From: Siphonodentalium dalli
Lineage: Eukaryota > Mollusca > Scaphopoda > Gadilida > Siphonodentaliidae
Assembly: GCA_032622095.1 (NCBI GenBank)
Contig: CP136065.1
Span: forward strand, 150,977,577 to 151,041,576
DNA length: 64,000 nucleotides
Direction of reading: 5' to 3'
The notes under the pieces were generated by a model that saw nothing but the letters and a program-made list of their open reading frames with translations, made no database searches and had not been told where the DNA came from. A program made the position numbers and the translations under genes. This document shows positions 1 to 64,000 of this stretch, piece after piece. Position 1 is the stretch's first letter. Every line of letters starts with the position of its first letter.

Positions 1-560
1 AATTCTTTTTACAACATGGTGCGATATCACCCTCGTGTACCCAGCGCCAAACGTGATGAAGAGCGCGCTGCGTGCCCGCGGGTGTTCGACATCTGCAAAT
101 GCATCCGACATTAGGTGGCAAAGCATATAGGGATGTGTGAAATCTCAGCACGCGGTGGGTGGTGTTCGATAATTAAACAATCAGTTAGGACCCAATTAGT
201 AATCCAAACATAACAGGGATTTCCCTTTCACAGAACTCGTGTTCGATCATTGTTGTATGTCTCTGTTGTGGTCGGATCTTAACACATTTGTAATTGATGC
301 GAACAAATGGACCTCATCCCCTGAAGCTATCTGCATTCAAATATACCCCCACAATAAAAGGTGACATCACTTAAGGTACAGATGAAACAGGAAATACAAT
401 ATTTATTAAGATATTTTGAGGGTATATAAGATAGCTCACACCTCGGACAAACATTCCAATGTGCGATGCTATATGAAAATATCATAATATTTTATTCGAA
501 TCAAGATTTCACAATCTCGACACTTTCGAATAAAAGGTATGTTTCACTAGTTCGTTAGAT
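1..560 (+). repeat. Dispersed repeat family R1, partial copy
   Basis: Closely matches 19440-19980 on the + strand and 47470-48050 and 61010-61560 on the - strand. Shared landmarks are ACAACATGGTGCGATATCAC, the stretch around GCATCCGACATTAGGTGGCA, and a TTTTATTCGAA end followed by a GGTA(A/T)GT-like sequence. This copy is cut by the window edge on the left. No intact ORF is seen. Each family member carries several indels, as expected of an old interspersed element. Confidence 0.8.
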
Positions 561-2194
561 ACAATGCTCAGAGCGATATTTAAAATATACCAAAATGATT
601 AGTTACGTACTCTAATAGACACATATATATCAAACTAAAATATAAACCACGCTTATAATCAATGTACTGTGAGAGAATAGGTATTATATGTCGAATAAGA
701 AACATTATTTCTTCCGTTGCAATATATGGTTATAATATTACGATCATGTGGGTCAGCGCGGAAGCCTTTAATATTCGGCGTCGGTGGGATCTGCGGCCCC
801 TGTGAGCGTTATGACACTGTTTTCGAAATACATTATATTCGCACCAGTTTCTTTTTAACCATGTGTAATTAAGTTGTCACCGCTTTTTATTCCAATATCC
901 AGTCCACCAACACCTTTGGTTTGTGGATGCAGATGGCTAACAATTTCAGCCAGCCCGCAAACATACAATATTTCAAACTTCAATTTCAAACTTCTGTAGA
1001 AAATTAAATTTTATCCAATATAATGATACTATTTACAATATATAAAATTCGTACGAGATAACGATAATTATTTGTGACTTGTCACCGCTTTTTAATCGAA
1101 TATCCACCTTCAGCTGAGAATCAGGGATACAGATGACTACCAATGATTTTCAGCCGGTGACAATTAACTTGAATGTCAACAGTTTGTAAGTCGATATGTA
1201 GGTGATATTGAGGCAGCTACCTCAACACAAGGTGTTGCTTCTCAGTGCGAGTGATACAGGGGAGTTTAGGCAGAAAGGAAACTCGCACCGAATGAGAACT
1301 ACCCGGCACGTGCTACAATAGACTACGTGTGGTTTCACAATTCAGATGGATGGGGTGTGACGTATGCTAATTAATCGTACCTTTATTAATATTTATTATA
1401 AGGGAGTGAGAAATAAATGAATTGAATTGTAATCCTCTCTGTAAATATTTTTACGCTACCACGTTTAGGCGAGAATGCATTATCATTATAACAAGTTAAC
1501 AACTGCCAACTAATTCGAAATCAAAATAATAAACTGCATGAGTGGGCATATAAATTCACTGCTGTTGGAAAATCCAAGCATTATTCTTGGAACTTCCCAC
1601 GTACCAGCTTTTTAAAAAAGTGAATGTTCGTGTATATGCATTTTGTGGACGTTTGCAACAGTGGTCACATATATGAAAGGTAATTAAATAACATGTGGAT
1701 ATTATATATCACAGTCATTCTGTTGTTGTTGCTTTATTCAAAACATGAGAAAGCAATGCTTTATTTTAAAATTACTATATTTTCCATAATTGTTTCGAAA
1801 TTCAAACGTAAAGAATCAAATGGCGATGCAAACTAAATTTCAGAAGATATGGAAGTAATCCGGCCAATTCGACAGGTGTGTTATTTAAAGCGAAAACGCG
1901 ATTTGAATATCTAGAGTGAAGCATTGGCAAGTTTGGTTCATTCGAACATCGAAAATCTATTTCAGTAAATTGGAAGGAGGGATGATATAATTATGTAGGT
2001 CGACAAACACACGATCTATCGCTCTATATGCATTATATACCCCGAAAAAACCTTGCCATAACAATAACTTTTCAGCTGTGTTCAAGTTTTCTCCACAGAA
2101 GTGAGAATAGCGCTCTTATATATTGTTTCCGTATCAAGAGTTGACTAATAGGGAACGCTCTTTTTCCTTGGGGCAGAAAAGAGTCAAAGTTTAA
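561..2194. other. 5' outer flank of gene copy 1, duplicated elsewhere in the window
   Basis: Two stretches here (about 880-1160 and 1170-1740) are homologous to 22540-23170, which lies upstream of gene copy 2. A GTGGATGCAGATGGC-like block occurs twice (930 and about 1130, the second degenerate), so this flank has an extra internal tandem duplication. The stretch 561-880 shows nothing I can name. No protein-coding potential is visible. It is best read as the left part of the gene-bearing segmental duplication. Confidence 0.6.
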
Positions 2195-2848
2195 TCGTAT
2201 TTTAAATTCGCGCAGTACTCTTTTTCGCTCAGTTTTGAATCAGCACATTTTGAAATGGCGCATGCAAAACTGACACAAATATTTTCGAAAAGACATGATC
2301 TGGTGACAGTTTCATTTCCTAATGTATATGTGTAGAGACCGCCACCAGAACACGTACATTAAACAGAACATAGTGGTTCTCTATATTTATCATTATTTGG
2401 ACATAATTGATATGAAGTGGAAAGAAGTAAACAAAAACCTCTTACAAACCGCTGACTTCAGAAAAACTCAACATTTCGCTGTACATTTAAAACTTAATGT
2501 GATATTATAATTAGCTCAGACTGCATGTTTTTGAACATGGCTTCACTCCTGGTTTGTGGATTTGGAGACCTGTTTTTCCATGACCAGACTTTCATTTTGG
2601 AATATTAGTAAATCTTGCACTCATTGCCACATCGAATTTGTTTAGCATGATTATATCGTTATCTATACATGAACTCTGTTTTTTTTAAGATTGATGTCTT
2701 TTCAGTCCAACGTGCTTTTCGTAATAAATCTAACACATTGTCATGATTCTCTTATAACCCCCGTGGATACGGTAAACTTGGCAGTCGTATTAATTTTCGG
2801 TCAGTTTTAAATTCAGCGAAAAATAGTACTGCGCGAATTTAAATACGA
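2195..2848. mobile_element. Non-autonomous TIR element, about 650 bp
   Basis: The left end at 2195 (TCGTATTTTAAATTCGCGCA) is the reverse complement of the right end at 2848, with a few mismatches over roughly 45 bases that include AGTACT and TTTTTCGC. A related copy lies at about 27110-28122. No transposase is visible: the short ORF inside (2322-2510) has no recognisable features. The superfamily cannot be assigned because no clean target-site duplication is seen. Confidence 0.65.
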
Positions 2849-2966
2849 GTAAGGTATGTTGAACACCGGAACCGGACCAGGTCCACGGTCAAGTGTAGAA
2901 TTTTGAGCTTCAAAACTCCGCGGGGCTTTACTATATTATAGGTTATATCGACGAGATGCCCCCGTA

Positions 2967-3347
2967 TCTACATATATAAAAGAGTCTGTTCGGATTTTTC
3001 TCCCAGACCCCTAGACCGATTTCAACCAAATTTGGTGTGGTGACTCTGGGCACCCTGGCGGATGTTATAAAGGCGTTAGTTTTGTTTGATTCAATTTAAT
3101 TATAAAAAAATTAAAAATATGTTTGTTAATTTGAGCAAGGAGCTCAATCTAAAAAAAACATTTAATGTATATAAAATTTAATTTAAATTTTTATTTTTAA
3201 ATTAAACTGTTTAAATGATCAAAATGTGCGCAAAGCGCACAACGGGACCGCCTCTGGCTAAGAACAAAATGTGCGCAGAGCGCATACAGTGGCGGCATGT
3301 CCCTCCGACGTTGCATAAAGGCTCCGAAAGGAGCCTGTTTCAGCTAG
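2967..3347 (+). mobile_element. Non-autonomous Helitron, about 380 bp
   Basis: It starts with TC after an A and ends with a perfect GGCTCCGAAAGGAGCC hairpin (3320-3335), an 8-base spacer and CTAG (3344-3347), followed by T. That is the canonical Helitron 3' end and A|T insertion site. A second hairpin-forming block (TGCGCAAAGCGCA, with a near repeat 50 bases later) lies inside at about 3225 and 3274. No Rep/helicase ORF is present. Confidence 0.75.
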
Positions 3348-3925
3348 TTATAATGAGTCTATATAAAAGCGTCTAGTGCTTGGTACCAAATCACTGAATT
3401 TCATCTTTTATTTTAATTAAATAATGTTTACACCATAACGACATGAAACGTCCGAGACAGCTATAGCTCATGCATTAGTGAATAATCAACCAACCTTTAA
3501 ACTGGGCTGCGCTATAACATTAGACTTTAGGCACGCGCGGGAAGACGGCATTCACATTCGTGGCATTGTCTGACAGTTAGGCTAATTTGTCTCCGACCGT
3601 CCACATGCCCCTTTGTGCCGCATGCTCCTCCGACGCCGAAAGGAGCCTGTTTTCGGGAGCCTGTTTCAGCTAGTTATAATGAGTCTATATGTAATCGCCC
3701 AGTGCTTGGTGCCAAATCACTGAAATTCATCTTTTATTTTAATTAAATAATATTTACGTCATAACGCCATGAAACGTCCCAGACAGCTAGCTCATATATA
3801 CATTAGTGAATAATCAATCAGCCTTTAAACCGGGCTGCGCTATAACATCAGATTTCAGGCACGCGCGGGCAGACGGCATTCATATTCGTGGCATTGTCTG
3901 ACAGTTTAGCATAATTTGTCTCCGA
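3348..3925 (+). repeat. Tandem duplication of distal promoter of gene copy 1 (offset 326 bases)
   Basis: 3348-3592 is repeated at 3674-3923. Each block starts directly after a Helitron-type ...CAGCTAG end and runs through TAATGAGTCTATAT, GTGCTTGG and CACGCGCGGG to CTGACAGTTTAGC. The same CTGACAGTTTAGCCTAATTTGT block occurs once upstream of copy 2 (about 24010) and once upstream of copy 3 (about 40260-40290, - strand). Copy 1 therefore carries an additional upstream block that its paralogues lack. Confidence 0.8.
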
Positions 3926-4029
3926 TCAGACATTGCTTCCTCAATAGGCCAATGCACTGATTTGTTAATAATGCCTGCTGAGGTGCACCCGTAAATGAAC
4001 TGAAGGATATCTTCTGCTCCCTAATTAAC

Positions 4030-4282
4030 GTCGCGCGTTATTAATCAGTGCACCGCGCTTCAGTATGCATGCGCTCATTAATGGCGTTCATCGTATAATA
4101 CGATCTGTTTAACACTATCGTACATGTGATTTTGAAAGTATGCCGCTCAATAGAAATAATCTGACGCATTTTTTTTATAAGATTTTATCTCCCACCTTCT
4201 GTCAACTATATAAGACCTTACGCTTCAATTGAGTGCATTCAGTAAATAATATCCCTTTCGTAATATCGTTTCAGTTTCGACA
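4030..4282 (+). promoter_or_regulatory. Promoter of gene copy 1 (conserved module plus TATA and Inr)
   Basis: The sequence is alignable with 24150-24410 and with 39947-40170 on the - strand. Shared blocks in order are TTAACGTCGCGCGTTATTAA, a CACCGCGCTTCAG-like block, ATGCATGCGCTCATTAAT, the near-palindrome ATCGTATAATACGAT, ATCTCCC, a TATA box (CTATATAA, about 4207) and an ATTCAGT initiator about 30 bases later (about 4238). The leader would be only ~45 nt. A TTTCAG just before the ATG looks like a splice acceptor, but there is no room for an intron if the Inr is used. Confidence 0.7.
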
Positions 4283-5515
4283 ATGGACACTACCTTTGCG
4301 TCCGATCTACCTGACTACGAGGAGGAACTGAAATCGCGAGCAACGTTTTATTGCAACCAGCGATATACTTCAAAGATGCAACCAGTTGATAACGTCGAGG
4401 GCGCGAGCGATTTGATTAGCAAGCCATTTCAACGGAAATCCAGCCTACATAGAACACATTCAGCACAATCGAACCCAAGTGCATCGTCGACCATGATACA
4501 GGGCCCCACAGGACCAATACGACAGTATTCAGCCAAGTCGACACGTGTACACAAGTTAAATCCAAAAGCCTCTTCGACGATGATGGACGCTAGTCTCTTT
4601 TGTGAAATTAACAAATCGCACGACATGACAACCACGAACGACCAGAAAACAGTCACTGCCAACACGTGTTTTCCCATGTTCGAAGATTCTCTTTCAATGG
4701 GGAGTATTCTCACATGGACTCTAAACGATGACGGCGATGGTAGTGACGATAACGACCCTGCCTCAGGCTGTCTCGCACATAGTACGCCAAATCGGAATCG
4801 CGCATTCTCAGACAGCAGGGCCAGGAGACGTCTTGTGCTTCACGATCGGATGACCTCGATGCTCGAGGAGTTATCTCAAGAGGACATAAGTTTCCGTAGT
4901 GACGTCACGTTCGAGGAAGCAGAACAAGTCGACGGTGGTATTGAGCCCGTGTGCGATTTCGGCGTGAGTGGCGTTGACGTTAATAAGTCTGCATCAGCTT
5001 CGGAGAACGATCGAATCGTGTATGGTGCCGACGACGCATCTGTGGTTCTTAACAATTTTGAATACAGCGACGTTTCATTCGACGACAGTTGCGAGGACGA
5101 GCAGTTTCTAACGAACTCTTTGCAGAATTCCCACATTGAAACGTGTGTTAAGCATCAGATTCAGCAGAAAGTTCTCGCGGTGACATCAGAATCTTCTGTG
5201 ACAAAAGTGTCAGACATGAGTTCGTGGGACTCCTTGCTTTCTGGGAGTCAGATTTTACCTGCAGCCTCCAAACCTACGAAGTCAGCAATGAAGAAGAAAC
5301 ATTCAATGAGACGTCTTCTGTTAGAGAAACAATTCCAGTGCTCCAACAAATTCGGCAATTCCAAACAATCCTTTAATGGTGTTGATCGTGACTCTTTCCA
5401 TGACATTGTGATCAGTCGTGTTCCCAGCAAAGTTCTTGAACATTCTTACAGAAAGCATTCGAAAACTTCAACACTGAAAAAAATCAAGTCATTGTGTAAA
5501 GCTTTTGTACGTTAA
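4283..5515 (+). CDS. Unrecognised disordered protein, family copy 1 (410 aa)
   Basis: I do not recognise this family. It is the longest intact ORF in the window and shares long identical stretches with the copies at 24411 and 39946, in one frame from ATG to stop, which supports a real gene. Seen in order: a conserved N-terminus (DLPDYEEELKSRA, residues 9-21), two internal repeats of the form NPxASSTM (about residues 65 and 94), SMGSILTWTLNDDGD, an acidic D-rich run, HSTPNRNRAFSDS followed by a basic ARRR, FRSDVTF, SSWDSLLSGSQILP, and a Lys/Arg-rich C-terminus ending KALCK-like before the stop. There is no signal peptide, membrane segment, zinc-binding pattern or enzyme motif. Ser/Asp/Thr richness suggests an intrinsically disordered regulatory protein, nuclear or cytosolic. 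The ATG is chosen because the homology starts there and all three copies share it. The gene is intronless, with a TATA promoter and AATAAA about 80 nt after the stop. Confidence 0.85.
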   Translation: MDTTFASDLPDYEEELKSRATFYCNQRYTSKMQPVDNVEGASDLISKPFQRKSSLHRTHSAQSNPSASSTMIQGPTGPIRQYSAKSTRVHKLNPKASSTMMDASLFCEINKSHDMTTTNDQKTVTANTCFPMFEDSLSMGSILTWTLNDDGDGSDDNDPASGCLAHSTPNRNRAFSDSRARRRLVLHDRMTSMLEELSQEDISFRSDVTFEEAEQVDGGIEPVCDFGVSGVDVNKSASASENDRIVYGADDASVVLNNFEYSDVSFDDSCEDEQFLTNSLQNSHIETCVKHQIQQKVLAVTSESSVTKVSDMSSWDSLLSGSQILPAASKPTKSAMKKKHSMRRLLLEKQFQCSNKFGNSKQSFNGVDRDSFHDIVISRVPSKVLEHSYRKHSKTSTLKKIKSLCKAFVR

Positions 5516-5595
5516 TATTGTGTTTATTATGTTTTGATTTTTTTTTCTGTTACTTTTTTATATATAGTGCTAATCATGTTATGTTATAATTATGA

Positions 5596-5601
5596 AATAA
5601 A
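5596..5601 (+). terminator. Poly(A) signal of gene copy 1
   Basis: AATAAA lies inside ATGAAATAAATAACTTGAAT, a block also found after copies 2 (25725) and 3 (38656, - strand). This conservation supports a short 3' UTR of about 100 nt. Confidence 0.7.
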
Positions 5602-5699
5602 TAACTTGAATCGATATTAATGAGTTATCGTGTGACTCCACATCACAAACTCCTTATTTGACATAAAACTAATATTATTTGTATATACGTTTTATATAT

Positions 5700-5939
5700 A
5701 GAACAAGTGCACCGCTGGGCGGAGGTAACGCCCCCGACTGTACAATCATAGAAACTTTCTGGTTAAGCGCTATACAAATGCCACATGTTGTTCTATATTA
5801 GCTTCAAATTAGGTCTGGTGCCACAAAAATAGAAGGAAAACAGAATTTTCTATAAAACAAAAATGAATTTTTTAAGTCGAAAAAGGGTCATAACTCTCAC
5901 AAAAATTATCCGATTGAACCGAAATTTTACCTTGACCGG
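5700..5939. other. Intergenic, degenerate repeat
   Basis: It holds a diverged unit of the following Helentron-like repeat (GGGTCATAACTCTCACAAAAAT at about 5885, close to later GGGGCGTAACTCTGG units). No gene is seen. Confidence 0.4.
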
Positions 5940-6455
5940 GTTTTGCAAATAAACAATCCAAAATCAAGTTATCATCTGGAAACCAAAAAAAGTAGCAGAA
6001 AACCTGAATTTTCTAAGTCCAAAAAGGGGCGTAACTCTGGAAAAAATGGGCGGACGAAACCACGGCTATGGGGAAATCTTGTCCCCCCCCCCCCGGCTGG
6101 TCTATTGGCATACCAAAGATCAACTGAATTGAATTAGCGAAACCAAAGTTATGAGTTGAAACGTTCGTATGCCACAGAAAACTGAATTTTCTAAGTCCAA
6201 AAGGGGCGTAACTCTGGAAAAAATGGGCGGACGAAACCGCAGTTATGGGGAAATCTTGCCCCCCCCCCCCCCGGCTGGTATATTAGCATACCAAAGATCA
6301 ACTGAATTGAGTTAGTGAAACCAAAGTTATGAGTTGAAACGTTCGTACGGACGGAAGGACGGAAGGACGGACGGACGGACGGACGGACGGACGGACGGAC
6401 GGACTGAGGGCTCCAGTATATACCCCCAAATCTCCATCGGAGATCGGGGGCATAA
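5940..6455 (+). mobile_element. Helentron-like element with tandem core and ACGG microsatellite
   Basis: Two core units of about 175 bp (around 6000 and 6180), each with GGGGCGTAACTCTGG, a C-run followed by GGCTGGT, and ATACCAAAGATCAACTGAAT, precede an ACGG tetranucleotide array (6347-6405). A strong hairpin, ATCTCC-atc-GGAGAT with C-run and G-run flanks (6423-6450), closes the unit. Core repeats, tetranucleotide array and terminal hairpin match the general design of microsatellite-associated elements known from bivalves. The ORF on the - strand through the ACGG array (PSVRPSVR) is a repeat artefact. Confidence 0.65.
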
Positions 6456-6779
6456 TAATAACACACTGGTACATTCATGGGACGTCGATGTTTAGATATA
6501 TGATGAGTTATGATTTTACTGTTCTGTTCAACCTTCCGCGGAGAATTGTGATTTTGTACAGCTTTCCTGGACAGCCATTCTGCCACATCTTTGAAACTGT
6601 TGAAGCTGTTGTCATTTCTGTTGTAGCGCCTTAATTATTTTGTGCATGACACGATCAACGTGAAATATATTGAATGTACTGTCTCTGTCAATTGGATTCC
6701 AACTTTAAAAATGAACATTAATCAGCCATAATTTCACGGGGGTATAACTGTTCATCCAAACTATGGTATCAGAAAACGC

Positions 6780-7400
6780 CAAGAGATTCACCTAAAGATC
6801 TGCGGTCCAATTTGACACCAAAATCAGAAAATCATAATATCAGTTTTACGCAGAAATCAAGAACAAGAGGTCATATAATAGATAACACTCTTTATTATAA
6901 ACGAAAGCATGGGTATATCATATCATCAACTTTCTCCACCACAAGAGGTCATATAATAGATAACACTCTTTATTATAAACGAAAGCATGGGTATATCATA
7001 TCATCAACTTTCTCCACCACCCCTTCTCGTTTGTATTTCTTTACTGAACGTGGTTTGACTATTTCTGTGATATGACATATTGCTCCTTATAAACAAAAAA
7101 GTGATGTTGGTTATAAATATAAAGACGCCACGGTCCTTATTTAACGCCACATTAACAATACTTGCAATCACCATCATTTGTATGGCACAATCATGTATTG
7201 CGATGCAATCCGCAAAATAATCGATTAGTTTTATGCTGAAAACGACTACAAAACGATCATAACTTAAAACGCTCTTTATTCTATCTTGCGTTTGGAGAAA
7301 CAATAGCTTGGACGCTCTTTAACATCTATCACATTTGAAGAAACAATAGCTTGGACGCTCTTTATGGGAGACGGCCATTGTAATTTTTGCATGCCTGACG
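6780..7400. repeat. AAAGAGCGTT-family repeats with a 78-bp tandem duplication
   Basis: 6863-6940 is repeated exactly or nearly so at 6941-7018 and contains a variant AACACTCTTTATTATAA. It continues with TACTGAACGTGGTTTGACTA, which recurs inverted at about 37670. Further on, AACGCTCTTTATT (about 7268) and two copies of a block ending GACGCTCTTTA (7313, 7355) follow. The unit resembles the body of family R1 and of the element at 37590-38260. Confidence 0.65.
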
Positions 7401-7930
7401 AAAATTCAAAACGTATGAACCCCGTTTGAAAGTCGACATCTGACCTTCAGAAGTTCACATTAACACATTGACTGCCGACTCCTATTCAATCACATGCAAA
7501 ACTTACGAGATAACTCGTAGTCGACAGCCAACATATTAATGGGCTCATTGGCACGATCTAACTATGTTCACGTACAGCCATCATACAAATGATTGCTTAT
7601 GATGTCAAATCCCACCGTCGATGTTTAAAGGGGTACAGTACACTAAATTTATGGGACCATCCCCTATTATACTCAACATAATATATGCAAAAAATGAATG
7701 AATTTGAGCCACGAATGAGTGCAAAGTACACTCATGTGCTCCATAATGATGTAAACAGCATGGTAATTATAATGAAAATGAGTTTCATTGATTTTTATCT
7801 AAATGTTCTCATATCGATTATAACTTATAGCCAATTGTCCTATATGTATCTCTGTTTTTGATACACTGTCAATTTCAAAATTAACACACGAGTCGAATCA
7901 GTCAAGTCATAGCCGACTACTCGAATGTGC
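7401..7930. other. No feature recognised
   Basis: AT-rich sequence without a plausible gene. It could be the upstream region of the candidate exon at 8039. Confidence 0.4.
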
Positions 7931-8038
7931 CACCGCGAATAAAACCCAGCTGTCACAATTAAGTCGAAAGATATCACACACCAGTCAGTTTTCGCAGAGT
8001 TAGAACTTGTCCTGTTCACATATAAATCGAAGTCAGAC

Positions 8039-8132
8039 ATGGACTCTTTCTTAGCGCCCAGCCACCTCTACGATAAGGCGCAACGTTCCGGCGTGACGAC
8101 GGAAGCGTTACGTCATGGAGTTGAACGGAACG
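8039..8132 (+). CDS. Candidate first coding exon of an unrecognised gene
   Basis: An ATG (8039) opens a frame of 31 codons plus one base that runs into AACG|GTGAGC, a near-consensus 5' splice site at 8133. The frame has higher GC and more CpG than the surroundings and begins MDSFLAPSHLYDKAQ. Upstream there is an AATAAAA-type AT box at about 7938 and a CAGTCAGTT initiator-like motif at about 7982, leaving a leader of roughly 55 bases. No downstream exon was identified, so function is unknown. It could be chance, but the combination of context, composition and splice donor is better than random. Confidence 0.4.
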
Positions 8133-8139
8133 GTGAGCG

Positions 8140-8819
8140 GAGTATCTGAGCCAGGTATACGAGACTAAGTCTTACATTATTCCACTGTATAAGTCAGCTT
8201 TTTCCCAAAAAAAATAGTTCACATCAATCAGGATCACGATACGAACGACAACTCATTAATTATAAATGTAACTGGGTTTGCGAACGTAATGTATTACTGG
8301 ACGCAAGCCGCCGGAATGCATTGCACTGAATTGACATGCTGGATAACTCTGCCAGAATGCATTGAACTGAATACAAACACTTAATATCAGCCACATTTAG
8401 TCATTCTGTGTGGAGTCACTGCCCATTTTCAGGACGAATAAACAATGGTGATTTCCGTAGAACTAATGAAACGGTATGGGACCGTCGGATTACTACGGTC
8501 CGACACCGTCAAACTGACGGTATTTTCTACAGTGTATATACCATCAGATGAGTATCCAAAAGCAACCAAACTAGTTTCCAGATACATCAATTGAGTATCC
8601 AACAGTACTGAACGAGTGTTCCAAACCATCTATGGAACGTAAAACCATACAACGGATGTCTCAAACCACCTTCTTAATAGTATACTAAATTATATGATCG
8701 TGCATCGTTCCCAGTATATCCCACCAGAGACAGACAATGATGCATACAATCGGCAAACAATGTAAGTTTTAACATATATGGACTCATTGCAATGCACTGA
8801 ACTCAGTAACCTTATAGTT
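8140..8819. other. No feature recognised
   Basis: Possible intron of the candidate exon. TGCATTGCACTGAATTGACA and GCATTGAACTGAATACAAAC (8317-8378) form a weak local repeat. There is also a short inverted GTCGGATTACTACGGTCCGAC at about 8484. Confidence 0.3.
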
Positions 8820-8832
8820 TGTACTATACACA

Positions 8833-10135
8833 GGGGGGGGTCGGGAAAAAATTCAGGCACGTATGATGGGGTGGGTGGGTGTCTCTCGGGTCCGAAAAGC
8901 AGTTTTTTCCATGTGCCAAATTTTTGTTTTCCATTTCTGCTATTGAGTCTTATTTTGATGTGTTTTGAACAGAAACAGGTCATATATAGTTAATAGCAAT
9001 GCTATACTGTATATAGAGGTTATCAGAAGTTGGATCAGTTGCACAATGGCCAACAATAACCCAAATTCAACTTGATAGAACAAGAAACTGCGCTATTGGA
9101 AAAATAAAATTTAATCAGGATTCCATCTACTGATACAACAAAATAAGAATAACAATGCAGAACTCAGCTGAAAATAAGCAATAAAATGAAAGCACACTTG
9201 ACCATATGTGACATGGAAATAAAGATATAATAAATAATGGAATAAAATAGACTTTTGACAACGTAAAACATAAATCTTAATATATAAATTGAAGGCCAGT
9301 CGGGCCAGCTTGGACAATTTCAAATTGTTTTCCAAGTTAATGTGGATCAGCTTGTAATGTTAATCACAGTAACAAAGATTTTATGGTCACTGATATCGTG
9401 AGCAAAAAAGAAGTGAGATTGGGCTATCCATCCATATGTTATTCCCAATTATTACGAAGCCTATTACTTCAGGCAGTGGCTACCAGCCTGCCAATACACG
9501 CTATAACACGTTTCCTCAGTTCTGGTTTCTGAGATGCCCCAAGAAGAGTCATGCGGGTATATCATGGTGATGTTTGGTATTAGCATTATTCTTCAAACTG
9601 GGATGAACTGGGATGAACTGGGATGAACAGTTGTATTTCCACATGTTTTGATAAACAATTTGGTTCAAGCAATATATCACATAGCAAATATCAAAATATC
9701 AAATAATCTGAAATGTATATTACCATGTAGTCGGTAGAATACTCAAATGTGATTATGTGAGTAGATCATGTGACTATATATTATGAAAATGAATGTTAAT
9801 AAAACCTTTGGCACTCTGCCTATCCCTATAAATGTGATTATGTTGACACATTTCTTGATTAATGACACTTATATGATAAATTCAAATAGTATCGTTATCT
9901 TCATTATGCACTGTTCTATTAAAATATCGCACAATAAACTATTTAGGGGGTGGGTGTCCAAAACTGACCGGAAAAAAATTCCTGAAACGGAAAAAAAGGG
10001 TGGGTGTCCAAAATTGCCTGGAAAAAAAGGCCGGAAACGAAAGAAATTGGGTGGGTGGGTGGGCCGAAGCCGGACAAAATTAAAATGATCATACGTGCCT
10101 GGAATTTTTTTCCGACCCCCCCCCCCCCCCCCTGC
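8833..10135. repeat. G-rich inverted repeat pair and GGGTGG tracts
   Basis: At 8833-8865 a G-run is followed by GTCGGGAAAAAATTCAGGCA and CGTATGAT. At about 10086-10135 the same sequence appears inverted: ATCATACGTGCCTGGAATTT, then CCGAC and a long C-run. Both arms are next to GGGTGGGTGGGTG tracts (8868-8882; 10040-10062). The pair may be the ends of one ~1.3-kb element. The interior (9000-9940) contains no recognisable gene and a three-fold GGGATGAACT repeat at 9600-9628. Confidence 0.5.
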
Positions 10136-10189
10136 TATACAGAGTAAAAACTTTGAGAAAACAGAGAATTCATTAACATATAGCCTATA

Positions 10190-10262
10190 ATAGGTGGACC
10201 GGACCGTTTTGGACCGGTCCAGGCATATGTGTACCGGACCGGAATGGAGTGGTCCGGTCCGC
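10190..10262. repeat. Cluster of CCGGTCC / GGACCGG boxes
   Basis: Five or more GGACCGG or CCGGTCC half-sites occur in about 70 bases in both orientations, so the cluster can fold on itself. It abuts the minisatellite that follows. Confidence 0.5.
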
Positions 10263-10279
10263 ATCACTATTTATATCAC

Positions 10280-11170
10280 CCGCTGGTGATTTGTTACTCC
10301 AGTTGAATGGTTTGGGACACCAATTGGGTACTTTTGGAACACCAATTGTGTGGTTTGGGACACTCACTGTGGATTTGAGACACTGGTTTGGTGCACTGGG
10401 ACACTAAATGGCCAATTGGGACACTGATTTGGTACGTTTGGAACAATATAGTTGAATTCATTGAGACGACAGTTGCATGACATAACAATCCTCGGATATC
10501 TTTGGATACTAGTTGTGTGGCATGAGGTACATATCGGATGCCTATCTGACATTCTTTGTGTGGTTTCAGACGCCTAATGGATAGTTTGGAACACTCATTG
10601 TGTTGTTTGGGGTACTCATTGAGTGGTTTGACACAGTCCTTGAGTGTTCGTTGTATGGTTTTGAGCACTAATTAAATGGTATGGTACACACTCAATGGAT
10701 AGTTTGGGAAACCTGTTTGGTGGTTTTGGGCACACCATGTGTGGTTTCGAACACCGGTTGCATAGTTTGGGACACCACCGGTGTGGTTTTGGAACATTCG
10801 TCGAATGGTTTGGGACACTGATCAGGTTTATTTGGACACTCATTGATGGTTTGTGAAGCTCACTGGATGGGATATGAAACCAGTTGCGTATGGTTTGGGG
10901 CACTATGACTACCTCCGTCTACCCGTGTAGTTTGTGAAGCTCGTCGGGTGGATTGGGACACCATATCGATAGTTTGGAACAATATTTGGATTTGGGGCGC
11001 CCGTCGTATGGATTGGGGTATACCCACACGTTTTTTGTTTTTGGATACTAGATGTGTGGTTAGTAAGTCTGTATAATGTTTGGTGCACTCATTAGGTGGT
11101 TTGTGACACTCATTTGATGTATTATGAAACTAGGTGGTGGCTTTGGAAACTCGTATGGTGGCATATATCA
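10280..11170. repeat. Degenerate minisatellite based on TGGTTTGGGACACT
   Basis: About 900 bases are built of 24-40 base units of the form GTGTGGTTTGGGACACTCATTG with heavy drift. The - strand ORFs across it are Pro/Asn/Cys-rich repeats (PKPHN, VPNH), and several frames stay open. That is typical of a tandem repeat without stops rather than of a gene. Confidence 0.75.
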
Positions 11171-11399
11171 CTATTTATTGGCTATACATTTATTCGATAT
11201 GTGCACTTCAATTGTTGACTTCCGACCGCAATTTCGACGTCATTATGAACACGTTTGAGACACCGAATTTCAAATGCTCGATATAAGGCTTACTATTATC
11301 GGATTATAGTCTGGTCGATAAAAGGTTTGACCTAGAAGAAATTTGGACTAAGTTGGTTTGTATACCATTTGGAAGAGGGATATATCCTCTATAGCATAT

Positions 11400-12040
11400 C
11401 CAATATCCGCTAAAATCCGCTTTGAGCATTTTTTGTAATTCAAGATGGCGTCCAAGATGGCTGTCATTTCCGTTAAGTTAGTTTGATGCAATTATAGTGA
11501 GAACATCTTGTCATATATATATACACATGTATATATTTTTGTGAAGCTAAGACATAACGCCACCTTTCTGTGCCAAAATTGGAATTCCTCGTCCAAGATG
11601 GCAGCCAAAATGGCGATCGGACGTGAATTTTGTTTACTAGTATTTTTAAGAAAAGTTTCTGCTGTTTGGAACTGGTTGAGAATTGTGACTTTATTTTGTA
11701 TTTAGCATGTTAACTGACATTTGAAGCAATGAAATATGCCATTCATGGGGTCCCAACACCTTCCGATCATTCAAAAATTCGATTTTACAGAACGCGGTAT
11801 AACATATCACAAAATATCACCATTGGGATTCTAGTCATATATCATCAAGAAATTGGAAGAACTGCGCAATGTAAGTGATGCTTTCTATTTGTTATGCATA
11901 TTCCAACTCAAATGTACCAAAATTGTCACTTTGGCTCAAAATGGCTGCCAACATGGCGACCAATGTATGAAAAATTATAAATATTGTCCTAGCGTACCAT
12001 GCAACTGCTTACAAGTTGTGGTTGACGCACGCAATTGACT
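11400..12040. repeat. Degenerate repeats with CAAGATGGCNNCCAAPATGGC boxes
   Basis: Three boxes of the form AAGATGGCGTCCAAGATGGC occur at about 11443, 11595 and 11937, with partly similar flanks. Such ATGGCNGCCAA boxes are common in animal non-coding repeats. The ORFs here look like chance. Confidence 0.45.
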
Positions 12041-12276
12041 ATTCTGTCTTATAGACATTGAATACTAACATTTCTGATGCATATTGGTTAATTGTTACTA
12101 TTTTAACCACTAAAATCACCAGAATTAATCGAATTTTTATGTCACAAACTTGACATCAAAATCGGCAAAAATCACTGTTCATGTTTGAACCATTTTTTAA
12201 AAGTACAATGGAACTATCTTTGGTATCAAAGGTGTTTATTGTTTTGATAATCACACTCAGTATGTAAATATTGTAT

Positions 12277-12405
12277 AATGATAAGCGCATGTCTTGTCGT
12301 TATCCACTTTAGTGGTCCGCTCCTGTTCGATACTGTATAACGATAGGCGCATGTCTTGTCGTTATCCACTTTAGTTGTTCACTCCTGGAACTACATCGCT
12401 CCATC
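12277..12405. repeat. Tandem duplication of about 68 bp
   Basis: GCGCATGTCTTGTCGTTATC plus CACTTTAGT occurs twice with the same flanks (about 12286 and 12350). It abuts the LINE fragment that follows. Confidence 0.7.
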
Positions 12406-12694
12406 GGGGCACTAAATTTGCGAAGTCAACTTCAAGCCGTTGCCTAATCTACGTTCCGTACTTTGGTTGGTCTTTCGAATAAACTTGAGAAAGTACAGAG
12501 GCGAGGAGCACGGATGGTTACTAGCCTACGCAGATATGCAGAGATTGATCGCCCTGAATATTCCAATCATTAATTATAGATTGGATCGGGTAGATATGAT
12601 TGAAACAAACAAATTTATGAGCGGAATCTATAACAACAACGCAAATAAACTAAATAACCCGACACAATTCGAATATATATTATATTCTAATTAA
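12390..12694 (+). pseudogene. LINE reverse-transcriptase 3' fragment, frameshifted
   Basis: In one frame the sequence reads LEKVQRRGARMVTSLRRYAE (about 12490-12550). In the next frame it reads RLIALNIPIINYRLDRVDMI followed by ETNKFMSGIY (to 12694, TAA). These correspond to the conserved segment after the palm domain in non-LTR retrotransposon reverse transcriptases (QRRATRM..L..L.Y..RL..L..P.L..RR.R.DMI..YK). The two halves are offset by a frameshift at about 12550. Catalytic FADD and endonuclease parts are absent, so this is a dead 3' fragment. It is probably of a CR1/L2/Daphne-like clade, which I cannot resolve. Confidence 0.75.
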
Positions 12695-12719
12695 CACAAA
12701 ATTTGTATTTAACATTGTT

Positions 12720-12862
12720 TTATTCCAATCTACATTATACTGATATCAGTCAACCGTGTGTTAGTTAGGTCTGTATAATTCATGTAGAGATTTAACATTA
12801 TTTTATTCCGAACTTCATTATACTGATATCATTCATCTATTGTGTTAGTACGTCTGTATAAT
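12720..12862. repeat. Tandem duplication, about 100-bp unit
   Basis: TTTAACATTNTTTTATTCC...ACTGATATCA...GTCTGTATAATTCATG is present twice, directly before the 62-bp array. Confidence 0.6.
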
Positions 12863-12864
12863 TC

Positions 12865-13175
12865 ATGACGATACATCGCTTGTGTGGTTCAGTGCTGACC
12901 CTCACTACCGTGGTATTTCCATATAAATGACGATACATCGCTCGTGTGGTTTAGTGTTGGCCCTCACTACCGTGGTAGTTCCATCTAAATGACGATACAT
13001 CGCTTGTGTGGTTTATTGTTGGCCCTCACTATACCGTGGTATTTCCATATACATGACGATACATCGATTGTGTGGTTTAGTGCTGACCCTCACTACCGTG
13101 GTATTTCCATATACATGACGATACATCGCTTGTGTGGTTTAGTGCTGACCCTCACTACCGTGGTATTTCCATATG
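12865..13175. repeat. 62-bp tandem array, five copies
   Basis: Units begin at 12865, 12927, 12989, 13053 and 13115 with ATGACGATACATCGCTTGTG and end with CTACCGTGGTATTTCCATAT. ORFs running through it are repeat artefacts. Confidence 0.9.
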
Positions 13176-13182
13176 GGGAGAT

Positions 13183-13609
13183 CCGGGCAAAGTGGGACAC
13201 CCGGGCTAAGCGGGACATCGGCATAACATGCCTTAAACGTGCCGCGCATTTCCCTGGAAACTTTATAACGTTGGATGACGTCAGTTGTAACTAATTTCAG
13301 CGTGCAATTTGTTTGGAGAGCCACCCGACGTTAGAAGAGATCACCAGGCTACTTTTGTGGTGCCAAATTCTATTTTTCTGAACAACACATACCACAGTTT
13401 CACTAATTTTCGTTCGTTGCCTTCACCCCAGAACCATTTCCTATTTATAGCCTACCAACTTACCTCACCTAACAATAACACTAAAATAAATAATTATGTC
13501 TCTGTAAACTGGCAATACATGCGTCATAGATATGATCATTTCGGGCAAAGTGGGACAGGCAAAGCTGGACAGTGTCCCGCTTTGCTCCAGCCTGTCCCAC
13601 TTTGCCCGG
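13183..13609. mobile_element. MITE with CCGGGCAAAGTGGGACA ends
   Basis: The left end reads CCGGGCAAAGTGGGACA (13183-13199), followed by CCCGGGCTAAGCGGGAC. The right end is the inverted counterpart, GTCCCGCTTTGCTCC...TGTCCCACTTTGCCCGG. The GGCAAAGTGGGACA type of end is seen in animal Tc1/mariner/pogo-related MITEs, so that assignment is an inference. Interior 13210-13530 has no transposase ORF. Confidence 0.65.
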
Positions 13610-13611
13610 AA
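13540..13611. repeat. 72-base palindrome at MITE right end
   Basis: TTCGGGCAAAGTGGGACAGG at 13540 pairs with the inverted sequence ending 13611. The inner arms (AAAGC.GGAC) also pair in part, so the sequence can extrude as a single hairpin. Confidence 0.8.
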
Positions 13612-14660
13612 TGGTGGTCAATTAGTACATTTGCCTTGCAATTTCTCGGCTACTTGACCGATTTGGTAAATTAAGGGAGTTGTGTGGTTGCCCCCAAGCC
13701 AATATAAATATTCATCCTTTCATCCCACCCCGATCCTAAATGGCCGCCGCCGAGAAAGGTTCAAATAGGGCACCTTGCCATTTCTCGGCACCTTGACTGA
13801 TTTAGGTCAAACAAGGGTGAAAGAGTGAATATTGAGATTGGCTTGGGGACACCCCACAATCCCGGTCAAGGGGCCGAGAAATGGCATTAATGCCATATTT
13901 GAACCTTCTGTGCGGCGGTCAGTTTGGATCGGGTGGGGTGAAATTGGTGAATATTAGATTGGCTTGGGGCCACCCTCCAACAACCTTTGTTCTACCTAAA
14001 TCGACCAAGGGGCCGAGAAATGACATTGGCGCCCGATTTTACAATTTCTGGACGACGGCCATTTTTTACCGGGTTGGTGTGAAAGGGGTGCATATTTAGA
14101 TTGGCTTGGTGGTCACATTACAGCACCCTTTCTTTTACCTAAATCATTCAATGGCCGAGAAAAGACATGGGTGATCTATTTGAACCCTTCTGGACGGCAG
14201 ACATTTTGGATCGGGGTGGGGTGAAAGGGTGGATATTTAAATTATGTTGGGGCACCCTACAACATCCTTTGTTTGACCTAAATCGGTCGACGGGTCGAGA
14301 AATGGCATGAACCCTTCTCATCAGCGGCCATTTTTGATCGGGGTGGTGTGAAAGGAGTAAATATTTAGATAGTCTTGGTGGCACCATACAACACGCTTTG
14401 TTTGAGCTAAATCGGTCAAGGGGTCGAGAAATGACATTGGTGCCCTATTTTACAATTTCTGGACGGCGGCCATTTTGGATCGGGGTGGGGTGAAAGGGTG
14501 AATATTTAGATTGGCTTTTGGCCACCATATAACACCCTTTGTTTGATCTAAATCGGCCAACGGGACGAGAAATGAAATGGGTGTCCTATTTGAGTCATTC
14601 TGGTCGGCGGCAATTTTGGATCGGGGTGGTGTGAAAAGGGTAAATATTTAGATTGGCTTG
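13612..14660. repeat. 140-bp satellite with a head-to-head inversion
   Basis: Seven or more units carry GGGGCCGAGAAATGGCATT, GGCGGCCATTTTGGATCGGG, GTGGGGTGAAAGGGTGAATA and TTTAGATTGGCTTGGGG. CCGAGAAATG-type boxes lie at about 13873, 14012, 14153, 14295, 14425 and 14563, a period near 140. The first part (13612-13760) has the opposite orientation, so the array turns around at about 13750-13780. Units differ by 10-20 percent. Confidence 0.8.
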
Positions 14661-14685
14661 GGGACACCACATAACATCTACCAGG

Positions 14686-14822
14686 AGTCCATCACCGTCA
14701 CCGACGAGGCAACAACACCTGCTGGGGCACTGCAGCTACCATCAACATACAGTGTTCCAGGGGGGAATACCCCCCTCGTCTGGATACCAGCGACGGAAAC
14801 AGAAGAGGGTTTGTTTTTTTGA
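14686..14822 (+). pseudogene. C-terminal coding fragment of unknown protein
   Basis: About 45 codons of coding-like sequence read ESITVTDEATTPAGALQLPS... and end ...PATETEEGLFF before TGA at 14820. The GC content and codon pattern differ sharply from the satellite to the left. The sequence just after the stop (14822-14885) matches the sequence after the unknown ORF at 41327-41773 (- strand). Both could be 3' ends of one family of mobile or host transcripts. I do not recognise the protein. Confidence 0.4.
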
Positions 14823-14885
14823 GGGGTTAGGGAAAGAGTCACTCGGTCCTTTCGACAATCCCGGGGTTAGCTCCCCCCAAACATT
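14823..14885 (+). repeat. 3' tail shared with 41230-41300 (- strand)
   Basis: Both copies contain CTCGG(C/T)CCTTTCGACAAT followed by CCCGGGGTTAGC. In the 41.2-kb copy the segment folds into a GGGCC-TCTC-GGCCC hairpin; here the hairpin is degenerate. Confidence 0.6.
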
Positions 14886-14899
14886 ATCTCTCTCAATGA

Positions 14900-16200
14900 G
14901 GTTAAAATGAACAGTGTCTGTTTAAAGATATACCGTCCCATTTGACACCATAAAACTACAATTGTTACGCTTTTCACAGCTGAAAATAAATATATCGTGG
15001 CCTACTATAGAATAAATAAAAAAATTAATATCAGCGTTAATTAGTGATTTACTAAATTTTTAATACATATTTTGTGTTGTATAGTATTCGACTTAATTTC
15101 TATCAGTTTATTTCTTTCATTGTAGATCGAAGCTCATTATATGCCCAAACTCTTTGTGCAGAATGCAATGACATGCAATGACTTATATGGTCTTTTTGGC
15201 GAACAATCTATATACCGGGATTCTTTGCATTTGGTGGAGGTTAGTGGGGCCCTGAAATTTTCATCTTTTCATGTTTTAATAATATTCAAACGCTACAGCT
15301 TTGTAATATATATAAGAACTCGCATTCGTGGTTGATAAAGTACTGGCTAAGCTGGTTCTACAATATGACAATAATACAATTTTTATAAAGTTCAGTATTA
15401 AATTACTACATTGTACTGCATAGGCTACATGATTTGATTTTTCACGCCGTGATAACGACGATTAGACCTTAGTGCGGATAATGGTGAGTGGGATTAGCTG
15501 GGTATGTTACGTTCTGTGTAATGCGGTACCGGAATCTCAATTTTAGCCCATCGTCAGTGGTTTACGCTCAATGGAGTTGAAAGTAGATATCCATGCATGT
15601 CAGCGGCCTATAGATTTTAATTAAGAATGGGATTATAAAAATAGAGATACAGTTGTCGGGCTGGGGCTCAAAACATATATATATATAAACGATCTGTGTG
15701 CGCGGCTATACATATATGGTGGCATTTCGTGCTGAAACAACAACAAACAGTTACTGATAATTTCAGGCTAAGTTGCGTTAAGAATAAGTGGACCCCACAT
15801 ATTTACCATGAAATGATGTAACTTGTTTGGACCGCACGAAATGTTTTGTGCTCAGGAAGTTTGCGGTCACTGTGTTAACTACACAATTTAATTCGGCCAA
15901 TAGTGCAACTCAGAAGTTCATATAGCTACAAAATATGACGTATGTTCCATGAGTGAATTCTTAGAAAATATCGGGGTCCCCTGCTCCTTAATTTACCAAT
16001 GTATAGTAGTGCGTTTTTGTTTTAACCCAAATGTCGTATTTTTACATAAATTCAGCAGCTTAGTTAGGTATAAATGGAAGGTACCGAGATTATGTGTATT
16101 TTAAGAAGATGGTGCGATTTGAAAATCGAGGTTGGATATTGGAATTTCCAAATGAACGCCCTTCATTGAAACAGATCGAAAATACCAAGTCCGAGAATAG
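14900..16200. other. No gene recognised
   Basis: AT-rich sequence. A short block at 14930-14985 resembles the R-family tail (CCATTTGACACCA...AGCTGAAAAT). The ORF at 15141-15335 has no coding features I trust. Confidence 0.4.
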
Positions 16201-16224
16201 CCATCCCACCCCCATCATGGGATT

Positions 16225-16790
16225 AAATTTTCCAGCTGCATGCATGGTACCTTATATCATTCCATGAATATCTACTATGACTAACGCCCGTAAATATCAT
16301 ATTCCATGTGTATAAACCCTTGGATCTCTTTGAAGCTTTGACAGGGGACATTATAAAGTTTAAAAAATAACACGGGGGAATATATTTCTTAGTTATTATC
16401 TGTTCCTTAATAATGTACTTCATATATATATATCTATAGGTCAAGGTCCCAACTCGAAATTTCACGATTTAATTAAGTGACTTTGTGTGCGATTTTTCTT
16501 TGCGTCGCTTACAATTATAGAATTTCTTCTCGGTAATTAATTAATTCAATGTTAATTGCGATGTCGGGTCACAGTAAAGCTTGCATTTTCGAGTTGTGAC
16601 CTTCATCTACGGTGAAGTAAATTATCAAGGACCAGATAAAACTAAGAAATATATTCCCCGTGTTATTTTTTTCGACTTTATAAGGTTCCCTGTCAAACCT
16701 TCAAAAAGTTCCCAGGTTTTGTACTGGTGGAATATGTTCTCAACGGGCGTTAGCCAGAGTAGAGATTCGTGGCATGATCTGCATGATACC
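16225..16790. mobile_element. Diverged foldback (long inverted repeat) element
   Basis: Arm 16225-16465 is the approximate inverse of arm 16590-16790. Matching landmarks are AACACGGGGGAATATATTTC against AGAAATATATTCCCCGTGTT, TTTGACAGGG against CCCTGTCAAA, and GACTAACGCCCG against CGGGCGTTAGCC. The spacer of about 125 bases is AT-rich. The arms look 70-75 percent identical by eye, so the copy is old. Confidence 0.65.
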
Positions 16791-16829
16791 TCAAACTTTT
16801 CAACTGTTAAGGTCTACATGTTCCCACTT

Positions 16830-17640
16830 CTAATATTTCGGCCGCTATCATTCGCATATATATCAATAAGTAATTTCCCTTGAAAAAAATCACAAATGTT
16901 TTAAATGTGCGTGTAATGAACGGTGGTCGATTGTACTCGATTTTCCTTCTTTTGTGATTTACAATAAATCGCCTACGCTATTAGATTACAGTGGTCTATA
17001 TTACTCGATACCTTCTGTGTGGCTCAAATAACTCTGCTATTACAAAAATTGTATTCTATAATATAGGCCCCTAGAGGTTCTGGTGATTATATTATACACA
17101 CGTGTGGTTTGTATGCCATTTATATATATATGTGAATATTGTAACAAGGTTATGTGTTGTCCAATTATAAATCATGAGTTAGTTGGGTATTTAGTTATAT
17201 CAATGGTTGTCTCTGACAAGAGCGTACATGCTTTAATTCCTTTCCCAAAAACAGTGGATAAAAGAAAACCATAGTCAGAAATTGTAACGCGCTCAAGATC
17301 ATATACCCATGATTGTAATTATAGAATATAAAAAATATTGGTTTCGCGAATGACCAACTCAGAATTCCGTTAAAATAACAATAACAACCAGCACCTAATT
17401 AACGAACCGGCGGCGGCCGTCTCCGACCACAACCACCAGTGGGCTGCAGAACGAAAAATATCTATAAAAGTTGAAATATAAGACTTACAAATTATCTTTT
17501 AAATTTCTTTTATTGGTAATAATTGACATAGCTTGTCACAAGCCAAAAATCAACATTATTGGCATAATAATGTATAGGACAATAAACGAAATTGAAATTC
17601 CCAACTACACCTTTTACCGGACTCGGCCTCCTGGTCGCGC
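16830..17640. other. No gene recognised
   Basis: AT-rich, with several short chance ORFs. A GC-rich patch (about 17407-17450) contains CCGGCGGCGGCCGTCTCCGA but no supported gene. Confidence 0.35.
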
Positions 17641-17654
17641 AGTTCGACTTTTAA

Positions 17655-18990
17655 GGGTGGATACACACATGCATGTAATCTCTGTAAATATCGTGTATTT
17701 GGCGTTTTACATGGATCATACACACCGTGTAATATGTGTCCGCTGACAACCCAATCATTGCGACTGTGTTTGACCACAGTGAGTTAAACTCTGAACCGCT
17801 GAAGAGCCGTTGACTGGGACAAAGTCGTCAGGCCGCTTAAAATAATTATTCGCGCGATAACTCAAATGGTCGACGTTCTGTTTAAATCATTGTCAGTCTT
17901 CTATTGATGTTAATACCAGTGATGGCCTCTTCCCCAACGCAGGGGGCTATGACCCCCAACATGCACGGGAGGCTATATTATCGCAGAAGCTACCGAATTC
18001 ACCATTGCATATTTCCTCGATGGGGGTGTGCATCCAGCACCCTGAGTCCTGACACCCTGCTTTATAAATATCGTAGTCATGTCTGTCGTGTCTGTTTTCT
18101 ACGAGTGATTAATCTAATATGCAGCAATTTATGATATTCATATAATTATGAACATATTATACAGCTTTAAATTTGAATGCATGTTGTTGATGTTTGTCTT
18201 CATTCGGCGAAAGGGTTGCCTAGCTACGAGTTCCCAACTACGTCACCTTTCCTCTCTTGTGTTAAAAATTTACAACTATGGAATATATTTAAGTAAAACA
18301 TTATATTGTAATTCTTGCCCAGATAATCCCGGCTGATACATTCAATTAACTCCCTTAGTTATTGGAAGCTTTCGAGAACCAGCCCCTCCCTCAATCATGG
18401 ATTATGGTCGAAAATGTTATAATTAAAGCTTGTGACAGTTTGGAGCTTGTTCAACCTTTGGCTTGAGAAACATATATATAAATGGGGGGGGGTCACTCTT
18501 TTTTAATCCAACGCTGTACCTGCATTATATTTTGGCGCTATAATGAATATTTGCAATCCCAATTGAATTAATGTTATCACATGAGCTCGCTCTCACATTA
18601 TCAGAGAAATCTCAACAAGCCGGTATCATCCTATAAAAGAATTCTGCATATTTTATTTTTGTTTTGGATGACCCTGTTTCCAAGAAATGACAGAAACAAA
18701 TCAAGTATAAAATCGACCGACTCTAATCCACTTTTCGAAATGAATTATAACTCGTGAAAAACAGCACATATATCAGACAAGAATTACTCATCTCGGCATC
18801 CATGAAAGAAGACATGTTTATGACTGGCCTGAAATTTCTTGATGGCAGTTTGTTTGATAATGGTTTATAACTACTCACTGGTGAAATTGACCTCTCGCGC
18901 GCAGGTGATTAATGTTGTCAATTATTGGTGTGGCCATGTAAAATACATGTATTTTACATACAGACATTACATGCATGTGTGTATCCACCC
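17655..18990. mobile_element. Possible TIR element, GGGTGGATACACACATGCAT ends
   Basis: GGGTGGATACACACATGCAT at 17655 recurs inverted at about 18968-18990, and the match extends loosely through GTAAT.TCTGTA and TTTTACATGG. A third end of the same type lies at about 21215-21272. The interior contains the short element at 17930-18055 and no transposase. It could be two independent insertions rather than the ends of one element. Confidence 0.5.
17930..18055. mobile_element. Short dispersed element related to 36328-36492
   Basis: Shares ACGCAGGGGGCTAT, GAAGCTACCG, ACCATTGCATAT and GATGGGGGTG, in order, with 36350-36430. The ends are less well preserved here. Confidence 0.55.
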
Positions 18991-19084
18991 TAAACCGGAA
19001 AAACCAATTATCTATAAATAAAATGCCCATGGGACCACGCCTATCAATAAATTGCCGAACAGTATACACGCGGTGCGCGCGCTA

Positions 19085-20115
19085 ATAAAGAGCGTTCTCA
19101 ACTCATTTCCAACGTAAAACTGGTGGATGCTTTTGTGGATTTTCGCAATGCCTTTGCCATACAAATGATGGTGATTCTGAGTATTTTCCTTTTTGCCCGG
19201 TAAGTTAAAAATTACATAAGGAAAGTTTTTACTAACTTTGTATTAAATCGACCCATGCATGGATGGATATTTAAACGCGTTTACTGTTCATCTCCCGAAG
19301 GGTTGTACTGTTATCCGTCCCGACACAGACATCTCAAATAATAGATTACAGTTTATGATTTTATCGCAATCAAATTTACATTATTTCATCTCAATAAAAA
19401 TCTACGCAAGTACACGACAGAAACAATGTATAACAAATTAATTATTTTTACAACATGGTGCGATATCACCCGCGTGTACCCACCGCCAAACGTGATGAAG
19501 GGCGCGCTGCGTGCCCGCGGGGTGTTCATGTCGACATCTGCAAATGCATCCGACATTAGGTGGCAAAGCATACAGGGATGTGTGAAATCTCATCACGTGT
19601 CCGGTTGTGTTGGAAAATTAAACAATCATTTAGGACCCAATTAGTAATCAAAACATTACAGGGATGTACCTTTCACCGAACTCGTGTTCGATCATTGTTG
19701 TATGTCTCTGTTGTGGCGGATTTTAACAAGTTTGTAATTTATGCGAACAAACGGACCTCATCCCCCGAAGCTATATACATTGAATATATCCCCCAAGACA
19801 AAAGGTGGCATCACTTAGTAATGACAGGAAATACTATTTAGTCTGATACATAGAGGGTATATATAAGATATCTGGCACGGAAGACCGACATTCCAAAGTG
19901 CGTGCTATATGGGAAGACTATAATATTTTATTCGAAACATATATTCTTAATTTCGATTCTTTGGAGAAAAAAAGGTAAGTTAATTTATCTGGTTGTTTTC
20001 TTTTTGTGGATGAAGGTAGTGTATCTCTCGCCCATCTTTTTATATATATCTTGGGGCATAAAATAATAGATAAGCTAGACTAAGGAGCGTGGACACCCAG
20101 CTTCTACCAATTGAA
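19085..20115 (+). repeat. Dispersed repeat family R1, most complete copy
   Basis: Begins AATAAAGAGCGTT (19084) and runs through GTAAAACTGGTGGATGCTTT, TTTGCCATACAAATGATG, the ACAACATGGTGCGATATCAC block (19450) and the TTTTATTCGAA-GGTAAGT block (19970), to GGGGCATAAAATAATAGATA. Inverse copies at 47340-48330 and 60060-61800 have the same order, which defines a unit of about 1.0 kb. No ORF is conserved across copies, so it is a non-autonomous element or SINE-like unit of unknown class. Confidence 0.75.
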
Positions 20116-21210
20116 AAACTGCCATCACATATATAAAAAACAGACAGTTTTAATTTATTATTATATCTTTATTTCCTCCAGTCTATGAAGATTTATCAAG
20201 CATGTAACAAATAATCGTTATGCACAGAAATATGAAACAATAATGCTGAATTATAGTAAATGATGTCAATATCAGACACTGGAAATATCTACATATATAT
20301 GTACACATGATGAATATGATGACGTTGGTGATGATGGCGATGGTGATGAGTATGATGATAATGATGATGATGATGAGTGTGTTTGTCAATATTCATTTGG
20401 AAACTGGCTTGATCAAATCAGAATTAATTGTAACCGACAAGTCTTAAATAAAAAATGTTTTTTAATGTACAAATATGAGACATACGCTCTTTTTTTTTAC
20501 CACATAGTAATAAATAAATATCTTTATTGTTCCATGCATAAGAAAATTCTACGTGAAATGGAAGGAGCACGTGGGCTTTATATACTCGGGGGGGGGGGGG
20601 CGATAATCATGGCACTTTTCCAGTTGTTTTTAATTTTTCACACAAAAGTAACATAGGCAAGTTCTTACTCTATTTATTATCGATTTATATTTATATTTAT
20701 TTTTGGTCCTTGTGACATAACAGCTAGCAGACCTCCACGTGTACCGGGCTTTAAATTAATTCCCAAATTGTTGGTCGATTGTAGGCGAACTTAACGATTG
20801 CTTGTCATCCCAGGCTTATTTGTCCAGTGCATTTATGATAAACAAGTGCCAAACCTCTAACTAATTGCAACACAATGTTTCTTAGCAGGAATAAGTCTAT
20901 TAACCCATTATAAACAACATACTAAAAATAAAAAGGATCAAGATATGCGAAATTGATAATTTTGCGAAATAAATTTGTCAAAATGTTGTAAAATACTCGA
21001 TTTATGGTTTTTCAAGAATGTTTATAAAAAAAATTCACAAAGCCTTACATTTTTATATTCGTGTTGTGGAGTACACACTCATGATTACAGATCAGAAAAC
21101 CTTTCGCAGATACGTTGACTATTTTTCGAGTTATGTGCTTCCAAAATTTGGAGTTTGTCTAATTTCGGAGCCTAAATTTCTAAGAATTAGCTAACATCCA
21201 TATTTTAGGG
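20116..21210. other. AT-rich intergenic sequence with ATG/GAT microsatellite
   Basis: 20309-20385 is a GATGAT-rich stretch whose - strand ORF is Ile-rich. A G-run of about 14 lies at 20588. No gene is recognised. Confidence 0.5.
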
Positions 21211-21299
21211 TCTAAGACCATGTAAAATACATGTAATTTCCATACAGAAATTACACAGAAGTGTGTATCCACCCGTTTGACAATTGTTGTTGGAATTTG

Positions 21300-21720
21300 T
21301 ACTCAATTTTCGTTTCCGGATGGTAACTTGGTTGCAGTTGTGGGAACCCTTTGGAAGATGCATACCATTTCTTTTTTATGTTCCCTTTATACCAAAATGA
21401 ACGGTTGGAACTTGACGATAAGATAAACCGCGAACGCTTCATTATAACCGACATCGATACATTTTTTTTCTGGATATGGTACATTTCAATTCAGGAGAAT
21501 ATAAGGTTTTTCCAAATAGTGCAACAGTATATTGCTGCGACAAAACGCATTGATTCATGACTGTCTGGCTGCGCTGACATATAGCAACAATCCAATGTCA
21601 ACCACAAATCGCTCAACATACACCAAACAGAAACGTTGCTAGACACACCTCCTTCATTTATTATTGTAAATATGTTATGAATATATACAGTCTTATGCAA
21701 TGTAAAATGTTAAAAGACTG
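21300..21720 (+). pseudogene. LINE 3' fragment with (TTGAAAAA)-like tail
   Basis: Around 21340-21557 the frame reads ...C.CG...EDAYHFFFMFPLYQNERL and ends after QQYIAATKRI. This resembles the C-terminal Cys-His segment (C.CG...E...H.F..CPLY...R) of non-LTR retrotransposon polyproteins. The Cys expected before PLY is Phe here, and the CSCG part sits after an in-frame stop, so the fragment is decayed. The 3' end is AATAAAAAGTTGAAAAAAAG, consistent with a simple-repeat LINE tail at 21717-21748. Confidence 0.65.
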
Positions 21721-22099
21721 AATAAAAAGTTGAAAAAAAGTTGAAGAAGTTCATTCGGATCGCCACATCCACCATTTGTATACACATCGGGCGAATCGCC
21801 AAATTCACTACTATACAAATTCAGCTTAACCTTACAGTCAAATGTTTGATACATACATAGCCTTGAAATCTAGATTTCACATCACCCTTAAATATCACAA
21901 TAGATATAGGTATGCATATAGATTTATGCTCGCCATTATGGTAATCCATAAACACATACACTGAAAGATGTTATTCGACAAAATGCAAACTCAAACTGTT
22001 TTCTCACCATGTACAAACGTTTCTGTTATCGCCTTCTTGTCATTTTATAACAATGGATTGTCAAATTTGTACGGGAGAGGGATTACCTAAGTTGAAATA

Positions 22100-24149
22100 A
22101 CTTGTGCCCCGATCCCTTTTGTATATTTATATACGAATAAAATATGTTTAAAGTAAAGTAACTTTGGTAAGTACACTGGATGGAATGAAATTTGGTATGC
22201 GAGTTTACTAGCACACAATAAAGGACAAGTTCTCATTTGGGCTCCGTCCACCAATTTTCACCAGAGTTATGGGCGTCTGTTTGAATTACTATAAGGGCGT
22301 ATTTTGCCATGCACGCCCTGACGATGCTCTTGTTAAGAGTATGTTAAGAAAACGACCGATCTTCGACCACCATGAGATTTTCACTCCAAAGTGAAATAAG
22401 TTTAATCAAAGAATTGTATCTGTTCTGAAGAATCTATATTTCAGTTCTACCTGACAAACTGCTCTAGATAAATAAGTTGTTTTACATACAAAATAATTTT
22501 ACTGTTTCCAAATATATAAAATACGCACGAGATTACGATAAGTATGTGTAACTTATTGCCGCCTTTTATTAGAATTTCCACATTCAGTTCGTGGATGCAG
22601 ATGGCAATCAATTTTCAGCCAGCTTGTAATAATACAATATATTCTAGTGACACTCGTAACTTTCAATGTCAACAGCTTGTAAGTCGATGTGTAGGTGATA
22701 GTGGGGCAGATACCTCAAAATAAGAGGTGTTGCTTCTCAGTGTGAGTGTACAGGGGAGTTTTAGACAAAAAGGAACTTCGCACCGAAGGAGAACTACCCG
22801 GCACGTGCTACAATAGACTACTTGTGGTTTCACAATTCAGATGGATGGGGTGTGACGTATGCTAATTGAGTAATCGTAATCCTTTCTGTAAATATTTTTA
22901 CGCTACCACGTTTAGGCGAGAATGCATTATCATTATAACAAGTTAACAACTGCCAACTAATTCGAAATCAAAATAATAAACTGAGTGGGCATATAAATTC
23001 ACTGCTGTTGTATAAACCTAGCATAGTTTAAAAACAAACTTCTAATCAGTGGATGTACGTGTATGAATATTGTGCGTTTAAAGAGCAGCCACACCTATAT
23101 GAAAGGTAATTACAACATCTATTTGGTCCATTACATACGAATTTCTAGTTGCTTCATCGTGAGCAAACACTGCTTCATTTTGAATGTTACATTATTTTCT
23201 TTTCACCAAATTAAATCATAGAGTACAAAAGTAACCTAAATATCATTAAACAAAATGCAATGCGACTATTATGGCGTTCTTGTGTGTAATTAACGGCGTG
23301 TATAGTTTCCATTTTCGCGATCCATAGCCTGTGCCTTTGGGTGTAAAAGTGCATTGAAATAGCTAACGATGTTAACCAATGAGTATTTCAGATTGATTTC
23401 GGGGTACACAAAACGCACAAGCCGCCTAATATAGGATTGTTTAGTATCTATCTCTTCGAAACAGGAATTATATAGGGCGATGAAAACCCTGACTATATGA
23501 CACATTGCCATTATATTGACAATTGTACGTTTTTATTAATATCCGCCTATCACCCAAGTCTGGAACAGAATTTACACTTCATTCTAATTTATATATTTAC
23601 TGCGTTATATTTTGTACATGTATTTGTTATTCGTGCTTGCATGGGGCAGCAGGAAGACGACCAACTATGGCAATGCTGCCCCACATGTCCCCAGAACAAA
23701 ACATTGCCCCACCCCAATAATACTTAATTCTATAGGATTAAGTATTATTGGGGTTAGGGTCAATGTGTGTTAGGGAGAACTGTGTGTTACTCATGTGCAA
23801 TACATATTATTATATGACACACCGCATTCATTTCATTGTGCAAATAAAATCGAATCAAGAAAACGCCTTGAAACTTTCAAACTGAAACTCGTTATCTCAA
23901 CAGCAGACAGTCAACCAGCGCTAAAATATAAGACTCTATATGCACACGGTCTAGACGACAATCACATCGTCGTGATTGGGACCGCGCTTGACTTCAAAGT
24001 TCAAATCGTTGCGCTGTCTGACAGTTTAGCCTAATTTGTATCCGACCCAGACGTTGCATCCTCTATAGGAATTGCACTGATTTGTGAATAATGACTGCTG
24101 ATCGCGCGGTGCACCCTTAAATAAACTGAAGGATATCTTCTGATCCCTA
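22100..24149 (+). repeat. Segmental duplication, 5' part (copy 2 arm)
   Basis: The segment 22100-25760 matches 42050-38640 read on the - strand, so copies 2 and 3 are an inverted pair. Shared landmarks in order: the AACTCTGGTGAAAATTGGTG unit (inverted here at about 22253), CTTCGACCACCATGA (22362), ACCTGACAAACTGCTCTAGA (22448), GTGGATGCAGATGGC (22581), and CACACAAGAACGCC (about 23275, seen inverted). Relative to the - strand copy, about 130 bases are extra after the CTCTAGA site (22470-22570). The part 22670-23170 also matches 1170-1740. Confidence 0.8.
23712..23753. repeat. Perfect hairpin, 17-bp stem
   Basis: CCCCAATAATACTTAAT pairs with ATTAAGTATTATTGGGG across an 8-base loop. The matching site upstream of copy 3 (40543-40580) keeps only part of the stem. 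Confidence 0.8.
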
Positions 24150-24410
24150 ATTAACGTCGCGCGTTATTAACCATGCAGTGCACCGCGCTTCAGCATGCAT
24201 GCGCTCATTAATATCGTTCATCGTATAAAACGATCTGCTTAACACTACCGTACTGGTGATTTTGAATGTGTGCCTATCAAAAGAAATAATCTGACGCATT
24301 TTGGATAAAATGTTATCTCCCGCCCTCCGACAAGTATATAATGTCTTGCTCGCCACAGTCAGTAGAAATATATATAACATAACTTTCACAATTTCATTTC
24401 AGTTTGTACA
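24150..24410 (+). promoter_or_regulatory. Promoter of gene copy 2
   Basis: Same block order as upstream of copy 1: AACGTCGCGCGTTATTAA, CACCGCGCTTCAG, ATGCATGCGCTCATTAAT, ATCGTATAAAACGAT, ATCTCCC, TATA (GTATATAATG, about 24332) and GTCAGTAG initiator (about 24358). The leader is about 50 nt. The region beyond -260 also matches copy 3 for over a kilobase. Confidence 0.7.
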
Positions 24411-25628
24411 ATGGACACTACTTTCGTATGCGATCTACCAGACTATGAGGAGGAACTCAAATCGCGAGCAATGTTTTACTGCGACCAGCGATATGCTCTT
24501 ACGGTGGAACCAGTTGACCAAAGCGAGTGCACTCATGACCTGAGTGGCAAGCCGTATCAACAGAAATGTGGCCTACGTAGAGCACATTCGGCAAAATCAA
24601 ATCCCAGTGCATCGTCGACCATGATTCGGGGCCCCACAGATACAGCGCGATACCAATCAGTTAAATTGAACCCAAGAGCCTCATCGACAATGATGGATGC
24701 TAGTTTCTTCTGCGAGCTTAACAAAATGTACAATTCGACGACAATCGATGACCGAAATACTACCAAAGTTGTAAGCAGTGTTCCCATGTTCGACGAAGAT
24801 TCTCTTTCAATGGGGAGTATTCTCACATGGACTCTAAACGATGATGGCGATGATGGTGGCGATGACGATCCTGCCTCAGGTTGTCTCGCACATAGTACAC
24901 CAAATCGGAATCGCGCATTCTCAGACAGCAGGGCCAAGAGACGTCTGAGACTTCATGACTCGATGACGCCGATGATCAGGGAGTTAGCCGAAGAAGACAC
25001 AAGTTTCCGCAGTGACGTCACTTTCGATGAAGCGGAAGAAGTCGACGGTGGTACTGAGACCGTGTGTGATTTCGGCATGAGTGGCGTTGACGTTATTCAG
25101 TCTGCCTCATCTTCAGGGAACGACCGAATCGTGTATGGTGCTGAGGATGCTTCTGTGGTTCTTAACGAGTTTGATTACAGCGACATTTCATTTGATGTCA
25201 GTTCCGACGACGAGCACATTCAAAAGAAATCTTTGCAGAATTCACACGTTGATACTTGTGTTAAGCATCAAATTCAGCAGAAAGTTCTCGCGGTGACATC
25301 AGAATCTTCTGTGACAAAAGTGTCGGACACGAGTTCGTGGGACTCCTTGCTTTCTGGGAGTCAGATTTTACCTTCTTCCTCCAAACCTACGAAACCAGCT
25401 ATGGAGAAGAAACATTCAATGAGACGTCTTCTGCTAGAGAAACAGTTCCAGTGCTCCAACAAATTCGCCAATTCCAAACAATCCTTTATTTGTGTTGATC
25501 TTGACTCTTTCCATGATATTGTGATCAGTCGTGTTCCCAGCAAAGTTCTGGAACATTCTTACAGAAAGCATTCGAAAACTTCAACGCTGAAAAAAATCAA
25601 GTCATTTTGTAAAGCTATTGTACGTTAA
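24411..25628 (+). CDS. Unrecognised disordered protein, family copy 2 (405 aa)
   Basis: Intact paralogue of copy 1, single exon, same start context (TTTCAGTTTGTACAATGG). It keeps all family blocks: DLPDYEEELKSRA, two NPxASSTM repeats, SMGSILTWTLNDDGD, an acidic run (DDGGDDDP), HSTPNRNRAFSDS with ARR-type basic residues, FRSDVTF, SSWDSLLSGSQILP, SMRRLLLEKQFQCSNKF and the basic C-terminus. It differs from copies 1 and 3 in the centre (HDSMTPMIRELAEEDTSF). No domain, signal peptide or membrane segment is seen, and function is unknown. The conservation of reading frame against copy 1, with many third-position changes, argues that both are or were under selection. Confidence 0.85.
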   Translation: MDTTFVCDLPDYEEELKSRAMFYCDQRYALTVEPVDQSECTHDLSGKPYQQKCGLRRAHSAKSNPSASSTMIRGPTDTARYQSVKLNPRASSTMMDASFFCELNKMYNSTTIDDRNTTKVVSSVPMFDEDSLSMGSILTWTLNDDGDDGGDDDPASGCLAHSTPNRNRAFSDSRAKRRLRLHDSMTPMIRELAEEDTSFRSDVTFDEAEEVDGGTETVCDFGMSGVDVIQSASSSGNDRIVYGAEDASVVLNEFDYSDISFDVSSDDEHIQKKSLQNSHVDTCVKHQIQQKVLAVTSESSVTKVSDTSSWDSLLSGSQILPSSSKPTKPAMEKKHSMRRLLLEKQFQCSNKFANSKQSFICVDLDSFHDIVISRVPSKVLEHSYRKHSKTSTLKKIKSFCKAIVR

Positions 25629-25724
25629 ATTCGTTAATGTTGAATTTATTATGTTTTGATTGCTTGTTCTGCGTGTTGTTATTTGTTGATATATAGTGCT
25701 AATCTTATTATGTTTTAATTATGA

Positions 25725-25730
25725 AATAAA
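25725..25730 (+). terminator. Poly(A) signal of gene copy 2
   Basis: AATAAA in the conserved ATGAAATAAATAACTTGAAT block, about 100 nt after the stop. Confidence 0.7.
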
Positions 25731-25949
25731 TAACTTGAATCCCCATTAATGAGTTTCACGTCACTGCACATCACAACACTTATGGTGGGAAGTGTTTCGT
25801 GATTCAATTCAACAGTTGGAATATCTAGAAATATCCTATTTGACATAAAATAAGCAATCGCCGACGGATGTATCCCCGCCTAAATGGGCATTTTGAAAAT
25901 ATGCTAAAAATAATTGAAATAAGTTGATATTTCTTTGAGATTGGTTAAC

Positions 25950-27060
25950 ATTTATTTTCATTCGGACTAATTTAAATTGCAACGCCAAAAATTTACAATC
26001 AAATAGGCCGTAACTCTCGTAAAACTGTATACGCCTAGTTTGCGAACTCGTTTCAGAAACTCCTTTTGTGAACTAACATACCAAAAATCTATAAATTGTT
26101 CAGAATAAACCCCGACAAACGGCAACAATGACAATGAAAGGGCCGTAATTCTGCCTCTGGCGAAAATGTATGACCCGGCCTATAGTTTGTGAATTCGTTT
26201 CAGAAACTCCTCTTGTGAACTCTTATACCAAATTTTTTCAAGTCCGTTGATAGTTGTTCGAAATAAACTCCGGACAACTTTCCTGGGTGCTAAAAGCCAA
26301 AAAAAATACAACCAAGTGGTCATAACGCTGGTAAAAATGTACGATACAACCAAGTGGTCATAACGCTGGTAAAAATGTACGATACAACCAAGTGGTCATA
26401 ACGCTGGTAAAAATGTACGATACAACCAAGTGGTCATAACGCTGGTAAAAATGTACGATACAACCAAGTGGTCATAACGCTGGTAAAAATGTACGATACA
26501 ACTAAGTGGTCATAATGCTGGTAAAAATGTACGATACAACCAAGTGGTCATAACGCTGGTAAAAATGTACGACCAGGACTAGTTTTCGAACTCGTTTCAG
26601 ATACTCCTTTTGTGAACTCACAGACTAAAAAGCTTTCAAATCCGTTGCTAATTGTTCGAAATAAGCCCCGGACAACTTTTCCTGGGTGCTAAACGACAAC
26701 AAATTACAAAGGGCCGTAACTCTGCATGCATGGTGAAACTGTCCAGCCGGACCAAGTTTGCGAACTCGCTTCATGAACTCATATACGACAAATCGGTTAA
26801 TAACTGATCGATATAACCCCGGGACAACTTTTCGTGGGTGCTAATTTAGCCAACAAATTGCAATCAAAATGGCCGTAACTCTGGTGAAAATGTCCGACCG
26901 GACCTAGTTTGCGAACTCGTTTCATATATCCCCCTTGTGAACTTATAACACCAAAAATCTTTGAAATCCGTTGATACAATTGTTCGAGTTAATAACCCGC
27001 GGATAACTTTTCGGGATAGACCGCAAGCGGCCGGACGATACGACGGAATCCATTTGTATA
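25950..27060. repeat. Tandem repeat region, about 200-bp degenerate units
   Basis: Units with TTTGCGAACTCGTTTCAGAA, TCCTTTTGTGAACTCA, CCGTTGATAATTGTTCGAAA and AAGGGCCGTAACTCTGG repeat five times between about 25990 and 27010, with increasing divergence. The GGCCGTAACTCTGGTGAAAA part is related to the core of the Helentron-like element at 5940. Confidence 0.8.
26308..26573. repeat. 38-bp tandem array, seven copies
   Basis: Units start at 26308, 26346, 26384, 26422, 26460, 26498 and 26536 with ACAACCAAGTGGTCATAACG and end TGTACGAT. They are almost identical (two changes in the sixth). This is a recent expansion of one piece of the surrounding 200-bp unit. Confidence 0.95.
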
Positions 27061-27109
27061 TCCCCCGCCGAAAATTTGGATAACTACTATTTATATACTT
27101 TTATTATAT

Positions 27110-28122
27110 ACTAGAATGTGCGCGAATTCAAAACTATTTTCGTAAACGTCTTGGATCTGATGAGAGTTTCAGTTCTTAGTCGTTTCTGAATACACATGCG
27201 TATATTAAACACGATCGCTTTGGATTTACATCTTTTAGACCATAACAGCATCATCATTTTGTTGCGATGATGGATGTTTATATGCTCCAAATAATTATAC
27301 TGATATTGAAATAGTTATATATGGACTGGGCATCAATGAAATAAACTCGAAGACAGAAGAACACATCCGCAGGCAACATTGTCTGACTTCAGAAAAATCA
27401 ACACTTGGCTCCGGTTTGTGATGACTCACTGTATGGTCACGGTACCCAGGGTAGTGGATATGGGGGGAGTGCTTTCACGCACATGAAATCTCAATTCAAT
27501 TCAATTTCAATTTTAATAGTAACTCTGGTCATCACAAAAGACATTACAGAGAAAATAGACACAATTATACGAATAATCAATACATGTAAATGTATATTTA
27601 CACAACAAACGATTAAGCCGGTGTGAATGCGGTGGTATTCTATGGTATACATCGGTGTCGCGTTTAATAGATGTATACTTGTTTACTCATCCTAATCAGA
27701 TAATATATTTACTAAGCTATGGTCTATGGTGTGTATCAACAAATTTATATGTACTTATATACATGTGTTTACTCCTGCACATACATCTAGAGTATATTTC
27801 TTACAAGCATTTCAACATCGTCGACTTTACGGTATACAAATGTACCATGATTTGTACATCGCTTGACATTGAGTAATGGTTTTGAATTTCTGATATTTGG
27901 TTAACCGAATTTAAATATAGGCCTACATGAATACGCGTATATAATTCAGTGTCCAACCTATAGCTTCTGTAATGTGTGTACCTCGTTGGCACAATCCTCG
28001 ATCTTGGTTTCCCTGTGGTTAATTAGCTTAAACTCAGAAGTCGTACTATTTATCGCTCAGTTTTAAATTCACGCACCGAGGGATGCGCGAAAAATAGTAC
28101 TGCGCGAATTTAAATACGAGTT
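27110..28122. mobile_element. Second copy of the 2195-type TIR element
   Basis: The right end, AAAAATAGTACTGCGCGAAT plus TTAAATACGAG (28090-28122), equals the right end at 2848, and internal blocks such as CTGACTTCAGAAAAA(C)TCAACA match. The left end (about 27115, GTGCGCGAATTCAAAACT) is diverged. Interior ORFs look like chance. Confidence 0.55.
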
Positions 28123-28754
28123 AGGTAGTTCTGAAATTCGTAACTGTGTTTCTGATCTTATCATTTCTGACTGTCAAGTATATAAGCTTCTTCTTTCTGG
28201 TTTGAATTCTCGCTTGTGTACAAAGAAGTTCTTTGAAATTGAGTAAATGCACGTCAAAGCACTTCAAGTCGTTTCCAATCTGCTTTACCCGATCAAAGCC
28301 GGGTACCCCAGCTAGTATGAAATATGATGGGGTGGGAAGGTACACATTATCAAGTTAAATTTGGTCTAAACTCGTAAATAAAGATAGTATATAGTACTTT
28401 ATCCCATTAGCTATACCGATTGCTTTATTCGCTTGATGATGAAACCATGTCCAGTTCCCCTTTGTTAGATAATGCATGTATTATAGAAATTTTTTGAACT
28501 GTCTTTCATTTGGAATTTCCGAAACCAAGGAGACGGCATAATAGCGTGCATGTTTGTTAAGGGAACGATTAAAAGATCACCTTATCCAGGAATGGAAGTT
28601 ATCGTCACAAAGATTCGGTAAAACTAATGGGTACTATATATAGTCGTAACGCCACACCGACGAAACGCCATATTTTAATTTAGTTAGAACGTCACCTATA
28701 AATTTGGTCATAACCCCATATGATATTGATGGTGATCCATCTGCGATTAAAATT
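28123..28754. other. No gene recognised
   Basis: AT-rich, no supported feature. Confidence 0.35.
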
Positions 28755-30098
28755 CAGGGCCCTGCTTCATGAAAGCAACTTATGACACAGTTGGGACTTA
28801 AGATGGTCATAAGTTCAAACTTCAGTCATAAGTGCGTTTCACGAACAAGGTCATAACTTAAGGTGGTCTTAACTTTGGTCTTAACTTTAAGACTGGTGCG
28901 AGGTGTCTTAAGATAATCTTAAAGTTAAGAGCCACGTGATAAGTGGCACATCGATCACAAATATGGCGGCCTGTGTTATTTGCAATTACGGAGAGATCTA
29001 CGACGACAAAGGCTATTTAGGGACATAAACAATCCACTGGATTACATAGAAAAATTAGGATTTCTTTTCGTTGCTGACATTTCGGAAGCAATGCGTCTAG
29101 TGACAATATTATCCTATTCGAAATGGTTGGAACATTATCACGTGGTGCTTTTTGGACATTAAATGCCCACGCCCATGTCATGATTTTCAAGGCTGTCCAA
29201 ATTTTGGTCATGTTTTTTTTTTCAGGGGTAGGATGACCATTGTACAGCATACTGTATATATGATATACACACCCGTAACGATAACACTCCTTAATGCGAG
29301 TGTGCTAATGAAAACGTAGTTATATATATATATATCCATGGTATGACAACCGATAGATATACATCTGCATAAAAATAATAAAACATTTAATCTAACAAAT
29401 ATTTTTCATTTCCCTTTGAATCGAAAAATGACCTATGTTTGTCCTGATGACATCGCAGATTTATTTTGATTATTGCTACACGTAGAGAGCGATGGTCGAT
29501 AATACACGTGTTATTTCGGCTCACATAAACAAATCGCCGCCTGATCATTGCTCTCAGTGCATTAACTCGGCGTGAATGCATGGTCGCAGTCATGCATCGA
29601 TCCATATAATTATATTGTCTTATTTCTGACAACGCCACACCAGTAAACGCAAAGATCGTCATTTTAAGAGCCTGCGGTGTACTCATGTTCGAATTACCAT
29701 CGTGGAACCCATGCAAGGCAAAGATCCATATGCGAATATAAGGCCACTGACTATAGACACTAAGATACATGCGCTGATTCACCCACCCCACCCCAGCCGC
29801 TATCCGGCACCCCTGTCCCACAATAATGTCAACGCGGGCTCGGCTCTTTCTCGATAACCTCTCAATGTCGTACATACAGATTGCACAAGCCCACACTTTT
29901 TTGTTCCGGACTGTAGAAAATTGTCGATAACTAGTCTAAATGAGCGGGAACTTAACTTACTACTTAAGTAGGAATTAATCTTGTTTTGTGAAACGCGTTC
30001 TTGAAACGGAAAAGTTACACCATAAGATCCACCTTAGATCTTAGATTAAGTCCATCTTAAGATAATCTTATGACCTTGCTTCACGAAACAGGGCCCTG
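28755..30098. mobile_element. PIF/Harbinger-type element, decayed
   Basis: The left end CAGGGCCCTGCTTCATGAA and right end TTCACGAAACAGGGCCCTG form terminal inverted repeats with the GGGCCCTGTTTC signature of animal Harbinger elements. Subterminal CTTAAGATAATCTTA blocks occur at both sides (28915; 30058). Inside, 28980-29060 encodes a short transposase N-terminal remnant. The length (1.34 kb) and broken ORF make it non-autonomous. The 169-codon - strand ORF (29387-29896) shows no family signature. Confidence 0.75.
28980..29060 (+). pseudogene. Harbinger transposase N-terminal remnant
   Basis: The frame reads LRRDLRRQRLFRDINNPLDY then IEKLGF. This resembles the start of animal Harbinger transposases (RRRR.FRDR.NPLDY.DD..L...YRF). 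After about residue 30 the similarity stops and the frame ends at 29162. No DDE catalytic segment is visible in the element. Confidence 0.6.
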
Positions 30099-30629
30099 AA
30101 CTGTTCATATTATGTTTATGTTAAAGCCACATTACGGGTTGGATCTCTGAATTAAAATATAGGTAAACAAATACACGAAATAATTATACGGACTGTATAT
30201 GCCACTAAGTTATCGAATTCAGCATGGAACAATACAATAAAGAGCGTTAGTTGTTAATCCATATATCGTATGGTATTCATAAAGAGCGTTTATATCATTT
30301 CTATTGGAATACTTAGAATAATGGAACTTGATATGACTTATGTAAGTTTTTCAGAGTAGATAAAGTCTGTATATCGGTACTTCGTGTATATATTAATTTT
30401 TTAGACTTTTTGTTCGCTATATACGAAGTTACGTATTCATAATATTTGAGCTTCAAATGAGCTACGGACGTTTAATGAATAATTGTGAGAAAAATGAAAG
30501 TGTCAATTACACTGTAGCTCGATTTGTTCAGGGTATAATTTCACGTGTTGGAGTCAATAGAGTTATTAGGAACTCTGAAAGTATAATGTCTAAGTAAATT
30601 AAGTGATATATATGAGGGTTGTGTTTTAA
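30099..30629. other. Intergenic with AAAGAGCGTT boxes
   Basis: AATAAAGAGCGTTAG at 30237 and CATAAAGAGCGTTTA at 30280 lie 43 bases apart, close to the unit size of the array at 45691. No gene. Confidence 0.5.
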
Positions 30630-30779
30630 CCCTTTACCCAACAAACCGGCCAAAAACGGCCAAATAAAGCTGCAACAGCCTAAATTATCTTGGGTCTGTC
30701 TCAATAAAACCATACAAATGTGGATATCATTGGAACCGGCTCATTGACCACATTGTGGTAGTTACAGTTATGCCCTGTG

Positions 30780-30846
30780 CCAATGCATTCTCTTATATAT
30801 GCGAGTCGACCATAGGTCGCCTCGCATATATAAGAGAATGCATTGG
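30780..30846. repeat. Hairpin 1, stem of about 26 bp
   Basis: CCAATGCATTCTCTTATATA plus TGCGAG pairs perfectly with the inverse ending at 30846; the loop (about 14 bases, TCGACCATAGGTCG) is itself partly self-complementary. Confidence 0.9.
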
Positions 30847-30927
30847 CCTAAAAAAAAACTTTTTTTAACACTTTTTACCATTTTTTCTTACATTCTTTAA
30901 CAATGTTATAATTTTTAATGTGTTAAG

Positions 30928-30993
30928 CCAATGCATTCTCTTATATATGCTAGGCGACCTATAGTCGACTGGCATATATAAAAGAATGCATTG
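30928..30993. repeat. Hairpin 2, duplicated from hairpin 1
   Basis: Same arms with a few mismatches (ATATAAAAGAATGCATTGG on the right). The loop region (TAGGCGACCTATAGTCGACT) is the inverse of the loop of hairpin 1. Confidence 0.9.
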
Positions 30994-31024
30994 GTACAGG
31001 ACCCTTCTGTTGGGTAAAGGGTTA

Positions 31025-32780
31025 ATGTGTAAATTGGTACATGCATATGTCTTTTTGCACTGGTTTGAAGATATCCCAACAAGATTGATGTCATCGACAT
31101 CAATACAACTGGCAACATGGGGTGAGTTGGAGCAAACCAGCTGTGGCGTTCCAGGGGAGTTTGGTCCGCATCCCTTATCTATAGGTTATCCTAAACATTA
31201 TTTTTATCAAAAATTTATATATGTAGCTCCTATGCACCTCGAAATTTCGTGAAGTTTGGTATTGATGATATAGATATTCATTCACGCAATAAAATAAAAT
31301 ACCCAATACACCAATAGTTTTTCCAAAATGTTTCAAAACCTGTAAATTAAAAAGTAAAAAATCCTAGTATTATAATGTGACAATTTCCAACCTCACCAGA
31401 CGTTGCTCATGGTTAACTGAGTGCAAAATTTGTACTGTAAGTTAAAAATCCTAGTATTATAATGTGGCCATAAGCTTTCCTATATAGAGTTGCACATTTC
31501 CAACCTCACCTGACCTTATTCGTGGTTAATTGAGTGCAAAATTAAAAGTATTAAAATATGTAAAATTTGGTTGTAAAAAAAAAATCCCCACTAATAGTCG
31601 GCGTAAAATAAAACTATGAGAACAATTTCGACCAGTCACCTGTTGTTGGTGTGAAGTTTCCAAGTAATGTGTAAGGTATGAAATGTAACTGTTCAACTGT
31701 TTTTGCCCAAAGTTTTGTTGCAGGAGGGAGGTGGGGCGGGTGGGTGCAGAGATAGCCGTCAAAGGTCCCTATATACGTGTTCTGTACTCTCATGGGCATA
31801 ATAATATAATCGTGGTGACCTAATAATAGTGTTGGGCGAGAATTTAGGCTGAAATTAATAATAGTGATGGCAATTTCACTTTATGTCTCAATGCCAAATA
31901 CTAGTGATCGTTAGAAATTTTCTTACAAATTATTAATTAATGATCGTGCTGACATATTATTATATTATTATGCACCTGATAGTATGGAGCTTGAAAAGCG
32001 TTTTTCCCATTGTATTGGATCATTAGATAGATAATAGTTCAGATTGCAGTGGATACATCATACGAATGTGTATAGAAAAGAGCGTCCATAAGTTAAAATA
32101 GGAAGAAACGAGGATGGCAAACATGCTTAAAAAGATGCGGAATGTCATGCTCTATAATAATAATAATAATTGGGCCTTCAAAATTCCGAAGATGAGGGAA
32201 GGGTTCCATATGTTGGCTCAGAGTCTATATCACGGTTGATGGTAAAAGTAAAATTTGATACTTTTTAAGGTACTGCCGTGTAACGCAGCGTGCAATCTCT
32301 ATGCAGCAACTGGGCCCACCATTATGAATGCGTTCGGAGAATGCAGTCCTTCCTTAGTATTACTGATAAAAAGAGTGACATGTATACCATGAATTGTTCA
32401 TTTTACACTGATAACAAACAAAGTTACTGGGCAATTCCACGACGGAGAATGAAATTTGTGAAAAAATTTAATCTTGAATATTGACTAAACAGTTTGAAAA
32501 TCTGATAGTTATGGTATTCAAGTTAGTGAAAACAGTTTTCCTCTCTCTCATATTCATCATTTTAGTGCTGAAAGCTTATGCCATTGTTAACCCACATGAG
32601 CTACTAAATTTTTTGCCAAAAGTGGCTTGTAAGTAATTGAGCAAATAGTAACAATTATTAAGATTGGCCTGTAGTATTTCTGTATTTAAATAGGTCGATG
32701 CACACTATAACACATCTTGGGTTTATATTTCTGTGACTGATGTCCATTTGGGGAAAAATATTTTTCAGAAATCTACATAC
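31025..32780. other. No gene recognised; local duplication at 31350-31540
   Basis: AAAATCCTAGTATTATAATG occurs twice (31358, 31445), each followed by CATTTCCAACCTCACC-like sequence (31381, 31495). An AAGAGCGTCC box lies at 32077. The ORFs are short and unsupported. Confidence 0.45.
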
Positions 32781-32784
32781 TATA

Positions 32785-35129
32785 TGTAATGTCAGTCACG
32801 AAAATACTACCATTTTTTTTATAAAACAATATTGCATGACAATATAACAACCATATCTTAGAGACGCTCAATAGACCTGAGCCTCAATGTCTGTGTTCAA
32901 AATAAGCACCATTCAATTTCCAAGTTGACCGCTAGCAAGAGTTGAAATATGTAATGTCAGTCACACGTAATGTCAGTCACGGCACGTAATGTCAGTCACG
33001 TTTTGCAATTTGTTCCTATTCTGGTAGATGACATAAAAATCTTGTAAGAAAACATACTACATGTAGTAATTGGATTTGTAAACATATGCAGTTCCATATC
33101 TATAGGTGCATCTACTACCAGTAATTTTGAATATTGTTTTCATGACAAACTATCAATAAAATTCAATTTCATGATCATTGGTACACAATTGTGAATATAT
33201 TTCACCATTATATAGTCTATTCTAAAAAGAAGTATACAAAGTCTGAGCTGCTAACCGGTATATATTTGGTGTCCATGGGCAACCGTGTGTCTTTTAACGC
33301 CCCAATATCTATCACAGCAACTACCGTACATATATACTAACTTCCTATCACCAAAGGGACGTTTATTGAGAAAATTCTAACTTCTCCCTTCAAGCATTGA
33401 TAAGCTTAAATTAGCTATGGATGTGGTGGAAAATATGCGATAAATTGTTTGACGGGTAAAGTTAGAAGTTTTTCAATATAAACTTTCCTAATATTTCCAG
33501 TAAAATGGTCAATATCCTGCTGTTTGCATTAAAAAAACAACTACAAATGGGGCTGCAACGATTCATCATGATTTCAATGCATCACAATTTAGTCAATGCA
33601 TCGCATCGTAAATGTCTGAAGTGATACATCACGATTTATGAAAGGCACACTTTTGAATAAAAACTCATCAAATGCTTTCTAACAACACTCAAGAATTCAG
33701 CTAGACTTTTCTCAACATTTATTTCCAAGAGTGACATCAATTTCACCAATGAGAATGCATGAATCAGATTGGTAAATTACCATGATTTGGGCAATGAGCA
33801 ACTTGATCCCTACAATGAGCCGGAACGAGGCTGAAGAAATTCATAGATATAGTGACAACTAGCAATTATGCATCATGGTTCACACCCCATCGATGCATAA
33901 ACATTGGATGTGCATTGCAACATGAACTTCCGCATTGTTACAGCCCTAACTACGTACAAGTGGGCTGAAAATTTATCAGCTAGGTTATATATTCAGAAAT
34001 TCATGTTCCCAGGTATAATAAACAGTGTGCTCAGACTGTTGTGGTAATGAGTTGTTCAACTTCTAGGAGAAAGTCCCAGTATTATGCTATCATATTTCTC
34101 AGGAGGCTGCCATACAATGACGATTCCTATCCACTTATTTATTTATTCAACTTGTATAAAAACAAAATATATCTCACTAAACAAACTACATTGTATACCA
34201 TGGAAATTACAATATAGATTTGATGTGAAATATCCAACTGAAATGTCATATGCATGCAATATGTGTTGAAAATGTTTGCCAAAGTATAAGACAACCTACG
34301 CAAACCACCTCCCATTTTCCCGGTCTCCGAACGCTATTGTCTGAAAAACTTGTGCAAAAGGTAATTGAGAATTTGTTCATACCCTAGGCTAATGCTTTGC
34401 ACAAATTCAATCAAATAATATCTGTCACAGACATAAGTCTGTCCATAATTAAAAAAAAAAATTCCAACTATAATAATTGAAAAAGGTGTTCATATCAATT
34501 TATTTGAATGTAAAAAACAACTTAAATTTGAAATCCAGTTACCATGTATCTTGGATAATTTTGTGTAATGTCAGTCACGCTTACATTAGCCAATGTCATG
34601 TTCATGTGCTGTATATGATAATAAAATATATTAAATGCATTTAAACCCCATAAAATATGATTGTAGGGCACTAATTACTCATTTGGATCAGCAACTGTTG
34701 GAAATACTTAATATATTTCATAGCGTAATGTCAGTCACGAAATTAGTGTAATGTCAGTCACGCATAATTTGGACAACAAAAAATATTTTATTATAGTTCT
34801 AAGTTTAAATTTTGCTTTTACATTATCTTGAAATATCTACCACGAAAAATTAACAAAGAAAATAAAATGAGTTTCTGTAAATTTAAGACAAATTTAATTT
34901 GAAAACAAGTTGGCAATGTGCCTTGATATTTTCATGTAATGTCAGTCACGCTAACATTGAACGATGCCATTTTATCATCGCTTGACTAAATTCAGAATAA
35001 TGCAAATTTTTGGGTGCACCCTGGCACAAGCCAACATCACACATAGAAATAATATTATATATTTATACATGTTGCTGGTATCATCACAACGAATCTGGAA
35101 AAAGTTCTTTGAATGTAATGTCAGTCACG
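32785..35129 (+). repeat. Nine dispersed copies of GTAATGTCAGTCACG
   Basis: Copies, all on the + strand, lie at 32786, 32951 (last G missing), 32967, 32986, 34565, 34725, 34748, 34936 and 35115. Three are clustered within 50 bases and two within 40; the others are isolated in unrelated AT-rich sequence. Flanks beyond the 15-16 bases do not align, so it is not a classical tandem repeat. A gap (33001-34564) without copies contains no gene I can support. Confidence 0.85.
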
Positions 35130-35529
35130 TGGAATTGCTTCTGGGGATTTGTTTTTTTGTTTTTGTTATTTCGGCATTTTTTTTATAGTAATTTTTCACA
35201 CAAAAATAAGAGATATACCTGATAATTATTCAATTTAGCACTATGAAGCAGCTAATTTGGTCTTAAAACACTGTGGTGCAATTTGTCGTCATCCCAAACG
35301 CGGGAGCGAATATTTTAGCGAAATCCATGTTATTGCGTAATTTAGGGGGTAGGGTTAAGTTTGACCCAATAGATACAACATATCATATCCGAAGCTTTAC
35401 AATGTTTATATCTACTGAGTTTTTTGGTATAACTTCAAAACAGAAGGACCTATGTTGCATGGTTACTTAACACCCGGACTCAAAGGTTGGACATTTTTTT
35501 GTACAAGTATAATAATAACCACTTGATTT

Positions 35530-35860
35530 TAGAGTTATCCATCTTACACCCGCAATATGTCCGTAATTTGTCCGTTTGAGACGTGGAAGTGGCCCACATC
35601 TCCAAAAATTAACACATTTCAAAAATCGATATCTGATCACTCTGATCTTTGAAGGGTGGGTTCCTCGACTCGAATCAAATATTTTTTACCCCAGAATCCA
35701 AAGAAATAGTAATTCAGGGGTGCTTAATCGGATTGAATACCTTCAACATGTTAATCTGAACATTACTTTAGGGAAGTTTGACCCATTTGGTGTCAAATAA
35801 AAACCAGCGGTCAGATGCTCGTAGCCCGTTTATATATAACCATGGCTATATATATGCCAG
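35530..35860 (+). repeat. Repeat family R2, single arm
   Basis: Shares CAATTTGTCCGTTTGAGACG-type sequence, ATATCTGATCACTCTG, CGACTCGAATCAAATATTTT and AAAGAAATAGTAATT with 38045-38260 (inverted) and with both arms of the foldback at 63096. It continues into GCGGTCAGATGCTCGTAGCC, which recurs inverted at 37605-37630. Confidence 0.75.
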
Positions 35861-36327
35861 ATATAACCGTACAAAAAAAACCACCGTTCTTTTTACCGTG
35901 TATTTATATGGTGTGTGTGCCTGTGGTTGTCCGTAACCTGGTGTCCGGTGTTATTGCTTTGAAAGGTAATCATGTTCGACTGGTGTTGTTAGATTGGTAA
36001 TGAGATTAGCGGTTTCTATGTCTTGTCTGGTCATACTTACTGTTTGAACTTTGTCTGAAATAGACGCACTTTTTATACTAGAATTTGCGCAACAGGGGCG
36101 CAGGGGATTCGCACGTCGAGTTGGTTTAAGGGTTTTTAGAAAAAGTATTTATATCATATAGAGAGGCCTACAGAACGATATCATATATATACTACATGCG
36201 AATGCATCCAATTTGGGTTTTTTTGGGATGTCTTTAGTGTAGTTTTATGGTTATGAGAGCTCATTTCCCCCTGATTTATGCTCCAAATGTGGTCTTCTCC
36301 TTTCAAATTTCTATATGATTTCAAACA

Positions 36328-36492
36328 GGGGTGGCACCAGGATATCCCCGACGCAGGGGCTATACGATTCCCCGAAAGGGGGCCGGGCTTTAGCTACCGG
36401 GTTGACCATTTCATATATCACCGACGGGGGTGGCTATCTCCACCCGACATGGGTGGGGATGTAGCCCCATGACTCTTCCCCGGGTGCCACCC
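36328..36492. mobile_element. Short element with GGGTGGCACC inverted ends
   Basis: GGGTGGCACC (36328) and GGTGCCACCC (36483) are perfect inverted ends, and the next inner blocks (GGGGCTAT / GTAGCCCC) also pair. At 165 bp it is a foldback-like MITE related to 17930-18055. GC content is much higher than the surroundings. Confidence 0.7.
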
Positions 36493-36599
36493 AACATAAT
36501 TTAGTATCGATGATTTATCGTCTTCAGTGAATGCAAGACCGCGCTCTTAGCATGTGGTGCCAAAGCAGGGACCTGTCAACAGGTGTGGTTAAGCAGGGG

Positions 36600-37540
36600 T
36601 CTTACCCCCCCCCCCCCAAAGCTGTAGTCAAACCTAATACAACATTAATTGGAAAATTCACACGAAAATTAGGTTGAAATTGTTCTCGTAATTTGATTTT
36701 CCAACAATTTTTTAGTGACGAAATTGTTGTTTTTAGACCAACATTTGCATATTTCCCTTTCATTTGCAAAATTCTGGATTGAAATGGCCATCAGTTGGCA
36801 ATTTTCAAACCTATATATAAGGGTGAGTGTCAGTTTGAAAATTTACACGAATTGGAAAGCATGAGGCCAGTCTAGATGCTAGGATTATCAAATTTTCATG
36901 TTCAGATTTTCACATCGGGCCGAACCATCGTCCGACCCGTATTTCCTGTGCCCTTGTCAATAATTACTTGCTAATTAATTTAAGAAAAAATAAATCGGGG
37001 TGTAAATTTATCTGGCTTTATACCACTAGATGTTAGGATTTGTTAATCTCATACTGGGCCGAACCATCCTTTTCATCCCCCCGCATGACTAGTGGCCACA
37101 AGACTACTGGTCCATTTAGAATAAGCTACCATCTAGTAGTCTGTGAGGGAACATTTGGTGAAAATAAAAGCCCGGGGGGGGGGGTTACAAATTGAATTAT
37201 GCCAACTAGTGAGTTTGGTGTGGTTCAATGGGGTGGGGTGCAGTTGGAACTTCCAAGGTGGATAGCCCCCCCCCCCCAACAAAACCCTCTAGCCAAGTCC
37301 CGCGTGCCATGCATATATCCCACACTCAACCAGGGGTGCCCCTCGCGACTTTGTTTCTGCTTTCGGCATGGGCCTATTTGTTTTCTATCCGAGAATACAC
37401 TGCACCGGCGGCAATACATGTATATTGCCCATTCTCTAAATGAAAACGCTTCAGTGGCTGCAAGTAAGACGATAATTGTGTTGTAGAAATGATACGGAAG
37501 ACTGATTGTCAAAAAACGCAACATCAAAATACACAGGGCA
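36600..37540. repeat. Dispersed repeats with GGGCCGAACCAT boxes; poly-C/G tracts
   Basis: 36820-36960 (ATTGGAAAGC, CCAGTCTAGATGCTAG, CGAACCATCGTCCGACCCG) is the inverse of 42925-43060, and a second weaker unit follows at 37010-37070. C- or G-runs of 10 or more lie at 36607, 37176 and 37266. ORFs through 37199-37527 are low-complexity chance frames. Confidence 0.55.
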
Positions 37541-37589
37541 AGGCATATCGATCCAAACTGTGGAGTGTGTTTTGATTGTGTATTTCTCG

Positions 37590-38260
37590 CATGGTTATAT
37601 ATATAAACGGGCTACGAGCATCTGACCGCAGGAGCTGTATGAAGATTCAAGAAAGTTGTTAGTGGAATAGTCAAACCACGTTCAGTAAAGAAGTACAAAA
37701 GAGAATGGGTGGGGGAGTTGATGACGTATTATGAATAAAATCGATGCGAACATTTTAGAGTTGGGGGAGAAGAAAGTGACCATGCTTTCGTTTATAATAA
37801 AGAGCGTTATCGATTATATGATCGTAAAATTCTGCGTAAAACTGACATATGCTTTTGTGAATTTTTGCTATGTCTGTGCCATATACGAATGTGTTCTTCT
37901 TTTTCCTGATAAGCTGAAAATTTACGAGTTTTGGTCTCAAATCGGACCTTGCATCTTTAGTTGAATCTCTTGGTGTTTTCCGAAATCATAGGTTGGGTGA
38001 ACAGTTTTACCCCGAGAAAGTATTGCTGTTTTATGTTGATTTCTTAAAGGTACTTAATCCGATTAGACGTTCCTAAATTACTATTTCTTTGGCTTTGGGG
38101 TAAAAAAATATTTGATTCGAGTCGAGGAACCAACCCTTCAAAACGCAGAGTGATCAGATATCGATTTTTGAAATGTGATAATTTTTGGAGATGTGGGCCA
38201 CTTCCACGTCTCAAACGGACAAATTGCGGGTGTAAGATGGACAACTCAAGTGGTTATTAT
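37590..38260 (-). repeat. Repeat family R2/AAAGAGCGTT composite, longer copy
   Basis: On the - strand: R2 arm (38260-38045), then AACTGTTCACCC, CACCAAGAGATTCA, AGCATATGTCAGTTTTACGC, a CGCTCTTTATTATAAACGAA block (about 37800), TACTGAACGTGGTTTGACTA and finally GCGGTCAGATGCTCGTAGCC (37630). The middle is homologous to 6780-7070 and to 63780-64000. Confidence 0.7.
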
Positions 38261-38650
38261 TACAGAAAGCGGTACAAAGAGAGAGAGGGTGACTGTTGTT
38301 TTTTTGTTCGAAAGTACAATAGGGATGTAAACTGGATGGGCTGGGATGACTAATGTGCTTAATTATATTCTACAAAAAGGAAGGATGAGAAATAAAAGAT
38401 TGAAGATTAAAATTATAATGCATGGCAGACTTGGCTGTTCAATAAAGCTGTACAAAATCACAATTCTCACTTTTTACATTGAAAACACTTCTCCACGGAA
38501 TGTTGAACTGAACAGTAAAATAAAAACTAGACATAGACGTCCCATGAATGGACCGGTGTGTTTTAAGGTTATATTACTTTCTGCTGTATATAAACCGTAT
38601 AAATAGTAGTTTTATGGCAAATAAGAAGATTCTGATGTGAATTCAAGTTA

Positions 38651-38656
38651 TTTATT
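38651..38656 (-). terminator. Poly(A) signal of gene copy 3
   Basis: AATAAA on the - strand inside the conserved ATGAAATAAATAACTTGAAT block. Confidence 0.65.
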
Positions 38657-38735
38657 TCATAATTATAACATAACAAGATTAGCACTATCAACGAATAACA
38701 ATAGAACAATAAATCAAAACATAATAAACATAACA

Positions 38736-39946
38736 TTAACGTACAAAGGATTTACACAATGACTTGATTTTTTTCAGCGTTGAAGTTTTCGAATTCTTTC
38801 TGTAAGAATGTTCCAGAACTTTGCTGGGAACACGACTGATCACAATGTCATGGAAAGAGTCAAGATCAACACCATTAAAGGATTGTTTGGAATTGGCGAA
38901 TTTGTTGGAGCACTGGAACTGTTTCTCTAATAGAAGACATCTCATTGAATGTTTCTTCTTCATTGCTGGCTTCGTAGGTTTGGAGGCTGCAGGTAAAATC
39001 TGACTCCCAGAAAGGAGTCCCACGAACTCATGTCCGACACTTTTGTCACAGAAGATTCTGTCACCGCGAGAACTCTCTGCTGAATATGATGCTTAATACA
39101 AGACTCAACGTGGGAATTCTGGGAGTTCGTTAAAATCTGCTCGTCGTAGGAACTGACGTCGAAGGAAACGTCGCTGTAATCAACCTCGTCAAGAACCACC
39201 GAAGCGTCGTCGGCACCATACACGATTCGATCGTTCTCTGAAGCTGATGCAGACTTATTAACGTCAATGCCGAAATCGCACGCGGACTCAATAACACCGC
39301 CGTCTTCTGCTCCGTCGAATGTGACGTCACTGCGGAAACTTATGTCCTCTTGAGATAACTCCTCAAGCATCGATGTCATCCGATCGTGAAGCACAATACG
39401 TCTCCTGGCCCTGCTTTCTGAGAATGCGCGATTCCGATTTGGCGTACTATGTGCGAGACAGCCTGAGGCAGGATCGTCATCGTCACCATCATCGCCGTCA
39501 TCGTTTAGAGTCCATGCGAGAATACTCCCCATTGAAAGAGAATCTTCGAACATGGGAACACTGCTTACAACTTTGGTAGTATTTCGGTAATCGATTGTCG
39601 TAGAATCGTACATTTTGTTAAGCTCGCAGAAGAAACTAGCGTCCATCATTGTCGACGACGCTCTTGGATTCAATTTCGGCATTTTGGAGCATTTAACTGA
39701 TTGCTGTCGCGCTGTACCTGTTGGGCCCTGAATCATGGTCGACGATGCACTGGGATTTGATTTTGCCGAATGTGTTCTACGTAGGCCGGCTCTCCGTTGA
39801 TATAGCGTGCCACTCAAGTCGTTACTGCACTCGGTTTGGTCAACTTGTTCCATCGTACGAGCATATCGCTGGTCGCAGTAAAACATTGCTCGCGATTTGA
39901 GTTCCTCCTCATAGTCAGGTAGATCGCACACGAAAGTAGTGTCCAT
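38736..39946 (-). pseudogene. Unrecognised disordered protein family, copy 3, frameshifted
   Basis: Homologous to copies 1 and 2 from ATG (39946) to the family stop (38736). The frame is intact to about 39012. There the intact copies read CTCCTTGCTTTCTGGG and this copy reads CTCCTTTCTGGG: four bases are missing. The frame then runs into a stop at 38960, giving 328 residues with a foreign tail instead of the SGSQILP block and the basic C-terminus. The lost C-terminal ~95 codons remain readable in another frame (38736-39023), so the lesion is young. It may be a pseudogene or encode a truncated product. The N-terminal half resembles copy 2 and the centre and C-terminal part resemble copy 1. Confidence 0.85.
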
Positions 39947-40290
39947 TGTAGAAACTGAAATGATATTGAGAAAGCTATGTTATAGATATAGTCCTTATGC
40001 ATGTATATATAGTCAGTATAATGTAGAATGGTGGCGAGCTAGACCTTATATTCGGGAGATTAAATAGTGTTAAACAGATCGTCTTATATATGATGAGCGC
40101 CATTAATGAGCGTATGCATGCTGCATACTGAAGCGCGGAGCACTGATTAATAACGCGCGACGTTAATTAGGGAGCAGAAGATATCCTTCAGTTCATTTAC
40201 GTATTCCATAGTCATTCACAAATCAGTGCATTTTCCTTGAGGATGCAACGTCTGGGTCGGATACAAATTAGACTAAACTGTCAGACAGCG
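39947..40290 (-). promoter_or_regulatory. Promoter of gene copy 3
   Basis: On the - strand the module order is kept: CTGACAGTTTAGTCTAATTT (about 40275), TAACGTCGCGCGTTATTAAT, the CTTCAGTATGCAG/CATGCATACGCTCATTAAT block, ATCTCCCGAATATAAGGTC with the TATA-like element, and a TTTCAGTTTCTACA leader. The near-palindrome is changed (TATAAGACGAT), and the TATA box is weaker than in copies 1 and 2. Confidence 0.6.
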
Positions 40291-41227
40291 CAACGGTTTG
40301 AACTTTGAAGTCGTGCGCGGTCCCAATCACGGCGATGTGATTGTCGTCTAGACCGTGTGCATATTGAGTCTTATATTTTAGCGCTGGTTGATTGTCTGCT
40401 GCTAAGATAATGAACTTGAAAGTTTCAAGGCATTTTCTTTTGATTCGATTTTATTTTCACAATGAAATGAATGTCATGTGGCATATAATAATATGTATTG
40501 CATTGGAGTAGCACACATGTCCCCGTAACAAACATTGATCCTACCCCCAATAATCCTATATAATTAGTATTATTGGGTGGGGTCATATTTTTGGTCGTCT
40601 TCTGCTGCCCCAAGCACGAATAACAAATACATGTACAAAATTTAACGGAGTAAATTTATAAATATGAATGAATTGTAAATTCTGTTCCAGACTCGATTGA
40701 GGCGGATATTAATAAAAACGTACTATTGGCAATATAATGGAAATGTGTCATATAGGCAGGGTTTCCATCGCCCTATATAATTCCTGTTTCGAAGAGATCG
40801 ATACTAAACAAACCTAATGCTACTTGTGCGGTTTGTGTACCCCAAAACTATTCACTGGTTAACATCGTTAGCTATTTCAATGCACGTATACACCCAAAGG
40901 CACAGACTATGATCCGCAAAAATGGAAACTATATACGCCGTTAATTACACACAAGAACGCCACAGTCACATTGCATTTCTTCTGATATTTAGGCTACTTG
41001 TGTGCTATATATATGATTTAATTTTGAAGTTTGTGAAAATAATGTAACATTAAAAAATGAAGCAGTGTTTTCTCACGATGAAGCAACTGTACTGTACATA
41101 AACTCGAATGTACATGGACCAAATAGCTGTTGTAATTACCTTTCCTACTAGGTGTGGCAGCTCTTTAAACGCACAATATTCATACACGTACATCCACTGA
41201 TTAGAAGTTTTTAATTATGCTAGGTTT

Positions 41228-41300
41228 ATACTAGGGTGAGTGGTTTGGGGTGGCTAACCCCGGGATTGTCGAAAGGGCCGAGAGGCCCGTTTCCTTAATC
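41228..41300 (-). repeat. Hairpin-bearing 3' tail shared with 14823-14885
   Basis: On the - strand GGAAACGGGCC-TCTC-GGCCC-TTTC forms a 9-bp stem with one bulged C, followed by GACAATCCCGGGGTTAGC. The latter 18 bases are identical at 14852-14872. Confidence 0.6.
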
Positions 41301-41326
41301 CCTCATGTTTTTGCCTTTATTAAAGA

Positions 41327-41773
41327 TCAAGAAGCAAAAAAAACACAGATTTTAAAATGTTTAATATGGTTTCTTCTTTTGTTGTTTCTTTGCCTCTGGT
41401 GGACGTGCTGCTGGTTCCGAAGGAGTGGTGGATAGTAAACATGGGTTTCTTTTACCCCAGCCTCGTTTCGGACGGAGTATCTTATTTTGCTGTCAGCTGG
41501 ATCGGCCGCATCTGCACCCTCGTAGATGTTTCTGTCGAGGATGAGGGCTGTGTCTGCCTGTGCGAATCTGTAGTTTCCTCTGGCCTGTTGGAGTTTGTTA
41601 ATGAGGTCGCAGTGCAGGCGGTCGAATATGTCTTTCTTTGACTCCCTCTCCCTGGGGGGTGGTGACACCGGCTGAAAATTTATATAGCCATCTGCATCCA
41701 CGAGCTGAATGTGGAGATATTTTCTAGAGCAGTTTGTCAGGTACAACTGAAATAAATTCTTCAGAATAGACAC
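41327..41773 (-). CDS. ORF of unknown function, 148 codons
   Basis: The frame has coding-like composition: YLHIQLVDADGYINFQPVSP, a charged KKDIFDRLHCDLINKLQQ segment, NYRFAQADTALILDRNIYEG, and a His/Arg/Asn-rich end. No family is recognised. The first third is shared, in broken form, with the duplication at 22431-22630 (HIQFVDADG then stop) and with 930-950; the rest is unique here. AATAAA follows the stop within about 15 bases, and the tail beyond it (41300-41230) matches 14823-14885. It is either the last exon of a gene or an element-borne ORF. A true start is uncertain, as homology begins within the frame. Confidence 0.45.
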   Translation of the reverse strand: MSILKNLFQLYLTNCSRKYLHIQLVDADGYINFQPVSPPPRERESKKDIFDRLHCDLINKLQQARGNYRFAQADTALILDRNIYEGADAADPADSKIRYSVRNEAGVKETHVYYPPLLRNQQHVHQRQRNNKRRNHIKHFKICVFFAS

Positions 41774-42050
41774 AATTCTTTGATTAAACGTATTTGACTT
41801 TGGAATAAAATTTCATGGTTGTCGAAGATCTGTCGTTTTCCGTATTCTTAACAAGAGCATCGATAGGCTGTGCATGGTACAATACGCCCGTCGTAATTCA
41901 AACAAAGGGCCATAACTCTGGTGAAAATTGGTGGGCGGAACCCAAATTCGAACCTGACCTGTACTTTGGGATAGTAAGCCGATACCAAATGTCATTCCAT
42001 TCAGTTCAGACTTACTCAAGTTATAATCCGGAAACGAAAAAATCGAACGG

Positions 42051-43090
42051 GCGGACATGCGTCTGGACTTGTTCCTCGTATTTATATAGGCTACTCGTCA
42101 TTACATGTATATTGAGTGAAAAGCTGTTGGCTTTGGAAGTTGCGAATAAGTACATCAACCCATCAGAAACAACATACTAAAAATAAAGAAGAATCAAGAA
42201 ACGCGAAATTGATGAATTTTGTGAAATAATTTTGTCAATATTTAGTAAAATACTCAATATTTGGCTTTTAAAGAATGTTTATATAAACAAATTCACAGAG
42301 TACATAACAGATTACATAATAGAAAACCTTTCTCAGATACGTTGAGTATTTTTCTAGTTATGTGCCTCAAAAATTGGGAGTATATCTAATTTCAGAGCCT
42401 CAATTTCTCAAAATTAGCTAAAAATCCATTTGTTATGGTCTTGTATTTTAAAATCTTGAAATTGATATCCATATTCCCTGTAGTTCTCATAATCATTTAA
42501 GTATATATCGTTAAACACACTGTGAAGGAATTTCCAATAACATGGAAAAACATAGAAAATCAACATATGGCCCCATGTATCCTTAGTATTGATTCCTTTT
42601 TTTAAATGCCACTTTGGGGCCATTTTGTCTATTTTAAAGGTTTTGTGTATAAATACTAAATAGTAAAACTAATGTGCGTTTAATTTGCAAAATCATTTGA
42701 ACTGTGTTCTTAAAACACTTCAGTGTTGAAATAAAAGCATGATATTGGATATGTCAATGCATGTCACTGGATTTCACTCATTTTTTCTGGACACTGACTC
42801 CAAATATGAATATCGGAAAAATGGGGTAGGGGAAACCATATTAAGAAAACCTCAGAAAACATGGATCTTGATGCCTAAAACTACTATCACGAGCTAATAC
42901 AATCCTTATTTTTTGACTGGCTACTGGGTAGGGGACAGGGACACACGGGTCGGACGATGGTTCGACCCGGTATGAGAACATTTTGAAATGAACATGAAAA
43001 TTAACAACCCTAGCATCTAGACTGGTCTCAAGCTTTCCAATTCGGTGAACGTTTCAACCTGACACCCAACCCTTAGGTTGGAAGATTGCC
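42051..43090. other. No gene; partial match to 20890-21190 and an inverted repeat piece
   Basis: 42160-42420 (AACAACATACTAAAAATAAA, GCGAAATTGATGAATTTTG, CTTTCTCAGATACGTTGA) is a diverged copy of 20905-21190. 42925-43060 is the inverse of 36840-36950. Confidence 0.6.
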
Positions 43091-43140
43091 AAAAAATTCA
43101 CCTATCTTGATCCGTTTTTTATTTATACTATGTTGTTTGT

Positions 43141-43746
43141 AATGGGTTAATAGACTTATTCCTGCTAAGAAACATTGTGTTTCTTGGAACACTGGTTAAC
43201 TTACAAGGGAATCACAGAGCAGCTCTCGATGTATTCCTATTCAATTATCATGGTAATCGAATATATGGTCGCCCGATGACAGGATTTCTGAAAGATATCT
43301 CTGATATTCTCCATAGATTCGACTTATACCATTATCTCACATCTTTTCTGGAAACGGGTTCCTTCCCCATTCAGACCACGTGGAAGAAAATTGTCAGAGA
43401 TTGTCTCTCTGCCCACTACTCACGCGAAGTGAGTCAGAGTGGTCAAAGAGACGATTCTCTATCATTCTTCTTCAAGGTAAAACCCGAAAATCAGTCAATG
43501 TGGAAACTTTGGCAGCTCTCTCGAGAAGAACCTGAGTATTTTCCAATCTGTATCAAGATGGCCAATATTTTGACCAAAACCACGTACGTCAATGACGCTC
43601 AATGTAGTCGCTGCAACCAAACATATTCAAATCTCTTGTTTCATAGGTATCTCGAGTGTACATCTGAGTTCGCACAGATGGTACGAAACACATTTTGGTA
43701 TTCACTGATTGACATATTTGGAATTGAAACCTTTATCTTTGATTGA
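43141..43746 (+). pseudogene. LINE C-terminal fragment (about 200 codons)
   Basis: One open frame from before 43141 to TGA at 43744. It includes SFPIQTTWKKIVRDCLS, NQSMWKLWQLSREEPEYF and a C-terminal C..C....H....C pattern (CSRCNQTYSNLLFHRYLEC). Such a Trp-rich segment followed by CxxC-H-C is typical of the C-terminus of non-LTR retrotransposon polyproteins, after the reverse transcriptase. The reverse transcriptase itself is not found upstream, so this is a 5'-truncated copy. The frame is intact, which suggests it is younger than the fragments at 12.5 and 21.4 kb. No true initiation codon is expected. Confidence 0.65.
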
Positions 43747-43989
43747 TAACCTGAATTGGGATACATTCCCTTGCGTACTGCCTTGGCGGGTGTATCCCAA
43801 TGCAAATTGAATTGTTGTGTGATGAATATCGTCCTTTTCAAGCGATGTGTGAGGTTTATTCTCATCCTATGCTCTGACTAAGTTCTATGATCAAATAATC
43901 ATATTGGATACCTCATTAACGTATATATAATATCGGAAGAAAGCCCCCTTAGCATATTGCATCGGTGCAGAAGATCACCTCATCTCATA

Positions 43990-44095
43990 TATATGTATAC
44001 GTATGTATGTATGTATGTGTGTATGTATATATATGTATACATATATATTTCAAAAGTATATATGTATGTATATATATATGTATATATACTTGTCT
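43990..44095. repeat. TA/TGTA microsatellite
   Basis: ATGTATGTATGT and TATATATGTATA runs with interruptions. Confidence 0.9.
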
Positions 44096-44302
44096 CTAAC
44101 TTCGTGTTTTGCTGTTATTACTGCTACAATTTATTTATAGTGTTTCTTGAACTATTCTTCGGTCTTCGGTATGAGTTGGTTATCACTTATGGAATTCGAT
44201 TGGCATACTTACACTTTGATGGATGAGCTTACTTCAAGTGAGCCTTCTCAAGTTAAATCGTATTGCATGTGTATATATGTCATCATTTAAATTGTGTATG
44301 TC

Positions 44303-44487
<185 letters not shown>

Positions 44488-44869
44488 GACTTGCCACAAA
44501 ACACTTATTCAAGATATAGAACTTAGGGATGGGAAACGGATATATCCGTCCCACTTCATGCACTTGTTATCAGGCGAATGATTCTTTATAATTGAATTTT
44601 GTTGCGCATAGTATCATGTATTCAATATAGGCAGTCACTCAGTGAGGAGTCCAGGAAGATGTAACCTATTTTTGGCGTCCACGTGGGGGTCCGCATGCCT
44701 TGATTCGTGACATCATGGTTCCAAAATGGCGGCGCCTAGTAGCCTAAGCCGTAGACGCGTAGACAAGTTTTCGGTTGGCAATCACCATGGCAGGTGAATC
44801 TTGACCACTTCAGCAGAAGGAACAAGAAGCGAGGGCAATTTAAGTATATTCCTCGATCCTATTTCTTTG

Positions 44870-45690
44870 GAAATTAATTACATTTGATTCAAAATGTCGC
44901 ATGCAGACATCTCGTATAGCGAAATTGCACCCCCCCCCCCCAAACGCATAATTTTCTGAAAATCGGTTGCCTTGTCAACCGGTCGCAATTTGGTGGTATC
45001 TATACCCAAATTTTTTGGAAGATTTATAGACTACGGATGATCACCCATATATATATTATGAGATGTCACGTGGAGAATTCTGTCATGACAAATGGTCTGA
45101 CCCAGCATTAAACAACGCATACATTACTATAAAATTATATAAAAGTAAGCATTTTAACGTTAGAGAACGGGACTTTTTGTGGCCATTTTGAATGGCGTCC
45201 TCTGTCGGCGTTGGGTGATTTTTCTGGCAAGGCTAGTTCCGAGATGTTGGAAAAAATATTCCTGGATCATTTAACTTCGGAAATAATTTATATTTGATTC
45301 AAAATGTCGCAAACATTATCGTCATATAGCGAAATTACAGCCCCCAAACGCATAAATTTCCGAAAATAGGTTGCTATGGCAACCGATCGCAATTTGGTGG
45401 TATCTACCAAAAATTGCGAGAAAATTTATAGACCGATCGCAATTTCGTGGTATCTACCAAAATTGCGAGAAAATTTATAGACTACTGATGATTATCCATA
45501 TAGTATGAGTTATCACGCGGAGAATTCTGCCATGGCAAATGGTCTGACCCAACATTGAATAACGCATACATTGCTATACAATTATATAAAAGTAAGCATT
45601 TCTGCAAACAATCACGTAATGTTTTCTCAAAAGAATCACGTCCCAAACGAGTTAAGGAAGTCTGGTCACAATTTTTCTGAACGTGGAACA
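44870..45690. repeat. Tandem duplication, about 400-bp unit
   Basis: 44880-45180 and 45275-45610 share TTTGATTCAAAATGTCGCA, GCGAAATT, CAATTTGGTGGTATCTA, GGAGAATTCTG and ATTATATAAAAGTAAGCATT. A third, inverted copy runs 58805-59140. A short 50-base duplication (GATCGCAATTT..TATAGAC) lies within the second unit. Confidence 0.8.
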
Positions 45691-46045
45691 ATAAAGAGCG
45701 TTCTTTGTTGATATATTACTGATATGGTAAAAATAAAGAGCGTTCCTTGTTTTGATATATATCTGATATGGTGAACATAATGAGCGTTCCTTGTTGATAT
45801 ATTACTGATATGGTGAACATAAAGAGCGTTCTTTGTTGATATATTACTGATATGGTGAACAATAAAGAGCGTTCATTGTTTATATATTACTGATATGGTG
45901 AACATAAAGAGAGTTCCTTTTTTATATATTACTTATATGGTGAAGATAAAGAGCGTTCCTTGTTGATATATTACTGATACGGTGAAGATAAAGAGCGTTC
46001 CTTGTTGACACATTACTGATATGGTGAACATAAAGAGTGTGTTGG
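45691..46045. repeat. 42-bp tandem array with AAAGAGCGTT, about 8 copies
   Basis: Unit: AATAAAGAGCGTTCCTTGTT followed by GATATATTACTGATATGGTG. Copies start near 45691, 45731, 45777, 45820, 45863, 45905, 45947 and 45989. The inverted counterpart is 58464-58805. Confidence 0.9.
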
Positions 46046-46177
46046 CCTATGTTACTTTTGTGTGAAAAATTAAAACAGTTGGAAAAGTGCTATGATTATC
46101 GTTTCCTTACATTTTACTAAGAGAATTGTCTTCTGCATGGAATAAAGATATATAGAATATACACATAGTGTTTCTGA

Positions 46178-46262
46178 AATTTAATCCACGAGTGGTATTG
46201 GCGATTTACACCACGAGCTTCAGCGAGTGGTGTAAATCGCCAATCCCACGAGTGGATTAAAT
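46178..46262. repeat. Long hairpin, about 38-bp stem
   Basis: AATTTAATCCACGAGTGG and GGCGATTTACACCACGAGC pair with the inverse arm to 46262, with about two mismatches and a tiny loop. It is a copy of the palindrome at 59275; here the outer arms differ by a 7-base deletion on the left. Confidence 0.9.
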
Positions 46263-46722
46263 TTGTTATTCAGAAACACTATGCGTATAGTTTGTTTATG
46301 CCACGATCTTTACAATGCGATGGATAAACACTTTTCCGTTCAAATTGTATGGAGAAAGTTTAATCCACTCTGCGAAGTTTAATCAACAGCAGGCACGTGT
46401 AATCAACAGGTGTTGATTAAATGTAAAATCTAAACTGATGGCTTTATATATATAATAAGATAGGCGATCGTGGTATAAAATAATTTTTACTCTGTACGTG
46501 GTAAAAACAAAGAGCCTATGTTTCATATTTGTACACACAATTCAAAGTTCAGTCTCCTCGCTAAGCTGATTTGACAGCTGCCATCACGTGCACAGAATGT
46601 ATTAAATCATTCAAAAAATGTATTCAAGACTTGTCGGTTACAATTTATTCTGATTTGATCTATAGCCAGTTTCCAAATGAATATTGACAGTTCAGTTTCT
46701 CCAAATAATGCAGACAACAGTC
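46263..46722. repeat. Segmental block, direct copy at 59410-59947
   Basis: CCACGATCTTTACAATGCGA, GGAGAAAGTTTAATCCACTC, AATAATTTTTACTCTGTACG and GACAACAGTCTTAA occur in the same order at 59420-59950. The second copy has an additional ~95-base tandem duplication at 59500-59590. Confidence 0.85.
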
Positions 46723-46726
46723 TTAA

Positions 46727-47220
46727 AGGTACGGTTGGCCTTGGCGCTGGGTATCCTGTGAAAATATTTCCACCAGTCAAAAACCGCCACAAACAGAAAG
46801 AACAACAAAATGTAGACAGACTTTGTCCGTATACAAATAAGAAATATCGCAGAAACAGTATGTTATTGTCATATTTTTGACCATTGTTATGTAAACAAAA
46901 GCATAAAAAGTAACTTTTCTGGTGTTTGTTTATATTATGATGGTAAACATAAAGAGCGTTCTTTGTGGGTGAATTCCTGATATGGAACGAATAAAGAGCG
47001 TTTATGCCATTTGTGTGTGATTAGCCAGCAGCATTGTGTTGTCTTCTGTAACACAATCAGGCTCTTGCTTAGGTAAAATATAGTAAATCTTCATGATAAC
47101 ATGCTGTTTACGCGATGGTCATGGCATATATGAACGAAACTGTATGCGTTTTAATGTTTTTCTGTTTACGGTGATTGGAACAAATATGAATATTTTCGAC
47201 AACTAAGGCCTCACGTGCCT
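46727..47220. mobile_element. piggyBac-type MITE, copy A (494 bp)
   Basis: Begins AGGTACGGTTGGCCTT and ends AAGGCCTCACGTGCCT (imperfect inverted ends), flanked by TTAA at 46723-46726 and 47221-47224. The paralogous site in the second copy of the surrounding block (59948-59951, CAGTCTTAAATTAAAAATG) lacks the insert and has one TTAA, which defines the ends exactly. Carries two AAAGAGCGTT boxes inside. The short Lys/Arg-rich frame (PVKNRHKQKEQQ) is probably not a gene. Confidence 0.9.
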
Positions 47221-47224
47221 TTAA

Positions 47225-48330
47225 ATTAAAAATGTATGAACGTGATGGCAGTGTTCACACCAGCGTGAAAGGGGACTAAACTATGTGTTTTAGGTTGGTC
47301 CCGTGCATGTGATAATAAATTCAAAATAAAATTGAGTTCAACTGATAGAAGCTGGGCAGTTGCCCTCGCTCATTAGTCCTTACCTATTATTTTATGCCCC
47401 ATAATCTTTATATAAAAAGATGGGTGGGGGAGAGATACACTGTCTCCAAGCACAAAATGAAAACTACCAGATAGATTAACGTACCTTTTATTCCAATGTA
47501 TCAAAATTAAGAATATTTGCTTCGAATAAAATATTATTGTCTTTCCATGTAGCATCGCACATTGAAATGATGGTCTTCCGTGCCAGATATTATTTATATA
47601 CCTTCACAATATCAGACTAAATAGTCTTTCCTGTCATTACTAAGTGATGTCACCTTTTGTCTTAGGGGATCTATTCAATGCATATAGCTTCGGGGATGGG
47701 GTCCATTTGTTCGCATAAATTACAAACGTGTTAAAATCCGCCACAACAGAGACATACGACAATGGTCGAACACGAGTTCGATGAAAGGGAAATCCCTGTA
47801 ATGTTTGGATTACTAATTGGGTCCTAAATGATTGTTTAATTTTCGAACACCATGCACCGACCGCGTGCTGAGATTTCACACATCCCTATATGCTTTGCCA
47901 CCTAATGTCGGATGCATTTGCGGATGTCGACATGAACATCCCGCGGGCTCGCAGTGCGCCCTTCATCATGTTTGGCGGTGGGTTCACGAGGGTGATATCG
48001 CACCATGTTGTAAAAAATAATTAATTTGTTTTACATTGTTTCTGTCGTGTACCTGCGTAGATTTTTATGGAGATGAAATGATGTAAATTTGATTGCGATA
48101 AAATCATAAACTGTAATCTATTATTTCTAATTATTTCTGTGTCGGGACAGATAACATGCAGTACAACCCTACGGGAGATGAACAGTAAACGCGCTTAATG
48201 ATCAATGGTCCAATTTAACACCAAATTAGTCCAAACTTTTTTATTGTAATTTTCAACTTATATATGCCTGGCAAAAGAAAAATACTCAGAATCATCATCA
48301 TTTGTATGGCAAAGGCATTGCGAATTTTTT
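47225..48330 (-). repeat. Dispersed repeat family R1, inverted copy
   Basis: The - strand matches 19085-20115 over most of its length (blocks at 48280-48330, 47860-48010, 47640-47800, 47470-47540 and 47380-47410). 47225-47470 is also the flank shared with 59952-60190. Confidence 0.8.
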
Positions 48331-48652
48331 TTGGGAAAGGAATTAAAACATGGACGCTCGTTGTCAAGAGACGACCACTGTTAACTAACAAACTAATGAT
48401 TTGTTGGACAACATGTTACATATTAACAAGAATCATCTCAAATATTAAAAATACATACTGTATAATATGTATATATGAATATAAATGTGAAAAATATTGG
48501 GGGCACTCTGGTATTGGAATGTATGAAAAATGAATAATTCCCATGGTTTTTGCATCGTTCATAGAGCACACGAGTGTATTTTGCACTAATCAATGGATCA
48601 CATTTATTCATTTGTTAACATATGCTGTTGAGTATAAAATGAGATGGTCACA
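48331..48652. repeat. R1-adjacent sequence shared with 61810-62950
   Basis: Blocks CATGGACGCTCGTTG, GATTTATTGGACAA, ATAAATGTGAAAAATATTG and GCATCGTTCATAGAGCACAC match 61820-62940 in order, but the latter has about 750 bases extra. The match stops abruptly at GAGATGGTC (48652), which I take as the left limit of the transposon that follows. Confidence 0.65.
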
Positions 48653-50041
48653 TTAAGGCCTATGGGAAGCAGTGAAAATAAGTGACAAGAAAATTGACAC
48701 CAAGTGCCAATACATGCAATATTGTGGCAAAATTCAACAAGTTTAGGTTCCTGTTATTTCTACAGGAGTCATTGACAATGAAACAGCATCAAACTTACCA
48801 CAAAAGTCTGTTACAGGTAGTTTGAACTCTGAAGTTCCTCCAAAATATGTAGAAAGACAACACAATTCCTATGTTCAGGTAACAGGAAATTGAACATCAA
48901 AACTGAAAATAAACACCATGGTCATAAACTCCATTATTCAAAGCAGGACAAGCACTTGGTGTATTACATGATCAATAATAAGAAAATATTGCAAATTGGC
49001 TTCAAACATTTGTTTTGATTGACTAACTATCTGCTGACTGGAACTACATTAGCAGTGATATGTATGGAAGACAAAATCTTCATAAGTTCGGGAAGTACAA
49101 CTTCACAAATAACAATTGAAATTCAATACAGTCTTGCATGTGCTCAACTGAATATGTGTAAGACAGCATAATTGATCGTAAAAGGTCCTTGAAAAGGCCC
49201 ACAGCATTAAATGAATTAATAACAGGTGTCAAGGGGCAACACCATTGATGTCAGACAAAAAAAATTTGGCAAAAATATAGTACTAGAAGTGAAACAACAT
49301 GACTAGTTAGCAGAACAATTGAAAAGGTATGAACATAAAGCAAAGATATGAGAACCTGTATACTCACCACACTTGGCTCCGAAGGCTCAAGTAACTATCG
49401 GTCAGCAAAATCAGTCAAGGTAATATATATATGTAAAGGATGATAAATCAGCAAACTGTGGATGCATCGGGTAAAAATACAGGTAATATATATTTGCAGC
49501 ATGAAATACTCTACCACATCTGAAAGAAAACAAATGGATCTAACATTACTTGATCAGGTTGTGAAATAAAATGAGATGTCGAAACATACCTATGATCTAT
49601 TTCTAATGTTTGCTCAATTGATTTAAAATGTGTACATTTTTAGATCAGGCTACAACTAAAATTTATCTTACGTTATTGCAGTACTGTCGTTAACAGGTGT
49701 GTTTATATTATTACAAATATTAAAGAGATATGCTTTTGGTGTAAATAGTGATATTGAACATTAAATAAAATCAATCATCAAAATTGGCAACGGCATGATG
49801 TGGCAACATGTGGAATCTATGGGACATGGGATATTTTCTTAATTTCAAGGGGTAATAAACTGAACTACATGGACAAATATCTTACATATATTGGAAGACA
49901 GATATTGGAAACAAGACATGTTTAATTAGTTACTAACTGACTATCAAAGTTTCTATTGTACCGTAGCATGCTAGTATACAAGACAAATTGTTGCAATCAT
50001 AGATAGACTGTTCATGTTCATTTGAATGCATCTGATCTTAC
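48653..50041 (-). other. 3' part of the decayed transposon: introns/UTR, no recognisable domain
   Basis: AT-rich sequence without long frames, downstream (on the - strand) of the Tudor-like exon. A good splice donor (AAAG|GTAAGA) ends that exon at 50042, so at least one more exon should lie here or the sequence is all intron/UTR. No terminal inverted repeat could be confirmed. Confidence 0.4.
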
Positions 50042-50467
50042 CTTTATATATCAGTAAAACGACAGAGCCAGATGTGTAATCATCAACAATGTGGTCTACT
50101 TCATAGGTAATGTCTTCATCATAATGAACGGTGTAGATCGCACCATCTCGCCCATCAGTACCGTCAACCAGGGAAGTAACTCTACCAGTATACCACTTTG
50201 ACGATCCAGAATCATCCACCCACTCATGTGATATCTGTCTATTGAGAAATCGCTGTATTCGTTGACGGCCTGAAGAAGTGATGACTGATGGTACTGTTGA
50301 TGTTGAAGCTTGGACGGTGAGAATACCGTGAGATCAGATGTTGGAATAATTGTTGGCTGCACTGAAGATGAAGCTGTTGTGGATAATGGCGAACTCACAT
50401 TGCTGGCTGTGATTTTCTTTCTTGTTTTTTTTTGTGAAACAGATTGTGTTGTCTTGTGCTCCTCAAA
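50042..50467 (-). pseudogene. Tudor-like exon of the transposon ORF2
   Basis: Bounded by a 3' splice site (TTATTTCAG| at 50468) and a 5' splice site (|GTAAGA at 50041). The first half is Ser/Thr/Lys-rich linker. The second half reads KWYTGRV, then DGAIYTVHYDEDITYEVDHI and VDDYTSGSVVLL: a W-Y-x-G-x-V strand, Y-x-V-x-Y and an acidic strand as in small Tudor/chromo-like barrels that bind modified histone or arginine tails. The two halves are in different frames, so at least one indel has occurred near 50300-50350. In an active element this domain could direct the protein to chromatin; that is inference. Confidence 0.55.
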
Positions 50468-50759
50468 CTGAAATAAATGAAGGTAAAATTATACCGCTTG
50501 TTTCAGATGATATAAATTTACATGTATATGTCCAGGCAAGCTGGAATACTTTAAAATGCTAAGTTAACATATACCCGATAGCTGTTAAATTGTTTATGCC
50601 ATTTTTCAAGATGGATGTGTTTTAAGGTATGCCACGGGAGGTGTTCCAAATTTGGGCTCTATTGAACAGATGGGTGTGATATTACAAACATGCCAATAAA
50701 GTCACAAATAAACATACACACAGCCAAACACTTTGATTATATATAGATATATATATTAC

Positions 50760-51578
50760 CCAGACACCAGGCTCCCGAATTCCAGGAGATTGACCATATC
50801 TCGGAGATGCTAGTTCCGGAAGGATTATTTTATGGTAAAATGATGAAAGTTTCGGAACCATTTGATTGAGCCAAAACAATTCATCCTTCTGTATGTGCTC
50901 TATATGCAACTCATACGTATCAGTACGCCTTACAATGAAATCAAGCCAGGGAAGATTGAAAACATTCATTTGGCCTTGGATTTGATAACAAAAGTTATGT
51001 GTTCTTTTTAACCTGAATTCACCATTTATCAACTCTAAAGGAAAATTTTGAACTGATGAGCATGCCTCTTGAAAACTATGTTGCTTTATTTGCTTAATTT
51101 CCAACAGACCTTGACCTCTAGATTGACTGATTACCAAACCATCAGTACTTGCTGCTAAGAAAGGAAATTCAGGGCAAACACATAACCCCATGGACTCAAA
51201 CTTACATTGATCATCAATCAATCGACACTTGGCAATGTATTCTTTAACTGGTGATTTTTCTAGCCGTAGCCCTGTCCTAGTAATGCGATTCCCATGAAAT
51301 GTGGTGTAAAGAAGTCGCTTAACGAAGAGGTATATTTTTAGTGTGGGTTTTCGTTTTGATATCTCACCAAAGTTTGATGATGTCACTCTGATGCGTCTTT
51401 CCACTGCCCACAACCCAGAAGCAGATTGTTCTTTTGTAGATTTTTTAATCGCCTCAATAGATTCCGGTGTAATATTTATATGGTTCTTCAAGACATCTTT
51501 GCATTTGCTGGTTAGGTTATCTTGGCTAATGTCATCTGAGACTTCCAGTGACTCTGGTCCATATTCCAGTCTTGCCTG
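50760..51578 (-). pseudogene. YqaJ-like nuclease domain of transposon ORF2
   Basis: Open in one frame over about 270 codons directly after the in-frame stop at 51579. It shows the YqaJ / lambda-exonuclease fold signature: SGLWAVERRIRVTSSNFGEI (substrate-side helix), a GLRLE segment with Glu, LAASTDGLV with the catalytic Asp, and LLEIKQIK with the E-x-K pair. These residues appear intact. The exon ends GVW|GTAATA at 50759. YqaJ-type nucleases resect double-stranded ends in phage recombination; in animal genomes the domain is found fused to or next to Mutator-like transposases. Its role in transposition is not established. Confidence 0.7.
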
Positions 51579-53737
51579 TTAAGCATTTGCATCTTTAGTT
51601 GCCGCAATTTTTCTTTTTCTTCTCCATTCTTTTGCTTCAGGTTTATTCTGAATTCTGAGGCTTGTTTCTAGATGTTTCTCTCTCTGTTTGTATAATAAAT
51701 TAAAGTTTTGTCCTGCATCAGTTCCAAAACTCTTTTCCCAAGCTAATGACGCCCACAATGGTCCAAGATTTTGTCGCAGACCTGCTCCATAACACCTGGC
51801 ATGCCAAGAACCTCGATTTGTACGGTTAAAGATTTTACCACAATCAAAACGTGTTCGGATGAACATCCAATTTTCTGCAAGGTTTGTAGTGCTGTTCGCA
51901 ATCAGAGCAGTAGATTTCTGGGCCATTGTGTCAAGAATTTTCTGCAGGTCGTTCATGAGATCTTTATTTTGTAGGGCAGCATATCCATCACCTTCATCAT
52001 CTTCCATCTTGTCAACATTAACATCCAGATCTTTCCAGAAATTAACAACATCATCAATTTGCTGACACATATCATCATCAGGTGAATCAACAATAGTTGT
52101 GGACGAGGCTGAGACTTGATGAGTTTGTTCATAAATATCAGTAGAAAGTTGGGAGTCATGTGTGTGAGACAAGGAGGGTATATCAGAGGAAGGTGCTGCT
52201 ACAGGGTCATTAGAAAGTGGTACATTGACAGATGCAGATATTCTTTTCTGAGATTTTTTGAAACAGAAAGATGAACAGTGGGTATGGTCTCCAAAAACAT
52301 GTTTAGCAACATTGCGGATGTCTTTCCCAAGGCCTACGACATTTGACTGTCAGATTCTGATGAGACATGATATTGCTCAAACCATTTTTTTAAAGGTGTT
52401 TCTGACACTTGCCACCATTTTCATTCGCATTAACTTTGTCAAATTATTTTGACCCTTGTATGAAGGGTTGTCGGTGACTAAATTTTCCAATTTACCTCGC
52501 AAACATTTACAGCAATGATTTGCACACTCAAGTTTCTGTACTTTTGAACCCCACACAGGGACCTCTTCTTTGATGCGTGCAAACGTGCTGCTATCTCCAT
52601 CACCGACAAGATACTTAAATCTGACTCCATGCATTTGCTCCGCAGCCTTGAATCCTTCAACAACGATATCACTTTCCATAGCCTGACTCGATTTTGACCA
52701 ATTTCGATAACAAATCTGTTCTGGTGGTTGTAGGCCTTTTTTGTTTGGCTTTTGCACATATAGAGCAATTCTTGTTCCTGACACCCACATAGAGAAGTTT
52801 TTTAGTAGCCGCTCCAACAATGATGGCAACGCCTCCAGGAGCATTATATGAATGCTTGTGTGATCTTTTTGACCAACCACCATTACAAATTACAGTTATA
52901 TATGGCACACCATCTTCAATATGTATAACGCTCCTTGGCCAGATGTCTTTCCTCAATACCATTCTGCAGGATATCTTCGTGAAGAATTTCATGCCATTTG
53001 GTAGAAATAATGGTCTCTATCATGGAAAATGTTTTTTGAGATAGTCCAGGCATGTCCAAAACACCAAAGCGCTCATTCTGCTCCATTGCACCACCACCAG
53101 TAGCCATGTTGCCCCATACACTTCTCAAATTAATGTCATGTATCTTCTTCTTCTTCTCTGCACTATCAACCTCTACTTTGCTTGATGTTCGAAATAAAAA
53201 TCTTTCACCGCAACTGGTACATTTGTACTGAAGCACACTTGCTAGCCCATGTCTTTGAACCTCATCAGTCAATGTAAAAGGAGGGCCATAAGAAGAAATG
53301 TTTGATTCGTTGGAGCACTCCATCTGGTGTTGTGATATGATGTTAATGTGATCAGATAGTCTATTTAAATCTATGCACCTGTATCATGTGGGTGGCATTA
53401 CATCCGGTTTTTGTTTTATTGTAATGGTGATCGACTTATCTGACGGGGCCTCAGATTGCAGTATCTCAAACTCTCTACATGGGTCAAAGTGAACATTTGT
53501 GATTTGAGTCTCGGAGGAATCAGAAACATGTGGAGAAGTGGATACATGTAAATGTTCAAGAGAGATACTATCCGTGTTTCCAATGCCAAGCATTGGATTT
53601 GTTTTTCGTAATCTTTTCAGTGAATGCTTATTGAACACCCGTTGTATTTTACGTTTGCTACCCATGACTACAGGTACCAGGTATATCAAGATACAATAAT
53701 TACATGTACATATAATATTATACAACAATATTTTCAT
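51579..53737 (-). pseudogene. Mutator-like transposase domain of transposon ORF2, disrupted
   Basis: On the - strand: start MGSKRKIQRVFNKHSLKRLR (53665 area), in-frame TGA at 53384-53386, then CTSCGERFLF (a CxxC), INLRSVWGNMATGGGAMEQ, a frameshift at about 52920, NGGWSKRSHKHSYNAPGGVA, LLYVGVRNKNCSICAK, a second frameshift at about 52700, SDIVVEGFKAAEQMHGVRFK, YLVGDGDSSTFARI, KLECANHCCKCLRGKL, a third shift at about 52380, VVGLGKDIRNVAKHVFGDH, an acidic linker, ENWMFIRTRFDCGKIFNRTN and GSWHARCYGAGLRQNLGPLW, ending at TAA 51579. This is the full length of the animal Mutator-like transposase type often annotated next to YqaJ. The residue before GGWS, normally Asp, is Asn. With two nonsense codons and about three shifts it is inactive. 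Confidence 0.75.
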
Positions 53738-53829
53738 AATTTAATGCATAAATATAGTTTAATGACAGAAAAGCATAAATACTCACATCAGGCGACAGAG
53801 CAATCCATTAAACCTGATGTCTTGAGTAT

Positions 53830-54482
53830 TTAATTTGCAAGTCTGTGTACTAGTTTATACAGTCTAAGAAGCCATACTATTGAAAGATCTTTGCTAGGGT
53901 GCACTCCATCCGGTAATAAAGTTAAATCAATTTGTGTTGCACGCTGGCCTTGGACAATGGATGTATATACGAGATCATTATTCAATTTTGGAGTCGGCAA
54001 TATGTTCATTGTATGGATATCACTATTCAAGGTGTCAACAATCAAATTTATATTAGAATCGATGCTGGTTGTCAGAGGATATGTCCTGGAATTATTCCAA
54101 CAATCAGCTGACACTTTTTGGACATTCTAAAAAAAAAAACTTGTGCATGAGGTTTTGCAGCAACAATAGCTTCTTTGAATTTCAGCTGTTCAATAATTGA
54201 TTTTTCACAATTGACTGCACTGTCTTGTTGCAACGTGATATAACCATTTTGAAAGTTAGACAAATCACAAGTTCCTAACCAGATAACAACAATTGGAACA
54301 CATGTAGGCCTACAAGTTGCAATTGCAGTCAAAATTTTTGATTTCAAACCCTTATAACTATTTTTGAAACTTGGCTCCACTCTTATATATAAATTGAACA
54401 TTAATATTATCACTGTCAAGAACTTCCTGCTGAAGATATCGTCCTTTGCTGTCAGAAACTAGGAAAACTCGGCAGTTATTCA
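53830..54482 (-). pseudogene. SGNH-hydrolase-like ORF1 of the transposon, disrupted
   Basis: On the - strand: CRVFLVSDSKGRYLQQEVLD (block I with SDSKG, the usual place of the nucleophile Ser), then after a frameshift (about 54365) CVPIVVIWLGTCDLSNF (block III-like), HAQVFFF, a second shift in an A/T homopolymer (54127-54137), and finally LPDGVHPSKDLSIVWLLRL with the D-x-x-H dyad of block V. A TTTTAG acceptor precedes the first block at about 54492. SGNH folds are esterases; such a protein is known as an accessory ORF in some animal transposons. It is on the same strand and directly upstream of ORF2 (93 bases), which suggests a two-gene element. Substrate unknown. Confidence 0.65.
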
Positions 54483-54718
54483 GTTTCCAACACTAAAATT
54501 CACAGCTTCCTCAGATAACTTATTTCAAGATTTTCTCAACTTTCTTCCAGCCATTTAAATATGAACAAAATATAATAATGTAATAGCACAACAGAAGGAT
54601 GAATAATACACAAAAATGTGCCTCAATATTGTGACAAATGACGATTTTTGTTCAAATATTTTGAAACAACTGAAATATTTTTCAACTTGTCCACTTCACA
54701 CATAACTGTACTGACAAA

Positions 54719-55168
54719 GGTTACACTGGTGTAAATAATGTTCCGAGTGACATCTAGCGGATGCGGGAGGAATATATAGGAGAGAATAAAATAGACACTG
54801 GGCCCTGATTGGTCAATAGCCTTGTGTGCTTTTCACATAAAAAATCATCACACCTCTTCCCTATGATTTCCCATAGGTAAAATAACCATTGGCACAGGAA
54901 TTAACCCTTTGTAGTAAAGTTTGAATTTTTTGGTGTGGTCTAAAATATGACTGTATTTTTTTATGCGGTTATGACACTAGTTACGAAAACATAAGATTTA
55001 AAGGCGAATTCCCTGCTAGACAGACATGATTTTTTTGTGTAAAAAGTTTCACAAAATGTCAATTTTTCAGATTTAAAGAAAATTTTGGACCCAACATTTA
55101 TATTGCCAATACTATACACTAAAACGTTAGCACTGAGGCCTATGGAAAACATTTACACCAGTGTAACC
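54719..55168. mobile_element. Terminal repeat L of a composite element (450 bp)
   Basis: Starts GGTTACACTGGTGTAAAT and ends ATTTACACCAGTGTAACC... as perfect inverted ends (ending 55168). The ends themselves are palindromic (TTACACTGGTGTAA). Direct copy at 56071-56521 is about 98 percent identical by eye. Confidence 0.9.
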
Positions 55169-56070
55169 TAAAGGGAAAAAATAGCTTTTTATCATTTTTG
55201 TGTCCTGGGAGTCACTTTAAAGCATTTTAATGCATTTTACAGAGCCTGGTATTTCAGTCCAATGAATATCTCATGCTTGGTGTGGCTATTCTTGCTGCTG
55301 ATGACTTCTTTCACTTACATCAGCCAAAAAAATAGTAAGATTTTTCATAAAAAATGCCAATTTTTCAAGGTATTTTCAAAAAATTTCAAGGTGGTAATAG
55401 TCACATGATAATGCAAATGACCCATGACATGAGCATGTCAACGACACATATATCAATTGTTATAAGAACCTAATCTAACAAGTATTTTGGATTTTATAGC
55501 CAGTGATATACAGCTATATATCATAAAAGTGTGTCATTTCCACTGGTGGGTATGGTCATTTGAAGGTTAATAGCACTAAAACTTGGACACATTTAAGAAA
55601 ATGCTTCAGCAATTCAAAGAGAGCATATCTTTGTTCAACTAATTCAATATACACCCACATCCAGTTATCTTGGATCACCCTTGCAGACCTGAAAATGTCA
55701 TATTTTATTCTTCAATGTGCTGATAAAGTCATGCGCTTGATGCTCAGCTGATCAGATCTGGACTCAATGACCTCACATCACCAGAAGTTCTCTCATGGAA
55801 AGAATATTGTACAGTCTTCCATAGCTGATCCAAGTTTGCAACACCAGACCCCTAAAACTGAGTCAAAATGGGGCCTGAACATGACTGGTGGTGGAAAATT
55901 GTGCTTTTTTTATGAATAATTTGTTAAAGGGGGTGGGGTTAAATTGTGTGTGATAAATAAAGAACCACAGAAGTGATATTGTTTTTGAACACATTTTTTC
56001 CATTGATGGGCAATTCTGAAGAAATGTAGGGAGTTACAATTATTCCGCGAAAAAGCGGGCTATCGCTTTA
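55169..56070. other. Interior of composite element (about 900 bp)
   Basis: No recognisable ORF. Its edges, TAAAGGGAAAAAATAGC and GGGCTATCGCTTTA, are an imperfect inverted pair continuing the neighbouring ends. Confidence 0.6.
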
Positions 56071-56521
56071 GGTTACACTGGTGTAAATAAGGTTCCGAGT
56101 GACATCTAGCGGATGCGGGAGGAATATATAGGAGAGAATAAAATAGACACTGGGCCCTGATTGGTCAATAGCCTTGTGTGCTTTTCACATAAAAAAATCA
56201 TCACACCTCTTCCCTATGATTTCCCATAGGTAAAATAACCATTGGCACAGGAATTAACCCTTTGTAGTGAAGTTTGAATTTTTTGGTGTGGTCTAAAATA
56301 TGACTGTATTTTTTTATGCGGTTCTGACACTAGTTACGAAAACATAAGATTTAAAGGCGAATTCCCTGCTAGACAGACATGATTTTTTTGTGTAAAAAGT
56401 TTCCCAAAATGTCAATTTTTCAGATTTAAAGAAAATTTTGGACCCAACATTTATATTGCCAATACTATACACTAAAACGTTAGCACTGAGGCCTATGGAA
56501 AACATTTACACCAGTGTAACC
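56071..56521. mobile_element. Terminal repeat R of a composite element (451 bp)
   Basis: Direct repeat of 54719-55168 with the same inverted ends. CAAA follows at 56522-56525 and also precedes the left repeat at 54715-54718, so the whole 1.8-kb unit is flanked by a 4-base direct repeat. Confidence 0.85.
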
Positions 56522-56525
56522 CAAA

Positions 56526-57057
56526 CCGCGACCTGAGTTCCAATCTGTTCTAAGTACCGTTCTGGTACGAAACGTCCGTTGGGGTACCATTGGAACCGGA
56601 ATTAAATTATCTACAATATGGTCGCAACACCGAAGCGATATTTCGAACAATAACGCCGTAAAACAGGGTTATTTCTTGTCCGAAGTACGCGAAAGTGAGT
56701 TGTATTGAGAACTGACTTGTTCCATCTGCGTTCATGCTCAAAGGGGACTGAAACCATATTGGTCTATAACTCAAGTGGATGTAATTTCTTAGTTCCATCT
56801 TGTTCTATTTCAATATTGGCAATGTCTGAAGAATTCTACGTGTATGAGTCTTCTTCCTACATGGAACAATGTGGATCTAACATATGATCGAAGCCGATAC
56901 CTTATCATATTTAAACTATATAGATAGGTTTATATTAAACTACTCTAATTAACCTTCGCAGTGAAAAACAGACTATAATATTGTAATGGAGAAGATGAAT
57001 AACCACCCAGTTTCTTGGTGGCTATATTCCGTTTCCCAAACAAGGTACATATAAGTT
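56526..57057. other. No gene recognised
   Basis: Mixed sequence; short ORFs (56607-56798, 56705-56887) are unsupported. Confidence 0.35.
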
Positions 57058-57061
57058 TTAA

Positions 57062-57555
57062 AGGTACGGTTGGCCTTGGCGGTGGGTATCCTGTGAAAAT
57101 ATTTCCACCAGTCAAAAACCGCCACAAACAGAAAGAACAACAAAATGTAGACAGACTTTGTCCGTATACAAATAAGAAATATCGCAGAAACAGTATGTTA
57201 TTGTCATATTTTTGACCATTGTTATGTAAACAAAAGCATAAAAAGTAACTTTTCTGGTGTTTGTTTATATTATGATGGTAAACATAAAGAGCGTTCTTTG
57301 TGGGTGAATTCCTGATATGGAACGAATAAAGAGCGTTTATGCCATTTGTGTGTGATTAGCCAGCAGCATTGTGTTGTCTTCTGTAACACAATCAGGCTCT
57401 TGCTTAGGTAAAATATAGTAAATCTTCATGATAACATGCTGTTTACGCGATGGTCATGGCATATATGAACGAAACTGTATGCGTTTTAATGTTTTTCTGT
57501 TTACGGTGATTGGAACAAATATGAATATTTTCGACAACTAAGGCCTCACGTGCCT
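57062..57555. mobile_element. piggyBac-type MITE, copy B (494 bp)
   Basis: Same length and nearly every base equal to copy A at 46727; I see one clear difference (GGCGCTGGG against GGCGGTGGG). Flanked by TTAA at 57058-57061 and 57556-57559, in unrelated surroundings. Confidence 0.9.
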
Positions 57556-57826
57556 TTAATATGTTAGTATCCTATATTATTCATTCAATGACATAACTGG
57601 TTAATTATATTTGACATACATAGTGATTCACTGTGCATGTCTAACGTTCTGAATGTTTGCATTGGTTTGATATTTTATTTATTGTCATTCCCGCTTCTAT
57701 GACATACACCACTTTCATTTACAAATAATGCGCAGATGGTTAATGGTATGCGGAATCCACTCCACGAACAGTAGCACGTTAATACGGATTTGTATGGGGC
57801 GCCATCCCTGCAAATATTCGTTTTCG

Positions 57827-58453
57827 GAGATATCTCCTCGTTATTCGGAGATATCTCCTCGGTTTCGAGGAGATATTTCCTTGGAATTGCAATTCCTAGC
57901 AGATATCTGCTTTGGAATATGGTCCATTATGGAGATATCTCCTTGGATCCAAGGAGACATCTGCTTGGATTATGGAGATATCTCCTTGGATCCTAGGAGC
58001 TATCTCCTCGCAACTACGAGATATCTGCTTGAAATATTTCCAACGAGATATCTCCTTGAAACCGAGGAGATATCTCCATAATCCAAGCAGATATCTGCTC
58101 TGATTATGGAGATATCTCATTGAAATAGTTTTCAACGAGATACCTCCTTGGACCCAAGGAGATATCTCCATATTCCAAGCAGATATCTCCTTGAAAATAT
58201 TCCAAGCAGATATCTGTTTGGATTATGGAGATATCTCCTTGGAAAACCGCGGCCATGAAATATTAATGATTTCTCCACAGTACATATATCTATGATCGAA
58301 ATACATCCAAGCAGATATCTGCTCGGAATATGGAGATATTTCCTTGAAATATTTTTCAAGCAGATATATCCATAATCCGAGCAGATATCTGCTTGAATCC
58401 AAGGAGATATCTCCTTGAATATATTTCAAGGAGATATCTCCATAATGCGAGCA
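57827..58453. repeat. Array of GATATC-centred palindromes
   Basis: About 18 exact GATATC sites, plus six one-base variants, in about 625 bases, every 20-45 bases. Each is the centre of GGAGATATCTCC or AGCAGATATCTGCT, and spacers include the palindromes TTGGATCCAA and TTGAAATATTTCAA-like runs. Either strand reads alike, so frames stay open on both strands (ISPRYL, GDISL repeats); these are not genes. Confidence 0.9.
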
Positions 58454-58463
58454 GTTCATCATA

Positions 58464-58805
58464 TCAGTAATGTGTCAACAAGGAATGCTCTTTATCTTCA
58501 CCATATCAGTAATATATCAACAAGGAACGCTCTTTATGTTGACCATATCAGTAATATATCAACAAGGAACCCTCTTTATGTTGACCATATCAGTAATATA
58601 TCAAAAATGAACGCTCTTTATTGTTCACCATATCAGTAATATATCAACACAGAACGCTCTTTATGTTCACCATATCAGTAATATATCAACAAGGAACGCC
58701 CATTATGTTCACCATATCAGTACTATATCTACAAGGAAAGCTCAAGATTTATGTTTACCATATTAGTAATATATCAACAAAGAACGCTCTTTATTGTTCC
58801 ACGTT
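58464..58805. repeat. 42-bp tandem array, inverted copy of 45691-46045
   Basis: Unit: AACGCTCTTTATGTTGACCA then TATCAGTAATATATCAACAAGG, about eight copies. Directly followed by the inverted copy of the 45.3-kb block. Confidence 0.9.
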
Positions 58806-59140
58806 GCAGAAAAATTGTGACCCGACTTCCTTAACTCGTTTGGGACTTGATTCTTTTGAGAAAACATTACTCACGGACGTGATTGTTTGCAGAAATGCTT
58901 ACTTTTATATAATTGTATAGCAATTTGTGCGTTTATTCAATGTTGGGTCAGACCATTTGCCATGGCAGAATTCTCCGCGTGACAACTCATACTATATGGG
59001 TAATCATCAGTAGTCTATAAATTTTCTCGCAATTTTTGGTAGATACCATAGCAACCTATTTTCGGAAATTTATGCGTTTGGGGCTGTAATTTCGCTATAT
59101 GACGATATGTTTGCGACATTTTGAATCAAATATAAATCTG
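58806..59140 (-). repeat. Inverted copy of the block at 45275-45690
   Basis: On the - strand it carries ATGTCGCAAAC, TAGCGAAATTACAGCCCC, GGAGAATTCTGCCATGGCA, ATTATATAAAAGTAAGCATT and the AAAAGAATCA(A/C)GTCCCAAAC block as in 45300-45680. Confidence 0.85.
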
Positions 59141-59274
59141 GTGAACATAAAGAGTGTGTTGGCCTATGTTACGTTTGTGTGAAAATTAAAACAGTTGGAA
59201 AAGTGCTATGATTATCGTTTCCTTCCATTTTACGAAGAGAATTTTCTTCTGCATGGAATAAAGATATATAGAAT

Positions 59275-59410
59275 ATACGCATAGTGTTTCTGAATAACAA
59301 ATTTAATCCACGAATGGGATTGGCGATTTACATCACGAGCTTCAGCGAGTGGTGTAAATCGCCAATACCACGAGTGGATTAAATTTGTTATTCAGAAACA
59401 CTATGCGTAT
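59275..59410. repeat. 136-base near-perfect palindrome
   Basis: ATACGCATAGTGTTTCTGAA at the left is the inverse of the right end at 59410; the arms include AACAAATTTAATCCACGA and GGCGATTTACA. Only about six mismatches are seen and the loop is a few bases. The copy at 46178 has lost part of the outer left arm. Confidence 0.9.
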
Positions 59411-60290
59411 ATTTTGTTTATGCCACGATCTTTACAATGCGATGGATAAACACTTTTCCGTTCAAATTGTATGGAGAAAGTTTAATCCACTCTGCGAAGT
59501 TTATGCCACGATCTTTACAATGCGATGGATAAACACTTTTCCGTTCAAATTGTATGGAGAAAGTTTAATCCACTCTGCGAAGTTTAATCAACATACAGTA
59601 GGCACGTTTAATCAACAGGTGTAAAATTTAAACAGATGGCTTTATTTATATAGTAAGATAGGCGATCGTGGTATAAAATAATTTTTACTCTGTACGTGGT
59701 AAAAACAAAGAGCCTATGTTTCATATTTGTACACACAATTCAAAGTTCAGTCTCCTCGCTACGCTGATTTGACCGCTGCCATCATGTGCACAGAATGTAT
59801 TAAATCATTTTTTTTAAAGTTATTCAAGACTTGTCGTTTACAATTAATTCTGATTTGATCTATAGCCAGTTTCCAAATGAATATTCAGTTTCTTTGACAG
59901 TTCAATTTCTCAGAATAATTCAGAATGAATTCTAACCGACAACAGTCTTAAATTAAAAATGTATGAACAACAGCGTAAGGAGGGGACTAAACTATGTTTT
60001 TTAGGTTGGTCCCGTGCATGTGATAAGAAATTCTAAATAAAATTGATTTCAACTGATAGAAGCTGGGCAGTTGCCCTCGTTCCTTAGTCCTTACCTATTA
60101 TTTTATGTCCCAAAATCTTTATAAAAAAGATGGGTGGAGTTCACTGGAGGAGAGATACACTGCCTCCAAGCACAAAATGTAAACTACCAGATAAATTATC
60201 GCACCTTTTATTCCAATGTATCGAAATTAAGAATATTTGCTTCGAATAAAATATTATAGTCTTTCCATATACCATCGCCCATTGGAATGA
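59411..60290. repeat. Second copy of the block at 46263-46722 plus 47225-47560, with empty MITE site
   Basis: Same order of blocks as the first copy. The site CAGTCTTAAATTAAAAATG (59944-59962) shows the pre-insertion state of MITE copy A. From about 60060 on it merges into the inverted R1 copy. Confidence 0.85.
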
Positions 60291-60298
60291 TGGTCTTC

Positions 60299-60978
60299 TT
60301 TATTGGAGGTTTTGGGACTGGGTCCAGGGAGGATTCGAAAGGGGCGGAACCCCTCTCCTACAACCCACTTAGGAGCGATGTGATGAGTTATGAGATGAAA
60401 AACATAACAATGAATCATAAGATGTTCTAGACATTATTATTATTATTTTTATTTTTTTTTGTCGTTAATGATATTGTTGAAGCGCCTCTGCAATTTGCTT
60501 GTCTTTTCTGCATTTTTCCTGTCTTGTTCTTCCCATCTTTTTCCACGTGCTTCCATTAGTCTGATGGTTTCTGCCACTACCTCTGCATGGGTACTGGTGG
60601 AGCTTGTGCTGTTGTTGTTGTTGTTGTTGCTGCTGCCCGTGGTGATGGGGGACACCGGGGTTAGATGGAATTCCGGTGTCCGAGGTGGTAGGGTGTCCAT
60701 CTCCACATCGAAGCTGGCGGCAGGCATGTCCGGGTTGGTGTCGGCGTCCCGGTCTCCGCTAGCCTGGATGACGACAGCAGGGACATCCGGCAGATCAACG
60801 GTGTCTCTGCTAGCTGGTGTGATGTCGTCGATGACCGCTTCAGCAGCCAAGTGGGGGAAGCTGGACGTCTCTCGGCTCGCCCCTGTCTCGACTTGGCTCT
60901 TCTTTCGGCGTCCCTTCTCTTCCTGGAGGGGGTCTTCTTCTTCCGCCTCTTCTTCGGATTCTGGTCCCAGAGGTCCAA
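60299..60978 (-). mobile_element. Retrocopy-like insertion within R1, 6-base target duplication
   Basis: R1 is interrupted between GGTCTTC and its continuation CTTCCGTGCC: GTCTTC is present on both sides (60293-60298, 60979-60984). The 680-base insert is much more GC-rich, carries an ORF open from its - strand 5' edge to 60449, and ends in CCTCCAATAAA at 60299. An AATAAA at the very end with no poly(A) tail, plus the 5'-truncated frame, suggests an mRNA-derived or LINE-type insertion. Another transposon class cannot be excluded. Confidence 0.65.
60449..60976 (-). pseudogene. C-terminal part of an unknown acidic/coiled-coil protein in the insertion
   Basis: Open frame of about 175 codons with no initiating Met at the edge. 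It starts with a Glu-rich stretch (PESEEEAEEEDPLQEEKGRR), continues with a Pro/Thr/Ser-rich linker, an (Asn)6 Ser/Thr run and a charged helix, THAEVVAETIRLMEARGKRW EEQDRKN-type, ending in INDKKK. The C-terminal charged helix resembles the ends of Myb/SANT-like adaptor proteins, but no Myb repeat is present, so this is only a suggestion. The frame is intact, so the insertion is recent or preserved. Confidence 0.5.
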
Positions 60979-60984
60979 GTCTTC

Positions 60985-61800
60985 CGTGCCGGATATATTG
61001 TATATACCTTCACAATATCAGACTAAATAGTATTTCCTGTCAATACTAAGTGATGCCACCTTTTGTCTTATGGGATATATTCAATGTATATATATATATA
61101 TATATATAGCTTCGGGGATGAGGTCCATTTGTTCGCATAAATTACAAACTTGTTAAAATCCGCCACAACAGAGACATACAACAATGATCGAACACGAGTT
61201 TGGTGAAAGGGAAATCCCTATAATGTTTGGATTACTAATTGGGCCCTAATTGATTGTTTAATTTTCGAACACCACCGGACACGTGATGAGATTTCACACA
61301 TCCCTGTATGCTTTGCCACCTAATGTCGGATGCATTTGCAGATGTCGTCAGGAACACCCCGCGGGCTCGCAGTGCGCCCTTCATCATGTTTGGCGGTGGG
61401 GTTCACGAGGGTGATATCGCACCATGTTGTAAAAATAATTAATTTGTTATACATTGTTTCTTTCGTGTAACTGCGTAGATTTATATGGAGATGAAATGAT
61501 GTAAATTTGATTGCGATAAAATCATAAACTGTAATCTATTATTTCAAATTTCCGTGTCGGGACAGATAACATGCAGCACAATCCTTCGGGAGATGAACAG
61601 TTAACGCGCTTAAAGATCAATGGTCCAATTTAACATCAAATTAGTCCAAACTTTCTTATTGTAATTTTCAACTTACAGGGCAAAAGCAAAATACTCAGAA
61701 TCACCATCATTTGGATGGCAAAGGCATCGCGAAAATCCACAAAAGATTCAACCAGTTTTACGTTGGAAATGAATTGAGAACGCTCTTTTTTATCCACTTT
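60985..61800 (-). repeat. Dispersed repeat family R1, inverted copy (5' half)
   Basis: Together with 60060-60298 this completes the inverted R1 copy: CACCATTTGTCTTA-like (61045), a TA microsatellite (61080-61098), AACATGGTGCGATATCAC inverted at 61400-61435, and the AAAACTGGTTGAATC / AACGCTCTTT end at 61750-61785. Confidence 0.8.
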
Positions 61801-63090
61801 TTGGGGAAAGGAATTAATACATGGACGCTCGTTGTTAGAGACGAACATTGGTAACTAACTAACTAATGATTTATTGGACAATATGTTACATAGTAACAAG
61901 ACTCATCACAAATATCAATAATACACACTGTATATGTACATATGAATATAAATGTAAAAAATATTGTGATAGTAGTGTCGGCCTGACGAAAACTCAAACC
62001 GTGTTAAAACTTCCCCTTTTGAAAGTCGATATATAATCACCAGAATATCCTGGGCTCATTGGCATGATTTATTACATGATCATACCCTTATTCCACTCAA
62101 TAAACCCATTCTATAAAATGTTCGTCCGTCCGTCCGTCTGGCTTGATAACAAACATGAACCAATTTATATAATGTTTGGTATACAAGTAGTTTGCCGCAA
62201 TATTGCATGGATGGAGACACATAACTAACTATATGGCATAATTATGTATAGTAACAAGAAAACCATAATAAATGGTAGCGCCCTCAAGATAAGATTATTA
62301 GGCATATATAAAATATATCATATAGTGGTTTCATGAATGCACCCCCTCATAATTGCGTTAAAACAACTAATCCTTCAACTTATTACAACAACATACGGCT
62401 TATCACTGAAGGTTTCTCATTCACCACACATTGCAAAAAGCCTTTAAATGTGGACCAAAAATCTACTAATCTGATTTAAAACATCCCCGATACTTCGCAA
62501 TACGATCTTTAGTCAACATTCCAACTGTTATATTATACATTGTGTTCCCACATTAAGAGTGACCTAGCCATTGTTCACATCTAAATATCGAAAGCAATTA
62601 ACGCGGTCATTTAAAAATATTTTGAAAATAATATTCAGACTAACATATTTGAACTTACTACACGATTTCTATATTGTTCATCGAAAAGTTCATATATAGT
62701 CGCCATAGAACGACCGAGGTTGGGATTAGAATGCAAAAAGGATTGCTCATTCCAATCACTATACGGGGGGGGGGGGGGGGGGGCACTCTGGTTTGGGAAT
62801 GTATGAAAATGAATAATTGTCATGTTTTTTTTTTGTTGCATCGTTCATAGAGCACACGAGTGTGTTTTGCACTAATCCATGGATCACATTTATTCATTTG
62901 TTAATATATGCTGTTGAGTGTAAAATGAGATGGTCCCATAAATGGTCAGATTTAGTGCACAGCACCCCTTAAAAGTGATGTGAAACATTCCGGTAGGGTG
63001 ATCATAAAGAAATGTAGGATAATCGCGATCAAAGAGGTTATTTTCACAAATAATATATCCAACTTAACAACACGCATCGTCATTCGTATA
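61801..63090. other. Repeat-rich intergenic sequence, no gene
   Basis: Matches 48331-48652 in two blocks (61810-61970; 62790-62940) separated by about 800 bases of otherwise unmatched AT-rich sequence. GTCCGTCCGTCCGTC at 62123 and a run of about 18 G at 62766 are simple repeats. Confidence 0.5.
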
Positions 63091-63095
63091 CATTA

Positions 63096-63518
63096 AAGGT
63101 ACTCAATCCGATCAGACGCTCCTAAATTACTATTTCTTTGGCTTCGGGGGTAAAAAATATTTGATTCGAGTAGAGGAACCCACCCATCAAGGCTCAGAGT
63201 GATTAGATATCGGTGTTTGAAGTTTTCTGTTTCTATTGTTTGTGGACCAGAACTTGTCCAAAACCACGTGCTCAAACGGACAAATTGCGGTTGTAAGATG
63301 GATAACTCTAAAATAAAGTGTTTTTTATTGCTAATAGTAACCACTGAGTCTTGATTTTCGAGTTATCCATCTTACAACCGCAATTTGTCCGTTGTGATAT
63401 CTAATCACTCTGAGCTTTGATGGGTCTGTTCCTCGACTCGAATCAAATATTTTACCCCCCCCCCCGAAGCCAAAGAAATAGTAATTTAGGAGCGTCTGAT
63501 CGGATTGAGTACCTTTAA
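63096..63518. mobile_element. Foldback element of family R2
   Basis: Arm 63096-63312 (AAAGGTACTCAATCCGATCA ...) and the inverse arm 63356-63518 (... GATCGGATTGAGTACCTTT) pair with over 90 percent identity by eye, apart from about 50 extra bases in the left arm (63215-63270). Single-arm relatives: 35530-35780 and 38045-38260. AAAGGTAC/GTACCTTT ends; no ORF. Confidence 0.85.
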
Positions 63519-63639
63519 TCGAATGCAGTGATTCTCGGTGGAGAAATATATTTCGTTAGTTTATCGCCGATAGATGCGTCCAGAATCGAGTAGTAAATAT
63601 TTACATTTGAGCGTATAGTTCAGACGATGTTTTCTATGG

Positions 63640-64000
63640 AGTGGTACGGTCGATTTTGTTCAGATTTTCGGCGATGTTAGTAGAATTTTACATCCTGCAG
63701 TTGGCATAGCGACTGAATACTAACTTATCAGTTTCACGCACCCGAACAAGCACATAATATGTCTTTAAATCATATATCGTTTTGTACTCGTTTTCAGCAT
63801 AAAACTAATGGATTTTCGCAATGTCGTTCGTGTAGTGATTTCAAGAGCCCTCTCGGTTATACGATCGCTTGTTTTCTGCGTAAAACTGATATATGATTTT
63901 GTGAATTTTTGCGATGTCTGTGTTATAGGATTTTTTTTGTCTGGTAAGCTGAAAATTAACGAGTTTGGTGTCAAATCGGACCCTGCATCTTTAAGTGAAT
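63640..64000 (+). repeat. AAAGAGCGTT/R-family repeat body, cut by window end
   Basis: Two tandem half-units: GCATAAAACTAATGGATTTT then CGCAATGTC, and GCGTAAAACTGATATATGAT then GCGATGTCTGTG. Followed by GGTAAGCTGAAAATTAACGA and GGTGTCAAATCGGACCCTGC, as in the inverse of 37850-37970. Confidence 0.65.

Follow-up and report, generated by a model that had tools for sequence, protein, structure and literature searches.

A probable KolobokE transposon copy with putative SGNH-like and Tudor-like parts in Siphonodentalium dalli

The element and its remains in the window

Positions 48653-54718 of the window (the whole stretch of DNA analysed, 64,000 nt, 150,977,577-151,041,576 of contig CP136065.1 in the Siphonodentalium dalli assembly GCA_032622095.1) hold a truncated copy of a DNA transposon, with its coding strand on the minus strand and its reading frames broken. 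With a probability of about 0.8, this is the broken remnant of an autonomous cut-and-paste transposon of the Kolobok group, KolobokE lineage, which carries two accessory parts: a putative SGNH-type hydrolase gene (ORF1) and a Tudor-like exon at the end of the transposase gene (ORF2).

As judged by Pfam matches and by comparison with the proteins of L013, a full-length copy of the same family with open frames, the four coding parts are all encoded by the minus strand, and their order is that proposed by the first-pass annotation. The extent proposed there (48653..54500) was correct at the left edge, which is the first base of the TTAA and terminal inverted repeat (TIR), but fell short at the right edge, as the element reaches 54718. 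At that point a different repeat starts, and the window copy lacks about 1.5 kb of the 5′ end of the element, including the second TIR. The spacing of 93 bases given for the two ORFs corresponds to the distance from the stop of ORF1 to the open frame of ORF2, a distance that the ORF list puts at 89. In L013 there are 164 bases between ORF1 and the first ATG of ORF2. The description of the element as decayed is apt for the window copy but not for the family, which has young copies with open frames.

Table 1. Features of the transposon copy (window positions).
Feature	Position	Strand	Basis
TIR, 3′ end of element (41 bp); starts TTAA then GGCCTATGGG	48653..48693		Pattern match, 1 mismatch; C5:151026229 = window 48653
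3′ non-coding part	48694..50060	-	Alignment to full-length copies; coding strand of L013 without a frame of 70 aa in this part
ORF2 exon 2, putative Tudor-like barrel, frame-broken	50061..50467	-	Comparison with L013 proteins
Predicted intron, GT...AG, phase 0 after PGIREPGVW	50468..50759	-	Sequence comparison of copies
ORF2 exon 1, transposase and nuclease, frame-broken	50760..53665	-	tblastn with L013 protein
YqaJ/lambda-exonuclease-like PD-(D/E)xK nuclease domain	50961..51410	-	PF09588, E 1.2e-7, residues 57-206 of ORF 50682-51578
DDE transposase domain (PF20700, "Mutator" in Pfam), including the CCHC finger and the CxxH motif	52263..53332	-	PF20700 on broken pieces
ORF1, putative SGNH/GDSL-type hydrolase-like, frame-broken	53833..54554	-	tblastn, frames, conserved blocks, TesA profile match
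Residual 5′ non-coding piece; element breaks off at 54718	54555..54718	-	Alignment to L013 stops at element position 1519 of 7575

Full-length copies, ends and target site

Elsewhere in the same genome there are 11 full-length copies of 7.4-7.6 kb with terminal repeats of about 41 bp (family A). As these copies share both ends, and as the search with the TIR pattern gave 35 matches versus none with the reversed pattern, the match of the window to this family is far beyond chance. In one copy (L010), the 41-bp TIRs of the two ends match at 39 of 41 positions. Identity among four of the 11 copies is 99.9%, and such near-identical copies imply that the element has moved recently. All frames are open in 4 of the 11, i.e., a 238-aa SGNH-like ORF1 (a length found in eight copies) followed by a putatively spliced ORF2 with transposase, YqaJ domain and Tudor-like exon. 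The four parts, open or broken, recur inside the same TIRs in all 11 copies, and the set is also found in diverged families; thus, the recurrence of parts and ends, which the first-pass annotation had put forward as a check, was borne out.

All 11 full-length copies of family A are flanked by TTAA at both ends, as are two of the three copies of family B (in L022 one side reads TTGA). Empty sites were sought by joining the flanks of 14 copies and comparing them with the sequence under analysis, which gave one clean case: the joined flanks of L015 match L012 (1063-1426) at 345 of 364 positions, with a single TTAA. The joined flanks of L019 gave a gapped match of 76%. The element begins with GG and ends with CC inside the two TTAA copies, and this fits Kolobok, for which a 4-bp TTAA target duplication and termini of the form 5′-RR ... 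YY-3′ have been described (PMC9587614).

Transposase, nuclease and intron

The PF20700 domain was matched in two frame-broken pieces in the window (E 4e-27 and 6.1e-20) and with an E-value of 1.6e-83 in L013. Residues D261, C300, C303, H316, C318, D355/D357, C380, H383 and E600 are invariant in families A, B and D; they include the CxxH motif (C380-A-N-H383), a CCHC finger (C300, C303, H316, C318) and the acidic residues D261, D355/D357 and E600, whose designation as catalytic is our own. The YqaJ domain was matched in the 974-aa exon 1 of ORF2 of L013 (E 2e-9) and is present in families B and D too, with D844, E858 and K860 invariant across A, B and D. The donor GTAATATA and acceptor TTTATTTCAG of the predicted intron are the same in the window and in all 11 full-length copies. 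A donor GT also follows this Trp codon (the last of PGIREPGVW) in each of families B, C and D, and the acceptor of family B is similar.

Mutator-like elements (MULEs) make target duplications of 8-11 bp. None of this length was found in the flanks of the 11 copies, and the empty site shows TTAA only (GCGC stands on both sides of L009 because this copy sits in a palindrome). The transposase was called "Mutator-like" in the first-pass annotation, which is the Pfam name of PF20700, and a C/DxxH motif is common to MuDR and Kolobok (PMC9587614). Nevertheless, the Mutator class is rejected because of the TTAA duplication, and a MULE/MuDR element is very improbable. A CCHC finger that follows the first of the catalytic D residues has been described for KolobokE (and for KolobokP, D and 5), as has the fusion of the transposase with a downstream nuclease of the YqaJ kind (PMC9587614). 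Thus, the TTAA duplication, the 5′-GG termini, the CxxH motif, the finger and the nuclease together indicate that the element probably belongs to Kolobok, and specifically KolobokE.

The termini of piggyBac are CCY. This group was considered and rejected: the GG termini are unlike those of piggyBac, which differ from the 5′-RR of Kolobok (PMC9587614), and PF20700 is the sole transposase that Pfam matched in exon 1 of ORF2.

The SGNH-like ORF1 and the Tudor-like exon

Hydrolases of the SGNH type have four blocks, in the order Ser, Gly, Asn, His. The conserved blocks of ORF1 are SDSKG, an SGA-type block, GTCD and DG(V/I)HP; Ser34, Gly58 and Asp213/His216 are invariant, and Cys94 stands at the position of the SGNH Asn. 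The ORF1 profile scored 30.2 against the profile of the thioesterase TesA (probability 20.8%), compared with at most 18.5 for 100 shuffles and at most 16.1 for seven decoys. The Pfam GDSL match of ORF1 was under the cut-off, neither NCBIfam nor PHROGs yielded a convincing match to it, and a sequence-based search of solved structures gave no SGNH or Tudor relative with a convincing E-value. Tudor (royal family) domains are small barrels whose aromatic cage binds methylated residues. The exon 2 products of the window family and family B are 62% identical, although the exons do not align at DNA level. By sequence comparison, both assignments are weak.

The SGNH gene was read in four families, which are 29-52% identical, and the catalytic-type residues are invariant in all four. 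Family E (L049, L050) also has the gene, although it is absent from the genome-wide listing. In the sister family D (L046-L048), no SGNH gene was found in 4.5-6.1 kb upstream. Hence, ORF1 is not universal: ORF1 and the Tudor-like exon, whose lack from intact copies would have counted against the first-pass annotation, are both present in all 11 full-length copies of family A, but the former was not found upstream in this sister family.

Recurrence across the genome

A KolobokE-type group was separated by score and position from the remaining matches to PF20700. Among the matches listed, a Tudor-like exon lies within 14 kb downstream of 62 of the 79 KolobokE-type loci (the copies of one family being counted separately), and at least 27 of the 79 have an SGNH gene within 6 kb upstream; on the opposite strand, the corresponding counts were 4 and 0. 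Neither part accompanies the 47 lower-scoring matches, again among the matches listed. One of these 47 (C3:99014201) has a YqaJ match downstream and may belong to the KolobokE-type group. In a comparison of family A with family B, pN was lower than pS in each of the four parts (pN/pS: SGNH 0.33/0.66, transposase 0.22/0.81, YqaJ 0.17/0.83, Tudor exon 0.34/0.77). A scan of viral contigs with the SGNH and ORF2 alignments gave 13 and 33 pattern matches, respectively, with no relative among them.

These counts bear on whether an SGNH-bearing piece of a retrotransposon (ORF1 of the CR1/L2 type) merely adjoins a KolobokE transposon by chance. SGNH/esterase ORFs are indeed described from CR1, L2, RTEX, LTR and Penelope elements (PMC3905857, PMC5408684); however, the TIRs enclose ORF1 in all 11 full-length copies, and on this ground an origin of ORF1 from a CR1 fragment is rejected. 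The spacing between ORF1 and the transposase is nearly constant within families A and B, and the opposite-strand control for SGNH was empty. A chance neighbourhood is therefore scarcely credible.

It is unlikely, though not negligibly so, that the SGNH gene and the Tudor exon are mere passengers, i.e., host or foreign pieces captured by an ancestral element and serving no role in it. In favour of this, no constraint on SGNH was seen among young copies, family D lacks the gene, and most of the listed SGNH matches sit elsewhere: among the matches listed, 101 of 150 (including all 37 at 33-45% identity) have no adjacent PF20700 or Tudor match, and one of 150 is within 12 kb of a YqaJ match. The role of SGNH genes on fish Helitrons is likewise uncertain (PMC4021074). 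Against it, the same gene order is common to families with transposases 50-68% identical, the catalytic-type residues of ORF1 are invariant in the four families read, the Tudor exon follows 62 of the 79 listed loci, and DNA of the window and family B aligns in ORF1 and ORF2 (the Tudor exon aligning as protein only), whereas the non-coding parts do not align.

Proposed mechanism and significance

In the KolobokE reading, the transposase would excise the element and insert it at TTAA. The lambda-exonuclease-like domain would resect 5′ ends, either at the donor break or at the element's own ends, and such resection would favour homologous repair, by which the donor copy can be regained. The Tudor-like tail would bind the complex to modified histones and thereby pick targets. 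Both resection and chromatin tethering are, on balance, probable, and a cut-and-resect element with targeting functions, as suggested in the first-pass annotation, is a reasonable inference. For the SGNH protein an accessory role is a guess: it could be a hydrolase of acyl or acetyl esters, or an acyl-binding factor, involved in localisation or assembly, as has been proposed for the esterases of LINEs.

It is possible, if rather doubtful, that a whole clade of Kolobok elements in animals has a standard kit of four parts: a transposase, a 5′-resecting nuclease, a histone-reading Tudor tail for choice of target, and an SGNH hydrolase aiding transposition. If so, a DDE DNA transposon would have independently captured the same kind of enzyme as LINEs, LTR elements, Penelope elements and Helitrons, pointing to a step common to very different mobile elements that is served by an SGNH hydrolase. 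Such hydrolases recur in mobile elements of several classes that are unrelated to one another, and there is no agreement on their function; in a compact, recently active cut-and-paste element, where the gene stands beside a defined transposase, the role can be tested by gene deletion. The Tudor-like tail would put a DNA transposon among the elements that may pick targets via histones. With its own nuclease, the element also lends itself to a study of how a transposon steers repair.

Comparison with known systems

ISL2EU is not known to insert at TTAA. It resembles the element as a DNA transposon with a YqaJ exonuclease, but its YqaJ is in an ORF of its own and its transposase, which has HTH and THAP domains, belongs to the PHIS type (PMC4482050). 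KolobokP and KolobokD, of the same superfamily, also have accessory nucleases, which are of the His-Me finger or DEDDh kind rather than YqaJ, and KolobokP has long terminal direct repeats, unlike the element in the window (PMC9587614). The passages on published KolobokE consulted in PMC9587614 name no SGNH gene or Tudor-like domain, whereas the element has both, and the words "esterase", "chromodomain", "PHD" and "hydrolase" are absent from that text. No description of SGNH or Tudor-like parts in Kolobok was found in the literature searched, although KolobokE entries with them may exist in Repbase Reports, which lay outside the search. CR1/L2-type LINEs likewise have an SGNH hydrolase in their first ORF, but are retrotransposons, whereas Kolobok is a DDE DNA transposon (PMC3905857). 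The texim SGNH genes of fish Helitrons are likewise carried by a DNA transposon, but they differ in being on a rolling-circle element, in having several introns, and in an association seen in fish (PMC4021074).

Family A copies and their ends

The 1-kb window segment 52000–53000, used as a DNA query, has 40 matches in the genome, 12 of them (besides the window itself) at 90–96% identity, and 10 kb of DNA was taken around each of 16 match places for the alignment of copies. The window copy can be aligned with the others from 48653 to 54718. The first-pass annotation proposed to look for intact copies with common terminal repeats; within this genome, 11 other, full-length copies (7425–7575 bp) extend past the window copy's break, each up to a second inverted repeat. 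In L010, one of these, 39 of 41 bases are identical between the termini (TTAAGGCCTATGGGAAGCAGTG...). A genome scan with a 34-base pattern of the terminal inverted repeat (TIR), allowing up to two mismatches, gave 35 matches (reversed control, 0); by our own pairing of places, 11 full-length pairs and a 1.3-kb pair (C3:92360034-92361347) account for most of these, and the rest are single ends, one belonging to the window copy and 10 to others. Family A has a low copy number, and since L010, L012, L013 and L014 are 99.88–99.97% identical across 7575 bp at different genomic places, it has been mobile recently.

A repeat of roughly 456 bp, starting GGTTACACTGGTGTAAAT, occurs twice in the window (54718–55172 and 56070–56525; 98.7% identical), the former copy adjoining the transposon's broken end. 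Minus-strand open frames at 46607–47020 and 56945–57355, with most of their sequence in common, form a repeat flanking the region, and the coding-like frames listed at 57671–58222 lie in minisatellite-like, short-period repeats (GDIS/RYLL units).

Coordinates of the window, of gene parts in the full-length copy L013 (from its 5′ end) and of the transposon families
Feature	Location	Details
Window	C5:150977577-151041576	genome 2.23 Gb, 9 contigs
ORF1	L013 1681-2397	238 aa
ORF2 start	L013 2562
Predicted intron	L013 5484-5770	GT-AG, 287 bases
ORF2 exon 2	L013, ends 6184
Family A		window copy's family
Family B	L022-L024	43-bp TIR, about 7.75 kb
Family C	L045
Family D	L046-L048
Family E	L049-L050

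Target site and superfamily

The target site duplication is TTAA. Fourteen flank pairs, each joined at a single TTAA, were compared with the S. dalli sequence extracted for the analysis, which yielded one clean empty site: the joined flanks of L015 match an uninterrupted stretch at L012 (345/364 bases) and also a repeat in L015's own flank. TTAA occurs just once where the flanks meet in either match, hence the duplication. In the flanks of the 11 full-length copies there were no repeated bases beyond TTAA, except at L009, which has GCGC on either side and is inserted within a palindrome.

Kolobok transposons, according to PMC9587614, have TTAA duplications, 5′-RR termini and a C/DxxH motif. 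Family A has TTAA|GG termini, CxxH at 380–383, a CCHC finger at 300–318 and YqaJ downstream. Thus, what was first annotated as a Mutator-like transposase plus YqaJ does contain both domains (PF20700 and YqaJ), but is, by these traits, KolobokE.

Gene structure

In L013, ORF2 exon 1 matches PF20700 (E 1.6e-83) and YqaJ (E 2e-9). ORF1 is open in 8 of the 11 full-length copies and ORF2 exon 1 in 5, while exon 2 is in phase and reaches its proper end in 8. The first-pass annotation described a decayed element with four legible parts; the window copy has all parts, with broken frames, but four full-length copies (L010–L013) are open in ORF1 and both ORF2 exons. The donor and acceptor of the predicted intron are kept in all 11 and in the window copy, and the codon that precedes the donor is shared by families B, C and D.

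Recurrence of the accessory parts

Genome-wide searches gave at least 151 (ORF1), 118 (Tudor exon) and 115 (PF20700) matches by the tool's count, of which 150, 118 and 115 were analysed; these are lower bounds, the best 150 of 520, 150 of 164 and 114 of 668 candidates having been scored. By score and position, 68 of the PF20700 matches were set apart as KolobokE-type. Among the matches listed, 22 of these have both SGNH (within 5 kb upstream) and Tudor (within 8 kb downstream), while Tudor alone accompanies 33, SGNH alone 2, and 11 have neither; the other 47 have neither beside them, and one, with a YqaJ match downstream, may be misplaced in this grouping. When the 150 SGNH matches were placed at random (200 trials), a mean of 0.005 of the 115 PF20700 matches had SGNH upstream.

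Merging a second transposase query with the 68 gave 79 loci, which are not independent, since many belong to one family or another as multiple copies. The first reading had asked whether the same parts recur, and within this genome they do: among the matches listed, 25 loci carry both parts inside the limits used (6 kb for SGNH, 14 kb for Tudor), 37 carry Tudor alone, 2 SGNH alone and 15 neither (opposite strand: Tudor 4, SGNH 0). Nine YqaJ matches, chosen for nearness to these loci, all follow a PF20700 match, and six precede a Tudor match. The upstream DNA of four loci without a listed SGNH contains one in L049 and L050 (two copies of one family), so the SGNH count is too low; in the fetched upstream DNA of L047/L046 and L048 (two copies of another family) it is absent. 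The element is real and belongs to a lineage and superfamily already described; it carries two accessory parts, recurring across its families in this genome.

Separately, 37 SGNH matches, 33–45% identical to ORF1, have no listed PF20700 or Tudor match alongside (e.g. C9:113614485, C7:151872172, C2:119190251), two of them in tandem 6.7 kb apart; these may mark another type of element with an SGNH gene. On C7 (18.87–23.97 Mb), at least 14 YqaJ matches lie within about 5 Mb, nine in 484-aa frames of nearly equal score, which may reflect the spread of a different YqaJ element within this stretch.

Divergence and constraint

Transposase identity is 67.5% (A–B), 59.1% (A–D) and 50.4% (A–C), and SGNH identity 51.7% (A–B), 28.9% (A–C), 29.6% (A–E) and 32.8% (C–E). 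Although the transposase of A is closer to that of D than to that of C, it is with C that A has SGNH in common; the simplest reading of these identities would be loss of SGNH in D.

As DNA, the window aligns with B only in parts of ORF1 and ORF2; the Tudor exons are 62% identical as protein, with no DNA-level alignment. Between A and B, pN is below pS in every part (SGNH: 0.33 and 0.66), with synonymous sites at or near saturation. Among young copies, ORF2 exon 1 is constrained (non-synonymous:synonymous, L009 9.5:12.5; L011 10.5:13.5). The mostly non-synonymous changes in ORF1 (4:1, 3:0, 1:1, 0:0; L049–L050, 8:1) speak against its constraint, but do not settle the matter, because copies decay freely after insertion.

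The SGNH-like ORF1

SDSKG, a Gly-Ala in block II, GTCD and DGxHP are invariant in four families, and by position we take them to be SGNH blocks I, II, III and V, with Cys where those blocks have Asn. The Pfam GDSL profile matches ORF1 of A (E 0.014) and C (E 0.0032) over most of its length, both below the cutoff, and does not match that of L023 (B) or L049 (E). A profile of ORF1 scored 30.2 (probability 20.8%) against a profile of seven TesA-type thioesterases, compared with 18.5 for the best of 100 column shuffles and 16.1 for the highest-scoring of seven E. coli neighbour proteins, each compared as a single sequence; the alignment runs through blocks II and III and, when displayed with no realignment step, also covers DG(V/I)HP. 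An SGNH fold is likely for ORF1, a putative hydrolase.

Proposed mechanism and comparison with known elements

Beside the observed ends, target, parts and recent movement of the element stands a mechanism read from its protein families. The DDE transposase would cut and paste the element; the lambda-exonuclease-like YqaJ nuclease would resect 5′–3′, which could make the gap at the donor site more likely to be mended by homologous repair; and the Tudor-like tail might tether to histones. ORF1 could be an accessory esterase or acyl-binding factor, by analogy with the LINE esterase, which binds lipid (PMC3905857).

PF20700 frames (about 600 aa) in the same orientation, spaced roughly 4.5 or 6.2 kb apart, lie at C2:178172508-178205115 and C3:99313395-99323517, with further arrays at C6:79177920-79192543, C6:135958331-135968456 and C9:23151209-23164745; none has SGNH or Tudor beside it among the matches listed, and, by their match positions, all five resemble arrangements in tandem that are known from KolobokP.

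Mobile elements known to carry SGNH domains include fish Helitrons (PMC4021074) as well as LINEs, LTR elements and Penelope elements (PMC5408684, PMC3905857). Among the open-access papers searched, none names Kolobok together with SGNH or YqaJ; three name it with Tudor and eight with esterase, and by their listed entries these do not describe such parts in Kolobok. The superfamily and lineage are already described; what appears new beside these papers is the pair of accessory SGNH-like and Tudor-like parts.
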